Positions 1-56,540 of a stretch of 56,540 nucleotides of DNA are shown here, piece after piece (within the stretch, counting starts at the first letter, position 1; each line of letters starts with the position of its first letter). Location of the stretch: positions 1 through 56,540 of the forward strand of contig JAQVFY010000005.1 of NCBI GenBank assembly GCA_028696995.1. Direction: 5' to 3'. The translations under genes and the position numbers were made by a program. The DNA comes from Patescibacteria group bacterium (lineage in GTDB: Bacteria; Patescibacteriota; Patescibacteriia; Patescibacteriales; UBA12465). The notes under the pieces were generated by a model, which ran no database searches, had not been told where the DNA came from, and was given only the letters and a program-made list of their open reading frames with translations.

Positions 1-773
1 GTGAAATGACTGGAGCCGGAATGGTTGATTGTAAAAAAGCTTTAGATGAGGCTGGGGGAGACCTAGAAAAGGCTATTGAATTTTTACGTAAAAAGGGAAT
101 TGCTAAGGCTTCTAAAAGAAGTGAGCGAGAGGCTAGTGAAGGAATTATTTTAGTAGCTGTCAATGATGATAAAACAGAGGGTTATATCGTAGAATTAAAT
201 TCGGAAACAGATTTTGTGGCTCGCAATGATAAATTTCAAAAATTAACTTCCGATATTTTAGAAGTTGTTAAATCTAAAAAACCAAGTAATTCAGAAGAAT
301 TATTATCTATGGAATTAAATGCTTCAACAGTAGAAGAGCAAATTAGTACTTTAAGTGGAGTTATTGGAGAGAAATTAGCTTTAGGTAGGGTTGCTGTTAT
401 TTCTGGTCAAACCGTTTCTGCTTATTCTCATTTAGGTGGAAGAATTGGTGTTGTAGTAGCCCTAGATCAAGCTGGTAAGGAAGAATTAGCTGGAGATATT
501 GCTATGCATATTGCCGCCGCTAATCCTCGTTATTTAAATAGTTCTGAGGTTTTAGCAGAAGAATTAGAAAAAGAAAAAGAAATTTATCGCGAGCAATTAT
601 TAAAAGAGGGTAAGCCAGAAAATATAATTGAAAATATTATGCAGGGTAAAATTAAAAAATATTATTCCGAAGTTTGCTTAGTAGATCAAGAATATATCAA
701 AGATGACAAAAAAACTATCAATGATATTTTAGGTGGAGTTAATATTATTAAATTTATTAGATACTCTCTCTAA
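1..773 (+). CDS. tsf: Elongation factor Ts, 5' end truncated by window edge
   Basis: MTGAGMVDCKKALDEAGGDLEKAIEFLRKKGIAKA N-terminal UBA-like region; TDFVARND motif. An in-frame GAA precedes the ATG, so the true start is upstream of the window. Confidence 0.95.
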   Translation, partial: EMTGAGMVDCKKALDEAGGDLEKAIEFLRKKGIAKASKRSEREASEGIILVAVNDDKTEGYIVELNSETDFVARNDKFQKLTSDILEVVKSKKPSNSEELLSMELNASTVEEQISTLSGVIGEKLALGRVAVISGQTVSAYSHLGGRIGVVVALDQAGKEELAGDIAMHIAAANPRYLNSSEVLAEELEKEKEIYREQLLKEGKPENIIENIMQGKIKKYYSEVCLVDQEYIKDDKKTINDILGGVNIIKFIRYSL

Positions 774-785
774 CAATAATAATAA

Positions 786-1610
786 ATGAAAATAGCTCAA
801 ATACAATTTGCATCTTGGGATAAGAAGTATAATTTTAGTCTCAATGATTTAGATTTGAAAATTGATGATTATGTAATTGTTGAAACTGAATTTGGTCAAG
901 AAGTTGGTCAGGTTTTTGGTTTTAAAGATTCTAGCGAGATAGAATCTGAGGAAGATAGAAAAAGCCTTAAACCAGTTCTTCGTTTAGCTAATCAAGACGA
1001 CCTTGATAAAGTTATTAGTGAGAATGAAAAAAAATCAGCCTTAGATTATTGTCAGGAAATTATTAATAAATATAATTTACCCATGAAGCTGGTTGATGTT
1101 CATTTTTCTTTGGATCGAAATAGAATTAATTTTGCTTTTTATTCCGATAATCGGGTTGATTTTAGAAATTTAGTTAAAGATTTGTCCGGTCATTTTAAGG
1201 GAATTATTCGTTTGACTCAAATTGGTAGTCGGGATGAGGCTAGATTTTGTGGCGATTTTGGTCATTGTGGAAGAGTTTTGTGTTGTCAGGGGCATATTAG
1301 AGATTTTTCTTCTATTACTTCAGAAATGGCCGAAGCTCAACAAGTAGTTCATCGTGGTAGTGATCGAGTTTCAGGGATGTGTGGAAAATTAATGTGTTGT
1401 TTGTCTTATGAATACGAAGGGTATTTAGAATTATTTAAAAAACTTCCGCCTATTGGAGCTAAGGTTAATGTTGATGGTCGTCGAGGAGAAGTGGTTGGAC
1501 ATCATGTTTTGAAACAAGCTGTTGATGTTTATTTTAAGGGAGAGAAAGACGATGATCGTGGCATTGTGGTAGAGGTGGATCTCAATAGACACAAGAAAAA
1601 AGATTCTTAA
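786..1610 (+). CDS. PSP1 C-terminal domain protein (YaaT/RicT-like)
   Basis: FGQEVGQVFG and FCGDFGHCGRVLCCQGHI Cys-rich motif followed by GMCGKLMCCLSYE. Confidence 0.85.
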   Translation: MKIAQIQFASWDKKYNFSLNDLDLKIDDYVIVETEFGQEVGQVFGFKDSSEIESEEDRKSLKPVLRLANQDDLDKVISENEKKSALDYCQEIINKYNLPMKLVDVHFSLDRNRINFAFYSDNRVDFRNLVKDLSGHFKGIIRLTQIGSRDEARFCGDFGHCGRVLCCQGHIRDFSSITSEMAEAQQVVHRGSDRVSGMCGKLMCCLSYEYEGYLELFKKLPPIGAKVNVDGRRGEVVGHHVLKQAVDVYFKGEKDDDRGIVVEVDLNRHKKKDS

Positions 1611-1634
1611 AAATATAGTTATTATCTTAGAATA

Positions 1635-1668
1635 AAGATCGTCCTTTTTGGGGCGATTTTTAGTTTTT
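1635..1668 (+). terminator. Putative rho-independent terminator
   Basis: ATCGTCC(1638-1644)/GGGCGAT(1651-1657) stem with one G.U, followed by a T-rich tract. Confidence 0.6.
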
Positions 1669-1773
1669 TATAAAATATGCTATAATTTTATTGGTAATAA
1701 TTTAATAAATAAAATTCATTTTTGAATTAATTTTTTGTTTTAGATAAAAAATTAATATTAAAAGAAAAAAAAT

Positions 1774-2784
1774 ATGTCAAAAAAAATAAACGTTGCTATC
1801 AATGGTTTTGGTCGTATTGGCCGAGCTGTTTTTAAAATTATTTTAGAAAAATATCCACATTATAATATTACGGCTATTAACGATTTAACAGATACAAAAA
1901 CATTGGCAAATTTATTAAAATATGATTCAGCTTATGGAATCTATAGTGGAAGGGTTTCGCATGATGAAAAAAATATTATTGTTAATGGAAGAAAGACTCC
2001 GGTTTTATCAGAAAAAGATCCAGCTCTTTTACCTTGGTCTAAGATGAAAGTGGATGTTGTTTTGGAATGCACCGGTCGTTTTACTAACAAGGAGGGTTTA
2101 ATGATGCATATCAAAGCGGGTGCTAAGAAAGTTATTTTATCAGCCCCGGCTAAAGGTGAGGGGAGTGTTAAAACTATCGTTTTAGGAGTTAATGAAAATA
2201 AGATTAGCAAAAAAGATCAGATTTTATCTTGTGCTTCTTGTACTACTAATTGTTTAGCTCCGGTTACTGATATTATTAGACAAAAATTTGGTATCAAGAA
2301 AGCTTTAATGACTACTATTCATGCCTATACTGCTGATCAAAATCTAGTTGATGGTCCACATAAAGATTTGCGTCGGGCTCGTTCGGCAGGGATTAACCTA
2401 GTTCCAACTACAACTGGAGCAGCCATTGCTGTAAGCCAAACTATTCCGTCACTTAAAGGGACTTTTGATGGTTTAGCAGTTAGGGTGCCAGTGGTTGTCG
2501 GGTCAATGTGTGATATTGTTTTTTTATTAAAAAAGAAAACAACAGTAGAAGAAATAAACGCTAATTTCGTAAAAATTGCTAAGAATAAAAAATACAAAGA
2601 TATAATTGAACCATCTTATGAACCCTTAGTATCTTCTGATATTATTGGTAATAATCATAGTGCTATTGTTGACTTATCTCTTATTAAAGTGATCGGTGGC
2701 GATATGGTCAAGATTATTGCTTGGTATGATAATGAATGGGGATATTCTTGCCGATTAGCTGATTTAATAGCTCTTGTTGTTTAG
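1774..2784 (+). CDS. gap: Type I glyceraldehyde-3-phosphate dehydrogenase
   Basis: INGFGRIGR, SCASCTTNCLAPV catalytic Cys, WYDNEWGYSCR. Confidence 0.97.
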   Translation: MSKKINVAINGFGRIGRAVFKIILEKYPHYNITAINDLTDTKTLANLLKYDSAYGIYSGRVSHDEKNIIVNGRKTPVLSEKDPALLPWSKMKVDVVLECTGRFTNKEGLMMHIKAGAKKVILSAPAKGEGSVKTIVLGVNENKISKKDQILSCASCTTNCLAPVTDIIRQKFGIKKALMTTIHAYTADQNLVDGPHKDLRRARSAGINLVPTTTGAAIAVSQTIPSLKGTFDGLAVRVPVVVGSMCDIVFLLKKKTTVEEINANFVKIAKNKKYKDIIEPSYEPLVSSDIIGNNHSAIVDLSLIKVIGGDMVKIIAWYDNEWGYSCRLADLIALVV

Positions 2785-2821
2785 GTTTAAAATGTAATTT
2801 ATATAATTAATTTAAAATAAT

Positions 2822-3010
2822 ATGAAGGAGAAGTTTAGTATAAAAATTTCTCAAGAAGAAAAGGATAAAGCTTTGTTAAAGGGGCTAAAAAAGGGAGGAA
2901 GAGAACAGGACATCGAGACCGGCGCTGGGGCTTTTAGTATTAAAGGTGGCCCGCATAAGAGTAAAAAGAAGTATAGTCGTAAGGATAAGCATAAAAAAGC
3001 TGGATTCTAA
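2822..3010 (+). CDS. Small basic hypothetical protein (62 aa)
   Basis: Intact ORF in a gap between gap and the hydrogenase genes; Lys/Gly-rich. Confidence 0.5.
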   Translation: MKEKFSIKISQEEKDKALLKGLKKGGREQDIETGAGAFSIKGGPHKSKKKYSRKDKHKKAGF

Positions 3011-3044
3011 TTTTTGTAAGAATGACAAAAATTAATTATAAAAT

Positions 3045-4079
3045 ATGTCAATAATAAAAAAAATAGAAAGTGCTTGTTTAATTGGTCGTGGTGGAGCCGG
3101 TTTTCCGACTCATATTAAATTGCAAGCTGTTGCCAAGTCTAAGAGTAAAGTTAGATATTTGGTAATTAATGGAGCCGAGGGAGAACCAGGGATTTATAAA
3201 GATGGCTATATTATTAAAAATCATTTAAAAGAATTTTCTCAAGGAGTAAAAATTGCTTCTGATTTTATTAAGGCCAAAAAAATATATTTTTATCTAAATA
3301 GTAAATATTATAAATTATATAACTCGGCAATTATTAAAGAGTTTAATAAGGCTGGTCTAAAAGGTCAATTTGAAATTTTTAAAAAACCGAAAGAAGCTGG
3401 TTATATTGGTGGTGAAGAGAGCACTATTTTAAATATCATTGAAGGTCAGCACTTGGAACCACGTCTTCGACCGCCATTTCCGACCGAGAAAGGCTTGTTT
3501 GGTGAGCCAACTTTAATAAATAATATCGAAACTATCTATAATATTTATTTAGTAAGTATTAATAAATTTTCTCATCAAAGATTTTATTCTATCAATTTAG
3601 CTTCTAAAAATATTGGGGTTTATTCTTTGCCTGATGATTGGAGTATAGCTAAAGTTTTACGAGAAACTGGGAATTATCCTGATTATAAATTCTTTGTTCA
3701 GGTTGGGGGTGATGCTTCCGGTGATGTTTTAAATGAGAAACAATTAGAGCAAAAAGTTTCTGGGGCTGGATCTATTACTATATATGATTTGGAAAAACAT
3801 CAGTCATTAGAGTTGATTAAGTATTGGTTAAGTTTTTTCGTTGGTCATTCTTGCGGTCAATGTGCTCCTTGTCGAGAAGGAACTTATCGTTTGCTAGAAT
3901 TATTTGAAGATATTAGCTCTAGTTCTAAGTGTCAAAAAGATTGTTTATTAAAAGCTAATAAAGATTTTTTAGATATTTGCGAAAATCTTTCTTTGTCTTC
4001 TTTTTGTGCCTTAGGCGTTTCTGCTCCCATTGCTGTTTTAAGCTATTTTAAAAACGTTTTCCCTTTAAAAGTAAGTTAA
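3045..4079 (+). CDS. NuoF/HydB-like NADH-binding flavoprotein subunit (short form)
   Basis: GRGGAGFPTHIKLQAV, NGAEGEPGIYKD, YIGGEESTILNIIEG, RPPFPTEKGLFGEPTLINNIET, SCGQCAPCREGT...FCALG 4Fe-4S motif; lacks the N-terminal thioredoxin-like 2Fe-2S domain and C-terminal ferredoxin domain of bifurcating HydB. Confidence 0.9.
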   Translation: MSIIKKIESACLIGRGGAGFPTHIKLQAVAKSKSKVRYLVINGAEGEPGIYKDGYIIKNHLKEFSQGVKIASDFIKAKKIYFYLNSKYYKLYNSAIIKEFNKAGLKGQFEIFKKPKEAGYIGGEESTILNIIEGQHLEPRLRPPFPTEKGLFGEPTLINNIETIYNIYLVSINKFSHQRFYSINLASKNIGVYSLPDDWSIAKVLRETGNYPDYKFFVQVGGDASGDVLNEKQLEQKVSGAGSITIYDLEKHQSLELIKYWLSFFVGHSCGQCAPCREGTYRLLELFEDISSSSKCQKDCLLKANKDFLDICENLSLSSFCALGVSAPIAVLSYFKNVFPLKVS

Positions 4080-4088
4080 TATAATTTT

Positions 4089-5816
4089 ATGAATAAGAAA
4101 ATAAAAATAAAAATAGATGGAAAAGAATGTCTTGCTTATAGTGGTCAAACTATTTTAGAAATTGCCCGAGAAAATAAAATATTTATTCCATCCTTATGTT
4201 ATCATCCTGATTTGGAAATTAAAGCTAATTGTCGAGTTTGTGTAGTGGAGGTTAAAGGGTGTAATAAGCTTATGACTTCTTGTTCAGTAATTGCTGAAAA
4301 TGGTATTGAGGTTTTTACAAACTCCGAAAAAGTTCAAAAAGCTAGAAATACTAATTTAAAATTGATTTTTTCTGAACACTTGGAAAAATGCGATGGTTGT
4401 ACTTTAAAATTTGATTGCACTCTTTTAAATTTAGCTAAACGCTATAATCTTAAAATAAATCATTTTAAAGATAGAAAAGTAGATAGAAAAATATATAAAT
4501 TCGCCAATACTGTGGAAGTTGACGGTTCTCAGTGTATTGATTGCCGAAATTGTGTTGATGTTTGTTCTAATGTTCAAAAAATTAATTATTTAGAAATTAG
4601 GGGTAAGGGGGTCAAGCAAGAAATAGTTCCGACTAAAAATAAAAATATAGATTGTATTTATTGTGGTCAATGCACTCTTCATTGTCCGGTAGCCTCAGCA
4701 CAGGAAAAATATGATTGGCCAGAATTAGAAAAAATACTTGCTCAAAAAGGTAAAAAAACTTTAATAGCAATTATTGCTCCTTCTACTAGAATGGCGATTG
4801 GCGAGGAATTTGGTTTACCTTATGGTCAAAATAATAGTGGTAAAATGGTAGCCGCTCTTAAAAAATTAGGATTTGATCAAGTTATGGACGTGGTTTTTGG
4901 AGCTGACGTTACTACCTTAGTGGAGGCCGAAGAATTATTAGAAAGATTGGGGAATAAAAAGGCTAAATTACCTCTAATAACTTCTTGTTGTCCAGCCTGG
5001 GTTAAATATTTAGAATTTTATAGACCGGACTTAATACCACACTTAACAAGTTCTCGTTCTCCACAAATTCATCTAGGAGGAATTATTAAAACTTATTGGG
5101 CTCAAAAGAAAAATATTAAACCGGAAGATATTATTGTTGTTTCTATTATGCCTTGTACTGCCAAGAAATTTGAAATTTCTCGTCCTGAACTTAAGATTGG
5201 GAAATTAAAACCAATAGATAAGGTTTTAACAGTTCGAGAATTGGCCTTTATGATTAAGAAAAATAATATTGATTTCAAAAAAATAAAACCAGAGAAATCT
5301 AATGATTTGATAAATGATGGCAGTGGAGCTGGTTTAATATATGGAGCTAGTGGGGGAGTGATGGAGTCAGCTTTGCGAACAGCTCATCATGCTATTTGTG
5401 ATTCTTCTAAGGCCAAGATTTGTAATTCTCGTTTGGAATTTAAGGAAGTTCGTGGATCGAAAGGTGTTAAAGAGGCTAAATTAAATTTATCGGGTAATAA
5501 GTTAAATGTAGCAGTAGTCAATGGAATAGGTAATATTAAGGATGTTTTAGATAATTTAAGTAGATATGACTATATTGAAGTGATGGCTTGTCCGGGTGGT
5601 TGTATTGGTGGAGGGGGTCAACCGATACCAAGTTCAGTAGAGATAGTGGCTAAAAGGACGGCGGGCTTGTATCAAGGTGATAAAAAGGTTAAAATAAGGA
5701 CGGCTCATGATAATAAAGGAGCAGTTGAGGTTGTAAATTGGCTCAAGGAAAACAAGCTAGGTCACAAGGTGTTGCATACTAATTATAAAAAAAGATTAAA
5801 AGATAAGATTAATTAA
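4089..5816 (+). CDS. hydA: [FeFe] hydrogenase catalytic subunit (group A, HydA/HndD-like)
   Basis: N-terminal 2Fe-2S, HxxxC...C 4Fe-4S and two 4Fe-4S ferredoxin motifs, plus H-cluster motifs TSCCPAW, MPCTAKKFE, EVMACPGGCIGGGGQP. Confidence 0.95.
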   Translation: MNKKIKIKIDGKECLAYSGQTILEIARENKIFIPSLCYHPDLEIKANCRVCVVEVKGCNKLMTSCSVIAENGIEVFTNSEKVQKARNTNLKLIFSEHLEKCDGCTLKFDCTLLNLAKRYNLKINHFKDRKVDRKIYKFANTVEVDGSQCIDCRNCVDVCSNVQKINYLEIRGKGVKQEIVPTKNKNIDCIYCGQCTLHCPVASAQEKYDWPELEKILAQKGKKTLIAIIAPSTRMAIGEEFGLPYGQNNSGKMVAALKKLGFDQVMDVVFGADVTTLVEAEELLERLGNKKAKLPLITSCCPAWVKYLEFYRPDLIPHLTSSRSPQIHLGGIIKTYWAQKKNIKPEDIIVVSIMPCTAKKFEISRPELKIGKLKPIDKVLTVRELAFMIKKNNIDFKKIKPEKSNDLINDGSGAGLIYGASGGVMESALRTAHHAICDSSKAKICNSRLEFKEVRGSKGVKEAKLNLSGNKLNVAVVNGIGNIKDVLDNLSRYDYIEVMACPGGCIGGGGQPIPSSVEIVAKRTAGLYQGDKKVKIRTAHDNKGAVEVVNWLKENKLGHKVLHTNYKKRLKDKIN

Positions 5817-5867
5817 TTTAATTTGGCACATTTTACTATTATTATAGTATAATGAGCTATTAAGAAT

Positions 5868-6128
5868 ATGGAACAATTAGCTAGTATTACTATTTTAACC
5901 ACTAATAGACAAAAGGTCTCTAGTAGTTTAAATAATTTTTTAACTAAAAATGGGCATCTCATAATGGCTCGTCTAGGAGTAAATATTACTAAGACTTGTA
6001 TAGAGAATTGTCCCGGAATGATAGTTTTAGTTCTTAAGGCTAAGAAGGAGGATATTGCTGTTTTTATTACTGGACTTGAAAAAATAGAGGAATTGGAAAT
6101 TAAGACTTGTTTTTTTGAAGAAAAATAA
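5868..6128 (+). CDS. TM1266-like putative iron-only hydrogenase system regulator (ACT-like, 86 aa)
   Basis: Length, fold pattern (ITILTTNRQKVSSSLNNFLTKNGHLIMARLGV...) and position directly downstream of hydA. Confidence 0.75.
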   Translation: MEQLASITILTTNRQKVSSSLNNFLTKNGHLIMARLGVNITKTCIENCPGMIVLVLKAKKEDIAVFITGLEKIEELEIKTCFFEEK

Positions 6129-6171
6129 TATTGATGTATAAAAAATTTGTACAAGTAGTAAAAATAAAAAT

Positions 6172-7065
6172 ATGGGAGAATTAAAAATCCTTGGCAAGAT
6201 GGATCTTAGTCAATTTGAAAAAAGAGGCCCTAAGATTAAATATGAAAAAATTGGTTTTTTTCTTAAAGATGAGTTAAAAAAAGTTAGTGATAGTTTAAAT
6301 AAGGAATATGAAAGTAGTGGCCCTATTTTAGAGAGAGATTTGACTATTAAAATGGATGGACCTGATGCTGATTTTCATAAAAAAGTGGTAGAAAATAAAG
6401 AAATGGTTTGGGCTAGTGAAAAATCATGTTCTATTTCTCAATTAAAAGAGAAGAAAGATAAAGATCCTTCTGTTATAGCCGAAATACTAGTTTCGTTATT
6501 GTTGCATGGTTGTTTAAAGGATAGGTTTCTGGTAGCGCGAGCTTCTTATTATGATGATTATGAAAATGGAGTTGATTATGTTTTAGTTGATAAGAAAACC
6601 GGAGCAGTAGTTTGTGGTTTTGATCAGGTTTTAGGTATTGGCAGTGATGATGGCTCGATTAAAAAAAGAGATAAAATTAAAAAAATTAATCTTAAAGGTG
6701 GAGCTTATTTAGAATATGGAATAACTTTTTCTCAAGATGGAGAGCTTGTTAAGAAAAAAATAAAGAATATTCCTGCTTTTTTTCTGGCAATATCTAAAAA
6801 TGATTTAGATAAAATTATTGAGACTTTTCAAGATAAAATAGATCAAAAAGATTTTTCTCTGGATGATTTAAGTGAAGATAAAGAGTTTGTAAATTTTAGT
6901 GAAAAAATATTGAGTAATATGCTGGCCTCTTTGGAGGAACAATTTATTATTTGTGAAAATTTAATGGAGTCAGATGTTAATTGTTTGCATTTCGACAAGT
7001 TATTGGATAATATTGGGAAATTTAGAGAGTCATTGGAATTTATCAAAGAAAAAATAAAATGTTAA
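6172..7065 (+). CDS. Conserved hypothetical protein (297 aa)
   Basis: Intact ORF, 7-nt overlap with the downstream CCA-adding enzyme gene. Confidence 0.7.
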   Translation: MGELKILGKMDLSQFEKRGPKIKYEKIGFFLKDELKKVSDSLNKEYESSGPILERDLTIKMDGPDADFHKKVVENKEMVWASEKSCSISQLKEKKDKDPSVIAEILVSLLLHGCLKDRFLVARASYYDDYENGVDYVLVDKKTGAVVCGFDQVLGIGSDDGSIKKRDKIKKINLKGGAYLEYGITFSQDGELVKKKIKNIPAFFLAISKNDLDKIIETFQDKIDQKDFSLDDLSEDKEFVNFSEKILSNMLASLEEQFIICENLMESDVNCLHFDKLLDNIGKFRESLEFIKEKIKC

Positions 7066-8543
7066 AATTAGCCTTAAATATAATAGAAAAAATTGAAGAA
7101 AGCGGATTTGAAGCCTATTTGGTGGGAGGATGTGTTCGTGATTTGTTAATGGGTAAAATTCCTAGTGATTTTGATATTACCACTAATGCGCTACCAGATG
7201 AAATTTTGGCTATTTTTCCTTCTGCTAAATATGAAAATGATTTTGGCACCGTTATTTTAGCTATAAAAGATAAGGATGAAAATGTTTTGACAGTTTTAGA
7301 GACTACAACTTATCGTAGCGAAAGTACTTATCGTGATCATCGCCGTCCCGATGAAGTTGTTTTTGAACAAGATTTGGAAAAAGATTTAATGCGACGTGAT
7401 TTTACTATTAACGCTCTAGCAATTTGTCCAGTAAAGTGTGTTTATGGAGAAAAATATAATTCTAGAAAAATAATAATAAATAAAAAAGAATTCTTTTTGG
7501 TTGATTTATTTGGCGGATTAAAGGATATAAATTTAAAAATAATTAGGGCGGTAGGGGAGCCGGTTGATAGATTTAAAGAGGATGCTTTGCGGATGATGCG
7601 CGCTATTCGTTTTTCAGCTCAATTGGGTTTTTCTTTGGAGCCTAAAACTGAAAGAGGAATTTTAAAAATGGCAGGGAGTTTGAAATTTATTGCTAAAGAG
7701 AGAATTAAAGATGAACTAGTTAAAATTTTAAAATCAGATATGTCCTATGAAGCTTTTGTTTATTTGAATAAAACAAAATTATTGCAGTATATTTTACCGG
7801 AACTATTAGTTGGAGAGAATATGAAGCAGAATCATCACCATGTTTATACGGTTTTAAAACATAATTTACTTTCTTTAAAATATTGTCCAAGCTGTAAATG
7901 GCAGGTTCGTCTTGCTTCGTTATTACATGATATTGGTAAGCCTCAATCAATGAAAATTATTGATGGTCAGAAAACTTTTTATAATCATGAATATATCGGT
8001 GCTCGGATGACTAGAAAGATTATGACTCGTTTGAAGTTTTCTAATATTGATATTGAAATGGTAGTCAATCTAGTAAAAAATCATATGTTTTATTATAATG
8101 TGGGGGAGGTGACCGAGGCTTCAGTTAGGAGATTAATTGCCAAAACTGGCAGAGATAATTTAAAGGATTTGATTGATTTGCGTGTAGCTGATCGTTTAGG
8201 CTCAGGCACCCCTAAAGCTATGCCCTATAAGTTGCGTCATTTGCAATATATGATGGAGAAGGTGCAAAATGATCCAGTTTCGGTTAAAATGTTGAAGGTT
8301 AATGGTGATATTATGATTTCGGAATTAAAAATGAAATCAGGTCCCAAAATGGGGGCGATTTTAGACGTCTTGTTGGCTGAGGTTTTAGAAGATCCAAAAT
8401 TAAATACTAAAAAATATTTATTAAAAAGGGTTAAGGAATTGGATAAAATGGATTTAGCGGAGCTTCGCCTCCAGGCTAAAGAAGTTATTGAGGAAAAAAG
8501 GGAAGAAGATGATAAGGATATTAAGAAAAAGTTTAAGGTTTAA
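7059..8543 (+). CDS. cca: CCA tRNA nucleotidyltransferase / poly(A) polymerase family with HD domain
   Basis: YLVGGCVRDLLMGKIPSDFDITTNA, RRDFTINALA, HD-domain LLHDIGKP. Confidence 0.93.
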   Translation: MLKLALNIIEKIEESGFEAYLVGGCVRDLLMGKIPSDFDITTNALPDEILAIFPSAKYENDFGTVILAIKDKDENVLTVLETTTYRSESTYRDHRRPDEVVFEQDLEKDLMRRDFTINALAICPVKCVYGEKYNSRKIIINKKEFFLVDLFGGLKDINLKIIRAVGEPVDRFKEDALRMMRAIRFSAQLGFSLEPKTERGILKMAGSLKFIAKERIKDELVKILKSDMSYEAFVYLNKTKLLQYILPELLVGENMKQNHHHVYTVLKHNLLSLKYCPSCKWQVRLASLLHDIGKPQSMKIIDGQKTFYNHEYIGARMTRKIMTRLKFSNIDIEMVVNLVKNHMFYYNVGEVTEASVRRLIAKTGRDNLKDLIDLRVADRLGSGTPKAMPYKLRHLQYMMEKVQNDPVSVKMLKVNGDIMISELKMKSGPKMGAILDVLLAEVLEDPKLNTKKYLLKRVKELDKMDLAELRLQAKEVIEEKREEDDKDIKKKFKV

Positions 8544-8560
8544 TCTATTCTTTTGTGGTA

Positions 8561-8612
8561 TTGATATTGTTTAAAAATTGATCTATAATTGTAATACTTT
8601 GTATTACAATTA
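8561..8612 (+). promoter_or_regulatory. Sigma70-type promoter plus perfect 12-bp inverted-repeat operator
   Basis: TTGATA (8561-8566)-N17-TATAAT (8584-8589); TAATTGTAATAC-TTT-GTATTACAATTA perfect palindrome 8586-8612, overlapping the -10, 11 nt before the RHH start. Confidence 0.85.
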
Positions 8613-8623
8613 ATTTTATTATT

Positions 8624-8839
8624 ATGCGTGAGGTTATAAACATTTCTTTGCCAGAAACAATGGCAAAGACCATCAAAAAAGCTGTTAAAACTGGAGACTT
8701 TTCCTCTACTAGTGAGTTTTTTAGGCACCTAGTTAGGCAGTGGCAAGAAGATTTACTATTGAAAGAGATCAATAAGGGTAGAAAGGAGATTGCTACTGGG
8801 AAGGGGAAGAAATTTAACTCGCTTAAAGATTTAAGATAG
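8624..8839 (+). CDS. Ribbon-helix-helix (ParD/CopG-like) antitoxin-type regulator
   Basis: REVINISLPETMAKTIKKAVKTGDFSSTSEFFRHLVR: RHH beta strand + two helices. Confidence 0.85.
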   Translation: MREVINISLPETMAKTIKKAVKTGDFSSTSEFFRHLVRQWQEDLLLKEINKGRKEIATGKGKKFNSLKDLR

Positions 8840-8870
8840 TTTTGGATTATAATTTTTTAAACAACATTTT

Positions 8871-9377
8871 ATGATAGAAAATATGGAAGATAATAATTTA
8901 GCCTTTATTGATGGACAAAATTTATATATGGGAACAAATTCTGAAATTCCTCCCTGGGAGGTTGATTTGTCAAAGTTTAGAATTTATTTAAAAGATAAAT
9001 ATAAAATTTCTAAGGCTTATTATTTTTTGGGTTGTGTGATTAATGGTAAGGATGAACTTTACGATAAAATACAAGACGCTGGTTTTATTTTAAAATTTAG
9101 AGAGCATAATTCGGTCATGTTGGGGAAAAAGAAGGGAAATGTTGACTCCGATATAATTTTTCAGATTATGAAAGCTATATACAAAAAGGAATCATTTGAT
9201 AAGATAGTTCTAGTTTCTGGTGATGGTGATTATAAATCGCTAGTTGATTTTTTGATTGATGAGGGCAAATTATTAAAGATTTTGTTTCCTAATAAGCGGT
9301 TTTATTCATCTTTATATAAAGGACTTGGTTCTGAGTTTTATGATTTTTTATGTAATAAGAAGGAAAAGATTGTATAA
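8871..9377 (+). CDS. NYN-domain (LabA/DUF88, PIN-like) putative RNase; alternative start at 8883
   Basis: LAFIDGQNLYMG, NVDSDIIFQIMK, VLVSGDGDYKSLVDFL acidic motifs. Confidence 0.88.
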   Translation: MIENMEDNNLAFIDGQNLYMGTNSEIPPWEVDLSKFRIYLKDKYKISKAYYFLGCVINGKDELYDKIQDAGFILKFREHNSVMLGKKKGNVDSDIIFQIMKAIYKKESFDKIVLVSGDGDYKSLVDFLIDEGKLLKILFPNKRFYSSLYKGLGSEFYDFLCNKKEKIV

Positions 9378-9420
9378 AAAAAGGCTCCTTAGGCACTAGA
9401 CCGTCCGGATCCTCTTTTGT
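9374..9420. terminator. GC-rich hairpin, possible bidirectional terminator
   Basis: AAAAAAAGGCTCC...GGATCCTCTTTT, imperfect stem flanked by A and T tracts. Confidence 0.45.
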
Positions 9421-9485
9421 CTTAATACTAAAATTATAAAGTATTTTTAATAATTTGTCAATAATCTATAATTAAATAAAAAAAT

Positions 9486-10199
9486 ATGAGAAAAAAAATG
9501 ATATTTTCTATTTTACTTATTCCTTTAGCGCTTGGTCTTTCGGCTTGCGCTAAAAAAGAGATGAACAGTGATTATTCATCTGATTTAATAAATAATAATA
9601 TCAATGAGCAGAGCATAGCAGAGATTGATAATAATTTAACTAATAATTTAAATAATAATATGAATCAAGAAATCTTAAAAAAATATTCTCAAGCTGAGTT
9701 TCAAACTAGTTTAGGGAATTTTACTATTGAGTTTTTTAACGACAAAATGCCAATAACTGTGGCTAACTTTTTGAATTTAGCTGATAGTGGTTATTTTGAT
9801 GGAATAAAATTTCATCGAGTTATTAAAGATTTTATGATTCAAGGAGGGGATCCTTTAACTAAAGATGATAATCAAATGAGTTTATGGGGGACTGGTGGTC
9901 CTGGTTATGCTATTCCTGATGAACATGTTGCTGACCCAGAATTAAGTAACATTGTTGGAACAATTTCTATGGCCAACTCTGGGCCAAATTCGGGTGGCTC
10001 TCAATTCTTTATTAATGTTGCTGATAATTCATTTTTAGATTTTGATAAAGAGCCACTGACTTCCAAGCATCCGGTTTTTGGCAAGGTTATAGGAGGAATG
10101 GATGTCGTTAATAAGATTTCGCAGGTAAAAACATTGATGCCAGGGCGTTTGGATAGACCAGAAATTCCAGTTGTTATTGAAAAAATAAATTTAAAATAA
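9486..10199 (+). CDS. Lipoprotein cyclophilin-type peptidyl-prolyl isomerase
   Basis: LGLSAC lipobox; FHRVIKDFMIQGGDP, GGSQFFINVAD. Confidence 0.93.
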   Translation: MRKKMIFSILLIPLALGLSACAKKEMNSDYSSDLINNNINEQSIAEIDNNLTNNLNNNMNQEILKKYSQAEFQTSLGNFTIEFFNDKMPITVANFLNLADSGYFDGIKFHRVIKDFMIQGGDPLTKDDNQMSLWGTGGPGYAIPDEHVADPELSNIVGTISMANSGPNSGGSQFFINVADNSFLDFDKEPLTSKHPVFGKVIGGMDVVNKISQVKTLMPGRLDRPEIPVVIEKINLK

Positions 10200-10200
10200 T

Positions 10201-11352
10201 ATGCAAGTTTATTTAGATAATTCCGCTACAACTAAAATTGACAAGAGAGTCTTGAAAAAAATGAGACCATATTTTGAAGATAAATATGGCAATGCTTCCT
10301 CTATTCATTTTATGGGGCAGGAAAATAATATTAAAATTGCGAGATGTAAAAAGGAAATTTCTAAAATTTTAAAAGGGATGGCGGATAATATTATTTTTAC
10401 TTCTTCGGCTACTGAGGCTAATAATTTAATTATAAAAGGAGTGATGCGGGCTAATCGTGGTAAAGGGAATCATTTTTTAATTTCAGCTATTGAACATCCT
10501 TGTGTTTTATCTTCGGGTCGGGAATTATTGGATGAGGGCTTTACTTTTGATTATATTTCGGTTGATGAAAGGGGAATTTTGGATTTAAAGGATTTAAAGA
10601 AAAAAATAAAACCGGAAACTGTTTTGATTTCGGTTATGGCAGTAAATAATGAAATTGGGACTATTCAGCCCATAGAAGAGATTGGAAAAATAGCCAAAGA
10701 AAAGGGAATATATTTTCATGCTGATGCTGTTCAGGCAGTGCCATATTTAAAAATTAATATTAAAAAATGGGGTGTAGATTTTTTATCTCTTTCAGCTCAT
10801 AAATTTTACGGTCCACAAGGAATGGGCTTAGCTTATGTTAATAGAGATATAAAAATAAAACCAATTATTGTTGGTGGCGGGCAGGAAGATGGTTTAAGGG
10901 CCGGGACATATAATATGGCGGGAATTGTTGGCATGACTGAGGCTTTAAAATTGGCTTATTCGGAAAGAAGTGAATATGTAAAAAAAGTTAAATCTTTACG
11001 AGATTATTTTTGGAAGGAGGTAGCTAAAAAAATAAAAAATATTCGTCTTAATGGAGATTTAAAAAATAGAGTAGAAAATAATTTGAATATTATGTTTGAG
11101 GGCGTAGAGGGGGAGGCGATTTTAATTGATTTGTCTGTTGCTGGGATTTGTGTTTCCACTGGCTCAGCTTGTTCAGCTCAAAATTTAAAAGTCTCTTCAG
11201 TGATTACTGCCATTGGGATTGATCCGAGATATATGAATAGCAATGTTAGATTTACTTGGGGTCGATATAATAATAAAAAAGAAGTTGATTATGTTATTAA
11301 TAAATTAGTTAAAACGGTGGAGAGGTTGAGGAAGTTTAGTGTAATAAAATAA
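10201..11352 (+). CDS. Cysteine desulfurase (NifS/IscS family)
   Basis: YLDNSATTKID, HADAVQAVPY, SLSAHKFYGPQGMG PLP Lys, STGSACSAQ catalytic Cys. Confidence 0.95.
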   Translation: MQVYLDNSATTKIDKRVLKKMRPYFEDKYGNASSIHFMGQENNIKIARCKKEISKILKGMADNIIFTSSATEANNLIIKGVMRANRGKGNHFLISAIEHPCVLSSGRELLDEGFTFDYISVDERGILDLKDLKKKIKPETVLISVMAVNNEIGTIQPIEEIGKIAKEKGIYFHADAVQAVPYLKINIKKWGVDFLSLSAHKFYGPQGMGLAYVNRDIKIKPIIVGGGQEDGLRAGTYNMAGIVGMTEALKLAYSERSEYVKKVKSLRDYFWKEVAKKIKNIRLNGDLKNRVENNLNIMFEGVEGEAILIDLSVAGICVSTGSACSAQNLKVSSVITAIGIDPRYMNSNVRFTWGRYNNKKEVDYVINKLVKTVERLRKFSVIK

Positions 11353-11363
11353 AATTATATTAT

Positions 11364-11948
11364 ATGAAGGCAATTATCTTTGATTTTGATGGAGTTATTG
11401 GGGACACTAAAGAATTAAATTATCTAATTGTTAAAATAATTAATCCAAATTTAAGTATTGAAGATTTTGAAAAACATCATAACGGCAACGTCATAGAGGA
11501 GCCGTTATTTGAAATTCCGGAGGACTTTTTTGAAATTCAAAGAGATGAGTTCACTAAAAATAATTTATTTCCGTTATTGGATGAAATTAGATATCTTTCT
11601 GATAAGTATTCGTTATTTATAGTTTCTAGCGGAAGGGAGGATAATCTGAATTATTTTTTAAAATTAGGGGAAATTGATTCTTGTTTTAAGGAGGTTTTGG
11701 GGTGTCAATTTTCTTCTTCTAAAATAAAGAAAATTGAATATTTATTGGATAAATATAGTTTAAAGAAAAACGAAGTTTTGTTTATAACTGACACCATCGG
11801 AGATTTAAAAGAGGCTAAAATAGCTGGAATTGAGAGCATCGCTGTGTCATGGGGTTATCATCATGAAGATTTGTTAAAAACTGAAAAGCCTTTTCAAGTA
11901 ATTCATAATTTTGAAGAATTAAAGGGCTTAATTGATTATTTAGAATAG
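11364..11948 (+). CDS. HAD-superfamily hydrolase
   Basis: IFDFDGVIGDT, VSSGR, FITDTIGDLKEAKIAG. Confidence 0.88.
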   Translation: MKAIIFDFDGVIGDTKELNYLIVKIINPNLSIEDFEKHHNGNVIEEPLFEIPEDFFEIQRDEFTKNNLFPLLDEIRYLSDKYSLFIVSSGREDNLNYFLKLGEIDSCFKEVLGCQFSSSKIKKIEYLLDKYSLKKNEVLFITDTIGDLKEAKIAGIESIAVSWGYHHEDLLKTEKPFQVIHNFEELKGLIDYLE

Positions 11949-11991
11949 AATAATTGAGTAATTGAGAGAGAGGTATTTTTTAAAATGATTT

Positions 11992-12102
11992 TCATAAAGG
12001 GATTTTAATGTTTTTTAGTTTTGGATTAGTAATATGAGTATAGATTTGAGTGGTGCGAATATTTTGATGACCGAGTAATTCTTGAACATAATGTTGCTTA
12101 CT
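11992..12102 (-). pseudogene. 3' remnant of a tyrosine recombinase (XerC/D-like integrase)
   Basis: Minus-strand translation KQHYVQELLGHQNIRTTQIYTHITNPKLKNIKIPL*: LLGH and IYTH catalytic motifs with native stop; similarity ends at a GC-rich palindromic junction. Confidence 0.8.
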
Positions 12103-12225
12103 TCGCTAGCGCTTCGCGAGCCTCATATTTTACATAACAGCTTTAGATATTACCGTTATTTAAAAGTAAAATTTTATTTTTTAATTAATATTTTAGCAAT
12201 GTTAATTGTTAAAAGTCTAAAAATT

Positions 12226-12480
12226 ATGAAAGAGATTCAACAAAGTTTTGAAAAAGTAATCAATACGGATCAAGAGATCAATGGGGTTGAGATTGATGGT
12301 CGGTTTTATACAGTAGAAGAGCTGGCTGAGTTGAGACCGATTATTCTTAAAATCGCCGGTTTTATCAAGGAAGAAATAACAAAGGTTATTCCGGCAGACC
12401 AACTACTCCCTGGAACAAATTATTTAGATTTGATCAAAAAACTAATAATTGCTTGTAGTAATAAAATTAAAAATGAATAA
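12226..12480 (+). CDS. Hypothetical protein (~84 aa; likely start 12226, not 12082)
   Basis: MKEIQQSFEKVINTDQEINGVEIDGRFYTVEELAELRP...; upstream part of the listed ORF is antisense to the integrase relic. Confidence 0.55.
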   Translation: MKEIQQSFEKVINTDQEINGVEIDGRFYTVEELAELRPIILKIAGFIKEEITKVIPADQLLPGTNYLDLIKKLIIACSNKIKNE

Positions 12481-12514
12481 ATCTTTTAGATAATTGGTGT
12501 ATTGTGAGTGATTT

Positions 12515-12545
12515 AACAAATCCTATCTTTGGATTTGTTTTTTTT
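12515..12545 (+). terminator. Rho-independent terminator
   Basis: AACAAATCC-TATCTTT-GGATTTGTT followed by T tract. Confidence 0.8.
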
Positions 12546-12621
12546 ATAAAAAAGTATATAATATAACTATTAAAATTAATTAGCCAATCGATTTTTTATC
12601 AATCGAAAAAGCTTTAAGCAT

Positions 12622-13059
12622 ATGTCATTAAATTATACTAAAAAGACCATGAAACACTTTCTTCATCCTAAAAACATTGGGGAAATAAAAAAAGCTGATG
12701 CTGTGGCTGAGGTAGGAAATATGGTTTGTGGAGATCAATTATCTTTTTCTATTAAGGTTAAAGATGGTAAAATCAAAGATATTAAGTTCCTTTCCTTTGG
12801 TTGTGCTTCTAATATAGCCACCGCTTCGGTTATGACCGAGATGGTTAAAGGTATGACCCTAGAGGAAGCTCAGAAATTTGATTGGAATAAAATTGTAAAA
12901 AAATTAGATGGATTACCTCGGCAAAAGATTCATTGCTCAGTTTTAGCGGTAGAAGGTTTACGCGAGGTTATTTCAGCTTATTATAAAAAACATCCAGAAA
13001 TCTTTACTAAAAATAAAGGAAAAAAAGAGACCGTCTCTAAAATTAAAAAAATAAAATGA
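12622..13059 (+). CDS. IscU/NifU-like Fe-S cluster scaffold protein
   Basis: NYTKKTMKHFLHPKNIGEI, GNMVCGDQLSFSIKV, FGCASNIATASVMTEM, KIHCSVLAVEGL. Confidence 0.93.
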   Translation: MSLNYTKKTMKHFLHPKNIGEIKKADAVAEVGNMVCGDQLSFSIKVKDGKIKDIKFLSFGCASNIATASVMTEMVKGMTLEEAQKFDWNKIVKKLDGLPRQKIHCSVLAVEGLREVISAYYKKHPEIFTKNKGKKETVSKIKKIK

Positions 13060-13817
13060 ATAAAATTTATTTTTATATCATAATCGCTTCAGTGATAACG
13101 TCGTTATTGTCTTTTGTTGGTGTTTTATTCCTCAGCTTTTCTATTAAAAAACTTAAAAAGATAGTAATGTTTTTAGTTTCTTTATCAGCTGGAGCCTTAT
13201 TAGGTGGAGCTTTTTTGCACTTAATCCCCGAAGCTTTAGAAGAAGTTGATCATCATAGCAATATGGTTTGGTTTGGCATCTTGGGTGGTATAATTTTATT
13301 TTTTATATTAGAAAAAATAATTCATTGGCGTCATTGTCATGAGATAACTTGTGATGAGCATCCTCATCCCATAGGAGTTATGAATCTGGTAGGAGATGGT
13401 TTGCATAATTTGATAGATGGCATGGTTATTGCCGGTGCTTTTTTAGTAGATATTCGTTTAGGAGTTTTAACTACCGTGGCTGTTATTACCCATGAGATTC
13501 CTCAGGAAATAGGTGATTTTGGAGTATTGATTCATGCTGGCTATTCTGTCAAAAAGGCTCTTTTTTACAATTTTATTTCAGCTTCATTTTCTATCTTAGG
13601 TGCTATTATTGTTATTTTATTAGGGACTTATTTAGATGGCTTTGTAGAGTTTATTATTCCTATAACCGCTGGTGGTTTTATTTATATTGCTTCATCTGAT
13701 TTAATCCCTGAGCTTAAAAAGGAAATTAGAATTAATAAAAGCTTAAAACAATTATTAGGGATAATTATTGGTCTTGGAATTATGATAGTTCTCAATTCAT
13801 TTTTTCATGTTCATTAG
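13056..13817 (+). CDS. ZIP-family metal transporter
   Basis: GAFLHLIPEALEE, GDGLHNLIDGMVIAGAF, THEIPQEIGDFGVL. Confidence 0.9.
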   Translation: MNKIYFYIIIASVITSLLSFVGVLFLSFSIKKLKKIVMFLVSLSAGALLGGAFLHLIPEALEEVDHHSNMVWFGILGGIILFFILEKIIHWRHCHEITCDEHPHPIGVMNLVGDGLHNLIDGMVIAGAFLVDIRLGVLTTVAVITHEIPQEIGDFGVLIHAGYSVKKALFYNFISASFSILGAIIVILLGTYLDGFVEFIIPITAGGFIYIASSDLIPELKKEIRINKSLKQLLGIIIGLGIMIVLNSFFHVH

Positions 13818-13831
13818 TTCTATTTAAAGAA

Positions 13832-14932
13832 ATGTTAAATAAATTAAAATATTATTTTTTAAAATTTGATTGGCTTATTTTTTCGGCGATATTATTATTG
13901 TCGCTTTTTGGTCTGATTGAAATTTATAGTATTGCCTTAGGACAAGAAACTTTGAGTTTATTAAATTTTAAAAAGCAAATCATTGCTATTATTATTGGCT
14001 TGGTTTTATTTTTTACTTTTTCATTTATAGATTATAATTTATTGAAAAGTTTTAATAAAATTATTTATGGCTTTGGTATTCTTTTATTAATTGCTGTTTT
14101 GCTTTTTGGAAAAACTGTTCGAGGGACAACTGGTTGGTTTGATATTTTTGGCTTTAGTTTACAACCAGTAGAATTTATTAAAATTATTTTAATAATATTT
14201 TTAGCTCGATTTTTTTCTAATTCTGCTACGAGAATGCGACCTTTGAAATCTTTGATTTTATCTTTTTTAGGGACTTTTGGTTTTGTATTTTTAGTTCTTC
14301 TGCAACCGGATTTTGGTCCAGCTATTATTTTATTAGCTATTTGGTTTATTATTTTAATATTAGTAGGTTTTAATCGTCGTTATTTTTTAATAATAATTAT
14401 TTCTGTATTTATTGGAGCTTTTTTAGCTTGGAATTTTTATTTTGTAGATTATCAAAAAGATAGAATTTTGACTTTACTTAATCCTGGTCAAAGTTCTTTG
14501 AGCGAGGGTTATAATGTTTCTCAAGCTTTGATTGCTGTTGGCTCGGGTGGAGTCATGGGGCGGGGAGTAGGCTTTGGGTCTCAATCGCAATTAAAATTTT
14601 TACCAGAAGCGCAAAATGACTTTATTTTTTCAGTTATTTCAGAAGAATTAGGATTTTTAGGAGCTGCTTTAGTATTATTTATATTTTTTGTTTTATTTTG
14701 GCGATTACTTTTAGTTATTAGAGGAATTAAAGATGATTTTGCCATTTTTTTTATTTTAGGTGCAATGGTCTTGATTTTTATTCAAATGTTTATTAATATT
14801 GGTATGAATATTGGTATAGTTCCGGTTGTGGGCATTTCTTTGCCCTTTATTAGTTATGGTGGTAGTGCCACTGTAGCTAATTTTATCCTTATGGGAATTA
14901 TCCAAAATATTATAATTAAATCAAAAAGCTAA
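13832..14932 (+). CDS. rodA: RodA/FtsW/SpoVE family (SEDS) protein
   Basis: LQPDFGPAIILL, LPEAQNDFIFSVISEELGFLGA, PFISYGGSA. Confidence 0.9.
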   Translation: MLNKLKYYFLKFDWLIFSAILLLSLFGLIEIYSIALGQETLSLLNFKKQIIAIIIGLVLFFTFSFIDYNLLKSFNKIIYGFGILLLIAVLLFGKTVRGTTGWFDIFGFSLQPVEFIKIILIIFLARFFSNSATRMRPLKSLILSFLGTFGFVFLVLLQPDFGPAIILLAIWFIILILVGFNRRYFLIIIISVFIGAFLAWNFYFVDYQKDRILTLLNPGQSSLSEGYNVSQALIAVGSGGVMGRGVGFGSQSQLKFLPEAQNDFIFSVISEELGFLGAALVLFIFFVLFWRLLLVIRGIKDDFAIFFILGAMVLIFIQMFINIGMNIGIVPVVGISLPFISYGGSATVANFILMGIIQNIIIKSKS

Positions 14933-14975
14933 TTTATTAATTATTTTTAAATATTACTAAATTAATTTCAAACTT

Positions 14976-15590
14976 ATGGAAGCTAAATTACAAGCTAAAA
15001 TTAGAGCTAAGAGTGAAAAGTTGGATCGTGATTACTTGGCGGCAATAGTTTATGGGTCGGGTTCTGAAAATACTTTAATAAAATTAAAGCTCAATGACTT
15101 TATTAAGGTTTATGAACAAGCCGGAGAGTCTAATTTAATTGAATTAGATGTTGAAAGTTTAGGTAAAATTCAAGTTTTAATTAAAGAGTTTCAGAAAGAT
15201 CCAATCAAAGGATCATTTATTCATGTTGATTTTTATAAAGTTGACATGGCTAAGGAAGTTAATGCTGAAATTCCTCTTGAATTTGTGGGTGAATCTCGGG
15301 CAGTTAAGGAGTTAGGAGCTTTATTGATTAAAAATATTGATTCTTTAGAAATAGAATGTTTACCTAAAGATTTGGTGGATCATATCGATGTTGATATTTC
15401 AGGTTTAGAGAATTTTGGTGATCTTATTCAGGTTAAAGATATCAAGGTTTCTTCTGGTTTAAAGATTTTAAATAATTTAGATGATGCCGTCGTTTCTGTT
15501 ACCGAAGCAAAAGAAGAAGTGGTTAAGGAGGAGGTTGTTGTTACTCCTGAGGCAGAAAAAGATAAACCAATAGAAGAAAAGAAAGATTAG
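14976..15590 (+). CDS. rplY: 50S ribosomal protein L25/CTC family
   Basis: IKEFQKDPIKGSFIHVDFYKVDM, VPLEFVGES-like and IEIECLPKDLVDHIDVDIS-like segments. Confidence 0.9.
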   Translation: MEAKLQAKIRAKSEKLDRDYLAAIVYGSGSENTLIKLKLNDFIKVYEQAGESNLIELDVESLGKIQVLIKEFQKDPIKGSFIHVDFYKVDMAKEVNAEIPLEFVGESRAVKELGALLIKNIDSLEIECLPKDLVDHIDVDISGLENFGDLIQVKDIKVSSGLKILNNLDDAVVSVTEAKEEVVKEEVVVTPEAEKDKPIEEKKD

Positions 15591-15635
15591 TTTTTCAATT
15601 TTCATTTTTTAAAAAATATGCTAAAATTTACTGAT

Positions 15636-17699
15636 ATGAATAAAAAAGTAGTTTTAATTTTAGCATTTTTTTTATTGGGAAATTTTGTTTTAAAAGTTCC
15701 TAAATCTTTAGCTTATTATCAAAATATTCCCAATGATCCTTATTTAAATAATCAATGGTATCTGAGCCGAATTGGTTGGACTTCAATTTGGAATAGGAAT
15801 TTTATTGGTAAAAATGTTGTTGTGGCAGTAATTGATTCTGGAATTAATATTGATCATCCAGATTTAGTGGAAAATATTTGGCGCAATAAATTTGAAATTT
15901 TTGATAATAATAAAGATGATGATAATAACGGATTTATTGATGATGTTAATGGCTGGGATTTTGTAAATAATACTCCCGATTCTCGACCAAAAATAGTTCA
16001 AAATGGTGGAGATGATGGTCTCAATCATGGCACGATGATAGCAGGGATTATTGGGGCTGGTATTGATAATGGAATCGGTGTTAGCGGTATTTCTTCTCGA
16101 GTTAAGATAATGTCTTTGCGGGCTTTAAATGAGTTTGGTGAGGGTAATATTAATGATGTTGTTCGGGCTATTGATTATGCTATTAATAATGGAGCTGATA
16201 TTATTAATCTTAGTTTTTCAGGTTTAAATTATAATCAGGGATTTAAAGAGGCGATTGAAAGAGCTTATCAAGCTGGAGTTATTGTGGTAGCAGCTGCTGG
16301 AAACAATGATTCAGATTTAGATGAAAAAGCTTTATACCCAGCTTGTTTTATTGGAAAAAATAATGAGAATATTATTGTTTCCGTAGGGGCTACTGATACT
16401 TTGGATCAGAAGGCTAATTTTTCTTCTTATGGAAAAAAATGTGTTGATATTTCAGCCCCGGGGATTAGTTTTTTTTCAACTTATTTCTATGATTTAGATA
16501 ATGATAAAAATAAATATTATAATGGTTATTGGTCAGGTACTTCTATGTCTTCGGCGGTAATCAGTGGATCCTTAGCTTTAATTAAATCAGCCAATCCCAA
16601 GTTAAATAATCAACAATTATTAGAGGTTTTGTATAAAAGTTCTGATAATATTAATGATTTAAATCCTGGATATATAGATGAATTGGGTAGTGGTCGAGTT
16701 AATTTATCTAGCTCAGTAAATTGGGCTTTAGAAAAATGGGAAAATTTATCAGGTCGTTTTTTATTATTTCCTCAGTCGGATATAAAAAATTATAAAGATA
16801 AATTTGATTCATTTAATTCTATTAGAATTGTAAAAAGTAAAGGAGTGGAGGAAGGTCGTTTCTCAGCTTTTGATATTGGTTTTAATGGTAGTGTTAATAT
16901 GGTGTCTGGAGATTTAGATGGTGACGGTGTAATGGAGTTAATTGTTGGAGCGGGTGAGGGAGGTGGTCCTCATATTAGGATTTTTGATAATCAGGGAATT
17001 TTAAAGGGTCAATTTTTTGCTTACGATTCTAAATTTAGAGGCGGAGTAAATGTTGCTATAGGTGATATTGATGGTGATGGTAAAAATGAAATAATTACCG
17101 CTCCAGGTCCAGGGGGAGGACCACATATTAGGTTTTTTGATGGTTTTGGAAAATTAAAGGGTCAATTTTTTGCTTATGATGCTAAGTTTAGTGGGGGAGT
17201 TAGTTTAGCCGTGGGGGATATAAATGGAGATGAGAAGGCTGAGCTTGTAGTTGTTCCTTATTCTAAGGGTGGAGCACAGATTAAGATTTTTGATGGTTTA
17301 GGGGAACTTAAAAGTCAATTTTTTGCTTATGAAGAAAATTTTTTTGGAGGAGCTCGAGTGCGTTTGGGTGATATTTATGGAAATGATAGTAAGGATAAAA
17401 ATGATATTATAATTTCACCTGGTCCTGGTCGAGAACCAGAAATTAAAATTTTTGATAGTTCTGGAAAAAAATTGCGGGGAATTATGGCTTATGCTGAAAA
17501 ATTTAAGAATGGAGTTAATTTGGCAGTGGGTGATTTAAATAAAGATGGTCTAGATGAAATAATTACTGGAGCTGGCCCTGGAGGGGCTCCTCATGTTCGC
17601 GCTTTTGATGGTAAGGGAGAATTAATGGAATCTTTTTATGGTTTAGAGAATGATTATAAAGGTGGAGTGATGGTAGAATTTATTGAAATTGGGACTTAA
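15636..17699 (+). CDS. Secreted S8 (subtilisin-like) serine protease with C-terminal FG-GAP/VCBS repeats (upstream ATG at 15618 also possible)
   Basis: Signal peptide; VAVIDSGINIDHPD, NHGTMIAGIIG, SGTSMSSAVISG catalytic triad; repeated GDIDGDGKNEIITAPGPGGGPHIRFFD units. Confidence 0.95.
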   Translation: MNKKVVLILAFFLLGNFVLKVPKSLAYYQNIPNDPYLNNQWYLSRIGWTSIWNRNFIGKNVVVAVIDSGINIDHPDLVENIWRNKFEIFDNNKDDDNNGFIDDVNGWDFVNNTPDSRPKIVQNGGDDGLNHGTMIAGIIGAGIDNGIGVSGISSRVKIMSLRALNEFGEGNINDVVRAIDYAINNGADIINLSFSGLNYNQGFKEAIERAYQAGVIVVAAAGNNDSDLDEKALYPACFIGKNNENIIVSVGATDTLDQKANFSSYGKKCVDISAPGISFFSTYFYDLDNDKNKYYNGYWSGTSMSSAVISGSLALIKSANPKLNNQQLLEVLYKSSDNINDLNPGYIDELGSGRVNLSSSVNWALEKWENLSGRFLLFPQSDIKNYKDKFDSFNSIRIVKSKGVEEGRFSAFDIGFNGSVNMVSGDLDGDGVMELIVGAGEGGGPHIRIFDNQGILKGQFFAYDSKFRGGVNVAIGDIDGDGKNEIITAPGPGGGPHIRFFDGFGKLKGQFFAYDAKFSGGVSLAVGDINGDEKAELVVVPYSKGGAQIKIFDGLGELKSQFFAYEENFFGGARVRLGDIYGNDSKDKNDIIISPGPGREPEIKIFDSSGKKLRGIMAYAEKFKNGVNLAVGDLNKDGLDEIITGAGPGGAPHVRAFDGKGELMESFYGLENDYKGGVMVEFIEIGT

Positions 17700-17779
17700 T
17701 TAATTTCGATTATATTTTGGCAAAAACGACCTTTTATGCTATTATATATCTATAAATATTAATAAATTAATAAAATAAT

Positions 17780-17830
17780 ATCTTAAGAATCTCAAGAATC
17801 TTAATAATCTTAAGAATCTCAAGAATCTTA
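17780..17830. repeat. Two direct copies of a 24-bp repeat, 3-bp spacer
   Basis: ATCTTAAGAATCTCAAGAATCTTA at 17780-17803 and 17807-17830. Confidence 0.95.
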
Positions 17831-17839
17831 TCTAATAAT

Positions 17840-18850
17840 ATGTCTGTAATTTTTGATAAAAAAAATATTTTAGTTGTTGGTGGAGCTGGTTTTATCGGTT
17901 CAAATTTATGTGATGAGCTTATTAAAGAAAATAAGGTTATATGCGTAGATGATTTTTCTAGTAGTAATCCTAAAAATATCGATCATTTATTATCTGATCC
18001 TAATTTTGTTTTAATTAATCATGATATGAGTCAGCCCTTGGACTTAGAAAGTCTTGAAGAATTAGATAAATTCAAGATTCCTTTTCAGGGTATTCAGGAA
18101 ATTTATAATTTAGCTTGTCCAATGTCAGCTAAAGATTTTATGAAAAATAGGGAAAGAGTTCTATTGGCTAATTCTTATGTTATTAAAAATGTTTTAGATT
18201 TAGCTTTAAAATATCAAGCTAAGTTTTTACATTTTTCTTCTTCTGTAGTTTATGGTTTAAGAGAGAATTCTTCTATTAATTCCAAAATTGATGAAAAATA
18301 TTTAGGTCAAGTTGATATCTCTAACGATAGAGCCTGTTATGATGAAGGTAAACGTTTCGCTGAGGTTTTTGTTAATACTTATAGGCAAATGTTTCAATTA
18401 GATACTAAGATTATTAGAGTTTTCCGTGTTTATGGTCCTCGAATGACCTTAGGAGATGATCAAATGCTCTCAGATTTTATATTTAATGCTTTAAACAACG
18501 AAGATATAGTTATTTTTGGTGATAAGGATTTCTCTTCTTCTCTTTGTTATGTTGATGATGTTATTGATGCTGCTATTCGAGTTATTCGTTCGGAATTAAG
18601 TGGTCCTTTTAATGTTGGTTCCGAAGAAGATGTTAAACTTTACGATGTCGCTCAAAAAATTATTAAACTGACTGAGTCACAATCAAAAATAGTTTTTGAA
18701 GACAATAAATTATTTATGACGCAATTGAATATTCCAGACACGTATAAAATTAGAAACGAATTAGCCTGGATGCCAGTTGTTACTTTAGAAAATGGTCTTA
18801 AAAAAACTATTTTAGATTTACAGGCTAGTCGACAAAATTTAAATTTTTAA
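17840..18850 (+). CDS. NAD-dependent epimerase/dehydratase (UDP-glucuronate decarboxylase-like SDR)
   Basis: ILVVGGAGFIGSNLCDELI, NLACPMS, SSSVVYG, YDEGKRFAE, RVFRVYGPRM. Confidence 0.9.
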   Translation: MSVIFDKKNILVVGGAGFIGSNLCDELIKENKVICVDDFSSSNPKNIDHLLSDPNFVLINHDMSQPLDLESLEELDKFKIPFQGIQEIYNLACPMSAKDFMKNRERVLLANSYVIKNVLDLALKYQAKFLHFSSSVVYGLRENSSINSKIDEKYLGQVDISNDRACYDEGKRFAEVFVNTYRQMFQLDTKIIRVFRVYGPRMTLGDDQMLSDFIFNALNNEDIVIFGDKDFSSSLCYVDDVIDAAIRVIRSELSGPFNVGSEEDVKLYDVAQKIIKLTESQSKIVFEDNKLFMTQLNIPDTYKIRNELAWMPVVTLENGLKKTILDLQASRQNLNF

Positions 18851-18882
18851 TTATTTAAAAAATATAGAATAAAATTACATAT

Positions 18883-20634
18883 ATGGAGAATTTAGAAATA
18901 CAACGCCATTCCTTGGCTCATATTTTAGCCTTGGCGCTTCTTCGGACTTATCCAGAGATAAAGTTTGCTATTGGGCCGGATGTTGATAATGGTTTTTATT
19001 ATGATATCGATTTCGCTGATAAGAAAATTAGTGATGCTGATTTAGTTGAAATTGAAAAAAAAATGAAGCACATTATTAAGCAGAATTTGAAGTTTGTTAG
19101 ATCGGAAAAGGATATTGATCAAGCAATTAAAGAGGCCCAGGAAAGCAATGATGTTTATAAGTTAGAAATATTAGAAGATTTAAAAAAAGAAGGAGAGTCT
19201 CAAGTTAGTTTTTATCAATTAGGGGAGTTTTCTGATCTTTGTCGTGGACCTCATTTAGAATCAACCGGAAAAGTGAAGGTCGGATCTTTTAAGTTGGATA
19301 AAATAGCTGGAGCTTATTGGCGAGGAGATGAGAAAAATAAAATGCTAACTCGTATTTATGGTTTAGCCTTCTCTAGTCCAGAGGATTTAAAAGATTATTT
19401 AGAAATAGCTGAAGAGGCTAAAAAGAGAGATCATCGTAAGCTTGGAAAGGAGCTTGATTTATTTTGCTTTTCAGATTTGGTTGGTCCGGGTCTTCCTCTT
19501 TTTACCCCCAAGGGGATGATAATTATCGATGCTTTAAGAAGTCATATAGAAAAAGTTTGTCGTCGCTATGGTTTTGAAAAGGTTATGACTCCGCATTTAG
19601 CAAAAATTTCTCTTTATGAGACTTCTGGTCATGCCAAAAAGTTTAGTGAGGAGTTATTTCACGTTTCATCAGAAAAAGGGCATGATTTTGTTATTAAGCC
19701 GGTTCAGTGCCCTCATCAAACTCAAATTTATGCTTCTAGGGCTCGGTCTTATCGTGATTTGCCAATCAAGTATATGGAATCAGAAAAGCAATATCGTGCT
19801 GAAAAGAGTGGAGAAGTCGGGGGTCTTTCTCGAGTTTATGCTATCACCGTTGAGGATGGGCACACTTTTTGCCGACTTGATCAAACTAAAGAAGAAATTA
19901 AAAGTTTAGTTAATATCATTAAAGATTTTTATAGCGCTCTTGGTCTTTGGGGTAAACATTGGGTGTCTTTGTCGGTTCGAGACTATAGCAGTCCTGATAA
20001 ATATATTGGGGATCCGAAAGATTGGGATATCTGTGAATCTATATTAGAGGATGTTTCTAATGAAATGGGGCTTGGTGCTAAGAGAATAGAGGGAGAGGCT
20101 GCTTTGTATGGTCCTAAATTAGATTTTATGTTTCGTGATTCTTTAGGAAAGGAAATCCAAATTCCAACTGTGCAACTTGATTTTGCCACTCCTAAGAGAT
20201 TTAATTTGGTTTATAAGGATAGGGATGGTAGCGAAAAAAATCCAGTTATGATACACAGGGCCATACTTGGATCTTATGAGCGTTTCTTAGCCTTGATTAT
20301 TGAACATTATGGAGGAGCTTTTCCTTTGTGGATGGCGCCAGTCCAAGTAAAAATTATTTCCGTAGCTGAAAAACATATTGAATATTGTCAAAAATTAAAA
20401 CAAGAGTTTTTAGATTTGGATTTGCGCCCAGACTTAGATATTGAAAATGAAACTGTGGCCAATAAAATTAGAAAAGCTGTATCCGAAAAAGTTCCGTATA
20501 TAATTGTAGTGGGAGACAAGGAAAGCAAAGGAAAGATTTTGGCTGTTAGAAAAAGAGGGGAGCAGAAAATCGAGGAGATTAAAAAAAATGATTTTATCGA
20601 AGCATTGAAAAGAGAGATTGATGATAAAAAATAG
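18883..20634 (+). CDS. thrS: Threonyl-tRNA synthetase lacking TGS domain
   Basis: RHSLAHILALAL (editing domain start), GPGLPLFTPKG, KPVQCPHQ, RAILGSYERFLALIIEHYGGAFPLW. Confidence 0.95.
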   Translation: MENLEIQRHSLAHILALALLRTYPEIKFAIGPDVDNGFYYDIDFADKKISDADLVEIEKKMKHIIKQNLKFVRSEKDIDQAIKEAQESNDVYKLEILEDLKKEGESQVSFYQLGEFSDLCRGPHLESTGKVKVGSFKLDKIAGAYWRGDEKNKMLTRIYGLAFSSPEDLKDYLEIAEEAKKRDHRKLGKELDLFCFSDLVGPGLPLFTPKGMIIIDALRSHIEKVCRRYGFEKVMTPHLAKISLYETSGHAKKFSEELFHVSSEKGHDFVIKPVQCPHQTQIYASRARSYRDLPIKYMESEKQYRAEKSGEVGGLSRVYAITVEDGHTFCRLDQTKEEIKSLVNIIKDFYSALGLWGKHWVSLSVRDYSSPDKYIGDPKDWDICESILEDVSNEMGLGAKRIEGEAALYGPKLDFMFRDSLGKEIQIPTVQLDFATPKRFNLVYKDRDGSEKNPVMIHRAILGSYERFLALIIEHYGGAFPLWMAPVQVKIISVAEKHIEYCQKLKQEFLDLDLRPDLDIENETVANKIRKAVSEKVPYIIVVGDKESKGKILAVRKRGEQKIEEIKKNDFIEALKREIDDKK

Positions 20635-20662
20635 TATTTTTAATTTCTGTAAAACATAAAAT

Positions 20663-20694
20663 AAAAAAAGCGTTAATTTTTAAACGCTTTTTTT
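20663..20694. terminator. Bidirectional terminator between convergent genes
   Basis: AAAAAAAGCGTT ... AACGCTTTTTTT perfect stem. Confidence 0.9.
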
Positions 20695-20707
20695 ATAAGG
20701 TTTATTT

Positions 20708-21559
20708 TTATTTGTTATTTATTATTTTACTGATTTTATTAGCTAGAGATATAGCTGATTTTAAATCATTTTGGTGAATATTGCGACCGATGGCGCAACC
20801 ACGGGCCCCGGAAATTTTTATTTGGTTTTTGATGGTTTTTAATAATTTAGTTTCATTAACTTTTGATCCGCCAGAGCATATTACACCAGTATTTCCTCCG
20901 GCTATTATGACTTTTTTAAATTTTTCAGTTTCTTTTTCGCTATCTCCAAGGGGGTAGCTAAGTTTTACAAAATCAGCCCCTAAACAAAGACCTACTCCGG
21001 CTGCTCCTGCTAATAGGTCTATTGATTTTTCGTTTTTAATATTTTTACCGCGAGGATATATCCATAAAACTGCTAATAATCCGTTTTGGTGAGCAGTCTT
21101 TATAATTTGGGCGGCTTCAGTCATCATTTGATTTTCATATTCACTACCTAAATATATAGTATAACCAACTCCAAGTATTTTTAGTCCAGATTGTTTTTTA
21201 AAATTAATAACATCCATAACAGTCCAAAGGGCCGGGCTGATAGGATCTTGGGTTTTTATTAGATTACTTTTTCCGTTTAATTTTACTAAGTAAGGAATTT
21301 TTTTATATTTTTCTCCATAGCGAGAAATTAGTCCTAGGTGTCCGGCAAAAACTCCTATTTTTGATTTATTGGCAATTTTAAAGAGATGTTCGGGGTCGGA
21401 GTTTTTAAACTTATTAGAAAAATCATCATTGAGATGTTCTATTTTCTGATCTCCGGCAAATAGAAATAATTTACCAGTGTTAAAAGTAGCCTCTCGGAGA
21501 TTTTTTAAAAAAGTTTTTTTGTAATTTCTAGGAACTGATAAGGGCACATTGTTCTTCAT
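20708..21559 (-). CDS. Archaeal-type (DhnA/FbaB) class I fructose-bisphosphate aldolase family
   Basis: FAGDQKIEH, GVGYTIYLGSEYE, WIYPRGKNI, GADFVKLSYP Schiff-base Lys, GCAIGRNIHQ. Confidence 0.88.
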   Translation of the reverse strand: MKNNVPLSVPRNYKKTFLKNLREATFNTGKLFLFAGDQKIEHLNDDFSNKFKNSDPEHLFKIANKSKIGVFAGHLGLISRYGEKYKKIPYLVKLNGKSNLIKTQDPISPALWTVMDVINFKKQSGLKILGVGYTIYLGSEYENQMMTEAAQIIKTAHQNGLLAVLWIYPRGKNIKNEKSIDLLAGAAGVGLCLGADFVKLSYPLGDSEKETEKFKKVIIAGGNTGVICSGGSKVNETKLLKTIKNQIKISGARGCAIGRNIHQNDLKSAISLANKISKIINNK

Positions 21560-21631
21560 ATAATTGTTTTAATAAATTATTAAATTATGTTATAATATTT
21601 GTATGGTTAAATTATAACATTTTTTAAAAAT

Positions 21632-22543
21632 ATGGACAACAAAAAAGATAAGACTCAAAAAGAACAAAATAAAGATATTAATCTTAATAATTACCGTGAC
21701 ATGGAAGGGGACTCTTTGCGTCGCGTTAATTTTGGTTTATGGTTTTTGAAAAATCGTCGCACTTTTTTTCTTTCTATAATTTTGATCCTAATTTTATTAT
21801 CTATTATTTTATATTCTAGAGTTTTCTATAATCTATATGTTTATATAAAAAATAGACCAGAAGAGCTTCGAGCTTTAAAAGAGCTTTCTACTATTAGTGT
21901 TAATTTTAGTACTACTCGTTCAGCCAAGGATTTAGAAGTTTTTGGTCCTCAAAGTTTTTTTCATAGTGGAGATTATGATTTTGTAGGTCGGGTTAAAAAT
22001 CCAAACGATAATTTTTTTGCCTTTATAAATTATTGTTTCTTGGATGGCGAAGAAGAGTTAGCCTGTTCTAATGCTACTGTTTTACCCAATGAAGATAAAT
22101 ATTTGGTTATTTTATCTAAAAAAATAGATAGTCGTTTATCAAATTTGAAATTTGTTATAAAAAATTCTAATTGGCAGAGAGTTGATGTCAAAAAGTATGG
22201 TAATTGGAGTAATTATTTTCAAGAGAGATCAAACTTTCTGGTATCTAATACTAAATTTGAATCTAATTCTTCTAGTGGGATAGATTCAGTTAATAATAAT
22301 AATCTATCTTTCATTATTAAAAATAATAGCCCTTATAATTATTGGGAAGTACCCTTATTAATAGTTATGTTTAATTATAATAATATCGTAGGAGTTAATC
22401 GATACACTGTTCGCGAATTTATGTCTCTGGATGAAAAGAATGTTAATTTATCTTGGTCTAATTCTATTAGCTCTTCTGATCGAGTGGAGGTTATTCCTGA
22501 AGTTAATATTTTAGATGATAATAATTATATAAAATATAAGTAA
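21632..22543 (+). CDS. Hypothetical single-pass membrane protein
   Basis: One strong TM segment FFLSIILILILLSIILYSRVF, extracytoplasmic C-terminus. Confidence 0.7.
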   Translation: MDNKKDKTQKEQNKDINLNNYRDMEGDSLRRVNFGLWFLKNRRTFFLSIILILILLSIILYSRVFYNLYVYIKNRPEELRALKELSTISVNFSTTRSAKDLEVFGPQSFFHSGDYDFVGRVKNPNDNFFAFINYCFLDGEEELACSNATVLPNEDKYLVILSKKIDSRLSNLKFVIKNSNWQRVDVKKYGNWSNYFQERSNFLVSNTKFESNSSSGIDSVNNNNLSFIIKNNSPYNYWEVPLLIVMFNYNNIVGVNRYTVREFMSLDEKNVNLSWSNSISSSDRVEVIPEVNILDDNNYIKYK

Positions 22544-22553
22544 TAAAAAAAAT

Positions 22554-23141
22554 ATGCTAAATTTTTTAAATCTTCCTTTTTTAGCACAAGATTTTTCTGG
22601 AAAAATTTCTTCCGAAACTTTTGATTTTCATTATGGCAAACATCATCGAGCTTATTTTGATAATTTATTAAAATTAATATCTGGCACTGATTTAGAGAAT
22701 TATAGTTTGGAAGAAATTATTAAGAAATCTTTTTCCCAAGATAATTTAAGAGCTGTTTTTAATAATTCTGCTCAGGTTTTTAATCATGATTTTTATTGGC
22801 AGAGTTTAACTCCAAAGAAGAAAGAACCTAGTAAATTTTTATTAAAAAAGATTATTGCTAATTTTTCTTCCTTAGATAATTTTAAAGGCAATCTTAAAAA
22901 GGTGGCTCTCGGACAATTTGGCTCTGGTTGGGTTTGGGTTATTTTAGATAAGGGAGAAATTAAGATAATTTCAACATCAAATGCAGATACTCCTATAGCT
23001 TATGGGATAAAACCTCTTTTAACTATTGATGTCTGGGAGCATGCTTATTATATTGATCATCGGAATAATAGGGCTGGTTATTTAGATTTAGTGATAAATG
23101 ATTTGATTAATTGGGATTTTTTTGAGGACAATCTTAAATAA
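22554..23141 (+). CDS. Fe/Mn superoxide dismutase
   Basis: FHYGKHHRAYFDN, FNHDFYWQSL, DVWEHAYYIDHRNNRAGYL metal ligands retained. Confidence 0.93.
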   Translation: MLNFLNLPFLAQDFSGKISSETFDFHYGKHHRAYFDNLLKLISGTDLENYSLEEIIKKSFSQDNLRAVFNNSAQVFNHDFYWQSLTPKKKEPSKFLLKKIIANFSSLDNFKGNLKKVALGQFGSGWVWVILDKGEIKIISTSNADTPIAYGIKPLLTIDVWEHAYYIDHRNNRAGYLDLVINDLINWDFFEDNLK

Positions 23142-23209
23142 AAATCTGTGGATTAACTGTTTATTTATTGTTGATAACTTCTAGTAGTATTTAAATATTT
23201 TTTTGCATA

Positions 23210-23249
23210 AAAACAAGTTGGGTTGTGTATAACTCAACTTGTTTTTTAT
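23210..23249 (+). terminator. Rho-independent terminator
   Basis: ACAAGTTGGGTT-GTGTAT-AACTCAACTTGT stem (one G.U) followed by TTTTT. Confidence 0.9.
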
Positions 23250-23300
23250 TTTTATCATTAAAACACTATTTTTATTAGTGTTTATTGATGTTTTTTTGTG

Positions 23301-23354
23301 TTGACTTGGGGGGAAAAGTGGTGTATAATTATAGTCATAGGGGGAAAAGTGGGG
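23301..23354 (+). promoter_or_regulatory. Promoter and MraZ-type G-rich direct-repeat operator
   Basis: TTGACT (23301-23306)-N17-TATAAT (23324-23329); GGGGAAAAGTGG at 23310-23321 and 23341-23352. Confidence 0.85.
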
Positions 23355-23407
23355 AATTATATTCTAGCTTTCTTAATTATATTAAATAAACAATTATTTT
23401 AATCTTT

Positions 23408-23839
23408 ATGTTTATTGGAGAATACAATCACAACTTAGATGAAAAGGGAAGATTGGCAATTCCAGTTAAATTTAGAGCTCTGCTAAAAAAGGGTGGAGTT
23501 GTTACTAAAGGTTTGGATAATTGTTTATTTTTGTATACCAAAGATCAATGGGAAAAAATTGCTCAAAAATTATCAGCTCTACCCATTAGTCAAGCTAAAG
23601 CTCGAGCTTTTGCTCGACATTTATTGGCTGGGGCTATGGACTTAGAATTTGATAATCAGGGTAGAGTAACCTTGCCTGAGTATCTTAGAGATTTTTCCGG
23701 ATTAAAAAAGTCTGTTATCGTAGCAGGATTATATAATCATTTAGAAATTTGGGATAAAAATAATTGGGATAATTATAAAAAAGAATCAGAAAAGAATAGT
23801 AATGCTATAGCGGAAGAATTGGGAGATTTGGGAATTTAA
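23408..23839 (+). CDS. mraZ: Transcriptional regulator MraZ
   Basis: FIGEYNHNLDEKGRLAIPVKFR, AGAMDLEFDNQGRVTLPEYLRDF. Confidence 0.96.
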   Translation: MFIGEYNHNLDEKGRLAIPVKFRALLKKGGVVTKGLDNCLFLYTKDQWEKIAQKLSALPISQAKARAFARHLLAGAMDLEFDNQGRVTLPEYLRDFSGLKKSVIVAGLYNHLEIWDKNNWDNYKKESEKNSNAIAEELGDLGI

Positions 23840-23849
23840 AAATAAAAGT

Positions 23850-24743
23850 ATGACTAATTATTTTCACATTCCGGTCATGCTAAAAGAGGCGATTGATTTT
23901 TTAAAAATTAAATTAGCTGGAAATTATATTGATGGTACTTTGGGTGGCGGTGGTTATTCTAAAGTAATTTCAGAAAAAATTGGACCACAAGGAACCCTGA
24001 TTTCTATTGATTTAGATCCTTTAGCTATTGAAAATTTTTTAAAAAATAATTTTAAAAATGTAATCGTTGTTAATGATAATTTTGCCAATTTAGAAGAAAT
24101 AGTTTTAAAAAGTAAAAAAGGAGCAAAATTTGACGGAATAGTAGTTGATTTGGGACTTTCTTCAGCTCAATTAGAAGATAAAGATAGAGGGTTTTCTTTT
24201 TTAAATAATAGTAGCTTGGACATGTCTTTTGGTCCGGCTCCAGAAAAAGAAACTAGCTTTATTATAAATAGTTATGGGGTGCGAGATTTGGAAAGGATTA
24301 TTAAGGAATATGGTCAAGAGTCTTGGGCCAGAAAAATAGCCAATAACATTGTTTTATCTAGGAAGAAAAAAAGAATTAGTACCACTCAGGAATTAGTAGA
24401 CATTATTATTAGTTCTATTCCTAGAAAATTTTGGTCCAGAAAAATTCATCCAGCGACTAAAACCTTTCAGGCTCTTCGTATGGAGACTAATGGAGAGTTA
24501 GAAAGCTTGAAGAAATTTTTACCAATAGCAGTTAAGTTGCTAAAAAAAGGTGGACGATTAGTAGTTATTTCTTTTCATAGTTTAGAAGATCGTATTGTAA
24601 AGAATTTTTTTAGAGATTTGAGTCGAGAAGATAAACCAATTATTAAAATTTTAACTCCTAAACCACTAGTTCCCAGTGAGGAGGAGGTCAATAAAAATTT
24701 TCGTTCTCGTAGTGCTAAATTAAGAGCTGTTGAGAAAATATAA
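23850..24743 (+). CDS. rsmH: 16S rRNA (cytosine1402-N4)-methyltransferase
   Basis: HIPVMLKEAIDFL, YIDGTLGGGGYS, GFSFLNNSSLDMS, HPATKTFQALRMETN, VISFHSLEDRIVKNFF. Confidence 0.96.
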   Translation: MTNYFHIPVMLKEAIDFLKIKLAGNYIDGTLGGGGYSKVISEKIGPQGTLISIDLDPLAIENFLKNNFKNVIVVNDNFANLEEIVLKSKKGAKFDGIVVDLGLSSAQLEDKDRGFSFLNNSSLDMSFGPAPEKETSFIINSYGVRDLERIIKEYGQESWARKIANNIVLSRKKKRISTTQELVDIIISSIPRKFWSRKIHPATKTFQALRMETNGELESLKKFLPIAVKLLKKGGRLVVISFHSLEDRIVKNFFRDLSREDKPIIKILTPKPLVPSEEEVNKNFRSRSAKLRAVEKI

Positions 24744-24768
24744 TTATTATAAATCTAATAAAAACAAT

Positions 24769-25077
24769 ATGAGCACAATCAAAAAAGAAAAAAATAAAAT
24801 AATTAGCGCTCTTAATTTATGTTTAGTTATTTTTTTAATGTTAGGAGGATTCTTTTTTCTCAAGAGTATAGATGACGTTATGGTTAAGAATTTAGAATTA
24901 GAACAATCTAGGGCTAAACTAGATTTGTTGAGAGAGGAAAAACAGGATATGGAATTAAAGAAAAATTCTTTAGAATCTTATGAAAATGTTAGTTCCCGTT
25001 TAAAAGATTTACAGATGGTAAAAGTGGCTGATATTGATTATATAAGTGTTGGAGATGATTCTTTGGCTAAGAGATAA
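24769..25077 (+). CDS. FtsL-like/septum formation initiator-like small membrane protein
   Basis: One TM helix + coiled coil between rsmH and ftsI; 24769 ATG has the window's usual T(-1) context (listed ORF starts 24730). Confidence 0.65.
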   Translation: MSTIKKEKNKIISALNLCLVIFLMLGGFFFLKSIDDVMVKNLELEQSRAKLDLLREEKQDMELKKNSLESYENVSSRLKDLQMVKVADIDYISVGDDSLAKR

Positions 25078-25083
25078 TTTTTT

Positions 25084-27168
25084 ATGACTTCTAAATTTAA
25101 TAAAAAAAAAGATAACAAAAAAGCATTTCCTAATAATAATCGCCTCAATTATTTGATTGTGGCTGTTTTTTTTATTTTTGTTTGTATTGTTTATCAACTT
25201 TATTCTATTCAAATTATAAATCATGACAAATATGTAGCTAAGGCTAGTTTACAGCATAATATTTATAGTGAATTAAAATCTCAAAGGGGAGAAATTTATT
25301 TGAGACAAAATAATTCTGATTTTTACCCCTTAGCCACTAATAAGGAATATGTGGCTATGTATATAAATCCTCGAGCCTTATATGAAGAGGAGATCTTGGC
25401 TTTATTACAGCACGTTTTTGATGTTTTTCATCGAAGTTCAGTTGAAAAAGAAGTCGATAATTTATTAGCAAAACAGGAGCAAGAAGATTTTGATAATGAA
25501 TTAGAATATATAAATAGTTTGGATTTATCTGAAGATGAAAAAAATATTAAAAGAGAGGAGCTTATTTCTCGGCATAATTCTCTGGAGTCAAATGAAGAGT
25601 GGCAAGAATTTAAAAAAACTAAAAGAGAGTTAGAAATCAAAGAGCGGGAGCAAAATATTATTAATGATTATTTTGAGAAGGTTAATGTTCGTGATAAATA
25701 CTCTCGTTTAGTTAAGAGAAAAATAGAAAAAGAAGAATTAATTAATTTTTATTTTTCCGTTTTAAGAGAGAAGTTTTCTTTGAATTCCCCAGAAGATTTA
25801 TTTATAAAAAATGGGAAAGTTTTATTAGTTTCTGATGGTCGTGATGTTAGTTTAGAAATAGAAGGTTTTTCTTACACCTGGGAAACTTTTCGGTATTATC
25901 CCGATAAAGAAACCATGTCTATTTTAACTGGTTTTTCTAATATGGAAAATGTTGGAAATTATGGATTAGAAGGTTTTTTTAATAGTGAATTGAGCGGTGA
26001 GGATGGCTTTCTTTTAGGGGATAAAGGAAGTTATCAGGGGCGCAGAATTATTATTGATAAAAAAGAATATAAGGCTCCTGTTAATGGAAATAATATAGTT
26101 TTGACTATTGATTATGGGGTGCAGATGAGTGTTTGTCAAAAATTAAAAGAAGCTCAGCTTAAGCATCAGTTCAATAGTGGAAGTGTTATTATTATGGATC
26201 CAAAAACCGGAAAAATAATAGCGATGTGTTCTTGGCCAGGTTATGATCCTAATAATTACCAAGAAGTAGAAGATTCTAGTATTTTTGATGATCCTAATAT
26301 TTCTCGTCAATATGAACCAGGCTCGGTTTTTAAGACTATAACGATGGCAGCTGCTATTGATCAGGGGAAGATTAGTCCTGATACTTTTTATAATGATTTA
26401 GGTCAATTAAATATTAAAGGTTGGCCAAAACCAATTAAAAATTCTGATTTTAGTATTCATGGTGGTCACGGTTGGGTTAATATGAATTATGTTCTGGAAA
26501 ATTCTTTAAACACTGGAGCAATTTTTGCTGCTTCGCAAATTGGTCCTCAGGTTTTTGCTGAGTATTTGGAAAAATTTGGTTTTAATGATAAAACTGGTAT
26601 TGAATTGAGTGGAGAAATTTCTGGAAACTTTAGAAATTTATTATCAGATAAAGTTAAAGATATTGATTTTGCTACTGCCTCTTTTGGTCAGGGGGTTGCC
26701 GTTACCCCTTTACAGATGATTTCAGCTTATTCGGCTATTGCTAACAAAGGTGTTTTGATGAAGCCATATATAGTGGATGAAATTTTGGATGAAAATAATC
26801 AGCTTATTAAAAAAACAGAGCCGCAAATTGTTAGGAGAGTTATTTCTGAACAAACAGCCGAGACTGTTTCAGCCATGTTGGTCAATGTAGTAGAAAATGG
26901 ACATGCTAAAAAATCTAAAATCGATGGCTATTATATCGGGGGAAAGACAGGAACGGCTCAAATCCCTTCACCTCGAGGTGGTTATCTAGAGGGGCAATAT
27001 GTTCATAATTTTTTGGGTTATGGTCCAATTGAGGATCCTAAGTTTGTTATGTTGGTTAAATTTGATAGTCCTAAAACTTCAGTTTATGCCGAAGGCACGG
27101 TGGTTCCAGTTTTTGGCGAAATTATTGATTTTCTGTTAAAATATTATCAGATACCAAAGAGTAGGTAG
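25084..27168 (+). CDS. ftsI: Penicillin-binding protein / FtsI-like transpeptidase
   Basis: YEPGSVFKTITMAAAID (SxxK), NSLNTGAIF (SxN), GGKTGTAQIP (KTG). Confidence 0.93.
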   Translation: MTSKFNKKKDNKKAFPNNNRLNYLIVAVFFIFVCIVYQLYSIQIINHDKYVAKASLQHNIYSELKSQRGEIYLRQNNSDFYPLATNKEYVAMYINPRALYEEEILALLQHVFDVFHRSSVEKEVDNLLAKQEQEDFDNELEYINSLDLSEDEKNIKREELISRHNSLESNEEWQEFKKTKRELEIKEREQNIINDYFEKVNVRDKYSRLVKRKIEKEELINFYFSVLREKFSLNSPEDLFIKNGKVLLVSDGRDVSLEIEGFSYTWETFRYYPDKETMSILTGFSNMENVGNYGLEGFFNSELSGEDGFLLGDKGSYQGRRIIIDKKEYKAPVNGNNIVLTIDYGVQMSVCQKLKEAQLKHQFNSGSVIIMDPKTGKIIAMCSWPGYDPNNYQEVEDSSIFDDPNISRQYEPGSVFKTITMAAAIDQGKISPDTFYNDLGQLNIKGWPKPIKNSDFSIHGGHGWVNMNYVLENSLNTGAIFAASQIGPQVFAEYLEKFGFNDKTGIELSGEISGNFRNLLSDKVKDIDFATASFGQGVAVTPLQMISAYSAIANKGVLMKPYIVDEILDENNQLIKKTEPQIVRRVISEQTAETVSAMLVNVVENGHAKKSKIDGYYIGGKTGTAQIPSPRGGYLEGQYVHNFLGYGPIEDPKFVMLVKFDSPKTSVYAEGTVVPVFGEIIDFLLKYYQIPKSR

Positions 27169-27201
27169 AATAATTAAGAAAATAAGAAATAAAACAATAT
27201 T

Positions 27202-28458
27202 ATGAAGAAAATTATTATGAAAGTATTGGCTTTTTGGGCTAAGATGATTATAAGAAAATATCAGCCTAAAGTTATCGGGATAACTGGTAGTGTTGGGAAA
27301 ACTAGCACTAAAGAGGTTGTTGCCTCTATTTTAGCGCATAAGTTTAGAGTTCGAGCTAGTATTAAAAATTATAATAATGAATTTGGTTTACCGCTTTCAA
27401 TTATTGGTCTAGAATCACCCGGAAAAAATCTTTGGGGGTGGTTGAAAGTTTTTTTTAAAATTAAAAAATTATTATTATTTAAAGACAGGGATTATCCTGA
27501 GGTTTTGGTTTTGGAGATGGGAGTTGATCGAGAAGGGGATATGGATTATTTATTGAAAATAGTTAAGCCCGACATTGGGGTTCTCACTAATGTTTCTCAA
27601 TCTCATTTAGAATATTTTGGAAGTTTAGAAAAAATAAAAAAAGAAAAAGCAAAATTATTAAAAAATTTAAATAAAGATGGCTTGGCAATACTAAATTCTG
27701 ATAATAAATATTTAAAAGATTTACCTAAAGAAATAAAAAGTAAATGTTGGCTTTATGGTCTAGAAGAGGGATCCGATTTTGTGGCTAAAGATATTTCTTT
27801 TGTTTTGCCAGAAGATTTGCTTTCTGGTGATTTTTTTGGGATTAATTTTAAATTAGAATATCAAGGTTCGGTTCTGCCGGTTATTTTACCTGGCGCAATT
27901 AGTTATCCAGCAATTTATTCATCTTTAGTGGCCTTGGCCATTGGTTTTCATTTGGGTCTTAATTTAATAGAAATTACTAAATATCTACAAGAAATTTCTA
28001 GTGTTTCTGGTCGAATGGAAGTTTTACCGGGAATTAAAGGAACAGTTATTATTGATGATTCTTATAATTCTTCGCCGGAGTCCGCTCTTAGTGCTTTGAA
28101 AACTATAGAGAAAATAAAAAATATAAATGGTCGTAAAATTATTATTTTTGGAGATATGTTAGAGTTGGGTAGCTATAGTGAGGAAGGGCATCGTTTAGTT
28201 GGGAAAAAAGTAGCTGAAATTGGGGTTGATTTATTGGTGCTTATTGGCGAAAAAAGCTTAGATATTTTTAAATCAGTTTTAAGCAATGGTTTTAAAGAAG
28301 AAAATGTTTTTAAATTTGATAATGTTGAAGAAGCTTTAGTCTTTGTTAAGGAGAAAATTACATCTAAGGATCTTGTTTTGGTTAAAGCTTCACGTGGAAT
28401 GAAACTAGATAAAATTGTAAAAGAATTAAAACTTTATAAAGATGGAAAATCTGATTAA
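27202..28458 (+). CDS. murF: UDP-N-acetylmuramoyl-tripeptide--D-Ala-D-Ala ligase (MurF-like)
   Basis: VIGITGSVGKTSTKE, LEMGVDREGDM, VIIDDSYNSSPESALSAL, FGDMLELG. Confidence 0.92.
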   Translation: MKKIIMKVLAFWAKMIIRKYQPKVIGITGSVGKTSTKEVVASILAHKFRVRASIKNYNNEFGLPLSIIGLESPGKNLWGWLKVFFKIKKLLLFKDRDYPEVLVLEMGVDREGDMDYLLKIVKPDIGVLTNVSQSHLEYFGSLEKIKKEKAKLLKNLNKDGLAILNSDNKYLKDLPKEIKSKCWLYGLEEGSDFVAKDISFVLPEDLLSGDFFGINFKLEYQGSVLPVILPGAISYPAIYSSLVALAIGFHLGLNLIEITKYLQEISSVSGRMEVLPGIKGTVIIDDSYNSSPESALSALKTIEKIKNINGRKIIIFGDMLELGSYSEEGHRLVGKKVAEIGVDLLVLIGEKSLDIFKSVLSNGFKEENVFKFDNVEEALVFVKEKITSKDLVLVKASRGMKLDKIVKELKLYKDGKSD

Positions 28459-29548
28459 AAAATTAAATGATTTAAAAGAAAATATTGTTAGAATTAAAGC
28501 TGTTTTGAATATTGATAAAAAAAAGACTCAATGGGAAGAGTTAAATATTTTAATGTCTCAGAATGATTTTTGGAGTGATAATGACGTAGCTGTTAAAATA
28601 AGTCAGAAAGCTGAAAATTTAAAATCGGAGATAAGTCGTTTTGAAGAAATTGAAGAGGAAATTGGGGTTATTGAAGAATTGGCTCTTTTAGCTAATGAAT
28701 ACGAAGACGATTCTGTTTGTCGTGATGTTGAAGATAGATTTAAAGAAGTAGAGAAAAAGTTTAAAGATTTAGAATTTTTATTATTATTTTCGGAAGAGCT
28801 TGATAATAGTGGAGCAATTTTATCTATTCATGCTGGAAGTGGTGGGGTAGATGCTCAAGATTGGGCTGAAATTTTAGAAAGAATGTATTTGAGATTTTGT
28901 GATAAAATGGGCTTTAAAGTAGAGATTTTGGATAGGGTTATAGCTAATGAGGCGGGTATAAAAAATTCTGTTTTACGTGTTAGTGGAGCTTATGCTTATG
29001 GATATTTAAAGAGTGAAAATGGGGTTCATCGCTTGGTTCGTATTTCTCCTTTTGATGCCGAAGCTATGCGCCATACTTCTTTTGCTGGAGTAGAGGTTAT
29101 TCCAGAAATAAAAGATGATGATTTAATAAAAATTGATGATAGTGATTTAAAAATAGATACTTATAAATCATCTGGTCCAGGAGGTCAAGGCGTTAATACT
29201 ACTGATTCAGCCATCAGAATTATTCATCTTCCAACCAATATTTCGGTAACTTGTCAGAGCGAGCGCTCACAACATCAGAATAAGGCTAAAGCTATGGAAA
29301 TTCTTCGATCTAAATTATATAAATTGCAACAAGAGGAAGATGAAGCTTCCGTGAAAAAAATAAAGGGAGATGCTGGGCAGGGAACTTGGGGGAAGCAAAT
29401 CAGATCCTATGTTTTTCAACCTTATCAGATGGTCAAAGATCATCGGACCAATTTTTCCACTAATAGAGTTGATGATGTGATTAATGGTGAGCTCCATGAA
29501 TTTATGGAGGCTTATTTAAATTTTTTATTAAAAAATAAGAATAAATAA
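28442..29548 (+). CDS. prfB: Peptide chain release factor 2 (contiguous ORF, no programmed frameshift)
   Basis: HRLVRISPFDAEAMRHTSFA (SPF), SGPGGQGVNTTDSAIRI (GGQ); 17-nt overlap with murF. Confidence 0.95.
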   Translation: MENLIKKLNDLKENIVRIKAVLNIDKKKTQWEELNILMSQNDFWSDNDVAVKISQKAENLKSEISRFEEIEEEIGVIEELALLANEYEDDSVCRDVEDRFKEVEKKFKDLEFLLLFSEELDNSGAILSIHAGSGGVDAQDWAEILERMYLRFCDKMGFKVEILDRVIANEAGIKNSVLRVSGAYAYGYLKSENGVHRLVRISPFDAEAMRHTSFAGVEVIPEIKDDDLIKIDDSDLKIDTYKSSGPGGQGVNTTDSAIRIIHLPTNISVTCQSERSQHQNKAKAMEILRSKLYKLQQEEDEASVKKIKGDAGQGTWGKQIRSYVFQPYQMVKDHRTNFSTNRVDDVINGELHEFMEAYLNFLLKNKNK

Positions 29549-29593
29549 TCCCCCTTGTCATTGTTAATTTATTTTTTTGCTATAATGTAATTA

Positions 29594-29686
29594 CCTTGTC
29601 ATTCCAGCGAAGGCTGGAATCCAGATTAAAAATGGCCTGGACCCCAGCCTACGCCACGTAGAACGTGGTAAACTGGGGTGACAAGG
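29594..29686. repeat. 93-bp REP/MITE-like palindromic element
   Basis: Terminal CCTTGTCATTCCAG / CTGGGGTGACAAGG inverted repeats; internal TTCCAGC-GAAG-GCTGGAA and CCACGT-AGA-ACGTGG hairpins. Confidence 0.8.
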
Positions 29687-29714
29687 GAAGAGCTAATATA
29701 ATAAAATAAACTTC

Positions 29715-30790
29715 ATGTTTAAAGCTAATAATAACAAAACCAAAAAACCCGCCTTTACGCTATAGAATTATTAGTCGTCATTGCTATAATTGGTATTTTG
29801 GCGACTTTAGCTGTAGTCGCTCTACAAAATGCCAGAAAAAATGCTAGGGATGCCAAAAGAATGGCCGATGTTAAACAAATACAAACAGCTCTAGAACTAT
29901 ATTATAACGATATTGGATCTTACCCATTAACTGGAGAAATAGACGAATCTATTGCCACAGGATCAAATACCTATATGGCTATAATCCCAACAGCACCCAC
30001 TCCAGCCGATGGTGATTGTAGTGACGAAGAGAATGAATATACCTATACCTCATCAGACGGAATAACTTATACTATAGAATTCTGTACTGGTTCAGGAGTT
30101 GGTGGATTAAACGAGGGATTAAAATTAGCTAGTCCTAGTGGTATAGTTTCTACTACTACTCCACCTGTTCCTTGGGCCTGCGGTGATAGTTTAACCGATT
30201 CTAGGGATTCTAATGTTTATACTACAGTTGAAATTGATACTCAATGTTGGATGGCGGAGAATCTAGCCTATCTTCCAGTAGTTCATAGTAATAGTGAGTT
30301 TCAAACTCAAGGAGGAAGTTCTCTTCCTGGTTATGGGGTTTATGGCTATGATGGCAGTGATGTTCCTACAGCTAAAGCTCTGGATAATTATACTACTTAC
30401 GGAGTATTATATAACTTCTTTGCTGTTGATCAAGTAAGTATTTGTCCTTCTGGTTGGAGTGTCCCTACTGATGCTCAACTTACAACCCTTACTACTTATT
30501 TAGGAGGAGAAAGTGTGGCCGGAGGAAAGATGAAAGAAACCGGAACAACTCATTGGAATTCACCTAATACTGGGGCTGATAATTCTTCTGGTTTTACGGC
30601 TTTACCAGCTGGCAACCGCGATACTAATGGTTCCATTAATGGTCTTGGCGATTACTCTATCTTTTGGTCGTCGTCAGAGTTTGGTCCTGGTGCTTCTTGG
30701 TTTCGGGGCTTGTACTGTAGTGGTGCCGAAGTTGGCCGCAGCGGTGATAGTCAGGCCTACGGTTTCTCGGTTCGTTGCCTTCAGGATTGA
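29715..30790 (+). pseudogene. Type IV pilin-like protein with C-terminal FISUMP/C-type-lectin-like domain; 1-nt deletion in the prepilin motif; candidate DGR target
   Basis: Frame 1 MFKANNNKTKKPAFTL*, then in another frame IELLVVIAIIGILATLAVVALQNARKNARDAKRMADVKQIQTALELYYNDIGSYP...; C-terminus CWMAENLAY...FWSSSE...GFSVRCLQD. Confidence 0.85.
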
Positions 30791-30873
30791 TTTATTGTAT
30801 AAAAAATTTACTAAAAATTTAAACAAAATTCATTTAGTTTTTTATAAAATACCAATTAGTTAATTGGTATTTT

Positions 30874-32361
30874 ATGTTTAAAAAATATTTTTGGCCGATT
30901 TCGGCTGTATCCTTTTTGTTGGGCTTATTTTTAGTCCATTATTTTGCGGTGACAAAATTATTATCATCTTTTTTTTATTTTGTTTTATTTTTAATTTTTT
31001 TCTTTATAACGATAAAATTTAAGAAAAATATTTTTTTAATTTTATTTTTTATATTTTTGGCAATTTGGCGGTATTTATTAATTTTTCCCGAAAATAATTT
31101 GGGTCGAATTGAAAATTATTATGGCCAAGATTTTTCCTTGATCGGCAAGGTAATATCTGAGCCGGAATTAAAAGATAATAAACAAAAAATTAAATTAAAG
31201 ATAATTTCTGGTCAAGATGATCTTGGTAATTCTTTTAAATTAGAGGGGAAGATTTTATTAACTACTCAAGCCTATCCCCTTTATGTTTCTGGTGATTTAT
31301 TGGAGCTTTCTGGGGACTGGTTGGAGCCTGGAGTTATTGAAGATTTTGATTATGGTTTATATTTAAGAAGATATGGAATTACAGCAGTTTCTTATTATCC
31401 CAGTATTAGAAAAATAAAGAGTGGTCAGGAACCCTTAGGAATAAAAAAAGTTTTTTTTATTATTAATAATTTTAGAAAAAGAATTGCTCAACAATTTGAT
31501 TTTTCCTTGAGTTTAGATTCTGCCTCTATTTTAAAGGCGATGTTATTAGGGGACAAAAGTTCTCTTAATTCTGACTTGATTGAGAAATTTTCTCGTTCTG
31601 GTCTTAGTCATATTATTGCTATTTCTGGTTTGCATATTAGCTTGCTTAGCTCGTTGTTTCTAAATTTTTTATTATTTGTCGGTTTGTCGAGAAAAAAGGC
31701 CTTTTATTTTAGTATTTTATTTCTAATATTTTATCTTATTTTAATTGGAGCTCCAGCTTCAGCTTGTCGAGCTTCTTTGATGGGTTTTTTGTCTTTTTTA
31801 GCAATTTATATGGGACGAGTAGGAAATTTGTCTAACGTTTTATTTTTTGCCGGTATTTCATTGTTATTATTCAACCCTTTATTGGTTTTTGGAGATTTGG
31901 GCTTTCAGCTTTCTTTTTTAGCTGTTTTAGGAATAATTTATCTTTATCCAATTATTAAAGAAATTTTATCTTTAAAGATTTTTAAGAAGATTAGAATCAA
32001 TGAAGCCGTCTTGGATATTTTGAGTATAACTATTTCCGTGCAGTTAATTGCTGGCCCGATTTTAATTTCTAGCTTTAAGCAATTTTCTCTAATTGCTCCG
32101 CTTAGTAATTTATTGGTAGTTTGGCTTTTGCCTTTAATTATTTCTTTGTCTATTATTGCTATTTTTTTATCTTTTGTTTTTTCTTTTTTGGGACAATTAA
32201 TTTATTTATTAGTTGATGTAATAATAAAATATATTATATTGATAAATAATATTGTTAATAAAATTCCTGGGTCTTTTATAAATATTAATAGTTGGTCAAT
32301 TTATCTTTCTATTATTTATTATTTATTATTAATTTATTTAATAAAGAACTGGCGCAAATAA
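30874..32361 (+). CDS. comEC: ComEC/Rec2-type competence membrane protein
   Basis: GDKSSLNSDLIEKFSRSGLSHIIAISGLHISLL, SACRASLMGFL; multi-TM. Confidence 0.92.
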   Translation: MFKKYFWPISAVSFLLGLFLVHYFAVTKLLSSFFYFVLFLIFFFITIKFKKNIFLILFFIFLAIWRYLLIFPENNLGRIENYYGQDFSLIGKVISEPELKDNKQKIKLKIISGQDDLGNSFKLEGKILLTTQAYPLYVSGDLLELSGDWLEPGVIEDFDYGLYLRRYGITAVSYYPSIRKIKSGQEPLGIKKVFFIINNFRKRIAQQFDFSLSLDSASILKAMLLGDKSSLNSDLIEKFSRSGLSHIIAISGLHISLLSSLFLNFLLFVGLSRKKAFYFSILFLIFYLILIGAPASACRASLMGFLSFLAIYMGRVGNLSNVLFFAGISLLLFNPLLVFGDLGFQLSFLAVLGIIYLYPIIKEILSLKIFKKIRINEAVLDILSITISVQLIAGPILISSFKQFSLIAPLSNLLVVWLLPLIISLSIIAIFLSFVFSFLGQLIYLLVDVIIKYIILINNIVNKIPGSFININSWSIYLSIIYYLLLIYLIKNWRK

Positions 32362-32390
32362 AAACAGAATCTATTTTTGATTCTGTTTTT
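32360..32390. terminator. Bidirectional terminator
   Basis: AAAAACAGAATC-TATTTTT-GATTCTGTTTTT perfect stem. Confidence 0.9.
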
Positions 32391-32402
32391 ATCTAAAGTA
32401 AT

Positions 32403-32585
32403 TTATTTTTTTTCTTCGTTTTTTTTCATGGTTCTTAGGCACTTAGTACAAATTTTGGCCTCAATTCCCATAACTTTTTTAGTTTGCAAATTTATTCCCT
32501 GTCTTTTTAGTGTTTTGATATTAGAGTGTGATCTACTAGCTCCCTTAGTTGAGCTTCGTCCACAGATATCGCATCTTTTTCCCAT
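32403..32585 (-). CDS. rpmB: 50S ribosomal protein bL28
   Basis: MGKRCDICGRSSTKGASRSHSNIKTLKRQGINLQTKKV. Confidence 0.92.
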   Translation of the reverse strand: MGKRCDICGRSSTKGASRSHSNIKTLKRQGINLQTKKVMGIEAKICTKCLRTMKKNEEKK

Positions 32586-32742
32586 ATTTTTTATTATTAA
32601 AATTTATCTTTAGTTTCAATATTTCTTATTGTAGCACAATTTTTAAAATAATCAATACTTAGATATTTTTTGTTTTATGGCTCTCTTTTTGCCAAGGAAC
32701 TTATAATTTGATATAATAAAAATAATTTTTAATTTTTTATTT

Positions 32743-33432
32743 ATGGCGGTAATAATATTATCAATAGTTATTTTAATTTTTTCCATTATTTTACATGAAT
32801 ATGGTCATGCTTGGATGGCAAATAAGTTAGGGGATAGCACTGCTAAGGACTTGGGGCGCTTAACTCTAAATCCCATTCCTCATATTGATTTATTTGGTTC
32901 AATTATATTGCCCTTGTTTTTTGTTTTGTCTGGCTCTAATTTTTTATTAGCTTGGGCTAAACCAGTTCCATATAATCCTTTTAATATTAGGGACAAAAAA
33001 TATGGTGACTTAAAAGTAGCGGTGTCTGGGCCGGGGACAAATATTATAGTTGCTATTTTTTTTGGATTGTTGGCTCGGTTTCTTCCTATAGCTTCTAATA
33101 TAAAAGCAAATTTGTTGTCAGCTTATTTACAGGGTGATTTTTCTTTCATTAGTGCGATCATCTCAGGTAATATTTTGAATGTTATTTTTTTGATGGCCAT
33201 TATTTTTTGTTTTTTAAATTTATTATTAGCTATATTTAATTTAATTCCAGTTCCGCCATTGGATGGTTCTAAGATAATTTTAAATTTTTTACCTCCTCGT
33301 TTAAAGTTTAAATTTTTATCTATTGAGCGTTACGGTTTATTTCTTATTTTATTTTTATTAATGTTTGGTTTTTTTAAATTATTATTTTATCCAATACTTT
33401 TTTCTTTGTCTCTTTTGACAGGAATTTATTAA
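32743..33432 (+). CDS. Site-2 protease family (M50) membrane metalloprotease
   Basis: HEYGHAWMA, LAWAKPVPYNPFN, NLIPVPPLDGSKI. Confidence 0.93.
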   Translation: MAVIILSIVILIFSIILHEYGHAWMANKLGDSTAKDLGRLTLNPIPHIDLFGSIILPLFFVLSGSNFLLAWAKPVPYNPFNIRDKKYGDLKVAVSGPGTNIIVAIFFGLLARFLPIASNIKANLLSAYLQGDFSFISAIISGNILNVIFLMAIIFCFLNLLLAIFNLIPVPPLDGSKIILNFLPPRLKFKFLSIERYGLFLILFLLMFGFFKLLFYPILFSLSLLTGIY

Positions 33433-33443
33433 TTTTAAAAAAT

Positions 33444-33875
33444 ATGTATGCTACTACTCATTTAGCTCTGGGCTTAATAATTGGTAAAATTTCTGGAGAT
33501 TATTCGGCGGCTTTAATTGGTTCTTTAGCAATTGATATTGATCATATGTTTCCAGCAATGAGAGAAAAGCGTTTTTTAAATATTAGGGAATATTGGAAGA
33601 GGTCTCGTAGTTATGCTGATAGTGGGAGAAGTTATTTTCATGGCATTTTTGCTTTAATATTTTTTTCAGTAATTTTGTACTTTTTTGATCCTCGATTTGC
33701 CTTAATATTTTCAATTGCCTATCTGGGACACTTCTTTTTAGATGCTTTAGATAATTCTGATTTTATGCCTTTTTATCCTTTAAGTAAGTTTAATATTAAA
33801 GGCTTTATTCCTTATTTTTCTAAACAAGAGTTTGTCTTTTCTTTAATTCTTTTTCTAGTTTTTATTATTTTATAG
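33444..33875 (+). CDS. Putative membrane-bound metal-dependent hydrolase (YdjM-like)
   Basis: TTHLALGLIIG...SLAIDIDHMFP, FHGIFAL, GHFFLDALD. Confidence 0.65.
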   Translation: MYATTHLALGLIIGKISGDYSAALIGSLAIDIDHMFPAMREKRFLNIREYWKRSRSYADSGRSYFHGIFALIFFSVILYFFDPRFALIFSIAYLGHFFLDALDNSDFMPFYPLSKFNIKGFIPYFSKQEFVFSLILFLVFIIL

Positions 33876-33998
33876 TATTTTTTTGGAAGGTTATTGACTT
33901 ATTTTTATTAATTTGATAAATTTTATAGTATAAATGAGAACCTGATTAAGGTTTTTGTATTTTTATTATATAAATTATTTTTATTAATTTTTTTATTT

Positions 33999-34418
33999 AT
34001 GCCAACTATTAATCAATTAGTTAGAAAAGGACGCAAATCATCTACTAAAAGAAAGAAAAATTTAGCCCTTAGAACAACTTTGGATTCTTTGCATCGCAAG
34101 AAAAAGGTAATTAAAAAAGGAGCTCCTTTTAAGCAAGGTGTTTGTCTTAAGGTTACTACTATGACTCCAAAGAAACCGAACTCAGCTTTACGTAAAATTG
34201 CTCGTGTTCGTTTATCTAACGGCATGGAGGTTACTGCCTATATTCCAGGAATGGGACACAATTTACAGGAACACTCTATTGTTTTATTAAAGGGAGGAAA
34301 AACCAAGGATTTACCAGGTGTTCGCTATAAGGTGGTTCGTGGTGTTTATGATTCTCAGGGAGTAGATAAGCGTCGTCAGGGTCGTAGTCGTTATGGAGCA
34401 AAAAAACCAAAAGAGTAA
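33999..34418 (+). CDS. rpsL: 30S ribosomal protein uS12
   Basis: [42 protein letters not shown]. Confidence 0.98.
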
Positions 34419-34466
34419 TTAATAAATTTAAATAAATTGCTATAGCTGGCAATTTTAAACAAAACT

Positions 34467-34934
34467 ATGAGAGGTAAACAAGCCCCTAAAAGAGAAATAG
34501 AAAATGATTTAAAATATGGTGATAAAAATATCGCTAAATTTATAAATTATATAATGGTTGATGGCAAGAGATCAATAGCCCAAACTATTGTTTATGATGC
34601 CTTTGATATTATTAGGCAAGAAACTAAGCACGATCCTCGTCATATTTTCAACAAAGCCTTGAAAAAAGTTTCGCCTTTGCTTGAGGTTCGCGGGAAGAGA
34701 GTCGGTGGAGCTAACTATCAGGTCCCTTTTCAAGTTAGAGGAGAACGTCGTTTTTATTTAGGATGTCATTGGATAATTGATGCTGCTAAGGCTAGAAAAG
34801 GGAAGTCTATGGCCGAGAAATTAGCAACTGAAATTTTAGATGCTTCTAATGGCGAAGGTTCGGCAGTTAGAAAAAGAGAAACAGTTCATAAAATGGCGGA
34901 GTCTAATAAGGCTTTTGCTCATTTTTCAAGATAA
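34467..34934 (+). CDS. rpsG: 30S ribosomal protein uS7
   Basis: MRGKQAPKREIENDLKYGDKNIAKFINYIMVDGKR. Confidence 0.97.
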   Translation: MRGKQAPKREIENDLKYGDKNIAKFINYIMVDGKRSIAQTIVYDAFDIIRQETKHDPRHIFNKALKKVSPLLEVRGKRVGGANYQVPFQVRGERRFYLGCHWIIDAAKARKGKSMAEKLATEILDASNGEGSAVRKRETVHKMAESNKAFAHFSR

Positions 34935-35007
34935 GAAAAGTTTAAACTTCTAGTAATTAGACTTGAAACTTTAAAAATATTGTTTTTAAAAATATAATTA
35001 ATATATC

Positions 35008-35058
35008 TCAAAGATCTTATTTTGTCATTCTGGCGTAGGCTGGAGTCAAAGATCTTAT
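35008..35058. repeat. 13-bp direct repeats (TCAAAGATCTTAT) flanking a REP-like half-element
   Basis: TCAAAGATCTTAT at 35008-35020 and 35046-35058; middle TTTGTCATTCTGGCGTAGGCTGGAG resembles the left half of the 29594 element. Confidence 0.75.
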
Positions 35059-35067
35059 CAAATAATT

Positions 35068-37146
35068 ATGTCACAAGATTATACCTTAGATAAATTTCGT
35101 AATATTGGAATTATGGCTCATATTGACGCTGGTAAAACTACTTTTACTGAGCGCGTTTTATTTTATACTGGTAAAAAGCATAAAATTGGTGAAACTCATG
35201 ATGGAGCTGCCGATATGGATTGGATGGATCAAGAGAAGGAGCGCGGTATTACTATTACCTCTGCTGCCACTACTTGTTACTGGAAAGATAATAAAATTAA
35301 TATTATTGATACTCCTGGTCACGTTGATTTTACCGTGGAAGTAGAAAGATCTCTTCGTGTTTTAGATGGCGCTATTGCCGTTTTTGATGCTTCTCAGGGA
35401 GTAGAACCTCAGTCTGAAACTGTTTGGCGTCAAGCTGATAAATATCATGTTCCTCGTATTTGTTTTATTAATAAAATGGATAAAACTGGAGCTGATTTTT
35501 ATATGAGCTTAGAATCTATTAAAAAAAGATTAAATCCCAAAGCTTTTGCTTATCAATTACCAATTGGATCAGAAGATTCTTTTTTGGGAGTAATTGATGT
35601 TTTAACTAAGAAGGCTTATAAATTTGAAGGTAACTTTGGTGAGCAAATAAACGAAATTCCAGTTCCGGGTGATATGGAAGAAAAATTAAACAAATATTAT
35701 TCTGATTTAGTAGAGAAAGTAGCTGAATTTGATGATGTGCTGACTGAAAAATATTTAGGAGGAGAAGAAATTTCTTTAGAGGATTTAAAGAGAGCATTAA
35801 GAAAAGGAGTGATCGCTAATGAGATTTATCCAGTAATGTGTGGAACAGCTTTACAAAATATTGGAGTTCAATTAGCCTTAGATGCTGTTTGTGAATATCT
35901 ACCATCTCCTTTAGATGTTCCTGAGATAGAAGGAAGTGATATCAAAGATGAAACTAAGAAAACAGTAATTAAGGCCGATGAAAAAGAACCTTTTGCTGGT
36001 TTAGCCTTTAAAATTGCTACTGATCCTTTTGTTGGTAAACTTTGTTTTGTTCGTGTTTATAGTGGAGTTTTAAGTTCCGGTTCTTATATTATTAATTCTT
36101 CTACTGGTAATAAGGAGAGAGTTGGACGTTTAGTTCGTATGCACGCTAATCACCGTGAGGAAATAAAAGAAATTAAGGCGGGTGATATTGCGGCTGTTAT
36201 TGGATTAAAAGATACTACTACCGGAAATACTTTATGTGATGAAAAACGACCGATATTATTAGAATCAATTATTTTTCCAGAACCGGTTATTAAAATTGCA
36301 GTGGAACCAAAAACTAAGGCTGATCAAGAAAAAATGGGCATTGCTTTGAATCGTTTGGCCGAAGAAGATCCAACTTTTAGAGTAGAAAGTGATGAGGAAA
36401 CCGGGCAAGTATTAATTTCTGGTATGGGAGAATTACATTTAGATATCATCGTTGATCGTATGAGAAGGGAATTTGGTGTAGAGGCCAATGTTGGTAATCC
36501 CCAAGTTTCTTATCGTGAAACTATTAAACAAAAATCAGAAGCCGAACATAAATATGCTAAGCAATCTGGTGGTCGTGGTCAATACGGACATTGTTATTTA
36601 CGAGTTGAGCCACAAGAAGCCGGTAAGGGTTATGAATTTGTTGATGAAGTAAAGGGTGGAGCTATTCCTAAAGAGTATATTCCAGCGGTTGAGAAGGGTG
36701 TTAAAGAGGCAATGCAGAGTGGTATTTTGGCTGGTTATCCAATGGTAGATATTAAAACCACTGTTTATGACGGTTCTTATCATGAAGTTGATTCTTCAGA
36801 AATCGCTTTTAAAATGGCTGCTATTTTTGCTTTTAAAGAGGCTTGTCAAAAAGGAAGTCCAGTTATGTTGGAGCCAATTATGAAAGTGGAAGTTACTACT
36901 CCAGAAGAATATATGGGTAATATTATTGGTGATTTAAATGCTAAGAGGGGACAAATTGAAGAAATGACCGAAAGAGGTAATGCTAAAGTAGTTTTAGCCA
37001 AAGTTCCATTAGCAGAAATGTTTGGTTATGCCACTTCACTTCGCTCTATGAGTCAGGGTCGAGCTAATTATGTTATGGAATTTTCTCATTATAATGAAGT
37101 GCCAAGAAATATATTAGAGCAAATAAAAGAAAAGGCTGGAAAATAA
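35068..37146 (+). CDS. fusA: Elongation factor G
   Basis: [57 protein letters not shown]. Confidence 0.98.
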
Positions 37147-37172
37147 TTTATTATTGATAGATTGAAAATATT

Positions 37173-37207
37173 AAAATAAGGGCTAATTTTTAAGCTCTTA
37201 TTTTTTT
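37173..37207 (+). terminator. Rho-independent terminator
   Basis: AAATAAGGGCT...AGCTCTTATTT then T7. Confidence 0.85.
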
Positions 37208-37270
37208 GCTAAAAAATATTTTTTATGGTATAATTTTGGATATTAAACTTTCGTTTTAATTTTAAATTAT

Positions 37271-40200
37271 ATGTTTAAAGATAAAATTTTTTTTGGAAAG
37301 AAGGCTTTTACTTTAATTGAATTATTAACTGTTATTTTTGTTATTGCTTTGATTGCTTCAGTAGCCTTTTTTTCTATCTCCAATTCTCGACAAAAGGGAA
37401 ATGATATTAAGAGAATATCAGATATTACTCAAATCCAAATTGCTCTAGAGAATTATAATCGAATTGAAGGGAGATATCCTGACCAATTGATTTCCGGGCA
37501 ACCTTTGATAGGTTCTTCTAGCGGTATTATTTTTATGAATGAAGTCCCAACTAATTCTTCTTATAATGATATGGATTGTCCTTTTGACGGTTATAATTAT
37601 TCTTATAATGAAGGGCTTGAAAGTTATGATTTATCTTTTTGCTTAGAAAATCCAGTAGAAAATTATTCGACTGGTATTAAGTGTGCTACTGTTTCTGGAA
37701 TTTCTGATGGTTTGTGTAGTATGGTTTCTTTATCTTTAGTTTATTCAGCTGGATCAGGTGGCTCAATTAGCGGATCTAGTTCTCAAAGTGTAGATTATGG
37801 AGGTAGCGGTTCAGCTGTTTCAGCTGTACCTAATACTGGTTATAGTTTCGTAAAATGGAGTGATGATAGCACCGATAATCCTCGAACTGACACCAACGTT
37901 ACCGGAAATATCAGTGTTACAGCCGAATTTACTGCTAATCAATATACTCTTACTTATTCAGCTGGATCAGGTGGTTCAATTAGTGGATCTAGTCCCCAGA
38001 ATGTAAGTTACGGTACTAACGGTTCAGCTGTTTCAGCTGTACCCAATACTGGTTATAATTTTGTAAAATGGAGTGATGATAGCACTGATAATCCTCGAAC
38101 TGATACCAACGTTACTGGAAATATCAGTGTTACAGCTGAGTTTACTGCTAATCAATATACTCTTACTTATTCAGCTGGATCAGGTGGCTCAATTAGTGGA
38201 TCTAGTCCCCAAAATGTAAATCACGGCAGTAGTGGTTCAGCTGTTTCGGCTGTACCCAATACTGGTTATAGTTTTGTGAAATGGAGCGATGATAGTACCG
38301 ATAATCCTCGAACTGACACTAATGTTACTGGAAATATAAGTGTTACAGCCGAATTTGCTACTAATCAATATACCCTTACTTATTCAGCTGGATCAGGTGG
38401 CTCAATTAGTGGATCTAGTCCCCAAACTGTAGATTATGGTGATAGCGGTTCAGCTGTTTCAGCTGTACCTAATACTGGTTATAGTTTTGTAAAATGGAGT
38501 GATGATAGCACTGATAATCCTCGAACCGATACCAATGTTACTGAAAATATAAGTGTTACAGCCGAATTTACTATAAATCAATATACTCTTACTTATTCAG
38601 CTGGATCAGGTGGTTCAATTAGTGGATCTAGTCCCCAAAATGTAAGTTACGGTAGTAGTGGTTCAGCTGTTTCAGCTGTACCTAATACTGGCTATAATTT
38701 TGTAAAATGGAGCGATGATAGCACTGACAATCCTCGAACTGACACTAATGTTACTGGAAATATTAGCGTTACAGCTGAGTTTACCGCTAATCAATACACT
38801 CTTACTTATTCAGCTGGATCAGGCGGTTCAATTAGTGGATCTAGTCCTCAAACTGTAGATTATGGTAGTAGCGGTTCAGCTGTTTCAGCTGTACCCAATA
38901 CTGGTTATAGTTTTGTGAAATGGAGTGATGATAGCACTGATAATCCTCGAACTGACACTAATATTACTGGAGATGTTAGTGTTACAGCTGAGTTTACTAT
39001 AAGTCAATATACCCTTACTTATTCAGCTGGATCAGGCGGTTCAATTAGCGGATCTAGCCCTCAAACCGTAAACCATGGTAGCAATGGTTCAGTTGTTTCA
39101 GCTGTGCCCAATACTGGCTATAATTTTGTAAAATGGAGCGATGATAGCACTGACAATCCTCGAACTGACACTAATGTTACTGGAAATATTAGCGTTACAG
39201 CTGAGTTTGTTGCTGATCAATATACTCTTACTTATTCGGCTGGTCCAAATGGTTCAATTAGTGGATCTAGTCCCCAAACTGTAAATCATGGTAGTAGTGG
39301 CTCAGCTGTTTCCGCTGTACCCAATACTGGCTATAGTTTTGTAAAATGGAGCGATGATAGCACTAGCAACCCTCGAACTGATACTAATGTTACTGGAAAT
39401 ATAAGCGTTACAGCCGAATTTACTATAAATCAATATACCCTTACTTATTCAGCTGGATCAGGTGGTTCAATTAGCGGATCTAGTCCCCAAACTGTAAATC
39501 ATGGTGGCAGTGGTTCTCAGGTTACAGCTGTACCTGATTCAGATTATAAATTTAATAAATGGAGTGATAATGTGACTTCCGCTAGTCGTACTGATACTAA
39601 TGTTACGGCCAATAAAACAGTGACTGCTAGTTTTGATTATAACGGTGCTAGTTGTGCTTTTGTTTATTCCTGGGACGGAGAAAAATATTACCCTGAACAT
39701 GCTATTTCTGATTTTGCTGTGCACAATCTTTATGAGTATCCGACTTATGGAGTTTTAAATAAGTTAAAAAAGGTTGATAATTATTATCAACTTGGTATCT
39801 GGGAAAGGATTCCAGAGGTCCAATATTTAGACAACGTGGAGTTATGGAAAATTTATCATCCTCAAAATACTTTTATCGTCGCCGAACAAACGTCGGGCAA
39901 GATATATTCTATTAAAGAAAAAGTATATCCCAAATCAGCCCTTAATTCTAAGGGGACATCTTATTTATCAGAAATAGGTGCAAAAGATAATAAATATTGG
40001 GTAACTGACATGAATGATTTTGATTTTATTAATCCAATATTTTTAGATGATTTTTATTTAGAGTTTGATTTATCTAACCGTGAAGAAGAGAGTTTTAATT
40101 TAGTGGTTCGGGCTAAAGATTCTGGCTTTCTATCTTTTAATTGGAGTAATATGGTAACATTAAGCGAGGGAGGAAATAAAAAAAGATACGAAAATTTAAA

Positions 40201-40996
40201 TTTAAAAATATTTAATGCTGTAGAAAAAATCTTTGGCAAAAAAGCTTTGAAAAACGATGAGAATAAAATTATGGAAAAACTAAGTAAGGCTGGGGTTTTC
40301 AAATTTGCTTGTAAACTAGGGATGAAGTCTTTTTGTGAATTGGAGGAATTTATTAATCTGTCTGATTATGTCGCTGAAAATGCTTTTTTCCGAATTTATC
40401 AGGAGATCGATGGTGAGTATCAACTAGTTGATAATTTAATGTTTGGTAATGCTTATTTCTATCAAGAATGGGCTATTCCCTTAACTATTGAGAAGGGGAA
40501 ACCCTTAAAATTAAGATTAACCACAGCTCCCTATACTCACCAAATCGATGAAGTATATATTGGTTTATCGGAAGAAGGAGAAAATTATGTCAAAAAGATA
40601 AAGGGAGAGGTTGTAGAAACAAACCTAGACAAAAACCTGGTTGAAATTAATAGTTTATTACAGGAGCGAGATTATAATTATTTAGAGATGGATCAAAATT
40701 ATTATGCTTTATTTGATTTTTATGATGATGAAGTTGATTCTGTAGATGATGGTTACACTTATTCTATGATGCTATATGCTAATGCTTATTCAGAATCATA
40801 TTCTTTTAATGATCAAGATGATTTTTATTCAGAACAAAATCCAGAGTTATTAGAAAGCATCATAAACAATAAGGGGCTAGAGAGAAAGTTGTATTTAAGA
40901 CATTTTTACGAAATCAATAAATTAAAAACTTGTATTCCTCCAGTATATAAAATAGGAGACATATCGACCGAATTAGAAACTTGTAGCAATGATTAG
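37271..40996 (+). CDS. Large pilin-like surface protein with nine divergent InlB B-repeat-like units
   Basis: GKKAFTLIELLTVIFVIALIASVAFFSISNSRQKGNDIKRISDITQIQIALENYN pilin N-terminus; YTLTYSAGSGGSISGSSPQ...VPNTGYSFVKWSDDSTDNPRTDTNVTGNISVTAEF repeats. Confidence 0.92.
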   Translation: MFKDKIFFGKKAFTLIELLTVIFVIALIASVAFFSISNSRQKGNDIKRISDITQIQIALENYNRIEGRYPDQLISGQPLIGSSSGIIFMNEVPTNSSYNDMDCPFDGYNYSYNEGLESYDLSFCLENPVENYSTGIKCATVSGISDGLCSMVSLSLVYSAGSGGSISGSSSQSVDYGGSGSAVSAVPNTGYSFVKWSDDSTDNPRTDTNVTGNISVTAEFTANQYTLTYSAGSGGSISGSSPQNVSYGTNGSAVSAVPNTGYNFVKWSDDSTDNPRTDTNVTGNISVTAEFTANQYTLTYSAGSGGSISGSSPQNVNHGSSGSAVSAVPNTGYSFVKWSDDSTDNPRTDTNVTGNISVTAEFATNQYTLTYSAGSGGSISGSSPQTVDYGDSGSAVSAVPNTGYSFVKWSDDSTDNPRTDTNVTENISVTAEFTINQYTLTYSAGSGGSISGSSPQNVSYGSSGSAVSAVPNTGYNFVKWSDDSTDNPRTDTNVTGNISVTAEFTANQYTLTYSAGSGGSISGSSPQTVDYGSSGSAVSAVPNTGYSFVKWSDDSTDNPRTDTNITGDVSVTAEFTISQYTLTYSAGSGGSISGSSPQTVNHGSNGSVVSAVPNTGYNFVKWSDDSTDNPRTDTNVTGNISVTAEFVADQYTLTYSAGPNGSISGSSPQTVNHGSSGSAVSAVPNTGYSFVKWSDDSTSNPRTDTNVTGNISVTAEFTINQYTLTYSAGSGGSISGSSPQTVNHGGSGSQVTAVPDSDYKFNKWSDNVTSASRTDTNVTANKTVTASFDYNGASCAFVYSWDGEKYYPEHAISDFAVHNLYEYPTYGVLNKLKKVDNYYQLGIWERIPEVQYLDNVELWKIYHPQNTFIVAEQTSGKIYSIKEKVYPKSALNSKGTSYLSEIGAKDNKYWVTDMNDFDFINPIFLDDFYLEFDLSNREEESFNLVVRAKDSGFLSFNWSNMVTLSEGGNKKRYENLNLKIFNAVEKIFGKKALKNDENKIMEKLSKAGVFKFACKLGMKSFCELEEFINLSDYVAENAFFRIYQEIDGEYQLVDNLMFGNAYFYQEWAIPLTIEKGKPLKLRLTTAPYTHQIDEVYIGLSEEGENYVKKIKGEVVETNLDKNLVEINSLLQERDYNYLEMDQNYYALFDFYDDEVDSVDDGYTYSMMLYANAYSESYSFNDQDDFYSEQNPELLESIINNKGLERKLYLRHFYEINKLKTCIPPVYKIGDISTELETCSND
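37741..39640 (+). repeat. Nine tandem ~213-bp coding repeats
   Basis: tattcagctggatcaggtgg...cagccgaattt recurring at ~213-bp period, copies near identical at DNA level. Confidence 0.92.
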
Positions 40997-41169
40997 TTCT
41001 TGGGTAATAAAAATAGTTTGTAGGGATGATTGAGAAATGATAAAAAAAGAGGAAGATATATGACATTTATTCTTAGATTTCGTATAGAATTAAATATCTC
41101 TTGCCTTTTTGGAAAATTATGCTATAATTTAAAATCAATTTTAAATTTATAATTTAATTTTATTTCTAT

Positions 41170-41526
41170 ATGTCCAAACAATTAAAACAAGTTATAAATT
41201 TATCCAAAAAAACCGGAGACCGTATTATTGTTTTTGATAATAATTTTCCCGACGATTCTTTTGTAGTAATGACTTTGGATCAGTATGAGAAATTAATGGG
41301 TGACCATTTTCAGCCAAAAAATCAGTCGCAAAATGATAATTTTCAAGACCTAAATACTAATGCTCAGAAAATAATAGATGATAATGCTCAAGTATTGACA
41401 GAAAAAAAAATAATTGATAAAATAGAAGACAGAGAAAATAATGACAACGACAATCTACCAAACCGTAATTTTAAGAATAATAATTGGCAAATTCCAGCAC
41501 AAGTAAAACAAGAGTCTGAAGAGTAG
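41170..41526 (+). CDS. Conserved hypothetical protein (118 aa)
   Basis: KKTGDRIIVFDNNFPDDSFVVMTLDQYEKLMG; TTGCCT-N16-TATAAT promoter upstream. Confidence 0.65.
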   Translation: MSKQLKQVINLSKKTGDRIIVFDNNFPDDSFVVMTLDQYEKLMGDHFQPKNQSQNDNFQDLNTNAQKIIDDNAQVLTEKKIIDKIEDRENNDNDNLPNRNFKNNNWQIPAQVKQESEE

Positions 41527-41674
41527 TATTGTTTATTATATTAATGTTAAAAAATAAAAATAGTTATTTATTTAGCTATTTTTGGTTATTTATAAATTTA
41601 TTTACAATTAATTTAAACGGCTGGTTGCCTTTTAGGCAAATAACCCTCTAGCGAGGGGTCGTAAGTTTAAAAAA

Positions 41675-42862
41675 ATGGCAGAAAAATTTGAACGAAGTAA
41701 ACCCCATGTTAACGTTGGTACTATTGGCCACGTTGATCATGGTAAAACAACCTTGACAGCCGCTATCTTAGGTGTAGCCAATGCTCAAGGCATGAAAGCA
41801 ACCAAAAAGGGTGTTGACGATATTGATAATGCTCCAGAAGAGAAGCAACGTGGTATTACTATTGCTACTTCTCATCAAGAGTATGAAACTGAAGGTCGTC
41901 ATTATGCTCACGTTGATTGTCCAGGACATGCTGATTATGTTAAAAACATGATTACTGGTGCTGCTCAAATGGACGGAGCTATTTTAGTAGTTTCCGCGAC
42001 TGATGGACCTATGCCTCAGACTCGAGAGCATATTGTGTTAGCTAGACAAGTTGGAGTTCCTTATATCATAGTATTTTTAAATAAATGCGATATGGTTGAG
42101 GACAAAGAATTAATTGACTTAGTAGAAGAAGAAATTCGTGATTTATTAAAGAAATATGAATTTCCAGGAGATACTACTCCAATTATTCGTGGTAGTGCTC
42201 TAAAATCCTTAGAAAATCCAACTGGACCAGATGCCCAACCAATTATAGATCTATTAAAATCTTTAGATGAATATATTCCTACACCAGAACGTGATTTAGA
42301 TAAATCATTTTTAATGCCAATTGAAGATATTTTTTCAATTGAAGGTCGTGGTACTGTAGTAACCGGTAGAATTGAGAGAGGTGTTATAAAAGTTGGAGAA
42401 GAGGTGGAAATCATTGGTTTGATGGATACCAAGAAAACAACTATAACTGGAGTAGAAATGTTTAACAAGTCTTTAGACCAAGGACAAGCTGGAGATAATG
42501 CTGGATTACTTCTTCGTGGAACTAAAAAAGACGAAGTGGAGAGAGGTCAAGTTTTGGCTAAACCAGGAACCATTACTCCTCATACTGAATTTGAAGCTGA
42601 AGTTTATGTTTTAAGCAAAGAAGAAGGTGGTCGTCATAAACCATTTTTCAAGGGCTATAAACCTCAATTTTATATTCGAACAACAGATGTTACCGGAGAA
42701 GTTGAATTACCGGCTGGTGTTGAAATGGTTATGCCTGGAGATACAGTAAATATGAAAATTAAGTTAATTGCTCCTATTGCTTTAGAAGAAAAGATGCGTT
42801 TCGCTATTCGCGAAGGTGGTAGAACTGTTGGAGCTGGAGTTGTTGCTAAAATTATCAAGTAA
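41675..42862 (+). CDS. tuf: Elongation factor Tu
   Basis: [55 protein letters not shown]. Confidence 0.99.
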
Positions 42863-42867
42863 GTATT

Positions 42868-42895
42868 TAAGTCCGCTAATTATTTGGCGGACTTA
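42868..42895 (+). terminator. Hairpin after tuf (weak U tract)
   Basis: TAAGTCCGC ... GCGGACTTA perfect 9-bp stem. Confidence 0.5.
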
Positions 42896-42975
42896 TAATG
42901 TTTATTTAAAAACAAATTTTTCTTTAATATTTTATTAATATTTAAAAAGAAGAGATATTTATTTATAATCAATGT

Positions 42976-43329
42976 ATGGCTGAAAACAAAAACAAATCCG
43001 TTAAGAATGATGGCGGAGATTTTAAGACAAAAATTAGAATTAAGATTAAGTCTTTCGATCATAAAATTATTGATCAAGCAGCTAAAACTATCATGGAAAC
43101 AGCCTTGAGAAATGATTCACAAGTTTCTGGTCCAGTACCACTTCCGATTGAAAAGAAAAAGTATACAGTTAATCGTTCTACTTTTGTTCACAAAAATGCT
43201 CGTGATCAGTATGAAATCAGAACTCATAAAAGGTTGATTGATATTTTTGAACCATCAAGTAAAACCATCGAAGATTTAACTAGTTTAAATTTACCAGCAG
43301 GGGTTGACTTAGAAATAAAAATGGATTAA
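42976..43329 (+). CDS. rpsJ: 30S ribosomal protein uS10
   Basis: KIRIKIKSFDHKIIDQAAKTI, GPVPLPIEKKKYTVNRS. Confidence 0.97.
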   Translation: MAENKNKSVKNDGGDFKTKIRIKIKSFDHKIIDQAAKTIMETALRNDSQVSGPVPLPIEKKKYTVNRSTFVHKNARDQYEIRTHKRLIDIFEPSSKTIEDLTSLNLPAGVDLEIKMD

Positions 43330-43493
43330 ACTAAGCAAGTATTTTTTAAAAATAAATATTTAATTGATTTTTTAGAAACTCCTTTTTTCTAAAGGAAAGT
43401 TCTTTAATTGAAGTTAAATATAAATTAGGAGGTTAAGTTCAATAAAATAGCATTATTAAATTTAATATATTCTTATTAATATATTTATTTTTG

Positions 43494-43519
43494 CTGGTTT
43501 TGTTGAGACCGGTTTTTTT
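43494..43519 (+). promoter_or_regulatory. Hairpin + T7 in rplC leader, possible attenuator
   Basis: CTGGTTTTGTTGAGACCGGTTTTTTT, G.U-containing stem then T tract ~22 nt before rplC ATG. Confidence 0.45.
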
Positions 43520-43541
43520 ATTAAATTATTTAATTTAAGAT

Positions 43542-44417
43542 ATGAAATTTATATTAGGAAAAAAAGTTAATATGACTCAGATTTGGGATGGAGATAAGGT
43601 TGTAGCAGTAACCAAAGTACAGGCTGGTCCTTGTGTTATAACTCAAGTTAAAGATGATAATACTGATTCTTATAAGGCTTTGCAAGTTGCTTTTGGTGAA
43701 AGGAAAAATAAAAATATTTCCAAGCCAGTTCGCGGTCATTTAAAGAAGGCCGGGATAGAAAAAGAAAATACTCGATATTTAAGGGAGTTTAGAGTCGAGG
43801 AGATAAAAGATTCTTTTAAATTAGGTAATTTTATAGATGTTTCTACTTTTAATAAGGGTGATATTGTTGATGTTGTTGGGGTTTCTAAGGGAAAGGGTTT
43901 TCAAGGTGTTGTTAAGAGACATGGTTTCTCTGGTAGCAAAAAGACTCATGGTAATAAAGATCAACTGCGAGCCTCTGGCTCTATTGGAGCTTTAGGTCCT
44001 TCTCATGTCTTTAAAGGTACTAGAATGGGAGGACGAATGGGAGGAGATCAGGTTACTATTAAAAATTTAGAAGTCGTTGATATTGATTTAGAAAATAATA
44101 TTTTGTTTATTAAAGGAGCTGTTCCGGGAGGAGAAAATGGATTATTGATGATTAAAGGGCAGGGAGAATTAATTGTTAAGGAAAAGAGTGTTAAAGCTGA
44201 AGAAATAAAAACCGAAGAGCTAGTAGAAGAAACAACAGAAGAAGTAGCAGTTAAAGAGGGAACAACAACAGAGGAGCTAATAAAAAAAGATGAAGAAAAG
44301 ATAGAAGAAGTAAAGGCAGAAGAAAAGATTGAGGAAAAAGCAGAGGAAAAGGTTGAAGAAAAAGTTGAAGTAGAAACCGAAGTGAAGGAGGAAGAAAATA
44401 AAACAAAAGAAAGTTAA
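43542..44417 (+). CDS. rplC: 50S ribosomal protein uL3 with ~77-aa Glu/Lys-rich C-terminal tail
   Basis: FILGKKVNMTQIWDGDKVVAVTKVQAGPC, GSIGALGPSHVFKGTRMGGRMGG. Confidence 0.97.
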   Translation: MKFILGKKVNMTQIWDGDKVVAVTKVQAGPCVITQVKDDNTDSYKALQVAFGERKNKNISKPVRGHLKKAGIEKENTRYLREFRVEEIKDSFKLGNFIDVSTFNKGDIVDVVGVSKGKGFQGVVKRHGFSGSKKTHGNKDQLRASGSIGALGPSHVFKGTRMGGRMGGDQVTIKNLEVVDIDLENNILFIKGAVPGGENGLLMIKGQGELIVKEKSVKAEEIKTEELVEETTEEVAVKEGTTTEELIKKDEEKIEEVKAEEKIEEKAEEKVEEKVEVETEVKEEENKTKES

Positions 44418-44460
44418 GATTTAAAAATTTAAGTATTATCCTAATAATCTTATTAAAAAT

Positions 44461-45150
44461 ATGTCTGTTAAAACAAATGTTTATAATCAAAGTGGAGAAA
44501 TAGTTGGAGAATTAAAGTTATCTGACAAGGTTTTTGCTGTTAAAGTAAATGAAGATTTGATTCATCAAGCCACAGTTACTCAATCTGCTAATGAAAGACA
44601 GGTTTTGGCTCATACTAAAACCAAAGCCGAAGTTCGTGGCGGAGGTAAGAAGCCCTGGAAACAAAAGGGAACTGGTCGAGCTCGAGCTGGATCTAGTCGT
44701 TCTCCAATTTGGATTGGTGGTGGTGTTACTTTTGGTCCGAGGAAAGAAAGAAATTTTAGTAAAAAAATTAATAAGAAAATGAAACAAAAAGCTATTACTA
44801 TGGTTTTGTCAGATCGTTTAGCTAATAATAACATGGCTATTATTAATAAAATAGAAATACAAGATTATAAAACTAAAATTTTTAATAATATTTTAAAAAA
44901 AGTTGAAAATATTTTTCCAAGTGGTGACGATAAGAGCAAAAAAAGCAAGAGAAGTATTTTATTTGTTAATGACAATAAAGATGAAAAAGTAGTTTTTTCT
45001 GGTCGTAATTTATCTGGTTTTAATATTATTAATTTAGAAAATTTGAATATTGTTGATTTATTAAAATACAAAAATTTAATAATAACCGAATCGGCCGTAA
45101 AAATTATTAATGATAGATATTCAAAGAAAGTTGTGGAAGATAAAAATTAA
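44461..45150 (+). CDS. rplD: 50S ribosomal protein uL4
   Basis: HTKTKAEVRGGGKKPWKQKGTGRARAGSSRSPIWIGGGVTFGP. Confidence 0.97.
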   Translation: MSVKTNVYNQSGEIVGELKLSDKVFAVKVNEDLIHQATVTQSANERQVLAHTKTKAEVRGGGKKPWKQKGTGRARAGSSRSPIWIGGGVTFGPRKERNFSKKINKKMKQKAITMVLSDRLANNNMAIINKIEIQDYKTKIFNNILKKVENIFPSGDDKSKKSKRSILFVNDNKDEKVVFSGRNLSGFNIINLENLNIVDLLKYKNLIITESAVKIINDRYSKKVVEDKN

Positions 45151-45164
45151 TTATTTATATAAAT

Positions 45165-45617
45165 ATGGGAATTTTTAGTAATAAAACAGAAGATAAAAAA
45201 AATAAAAAAGCTGAAGAAGTTAAGACCGTTTCTAATTCTTCTGTTGGATCAGACGACAAAGAAGAAAAAAGCATGAAAGACCTTTATGGAGATGATGGTA
45301 AAGTTAAGAGTGAGAAAAATAAAAAAGTTAGAGGAATGGCTTATAAAGTTTTAGTCAAGCCGATGATTACTGAAAAGGCTACTAATTTAAACGCTGTTAA
45401 TCAATATGTTTTTATGGTTTCTATTGATGCTAATAAAATCGAGGTAGCCAAAGCTATTTTTGAAGTTTATGGAGTTAACCCTATAAGTGTAAATATTATA
45501 AAAAATAAAGGTAAAAAGGTTAATCGTGGTAAGATTAGCGGAAAAAGAAAAGATTTTAAAAAAGCGATAGTAACATTAAAGAAGGGGGAGAGCATCTCCG
45601 TTTACGAAGGAGTTTAA
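45165..45617 (+). CDS. rplW: 50S ribosomal protein uL23 with ~56-aa N-terminal extension
   Basis: YKVLVKPMITEKATNLNAVNQYVFMVSIDANKIEV core. Confidence 0.93.
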   Translation: MGIFSNKTEDKKNKKAEEVKTVSNSSVGSDDKEEKSMKDLYGDDGKVKSEKNKKVRGMAYKVLVKPMITEKATNLNAVNQYVFMVSIDANKIEVAKAIFEVYGVNPISVNIIKNKGKKVNRGKISGKRKDFKKAIVTLKKGESISVYEGV

Positions 45618-45630
45618 AACCCTAAAAAAT

Positions 45631-46479
45631 ATGGCAATTAAAAAATTAAAACCAAACACACCCAAAAGACGTCATGCTACTTATGATAATTTTTCTGATT
45701 TAACTAAGAAAAAGGTTCCAGAAAAAAAATTAATGGTGATAAAAAAGAAAAGAAGTGGTCGAAATAATCAGGGTAAAATTACTGTTAGACATCGTGGCGG
45801 TGGAACTAGAAAGTTTTTACGTTTAATAGATTTAAAAAGGGATAAGTTTGATATTCCGGCCGTGGTGAAAAGTATCGAGTATGACCCAAATCGTGGAGCT
45901 CGTATTGCTTTACTTTGCTATTTGGATGGAGAAAAAAGATATATTGTTGCTCCAGTTGGATTAAAAGAAGGCGAACAAATTGTCAGTTCTAAGGAATTAG
46001 TAGAAATTAAAACAGGAAATGCTATGCCTCTTAAATTTATTCCGGCGGGTGTGGCTGTTTCTAATGTTGAGATGGAGCCTGGTTTTGGTGGAAAAATTGC
46101 TCGAGGAGCTGGAAATGCTATTTATGTTATGGGTGTAGAAGGAAAATATGCTCAAGTTAAAATGCCTTCAGGAGAAATTAGATTAATAAAGAAGGAGTGT
46201 TTATGTACTGTTGGCCAAATGAGTAATGTTGATAAAATGCATATAAAAGTTGGTTCAGCTGGTAGAAAAAGACACATGGGGATTAAGCCAACAGTCAGAG
46301 GGACTGCTATGAATCCAGTTGATCATCCTCATGGTGGAGGAGAAGGTAAACAACCTATTGGTTTAAAGAAACCAAAAACCAAATGGGGTAAACCAGCTTA
46401 TGGAGTTAGAACTAGAAAGAAAAAGCGTTCTAATAAATTAATTGTAAAAAGAAGAGTTAATAAAAAAAGAAAAAAATAA
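45631..46479 (+). CDS. rplB: 50S ribosomal protein uL2
   Basis: GRNNQGKITVRHRGGGTRKFLR, GTAMNPVDHPHGGGEG. Confidence 0.98.
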   Translation: MAIKKLKPNTPKRRHATYDNFSDLTKKKVPEKKLMVIKKKRSGRNNQGKITVRHRGGGTRKFLRLIDLKRDKFDIPAVVKSIEYDPNRGARIALLCYLDGEKRYIVAPVGLKEGEQIVSSKELVEIKTGNAMPLKFIPAGVAVSNVEMEPGFGGKIARGAGNAIYVMGVEGKYAQVKMPSGEIRLIKKECLCTVGQMSNVDKMHIKVGSAGRKRHMGIKPTVRGTAMNPVDHPHGGGEGKQPIGLKKPKTKWGKPAYGVRTRKKKRSNKLIVKRRVNKKRKK

Positions 46480-46497
46480 AATATAAGTTATAAATTT

Positions 46498-46788
46498 ATG
46501 TCAAGAAGTTTAAAGAAGGGACCTTATATTAATCCCAGAATAATAAAAAAAATACAAGCCTTAGAACCGGGAGATAAAACTATTATCAAAGTTTGGGATA
46601 GGGCCTGTACTATTACTCCCGAGATGGTGGGATTTACTATTGGTGTTCATAATGGCAAACAACACGTTCCAGTTTATATAGTTGAAAATATGGTCGGTCA
46701 TAAATTAGGAGAATTTTCTATTACCAAGAAATTTATAAGTCATGGTGGTAAGATGGCCAAGACTCAAGCTAAGGGTGCTAAAAAATAA
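46498..46788 (+). CDS. rpsS: 30S ribosomal protein uS19
   Basis: [36 protein letters not shown]. Confidence 0.98.
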
Positions 46789-46806
46789 AAATATAATTTT
46801 AAATAT

Positions 46807-47328
46807 ATGGAAGTTAAAGCGAGTTTAAAACATTTAAGAATATCTCCTCGAAAAGCGCGTTTAGTGGCTGGTTTAGTTAGGGGAATGACAGCGGTTAAGG
46901 CTGTTGATCAATTAAAGTTTTTAAATAAGAAATCAGCTCATCCGATATTAAAATTGTTAAATTCAGCTATTTCTAGTGCTGTTAATAATTACGACCTAGA
47001 TAAAAATAATTTAATTATTAAGGAAATAAGAGTGGAGGATGGTAAAACCTTAAAAAGATGGATGCCTAGGGCTCATGGTCGAGCTACAGTTATCAGAAAA
47101 AGAATGAGTCATATTTATATAATTTTATCTGAAATAGTAGATAGTGGGAAAAGAGAAGCTAAAAAGATTGTTATTGAAGAGCCAGTAAAATTAGAAGATT
47201 TAGGTCAAAAATCAAAATCTGATAAAAAAGAGAAAATTGAAAAAGTTGAAAAATCAGTTGATACTAAGGTCGGTAAGTCTGATAATAAAAGTTTTGCCGG
47301 TAAAATGTTTAGGAGAAAAGCAGGTTAA
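46807..47328 (+). CDS. rplV: 50S ribosomal protein uL22 with charged C-terminal extension
   Basis: ASLKHLRISPRKARLVAGLVRGM, RWMPRAHGRATVIRKRMSHI. Confidence 0.96.
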   Translation: MEVKASLKHLRISPRKARLVAGLVRGMTAVKAVDQLKFLNKKSAHPILKLLNSAISSAVNNYDLDKNNLIIKEIRVEDGKTLKRWMPRAHGRATVIRKRMSHIYIILSEIVDSGKREAKKIVIEEPVKLEDLGQKSKSDKKEKIEKVEKSVDTKVGKSDNKSFAGKMFRRKAG

Positions 47329-47355
47329 TTAAAATATTAAAAATAATTAATAAAT

Positions 47356-48021
47356 ATGGGTAAGAAAATAAATCCAAAAATAATAAGAACGGGTATTATC
47401 AGAACTTGGCCATCAATTTGGTTTAGCTCTGGTAATAAATATATTAAAAATACTCGTCAAGATGTATTAATAAGGAAATATATTATTAAGGAATTCAAAG
47501 AAGCTGGAATTGATAGAGTGGAAATTACTCGAAATTCTGATCAGATCAATATCGATGTCTTTACAGCTCGTCCTGGTGTAATTATTGGTCGTGGTGGAAA
47601 TGGAGTTGAGGAATTAAAGAGAAAATTACATCGTAAATTTTTATCTAACCCGATGGAAATTCGTTTAAATAATATTAATATAAATATTAAAGAAGTTGAT
47701 AATCCGAACCTAAGTGCTCAGATTAATGTTCAGTCTATGATCTTAGAGATTGAAAAAAGAGTTCCTTTTAGAAAAGTTATGAAACAGGCTATTTCTAGGA
47801 TTGAAAGAGGTGGTGCTTTAGGTGTTAAGGTTGTTATTGCTGGTCGTTTGAATGGAGCTGAAATTGCTCGAAGTGAAAAATTGATTTCTGGAAAATTACC
47901 ACTTAGCACTTTAAGAGCTAATATTGATTATTCTCGAGGAGTAGCCAGAACTACTTACGGAAGTATCGGAATAAAAGTTTGGATTTATAAAGGAGATGTT
48001 TTTAATAAAGATAATAAATAA
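47356..48021 (+). CDS. rpsC: 30S ribosomal protein uS3
   Basis: MGKKINPKIIRTGI, ARPGVIIGRGGNGVEEL, GRLNGAEIARSE. Confidence 0.97.
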   Translation: MGKKINPKIIRTGIIRTWPSIWFSSGNKYIKNTRQDVLIRKYIIKEFKEAGIDRVEITRNSDQINIDVFTARPGVIIGRGGNGVEELKRKLHRKFLSNPMEIRLNNININIKEVDNPNLSAQINVQSMILEIEKRVPFRKVMKQAISRIERGGALGVKVVIAGRLNGAEIARSEKLISGKLPLSTLRANIDYSRGVARTTYGSIGIKVWIYKGDVFNKDNK

Positions 48022-48032
48022 TTTTTTAGAGT

Positions 48033-48440
48033 ATGTTGATGCCCAAAAAAACTAAATATCGCAAATCGCATAAAGGGAAAAGAGGTGGTAAATCTACTAG
48101 TTTATCTAGGGTTGATTTTGGTTCTTATGGTTTAAAAAGTTTAGAAGCTTGTTGGATTAGTTCTAGACAAATAGAGGCTGCTCGTCGAGTTATTACTAAA
48201 TATACCAAAAAAGGTGGAAAAATTTGGATTAGAATATTTCCTCATAAACCAGTTACTGCTAAGGGAGGAGAAATGCCTATGGGAAAAGGAAAGGGTGCCG
48301 TTGATCATTATGTTTTTCCAGTAAAACCAGGTATGATTATGTATGAGGTGGAAGGATTAACAGAGGAAGTAGCTAAAAAAGCTCTAGAATTAGCTGCTTA
48401 TAAATTACCTGTTAAATGTAGATTTGTTAAAAAAGATTAA
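48033..48440 (+). CDS. rplP: 50S ribosomal protein uL16
   Basis: MPKKTKYRKSHKGK, WIRIFPHKPVTAKGGEMPMGKGKGAVDHYV. Confidence 0.97.
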   Translation: MLMPKKTKYRKSHKGKRGGKSTSLSRVDFGSYGLKSLEACWISSRQIEAARRVITKYTKKGGKIWIRIFPHKPVTAKGGEMPMGKGKGAVDHYVFPVKPGMIMYEVEGLTEEVAKKALELAAYKLPVKCRFVKKD

Positions 48441-48456
48441 TCTAATTTATTTAAAT

Positions 48457-48660
48457 ATGGAATTAAAAGAATTAAAAACTAAAAAAATATCTGAGTTACA
48501 TAATATTTTAGCTGATTTACGTGATAAATTAAGAGGTTTTCGTTTTAAGGATTCTAATAAGCAATTAAAAAACGTACGAGGAATTAGAAGTGTTAAGAGG
48601 GAAATTGCTCAGATTTTGACATTAATAAATAATAATAATAAAGAAAATAATAATAAATAA
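48457..48660 (+). CDS. rpmC: 50S ribosomal protein uL29 (start 48457 preferred)
   Basis: MELKELKTKKISELHNILADLRDKLRGFRF. Confidence 0.85.
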   Translation: MELKELKTKKISELHNILADLRDKLRGFRFKDSNKQLKNVRGIRSVKREIAQILTLINNNNKENNNK

Positions 48661-48669
48661 TAAACTAAT

Positions 48670-48948
48670 ATGACTACTTTAAATAAAAAAGAAAAAAATA
48701 ATATTAAAGCCGAAAAGAAACCTATTATTAGAAAGAAATTTTCTGGAGTGGTTATTAGTGATAAAAGCGAAAAAACTGTGGTAGTAGAAGTAGAAAGAGT
48801 TAAGATGAATAGTAAATATAAAAAAAGATATATTGTTAGTAAGAAATACAAGGTTCACGATGAAAAAAATTCTTGTAAAATAGGTGATAAGGTCTCTTTT
48901 GTCGAATGTCGACCGATTAGTAAAGATAAAAAATGGAGAATTATTTAA
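48670..48948 (+). CDS. rpsQ: 30S ribosomal protein uS17
   Basis: GVVISDKSEKTVVVEVERVKMNSKYKKRYIVSKKYKVHDE. Confidence 0.95.
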   Translation: MTTLNKKEKNNIKAEKKPIIRKKFSGVVISDKSEKTVVVEVERVKMNSKYKKRYIVSKKYKVHDEKNSCKIGDKVSFVECRPISKDKKWRII

Positions 48949-48972
48949 TTTATATTTTAATTTTTTAAAGAT

Positions 48973-49344
48973 ATGATACAAACAGAAAGTCGAATTAAAG
49001 TAGCTGATAATTCTGGAGCTAAGGAGCTTCTATGTATTAGAGTTTTAGGTGGATATAGAAAGAGATACGCTGGAGTAGGCGATATTATTGTTGCTTCTAT
49101 TAAATCAGCTTCTCCTCATATGCCGGTTAAAAAAGGTGATATAGTTAGAGCAGTTATTGTTAGAACTAAAAAAGAAATTCGTCGTAAAGATGGATCTTAT
49201 TTGAGATTTGATGAAAATGCTTGCGTAATTATTGATAAAGAAAAAAAAGAACCCAAGGGTACTCGTGTTTTTGGCCCTATTGCTCGTGAAGTTCGTCGGG
49301 CTGGATTTTCTAAAATAGCGTCTTTAGCCCCCGAGGTTTTGTAA
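48973..49344 (+). CDS. rplN: 50S ribosomal protein uL14
   Basis: [27 protein letters not shown]. Confidence 0.98.
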
Positions 49345-49368
49345 AATAATAATTTAAATATTTTAAAT

Positions 49369-49692
49369 ATGAAAATTAAGAAAAATGATAAAGTAAAAAT
49401 ATTAACCGGAAAAGATAGTGGAAAGATTGGTAAGGTTTTGCAAGTTTTTCCAAAGGAAGGTCGTATTAGTGTTGAGGGTTTAAATATTTTAATAAAACAT
49501 CTTCGTCCTCAAAAACAAGGAGAAAAAGGGCAAAGAATAGAATTCCCTGGTCTTATTAATATTTCTAATGTTATTTTAGTTTGTCCTAAATGTGGTAAAG
49601 ATACTCGAGTAGCCTATAAGACGATTACAGGAGAAGATGGTAAGAGCAAGAAATTTAGAACTTGTAAGAAATGTCAAGAGATAGTAGAATAA
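49369..49692 (+). CDS. rplX: 50S ribosomal protein uL24 with C-terminal CxxC pair
   Basis: IKKNDKVKILTGKDSGKIGKVLQVFP; CPKCG...CKKC. Confidence 0.96.
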   Translation: MKIKKNDKVKILTGKDSGKIGKVLQVFPKEGRISVEGLNILIKHLRPQKQGEKGQRIEFPGLINISNVILVCPKCGKDTRVAYKTITGEDGKSKKFRTCKKCQEIVE

Positions 49693-49735
49693 TTAATTTT
49701 TATAAATAATTTAGTGATTATATAAAATATCAAAT

Positions 49736-50287
49736 ATGAATTTAAAAGATAAATATCAAAAAGAAATAATTCCAGCTTTAAAAGAAAAATTTTCCTATTC
49801 TAATGTGTTTTTAGTTCCTAGGATTGAAAAAGTTATTATTAATGTTGGATTTGGTCGCCATAACAAGGAAAAAGATTATATTGTTAATGTTGAAAAAACT
49901 TTAACTAGGATTTCTGGTCAAAAACCAGTTTTTACTAAAGCTAAAAAATCAATTTCGTCTTTCAAGATTAGAGAGGGGATGCTTATTGGAGCTATGGTTA
50001 CCTTACGTGGTAATAGAATGTATGATTTTTTAGATAAGTTGGTAAATATTAGCTTTCCTAGAGTTAGGGATTTTCGTGGAATTTCAGAAAAATCTGTTGA
50101 TAAACAGGGAAATTTAAGTATAGGATTTAAAGAAAATATTTCTTTTCCCGAGGTTAAGGTTGAGGATATTAATAATATTCATGGTCTAGAAGTTGTTATT
50201 CACTCTTCTGCTGTGAATAGAGCAGAAGGTTTAGAATTATTCAAATTAATGGGATTTCCTTTTAAAAAGGAGAAGATAAAAAAATAA
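49736..50287 (+). CDS. rplE: 50S ribosomal protein uL5
   Basis: LVPRIEKVIINVGFGRHN, KKSISSFKIREGMLIGAMVTLRG. Confidence 0.97.
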   Translation: MNLKDKYQKEIIPALKEKFSYSNVFLVPRIEKVIINVGFGRHNKEKDYIVNVEKTLTRISGQKPVFTKAKKSISSFKIREGMLIGAMVTLRGNRMYDFLDKLVNISFPRVRDFRGISEKSVDKQGNLSIGFKENISFPEVKVEDINNIHGLEVVIHSSAVNRAEGLELFKLMGFPFKKEKIKK

Positions 50288-50308
50288 TTAATTAATTTAT
50301 TTATATCT

Positions 50309-50494
50309 ATGGCTAGAGTTGCATTAATAGTTAAAGCGAAAAGAAAACCAAAGTTTTCTACTCGAAAAATAAATCGATGTTGGCGTTGTGGAAGAAATAA
50401 GGGATATATGAGAGATTTCGATTTATGTCGTATTTGTTTTCGAGAATTAGCTGATAATGGTGATTTACCAGGAGTTAAAAAATCAAGTTGGTAA
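50309..50494 (+). CDS. rpsZ: 30S ribosomal protein uS14, zinc-binding type Z
   Basis: [25 protein letters not shown]. Confidence 0.95.
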
Positions 50495-50576
50495 AATAAA
50501 ATAAATATATAAGATATGTAAAATTGACAATTATTTAGATTAAAAAAGATAATTTTCAATTTTAAATTAAAATATT

Positions 50577-50996
50577 ATGATAGATCCAATCGCAGACATG
50601 TTAACTAGAATTAGAAACGCTTCAATAGTAAAGAAGGCTGATTTAGTTTTGCCGATGAGCAAGGTTAAATTTAATATTGCCAAAATTATGGAGAAGGAGG
50701 GTCTTATTTCTAGTGTTTCAGTTATTCCTGGGGGTCAAGAATTACAGAAAAATAAAACTTTTAAATTTGATCAAATCAGAATAGTTTTGAAATACGAAAA
50801 AGATGGTTCTCCTAGAATCAAGTTTTTAAGCAGAATTAGCAAACCCGGAAGACGTGTTTATGTTGACAAGGATAATATTCCTAGAGTTTTAAATAGTTTA
50901 GGAGTAGCAATTATTTCTACCTCCAAGGGGATGATGACCGGAAGAAAGGCCTATAAGGAGAAAATTGGAGGAGAATTGATTTGTGAAATTTATTAA
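50577..50996 (+). CDS. rpsH: 30S ribosomal protein uS8
   Basis: MIDPIADMLTRIRNAS, GVAIISTSKGMMTGRKA. Confidence 0.97.
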   Translation: MIDPIADMLTRIRNASIVKKADLVLPMSKVKFNIAKIMEKEGLISSVSVIPGGQELQKNKTFKFDQIRIVLKYEKDGSPRIKFLSRISKPGRRVYVDKDNIPRVLNSLGVAIISTSKGMMTGRKAYKEKIGGELICEIY

Positions 50997-51013
50997 TTTT
51001 AAAAATACAATTT

Positions 51014-51556
51014 ATGTCAAGATTAGGAAAATTACCAATAAAAATACCTGCAGGAACTCAAGTAAATATTGATAAAGGTTTTATTACTGTTAAAGGTCCT
51101 AAAGGAGAATTAAAGCAAGAGTTGATTAAGGCTGTAAAAGTGGAGATGAATGACAATAATGAACTTATTGTTAGTATTAATAATCCTGAAGATAAAAAAG
51201 AAAGATCTTTTTGGGGATTGTTTAGAGCTTTGGTCAATAATATGGTGATCGGAGTTAATGATGGCTATCAGAAAAAATTAGAAATTAAGGGTGTTGGGTA
51301 TAAGGTAGCGGTCAATGGTAATAAAATAAATTTAAATTTAGGATTTTCTCATCCTGTAGAATTTCCTTTGCCAGATGGAGTTTCAGCTGTAGCTGAAGGA
51401 AATTTCTTAACTATTATTGGTATTGATAAACAATTAGTAGGCGAATTAGCTGCTCAAATTAGAAAGTTAAGAAAACCAGAGCCGTATAAAGGAAAGGGTA
51501 TTCGTTACATTGATGAAGTGGTTAGACGTAAGGCTGGTAAAGCGGCGGCTAAATAA
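51014..51556 (+). CDS. rplF: 50S ribosomal protein uL6
   Basis: MSRLGKLPIKIPAGTQV, KPEPYKGKGIRYIDEVVRRKAGK. Confidence 0.97.
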   Translation: MSRLGKLPIKIPAGTQVNIDKGFITVKGPKGELKQELIKAVKVEMNDNNELIVSINNPEDKKERSFWGLFRALVNNMVIGVNDGYQKKLEIKGVGYKVAVNGNKINLNLGFSHPVEFPLPDGVSAVAEGNFLTIIGIDKQLVGELAAQIRKLRKPEPYKGKGIRYIDEVVRRKAGKAAAK

Positions 51557-51583
51557 AGTAATTTAATTTTTAAATTTTTAAAT

Positions 51584-51940
51584 ATGAATAAAGTAAAAGT
51601 AAAAAATGAAAAACTAGCTCGACGGCATGTTAAAATTAGATCTATTATTAGCGGAACTAAAAAAAGACCACGACTTAGTGTTTTTCGTTCTAACCGAGGA
51701 ATGTTTGTCCAATTAATTGATGATTCAGCCGGAAAGACTTTGATTAGTGCTAATGTTAAAGAATTAAAGGGTTCTAAAGATAAGAAAATAGAAGTAGCTT
51801 TTAATCTTGGTAAATTATTAGCTGAAAAGGCTAAAGAAAAAAAGATTAGTCAAGTTGTTTTTGATAGAGGTGGTTATAAATATCATGGAAGAGTTAAAGC
51901 TGTGGCGGAAGGGGCTCGAGAAGGCGGATTGATTTTTTAA
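51584..51940 (+). CDS. rplR: 50S ribosomal protein uL18
   Basis: [59 protein letters not shown]. Confidence 0.97.
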
Positions 51941-51964
51941 TTTATATAAAAATAAAAAAATATT

Positions 51965-52597
51965 ATGTCAGACGAAAAAAACAATATTAATAATAATCAA
52001 GTTAATAATAAATCTAAAAGTTTTGATTCTTCTAATAAAAAGTCTTTTCCTGGGAAAAAACGTTTTGGAGAAAGACCTAAGGAAGAATTTGAACAAAGAA
52101 TTTTGGATATTGCTCGTGTTACTAGGGTTATGAAGGGTGGAAAAAGAATGAGTTTTAGAGCTTGTGTTGCTATTGGAGATAAGAAGGGAAGAATTGCTGT
52201 GGCCTTGGGTAAGGGAGCTGATGTTACTCTAGCTGTTAATAAGGCGGTTAATAAGGCTAAGAAAAATATTGTTTTTGTGCCGATTGTTAATGATACTATT
52301 CCTCATGAGATTAATAATAAATTTGGTTCAGCTAAAATATTATTAAAACCAGCTTCTCAGGGTAGAGGAGTAATTGCCGGTGGTGTAGTTCGTGTTATTA
52401 TGGATTTAGTTGGTATCAAAAATATCAGTAGTAAAATTTTGGGAACTAATAATAAAATTAATAATGCTAAGTGTACTATCTTGGCCTTAGACAAATTAAG
52501 AAAAGTTGGTCCTTTACTTAATGCCAAAAAAGCTGAAATTAAAAAGGAAGATCAGGTTAAAAAAATAGAGGAAAAAGATATTGTTAATAATAAATAA
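51965..52597 (+). CDS. rpsE: 30S ribosomal protein uS5 with N- and C-terminal extensions
   Basis: RVTRVMKGGKRMSFRACVAIGDKKGRIAVALGKGADV. Confidence 0.97.
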   Translation: MSDEKNNINNNQVNNKSKSFDSSNKKSFPGKKRFGERPKEEFEQRILDIARVTRVMKGGKRMSFRACVAIGDKKGRIAVALGKGADVTLAVNKAVNKAKKNIVFVPIVNDTIPHEINNKFGSAKILLKPASQGRGVIAGGVVRVIMDLVGIKNISSKILGTNNKINNAKCTILALDKLRKVGPLLNAKKAEIKKEDQVKKIEEKDIVNNK

Positions 52598-52625
52598 AAT
52601 TATAAATAAATAAGATTTAAATAAT

Positions 52626-53057
52626 ATGGCAATTTCACTAAGTAATATTAAAAAGAGCTCCGGCAGTTCTCGTCCTGGAAAAAGAATCGGTCGAGGAAAT
52701 TCTTCTGGCAAGGGCACTTATAGTGGTCGAGGATTAAAGGGTCAGAAATCTAGATCTGGTGTTAGTCGTTTTAAATTAAAAAGATTAGGAATGAAGAAAA
52801 ATTTATTAAAAATTCCTAAATCTCGTGGTTTTAATGCTCTTAGTCCTAAAAATCAGGTAGTTAATGTTTTGAAAATAAATGAAAATTTTAAAGATAATGA
52901 GGTAGTTAATGCTCAAGTTTTATGGGAAAAAGGATTGATTAGTCGTAAAAATTTACCAGTAAAAATTTTAGGAAAAGAAAAACTGATTCCTAGGGGTTTA
53001 AAATTTGAAAAAATTTCCTTTAGTAAGAGTGTTATTGAACAATTAGATAAAAAATAA
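52626..53057 (+). CDS. rplO: 50S ribosomal protein uL15
   Basis: GKRIGRGNSSGKGTYSGRGLKGQKSRSG. Confidence 0.96.
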   Translation: MAISLSNIKKSSGSSRPGKRIGRGNSSGKGTYSGRGLKGQKSRSGVSRFKLKRLGMKKNLLKIPKSRGFNALSPKNQVVNVLKINENFKDNEVVNAQVLWEKGLISRKNLPVKILGKEKLIPRGLKFEKISFSKSVIEQLDKK

Positions 53058-53070
53058 TATTAATTATTAT

Positions 53071-54342
53071 ATGATTGATAAAATTAGAAAAATTTGGAAG
53101 ATAAAAGACTTACGCGGAAGTATTATTTTTGTTCTTATGATGCTGGTTATTTTTCGATTATTTGCTCATGTTCCAGTTCCTGGTGTAAATGTTTTAGCTT
53201 TAAAAGAAATATTTTCTTCTAATCAGGTCTTGGGGATGTTAAATGTTTTTACTGGTGGTAGTATGGATAATTTTTCCATTGTTATGATGGGAATTGGTCC
53301 TTATATTACTTCTTCTATTATTTTTCAATTATTAGGAATGGTTGTTCCAAAATTAGAGGAAATGCAAAAAGAAGAATCTGGGCGACAAAAGATAAATGCT
53401 TGGACTAGATGGGCTACTGTTCCTTTGGCTGTAGTTCAGGCTTATGGTATGATTGCTTTACTTCGTAGTTCTTCGGCAGACATTTTGGGTGATATTAATA
53501 CTTTTAACTTAATAGCAACTATTATAACAATAAGCGCTGGAACTATTTTCTTGATGTGGATTGGGGAATTAATTTCTGAAAAAAAGATTGGAAATGGGAT
53601 TTCTCTTTTAATTTTTGCTGGTATAATAGCTTCTCTTCCCTCTGCTATTCAGAGATTATTTGTAACTTTTGAGCTTTCCCAAATTTATTTATTGTTAGGA
53701 TTTTTAGTTATCGCGATAGTTACTATTGTCGGAATTGTTATTATTAATGAGGGACAAAGAAATATTCCGGTGCAATATGCTCGACAAATAAGAGGTAATC
53801 GTGCTTTTGGTGGTAGCTCCACTCATTTGCCGATGAGGGTTAATACTGCTGGAGTTATTCCTATTATCTTTGCTATTTCTGTTACTGTTTTTCCTTCTAT
53901 GATTGCTCAATTTTTTGTTTCAGCTAAATCAGCTTTTATCTCTAAGGCAGCTTATGCGGTTATTAATATTTTTGAAAATCAATTGTTTTACGGAATTTTT
54001 TACTTTATTTTAGTAGTGGCTTTTACTTATTTTTATACTGAAATTATTTTCAAACCCGACAATATTGCTGAAAATTTACAAAAACAAGGAGGCTTTATTC
54101 CTGGGATTCGACCAGGTCGTCATACTAGTGAATACTTATCTTTTATTAGTCGTCGTATTTTATTAACAGGATCTTTATTTTTAGGTCTAATTGCCGTTCT
54201 TCCTTTAGTAATGAAGTATTTTACTGGAATGCAATCTTTGGCAATTGGCGGTACTAGTCTTTTGATTGTGGTGTCAGTAGTTATTGAAACCGTTAAACAA
54301 ATAGAAGCTCAGGTTACTATGCGTGATTATGATGGAATTTAA
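53071..54342 (+). CDS. secY: Preprotein translocase subunit SecY
   Basis: FRLFAHVPVPGVN, GIGPYITSSIIFQLL, GNGISLLIFAGI, LPMRVNTAGVIPIIFA. Confidence 0.98.
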   Translation: MIDKIRKIWKIKDLRGSIIFVLMMLVIFRLFAHVPVPGVNVLALKEIFSSNQVLGMLNVFTGGSMDNFSIVMMGIGPYITSSIIFQLLGMVVPKLEEMQKEESGRQKINAWTRWATVPLAVVQAYGMIALLRSSSADILGDINTFNLIATIITISAGTIFLMWIGELISEKKIGNGISLLIFAGIIASLPSAIQRLFVTFELSQIYLLLGFLVIAIVTIVGIVIINEGQRNIPVQYARQIRGNRAFGGSSTHLPMRVNTAGVIPIIFAISVTVFPSMIAQFFVSAKSAFISKAAYAVINIFENQLFYGIFYFILVVAFTYFYTEIIFKPDNIAENLQKQGGFIPGIRPGRHTSEYLSFISRRILLTGSLFLGLIAVLPLVMKYFTGMQSLAIGGTSLLIVVSVVIETVKQIEAQVTMRDYDGI

Positions 54343-54361
54343 ATTATTATCAAAGTTTTAT

Positions 54362-54392
54362 AAAAAATCTCTGCTTAATGTAGAGATTTTTT
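54362..54392 (+). terminator. Rho-independent terminator after secY
   Basis: AAAAAATCTCT-GCTTAATGT-AGAGATTTTTT. Confidence 0.9.
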
Positions 54393-54466
54393 GTTTGTTT
54401 TTTCCTTTATTTTTTTAAAAAAATATTGTATAATATAATTAGTTTAATTTTTATTATTAAATTATT

Positions 54467-54754
54467 ATGTCTAGCATAAAATTGCCCGCCGGAGGAAATG
54501 ATTTTCGTATGCAAGGAATTAGTGGTTTTAATCGGGCTTTTTCTAATTTAATTCGCTACGGAAAATTTTCTAATTTACAAGACAACAAGGAGCAAATTGA
54601 GAGAATTTTTAGTTCTTTAGTTCCGACAATTAGAAGGGATGGTAAAATTCCATATTCTACTAGGCGTCAGGCTTTATTGAGGTTTATACGTATGCCGGGG
54701 ACAACTAAAGAAGACGAAAGAAATTTTAGAGAATTATTGGATTTTTATAAATAA
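54467..54754 (+). CDS. Hypothetical protein (95 aa)
   Basis: Intact ORF with TATAAT-like promoter region upstream and usual T(-1) start context. Confidence 0.6.
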   Translation: MSSIKLPAGGNDFRMQGISGFNRAFSNLIRYGKFSNLQDNKEQIERIFSSLVPTIRRDGKIPYSTRRQALLRFIRMPGTTKEDERNFRELLDFYK

Positions 54755-54799
54755 ATTTAAAATATTAAATTTATCTAATTTAATATTAATTTTTTTATT

Positions 54800-55813
54800 A
54801 TGATTTTAAACATTATTTTATTAATTATTGGTTTTGTTTTATTGATCAAGGGAGCTGATTTTTTAGTTGAGGGATCTTCTTTGGTCGCTAAAAGATTTGG
54901 CATTTCTAATGTCGTTATTGGTTTGACTGTAATTGCTTTTGGAACCTCGGCTCCAGAATTAATTGTTAATATTATTTCCTCTGTTAAAGGTAATTCCGAT
55001 ATTGGGATGGGTAATATTGTTGGGTCTAATATTTCCAATATTTTGTTGATATTAGGTGTCTCTGCCTTATTTTCATCTTTGAAAGTTGATAAATCTATTA
55101 TTAAAAAACAAATTCCCTTTTCTATTTTAGCTTCTATAGCTTTGTTTTTATTAATAAATAGTACGATAGTAAATGGTGTTGGTCCGGATGGCTTGATGCG
55201 TTCTGGCGGTTTAGTTTTGATTTTATTTTTTTGTATTTTTCTTTATTATACTTTTAGCGTTGTCAAGAAAGAGGATAATTTTAGAGAGGTTTTACGAAGA
55301 TTATTTAGTTTTAGGTTTTTTAAAAGAGTTTGTGATAATGGTGAAATTTTGCAAAAAGGTGGTAATTTAACTTCTGTTTTTATGATTATTGGTGGTATAG
55401 TAGCTTTATTTTTTGGAGGAAAATTTATTGTTGACAGTTCTGTTTTTATCGCTTCCTCTCTTGGTCTTAGTCAGGCTTTAATAGGGCTTACTATTGTAGC
55501 AGTAGGAACATCTCTTCCAGAGTTAGCCGCATCAGTCGTGGCTGCTCGTAAAAATCAAGCTGATATGGCCGTTGGTAATGTTATCGGTTCTAATATTTTT
55601 AATATTTTATGGGTCTTAGGTCTTAGTGCTGTTATTAGCCCAATTAGTTATAATCCAGCGATGAATTTTGATATTATTTTCTTGATAATAATTAGTTTGG
55701 GGTTGTTGCCGTTAATTTTTATGGGGAAGAAATATCATTTTACTAAAAAAGAAGGTTTGTTATTAATCACTTTGTATATAGCTTATTTAGTTTATATTAT
55801 AATTAGGGGATAA
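54800..55813 (+). CDS. CaCA-family calcium/sodium antiporter (YrbG-like)
   Basis: Duplicated GTSAPELIVNIISSVKGNSDIGMGNIVGSNISNILLILG and GTSLPELAASVVAARKNQADMAVGNVIGSNIFNILWVLG alpha repeats. Confidence 0.95.
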   Translation: MILNIILLIIGFVLLIKGADFLVEGSSLVAKRFGISNVVIGLTVIAFGTSAPELIVNIISSVKGNSDIGMGNIVGSNISNILLILGVSALFSSLKVDKSIIKKQIPFSILASIALFLLINSTIVNGVGPDGLMRSGGLVLILFFCIFLYYTFSVVKKEDNFREVLRRLFSFRFFKRVCDNGEILQKGGNLTSVFMIIGGIVALFFGGKFIVDSSVFIASSLGLSQALIGLTIVAVGTSLPELAASVVAARKNQADMAVGNVIGSNIFNILWVLGLSAVISPISYNPAMNFDIIFLIIISLGLLPLIFMGKKYHFTKKEGLLLITLYIAYLVYIIIRG

Positions 55814-56540
55814 TGATTTATTATAAAACAAAAGAAGAGATAGAAATTCTACGACAAGGTGGAAAGATTTTGGCTAATATTTTGGATCGTTTATCTAAGG
55901 AGGTTCGGCCAGGTATTTCTACTGCTAAATTAGAGGAATTGGCTTTACTTTGGATATCTGAGGCTGGTGGTCGCCCAGCTTTTAAAGATTATGATATGGG
56001 TGATGGAATCTTTTTTCCATCGGCTTTATGTGTTTCTATAAATAACGAAGTGGTTCATGGTTCTTCTTTGCCAGATAGGGTTTTACGGGCTGGAGATATC
56101 GCTAATTTAGATATTGGTATGGAATGGCCTCTTCAAACACTTAAAGAGGCTAAAGAGCAGAAAAGACCCTTTAATAGTTATTCTTCTGGAGGTGGTTTTT
56201 ATACTGATACTTGTCGGACTGTTCCAGTGGGTAAAATTAGCCCCACTATTAGTAAACTGCTCAGAATCACCCGAGAATCGCTAAATTTAGGCATTTCTAA
56301 GGCTTTGGCCGGTAATACTTTAAACGACATAGGAAGCACTATAGAGGCTTTTGTTAAGAAACATGGATATAGTGCCGTGCGAGACTTGGTTGGTCATGGT
56401 GTCGGTTATTTTGCTCATGAAGAGCCTAATGTCTTTAATTATCAAATCAGTCAAGATGACCCAGATAATATTGTTTTAGAACCCGGAATGGTTATTGCTA
56501 TTGAGCCGATGATTAATGCTGGGCGCTTTAATGTTAAAAT
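55813..56540 (+). CDS. map: Methionine aminopeptidase type I, 3' truncated by window edge
   Basis: MIYYKTKEEIEILRQGGKILANIL, CVSINNEVVHG, YTDTCRTVPVG, DLVGHGVGYFAHEEPNV, GMVIAIEPMI; 1-nt overlap with antiporter stop. Confidence 0.95.
   Translation, partial: MIYYKTKEEIEILRQGGKILANILDRLSKEVRPGISTAKLEELALLWISEAGGRPAFKDYDMGDGIFFPSALCVSINNEVVHGSSLPDRVLRAGDIANLDIGMEWPLQTLKEAKEQKRPFNSYSSGGGFYTDTCRTVPVGKISPTISKLLRITRESLNLGISKALAGNTLNDIGSTIEAFVKKHGYSAVRDLVGHGVGYFAHEEPNVFNYQISQDDPDNIVLEPGMVIAIEPMINAGRFNVK

Follow-up and report, generated by a model that had tools for sequence, protein, structure and literature searches.

The locus analysed here raises the question of whether the 3' end of a gene for a likely surface protein is rewritten by a retroelement located elsewhere in the same genome. 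The window, by which the whole 56,540 nt stretch analysed is meant, is part of a draft genome of a Patescibacteria group bacterium (assembly GCA_028696995.1, contig JAQVFY010000005.1), and contains a gene with a C-terminal FISUMP domain. The original prediction proposed a DGR-like variable region at 30661-30790, with variable codons derived from AAY template codons, and regarded the gene as a remote target. The adenine counts given for it are exact, with 11 A at 30661-30780 and 29 A at 30541-30660. An RVT_1 search of the window's own assembly, a 55-contig draft with a completeness of 96.7% and a contamination of 4.1%, returned one match, on contig C22 (E 1.8e-22), and the near-copy mismatched at A that was to be sought beside a reverse transcriptase (RT) was detected there. 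The RT and the template repeat (TR) are invisible in the window because both lie on C22, as expected of a remote target. We are close to certain that the 3' end of the window gene is a remote (trans) variable repeat (VR) of the DGR sited on that contig.

On C22, a FISUMP target with its VR is followed by an Avd-like gene, the TR and the RT (Table 1). DGR reverse transcriptases are marked by (I/L/V)GxxxSQ in place of QGxxxSP, together with YxDD, and the C22 enzyme carries this signature as LPIGNLTSQ and YVDD. It is 48-58% identical to the RTs of related genomes which also have TR/VR pairs. The Avd-like protein is matched by the Pfam bAvd model (E 1.1e-9) and the NCBIfam DGR Avd model (E 2.6e-10), both matches falling under the curated cut-off, and its gene has the place and size expected for a DGR accessory gene. 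Four features by which a DGR is recognised are found together: the RT signature, a TR near the RT, a coding VR with mismatches concentrated at template A, and an Avd-like accessory gene.

Table 1. Features of the target gene in the window and of the retroelement on contig C22, with the DGR targets of related genomes that begin with a prepilin motif.
Feature	Location	Strand	Details
Prepilin leader from ATG, MFKANNNKTKKPAFTL then stop	29715..29765	+	frame comparison with paralogues
Target-gene ORF as assembled	29798..30790	+	pilin-like N-terminal part and C-terminal FISUMP domain
FISUMP (Fib_succ_major, PF09603) domain	30227..30781	+	residues 144-328, E 6.5e-34
Window VR	30606..30784	+	ungapped match to TR C22:1083-1261
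VR core	30661..30780	+	template A changed 25/36, non-A changed 0/84
VR 3' end	30764..30784	+	TR and VR identical through 30781 (TTCTCGGTTCGTTGCCTT)
Strong inverted repeat, 14-bp stem	30844..30875	+	terminator-like element or DGR-type hairpin, ~60 nt past VR
VR of first FISUMP target	C22:258-436		gene truncated by contig start
Avd-like accessory gene	C22:573-908		111 aa
TR	C22:1083-1261		non-coding, A-rich, 68 nt ahead of RT start
DGR reverse transcriptase	C22:1329-2501		390 aa
Prepilin-headed DGR target	L084		Patescibacteria UBA6220
Prepilin-headed DGR target	L087		RA.bin4
Prepilin-headed DGR target	L128		Saccharibacteria
Prepilin-headed DGR target	L140		uncultured bacterium
Prepilin-headed DGR target	L145		Paceibacterota

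Like the window VR, the VR on C22 aligns with the TR without gaps. Over the whole repeat, the window VR differs at 31 of 55 template A and at 5 of 124 other positions (Fisher P=7e-15), with the C22 VR differing at 27 of 55 and 4 of 124, respectively (Fisher P=7e-13). Mismatches facing template A make up 31/36 (86%) in the window VR, a share of at least 75% having been reported for nearly all DGRs (PMC8144416). When the 120-nt TR core was placed at all positions on both strands of the window, the next-best placement missed 44 of 84 non-A sites, the misses over all placements having a mean of 64 and a standard deviation of 4.2. With the VR taken as template instead, the changes are distributed among G, T and C, with none opposite A; the direction of copying, from TR to VR, is clear. 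Since the C22 VR and the window VR both fit one TR, the window gene constitutes a remote, second target. DNA resembling the TR at any length was detected in the genome only in the TR itself, the two VRs and a paralogue on contig C28.

The variable region originally proposed is real, with an extent that proved longer, from approximately 30606-30614 to approximately 30781. Non-A differences occur at 30622, 30635, 30637, 30658 and 30782, and the four of them within the first 53 nt suggest that this part of the VR is older or less often overwritten. At 30782, the gene reads CAG and the template TAG. By analogy with studied systems, the stretch of identity at the 3' end is a likely candidate site for the initiation-of-homing sequence. 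The inverted repeat downstream sits farther from the VR than the hairpin does in BPP-1. The actual TR confirms that the variable codons derive from AAY: it has 22 such codons, of which 19 differ in the window VR. AAY codons cannot mutate into stops, and the coding space amounts to ~7.5e25 (22 AAY codons, 15 residues per NNY codon). Three A outside the AAY codons have also changed, one without effect on the protein (TCA to TCG at 30670); a synonymous change that again falls on a template A is a sign that mutation bias, and not selection alone, is at work.

The genome is rich in FISUMP and pilin paralogues, and these bear on how the pattern is to be read. The C28 paralogue (L008) is identical to the window gene at 299 of 300 positions of the pilin part (29836-30135) and at only 33 of 60 inside the VR, pointing to duplication or gene conversion not long ago, next to a VR that changes rapidly. 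Such signs, along with the number of paralogues, would agree with ordinary duplication followed by diversifying selection or recombination among FISUMP genes, without any retroelement. This account is refuted for practical purposes by the A-restricted substitutions, which track the template A in both VRs, the synonymous site included, and spare all 84 non-A positions of the core; moreover, an RT and an Avd-like gene adjoin the TR. The C28 and C37 paralogues themselves show too many non-A mismatches to the C22 TR (27/119 and 37/121, respectively) and were rejected for now as its targets. A sites are still enriched among their differences (P 0.013 and 1.4e-4), and on this sequence pattern the two genes may be old targets, or targets of another or lost template. 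Static FISUMP genes on contigs C29 and C53, when compared with the TR, showed no likeness to it. The poor fit of C28 and C37 leaves room for further templates, present or past, and the window VR could have been written by one that is absent from the draft assembly; given that the C22 TR already fits the window core perfectly, this is very improbable. It is equally improbable that C22 is a contaminant contig from another species, so that TR and VR would not share one cell. A draft metagenome assembly with an estimated 4.1% contamination leaves some room for this, but the C22 target and the window gene share 86% identity over 420 nt, the leading 104 nt being perfect, the TR fits the window VR exactly, and C22 also bears ordinary single-copy bacterial genes (lgt, a pseudouridine synthase, efp, ssb and rpsF, identified by eye).

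A more serious alternative concerns the state of the window copy. The gene had been described as a pilin-FISUMP gene; the FISUMP assignment holds (TIGR02145 also matches the ORF, E 4.3e-31) and a profile search gave a weak pseudopilin match at the N-terminus, whereas the pilin N-terminus is out of frame as assembled. Translation from the ATG at 29715 stops after 16 residues, one base off the IELLVVIAIIG... frame which continues into the ORF, so that in this copy the leader and the N-methylation motif that define a type IV prepilin do not stand in the frame of the mature protein. In the C28 and C37 paralogues, FTLIELLVVIAIIG is unbroken and the leader is in frame (by eye). The one-base shift means that the window copy may be dead or misassembled. 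The gene could thus be a DGR target by origin whose copy is now non-functional, the leader shift blocking export and the VR being a recent relic. The frame break that the paralogues read through would fit such a relic, as would the four non-A changes towards the 5' end of the VR. Against this, the 3' 120 nt of the VR contain no non-A change relative to the template, and no stop other than the leader break interrupts the 330-aa frame, so that any loss of function would be very recent. A one-base assembly error is as likely a cause of the shift, given that near-identical paralogues exist, and we consider a non-functional copy unlikely, albeit far less so than the other alternatives. A palindromic repeat element, CATTCCAGCGAAGGCTGGAATCC, lies upstream of the target gene at 29600-29690; nine copies occur genome-wide at up to 2 mismatches, and the reversed control gave none.

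Returning to a target served in trans from C22, the nature of the protein gives some indication of what its diversification would achieve. The protein ends in FWSSSEFGPGASWFRGLYCSGAEVGRSGDSQAYGFSVRCLQD, inside the FISUMP domain. Structure models of this domain are partly confident, and the variable residues map to its C-terminal strands. The C-terminus had been predicted to adopt a C-type-lectin-like fold, of which the FISUMP identity is upheld and the lectin fold is unconfirmed: a search of solved structures by sequence found nothing, and two structure models compared with the PDB gave no significant match (all E>0.1), though several C-type lectins and a fimbrial protein (4eps) are among the weak matches. 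The genome encodes type IV pilus ATPases and has an operon containing prepilin-FISUMP genes. On contig C29, a pilus ATPase gene lies together with genes for a PilC-like protein and for prepilins; two of these prepilins have FISUMP domains that show no likeness to the TR. These genes support a possible display on pili. A further protein of 1241 aa, encoded elsewhere in the window (37271-40996), starts like a prepilin and contains nine divergent InlB B-repeats; judging from its sequence, it is probably another surface fibre or adhesin.

By analogy with studied DGRs, TR RNA would be copied by the RT and the Avd-like protein into cDNA with random bases placed opposite A, and this cDNA would replace the VR in both the neighbouring gene on C22 and the distant one in the window, one template thereby serving two genes. 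The window VR may still undergo such homing today. As the 22 AAY codons fall within the FISUMP domain, every homing event would alter its presumed ligand-binding face. The product is likely a surface adhesin shown on type IV pilus-like fibres into which it would be incorporated, and the cell thus probably goes on altering the face with which a surface protein binds, possibly to a host. Diversification may serve the recognition of hosts or surfaces, or escape from phages. Host or neighbour cells are our best guess for the ligand, with phage escape as the alternative, because cultured Patescibacteria are episymbionts using type IV pili for host binding (PMC12206443).

Related systems have a similar organization. 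The relatives found through the RT, together with the genome size, also point to Patescibacteria. In our own scan, adjacent TR/VR pairs occurred at 54 of 80 named loci with related RTs. Among the relatives examined, targets carry FISUMP more often than any other domain, and FISUMP-targeting DGR cassettes are repeatedly found in relatives and in named Patescibacteria. The DGR targets of five relatives (Table 1) start with a prepilin N-methylation motif that scores above the Pfam cut-off, displaying the same prepilin-FISUMP-VR layout as the window gene. A remote target was sought in one related genome (G006) and none was found, its VR being adjacent only. Searches of viral contigs and phage records returned only distant FISUMP relatives, leaving a phage origin of the target gene unsupported. 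Two related DGRs (L028/L153 and L029/L147) have a less usual layout, with the TR/VR pair located downstream of the RT and on the strand opposite to it.

When compared to BPP-1-type DGRs (Bordetella phage; surveyed in PMC8144416), the present system shares the RT signature, Avd-like gene, TR, 3'-end VR and A-restricted mismatches; it differs in that one of its two targets is on a distant contig and has a pilin-like N-terminus, homing there being presumed. As in the CPR DGRs of Paul et al. (2017), as cited in PMC8144416 and PMC10907252, a cellular DGR occurs in a small CPR-type genome along with several VR-like genes. CPR clade 2 targets typically have no recognisable transmembrane or other conserved domain (PMC8144416), and the commonest CPR target architecture cited is a C-lectin fused to an AAA ATPase (PMC10907252), in contrast to the FISUMP domain with a pilin-like head found here. 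A VR which matches a distant TR at non-A sites has also been reported for Thiohalocapsa PB-PSB1 (PMC10907252) and Trichodesmium (PMC8867640), although the phylum and the targets differ. A link between pilin-like structures and DUF1566 targets has been mentioned as well (PMC6642488). CPR bacteria with DGRs, targets at remote loci and targets resembling C-type lectins have each been described before (PMC8144416, PMC10907252, PMC8867640). A FISUMP target with a pilin-like head that a Patescibacterium DGR serves in trans appears to be new, no published description of one having been found in a search outside the main CPR paper (Paul et al., 2017).

In fragmented genomes, remote DGR targets escape large surveys, such targets having been described as undetectable in the survey of PMC8144416, which also reports CPR targets as mostly lacking recognisable anchoring domains. 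The window target is recognisable, its FISUMP domain being carried by a pilin-like stalk. In Saccharibacteria, one of the type IV pili contributes to host binding (PMC12206443, whose abstract and outline make no mention of DGRs); the present genome likewise belongs to Patescibacteria with type IV pilus genes, to which the window gene would be linked. Since such pili help host binding in cultured members, hypermutation is here tied to a concrete and testable candidate for host recognition. A broader proposal, which we hold tentatively and judge slightly less probable than its opposite, is that in Patescibacteria one DGR template diversifies several pilus-borne FISUMP adhesins at separate loci, constantly renewing the set of host-recognition pili of an episymbiont with a minimal genome. 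A different type of DGR occurs in a genome of the same genus (G001), at L196 (G001:C5:281500-289500), with YADD and LPLGNLTSQ in its RT (3135-4151, minus strand) and a 206-aa target without a Pfam match (5030-5650, minus strand), whose TR/VR pair shows 22 A and 0 non-A mismatches.
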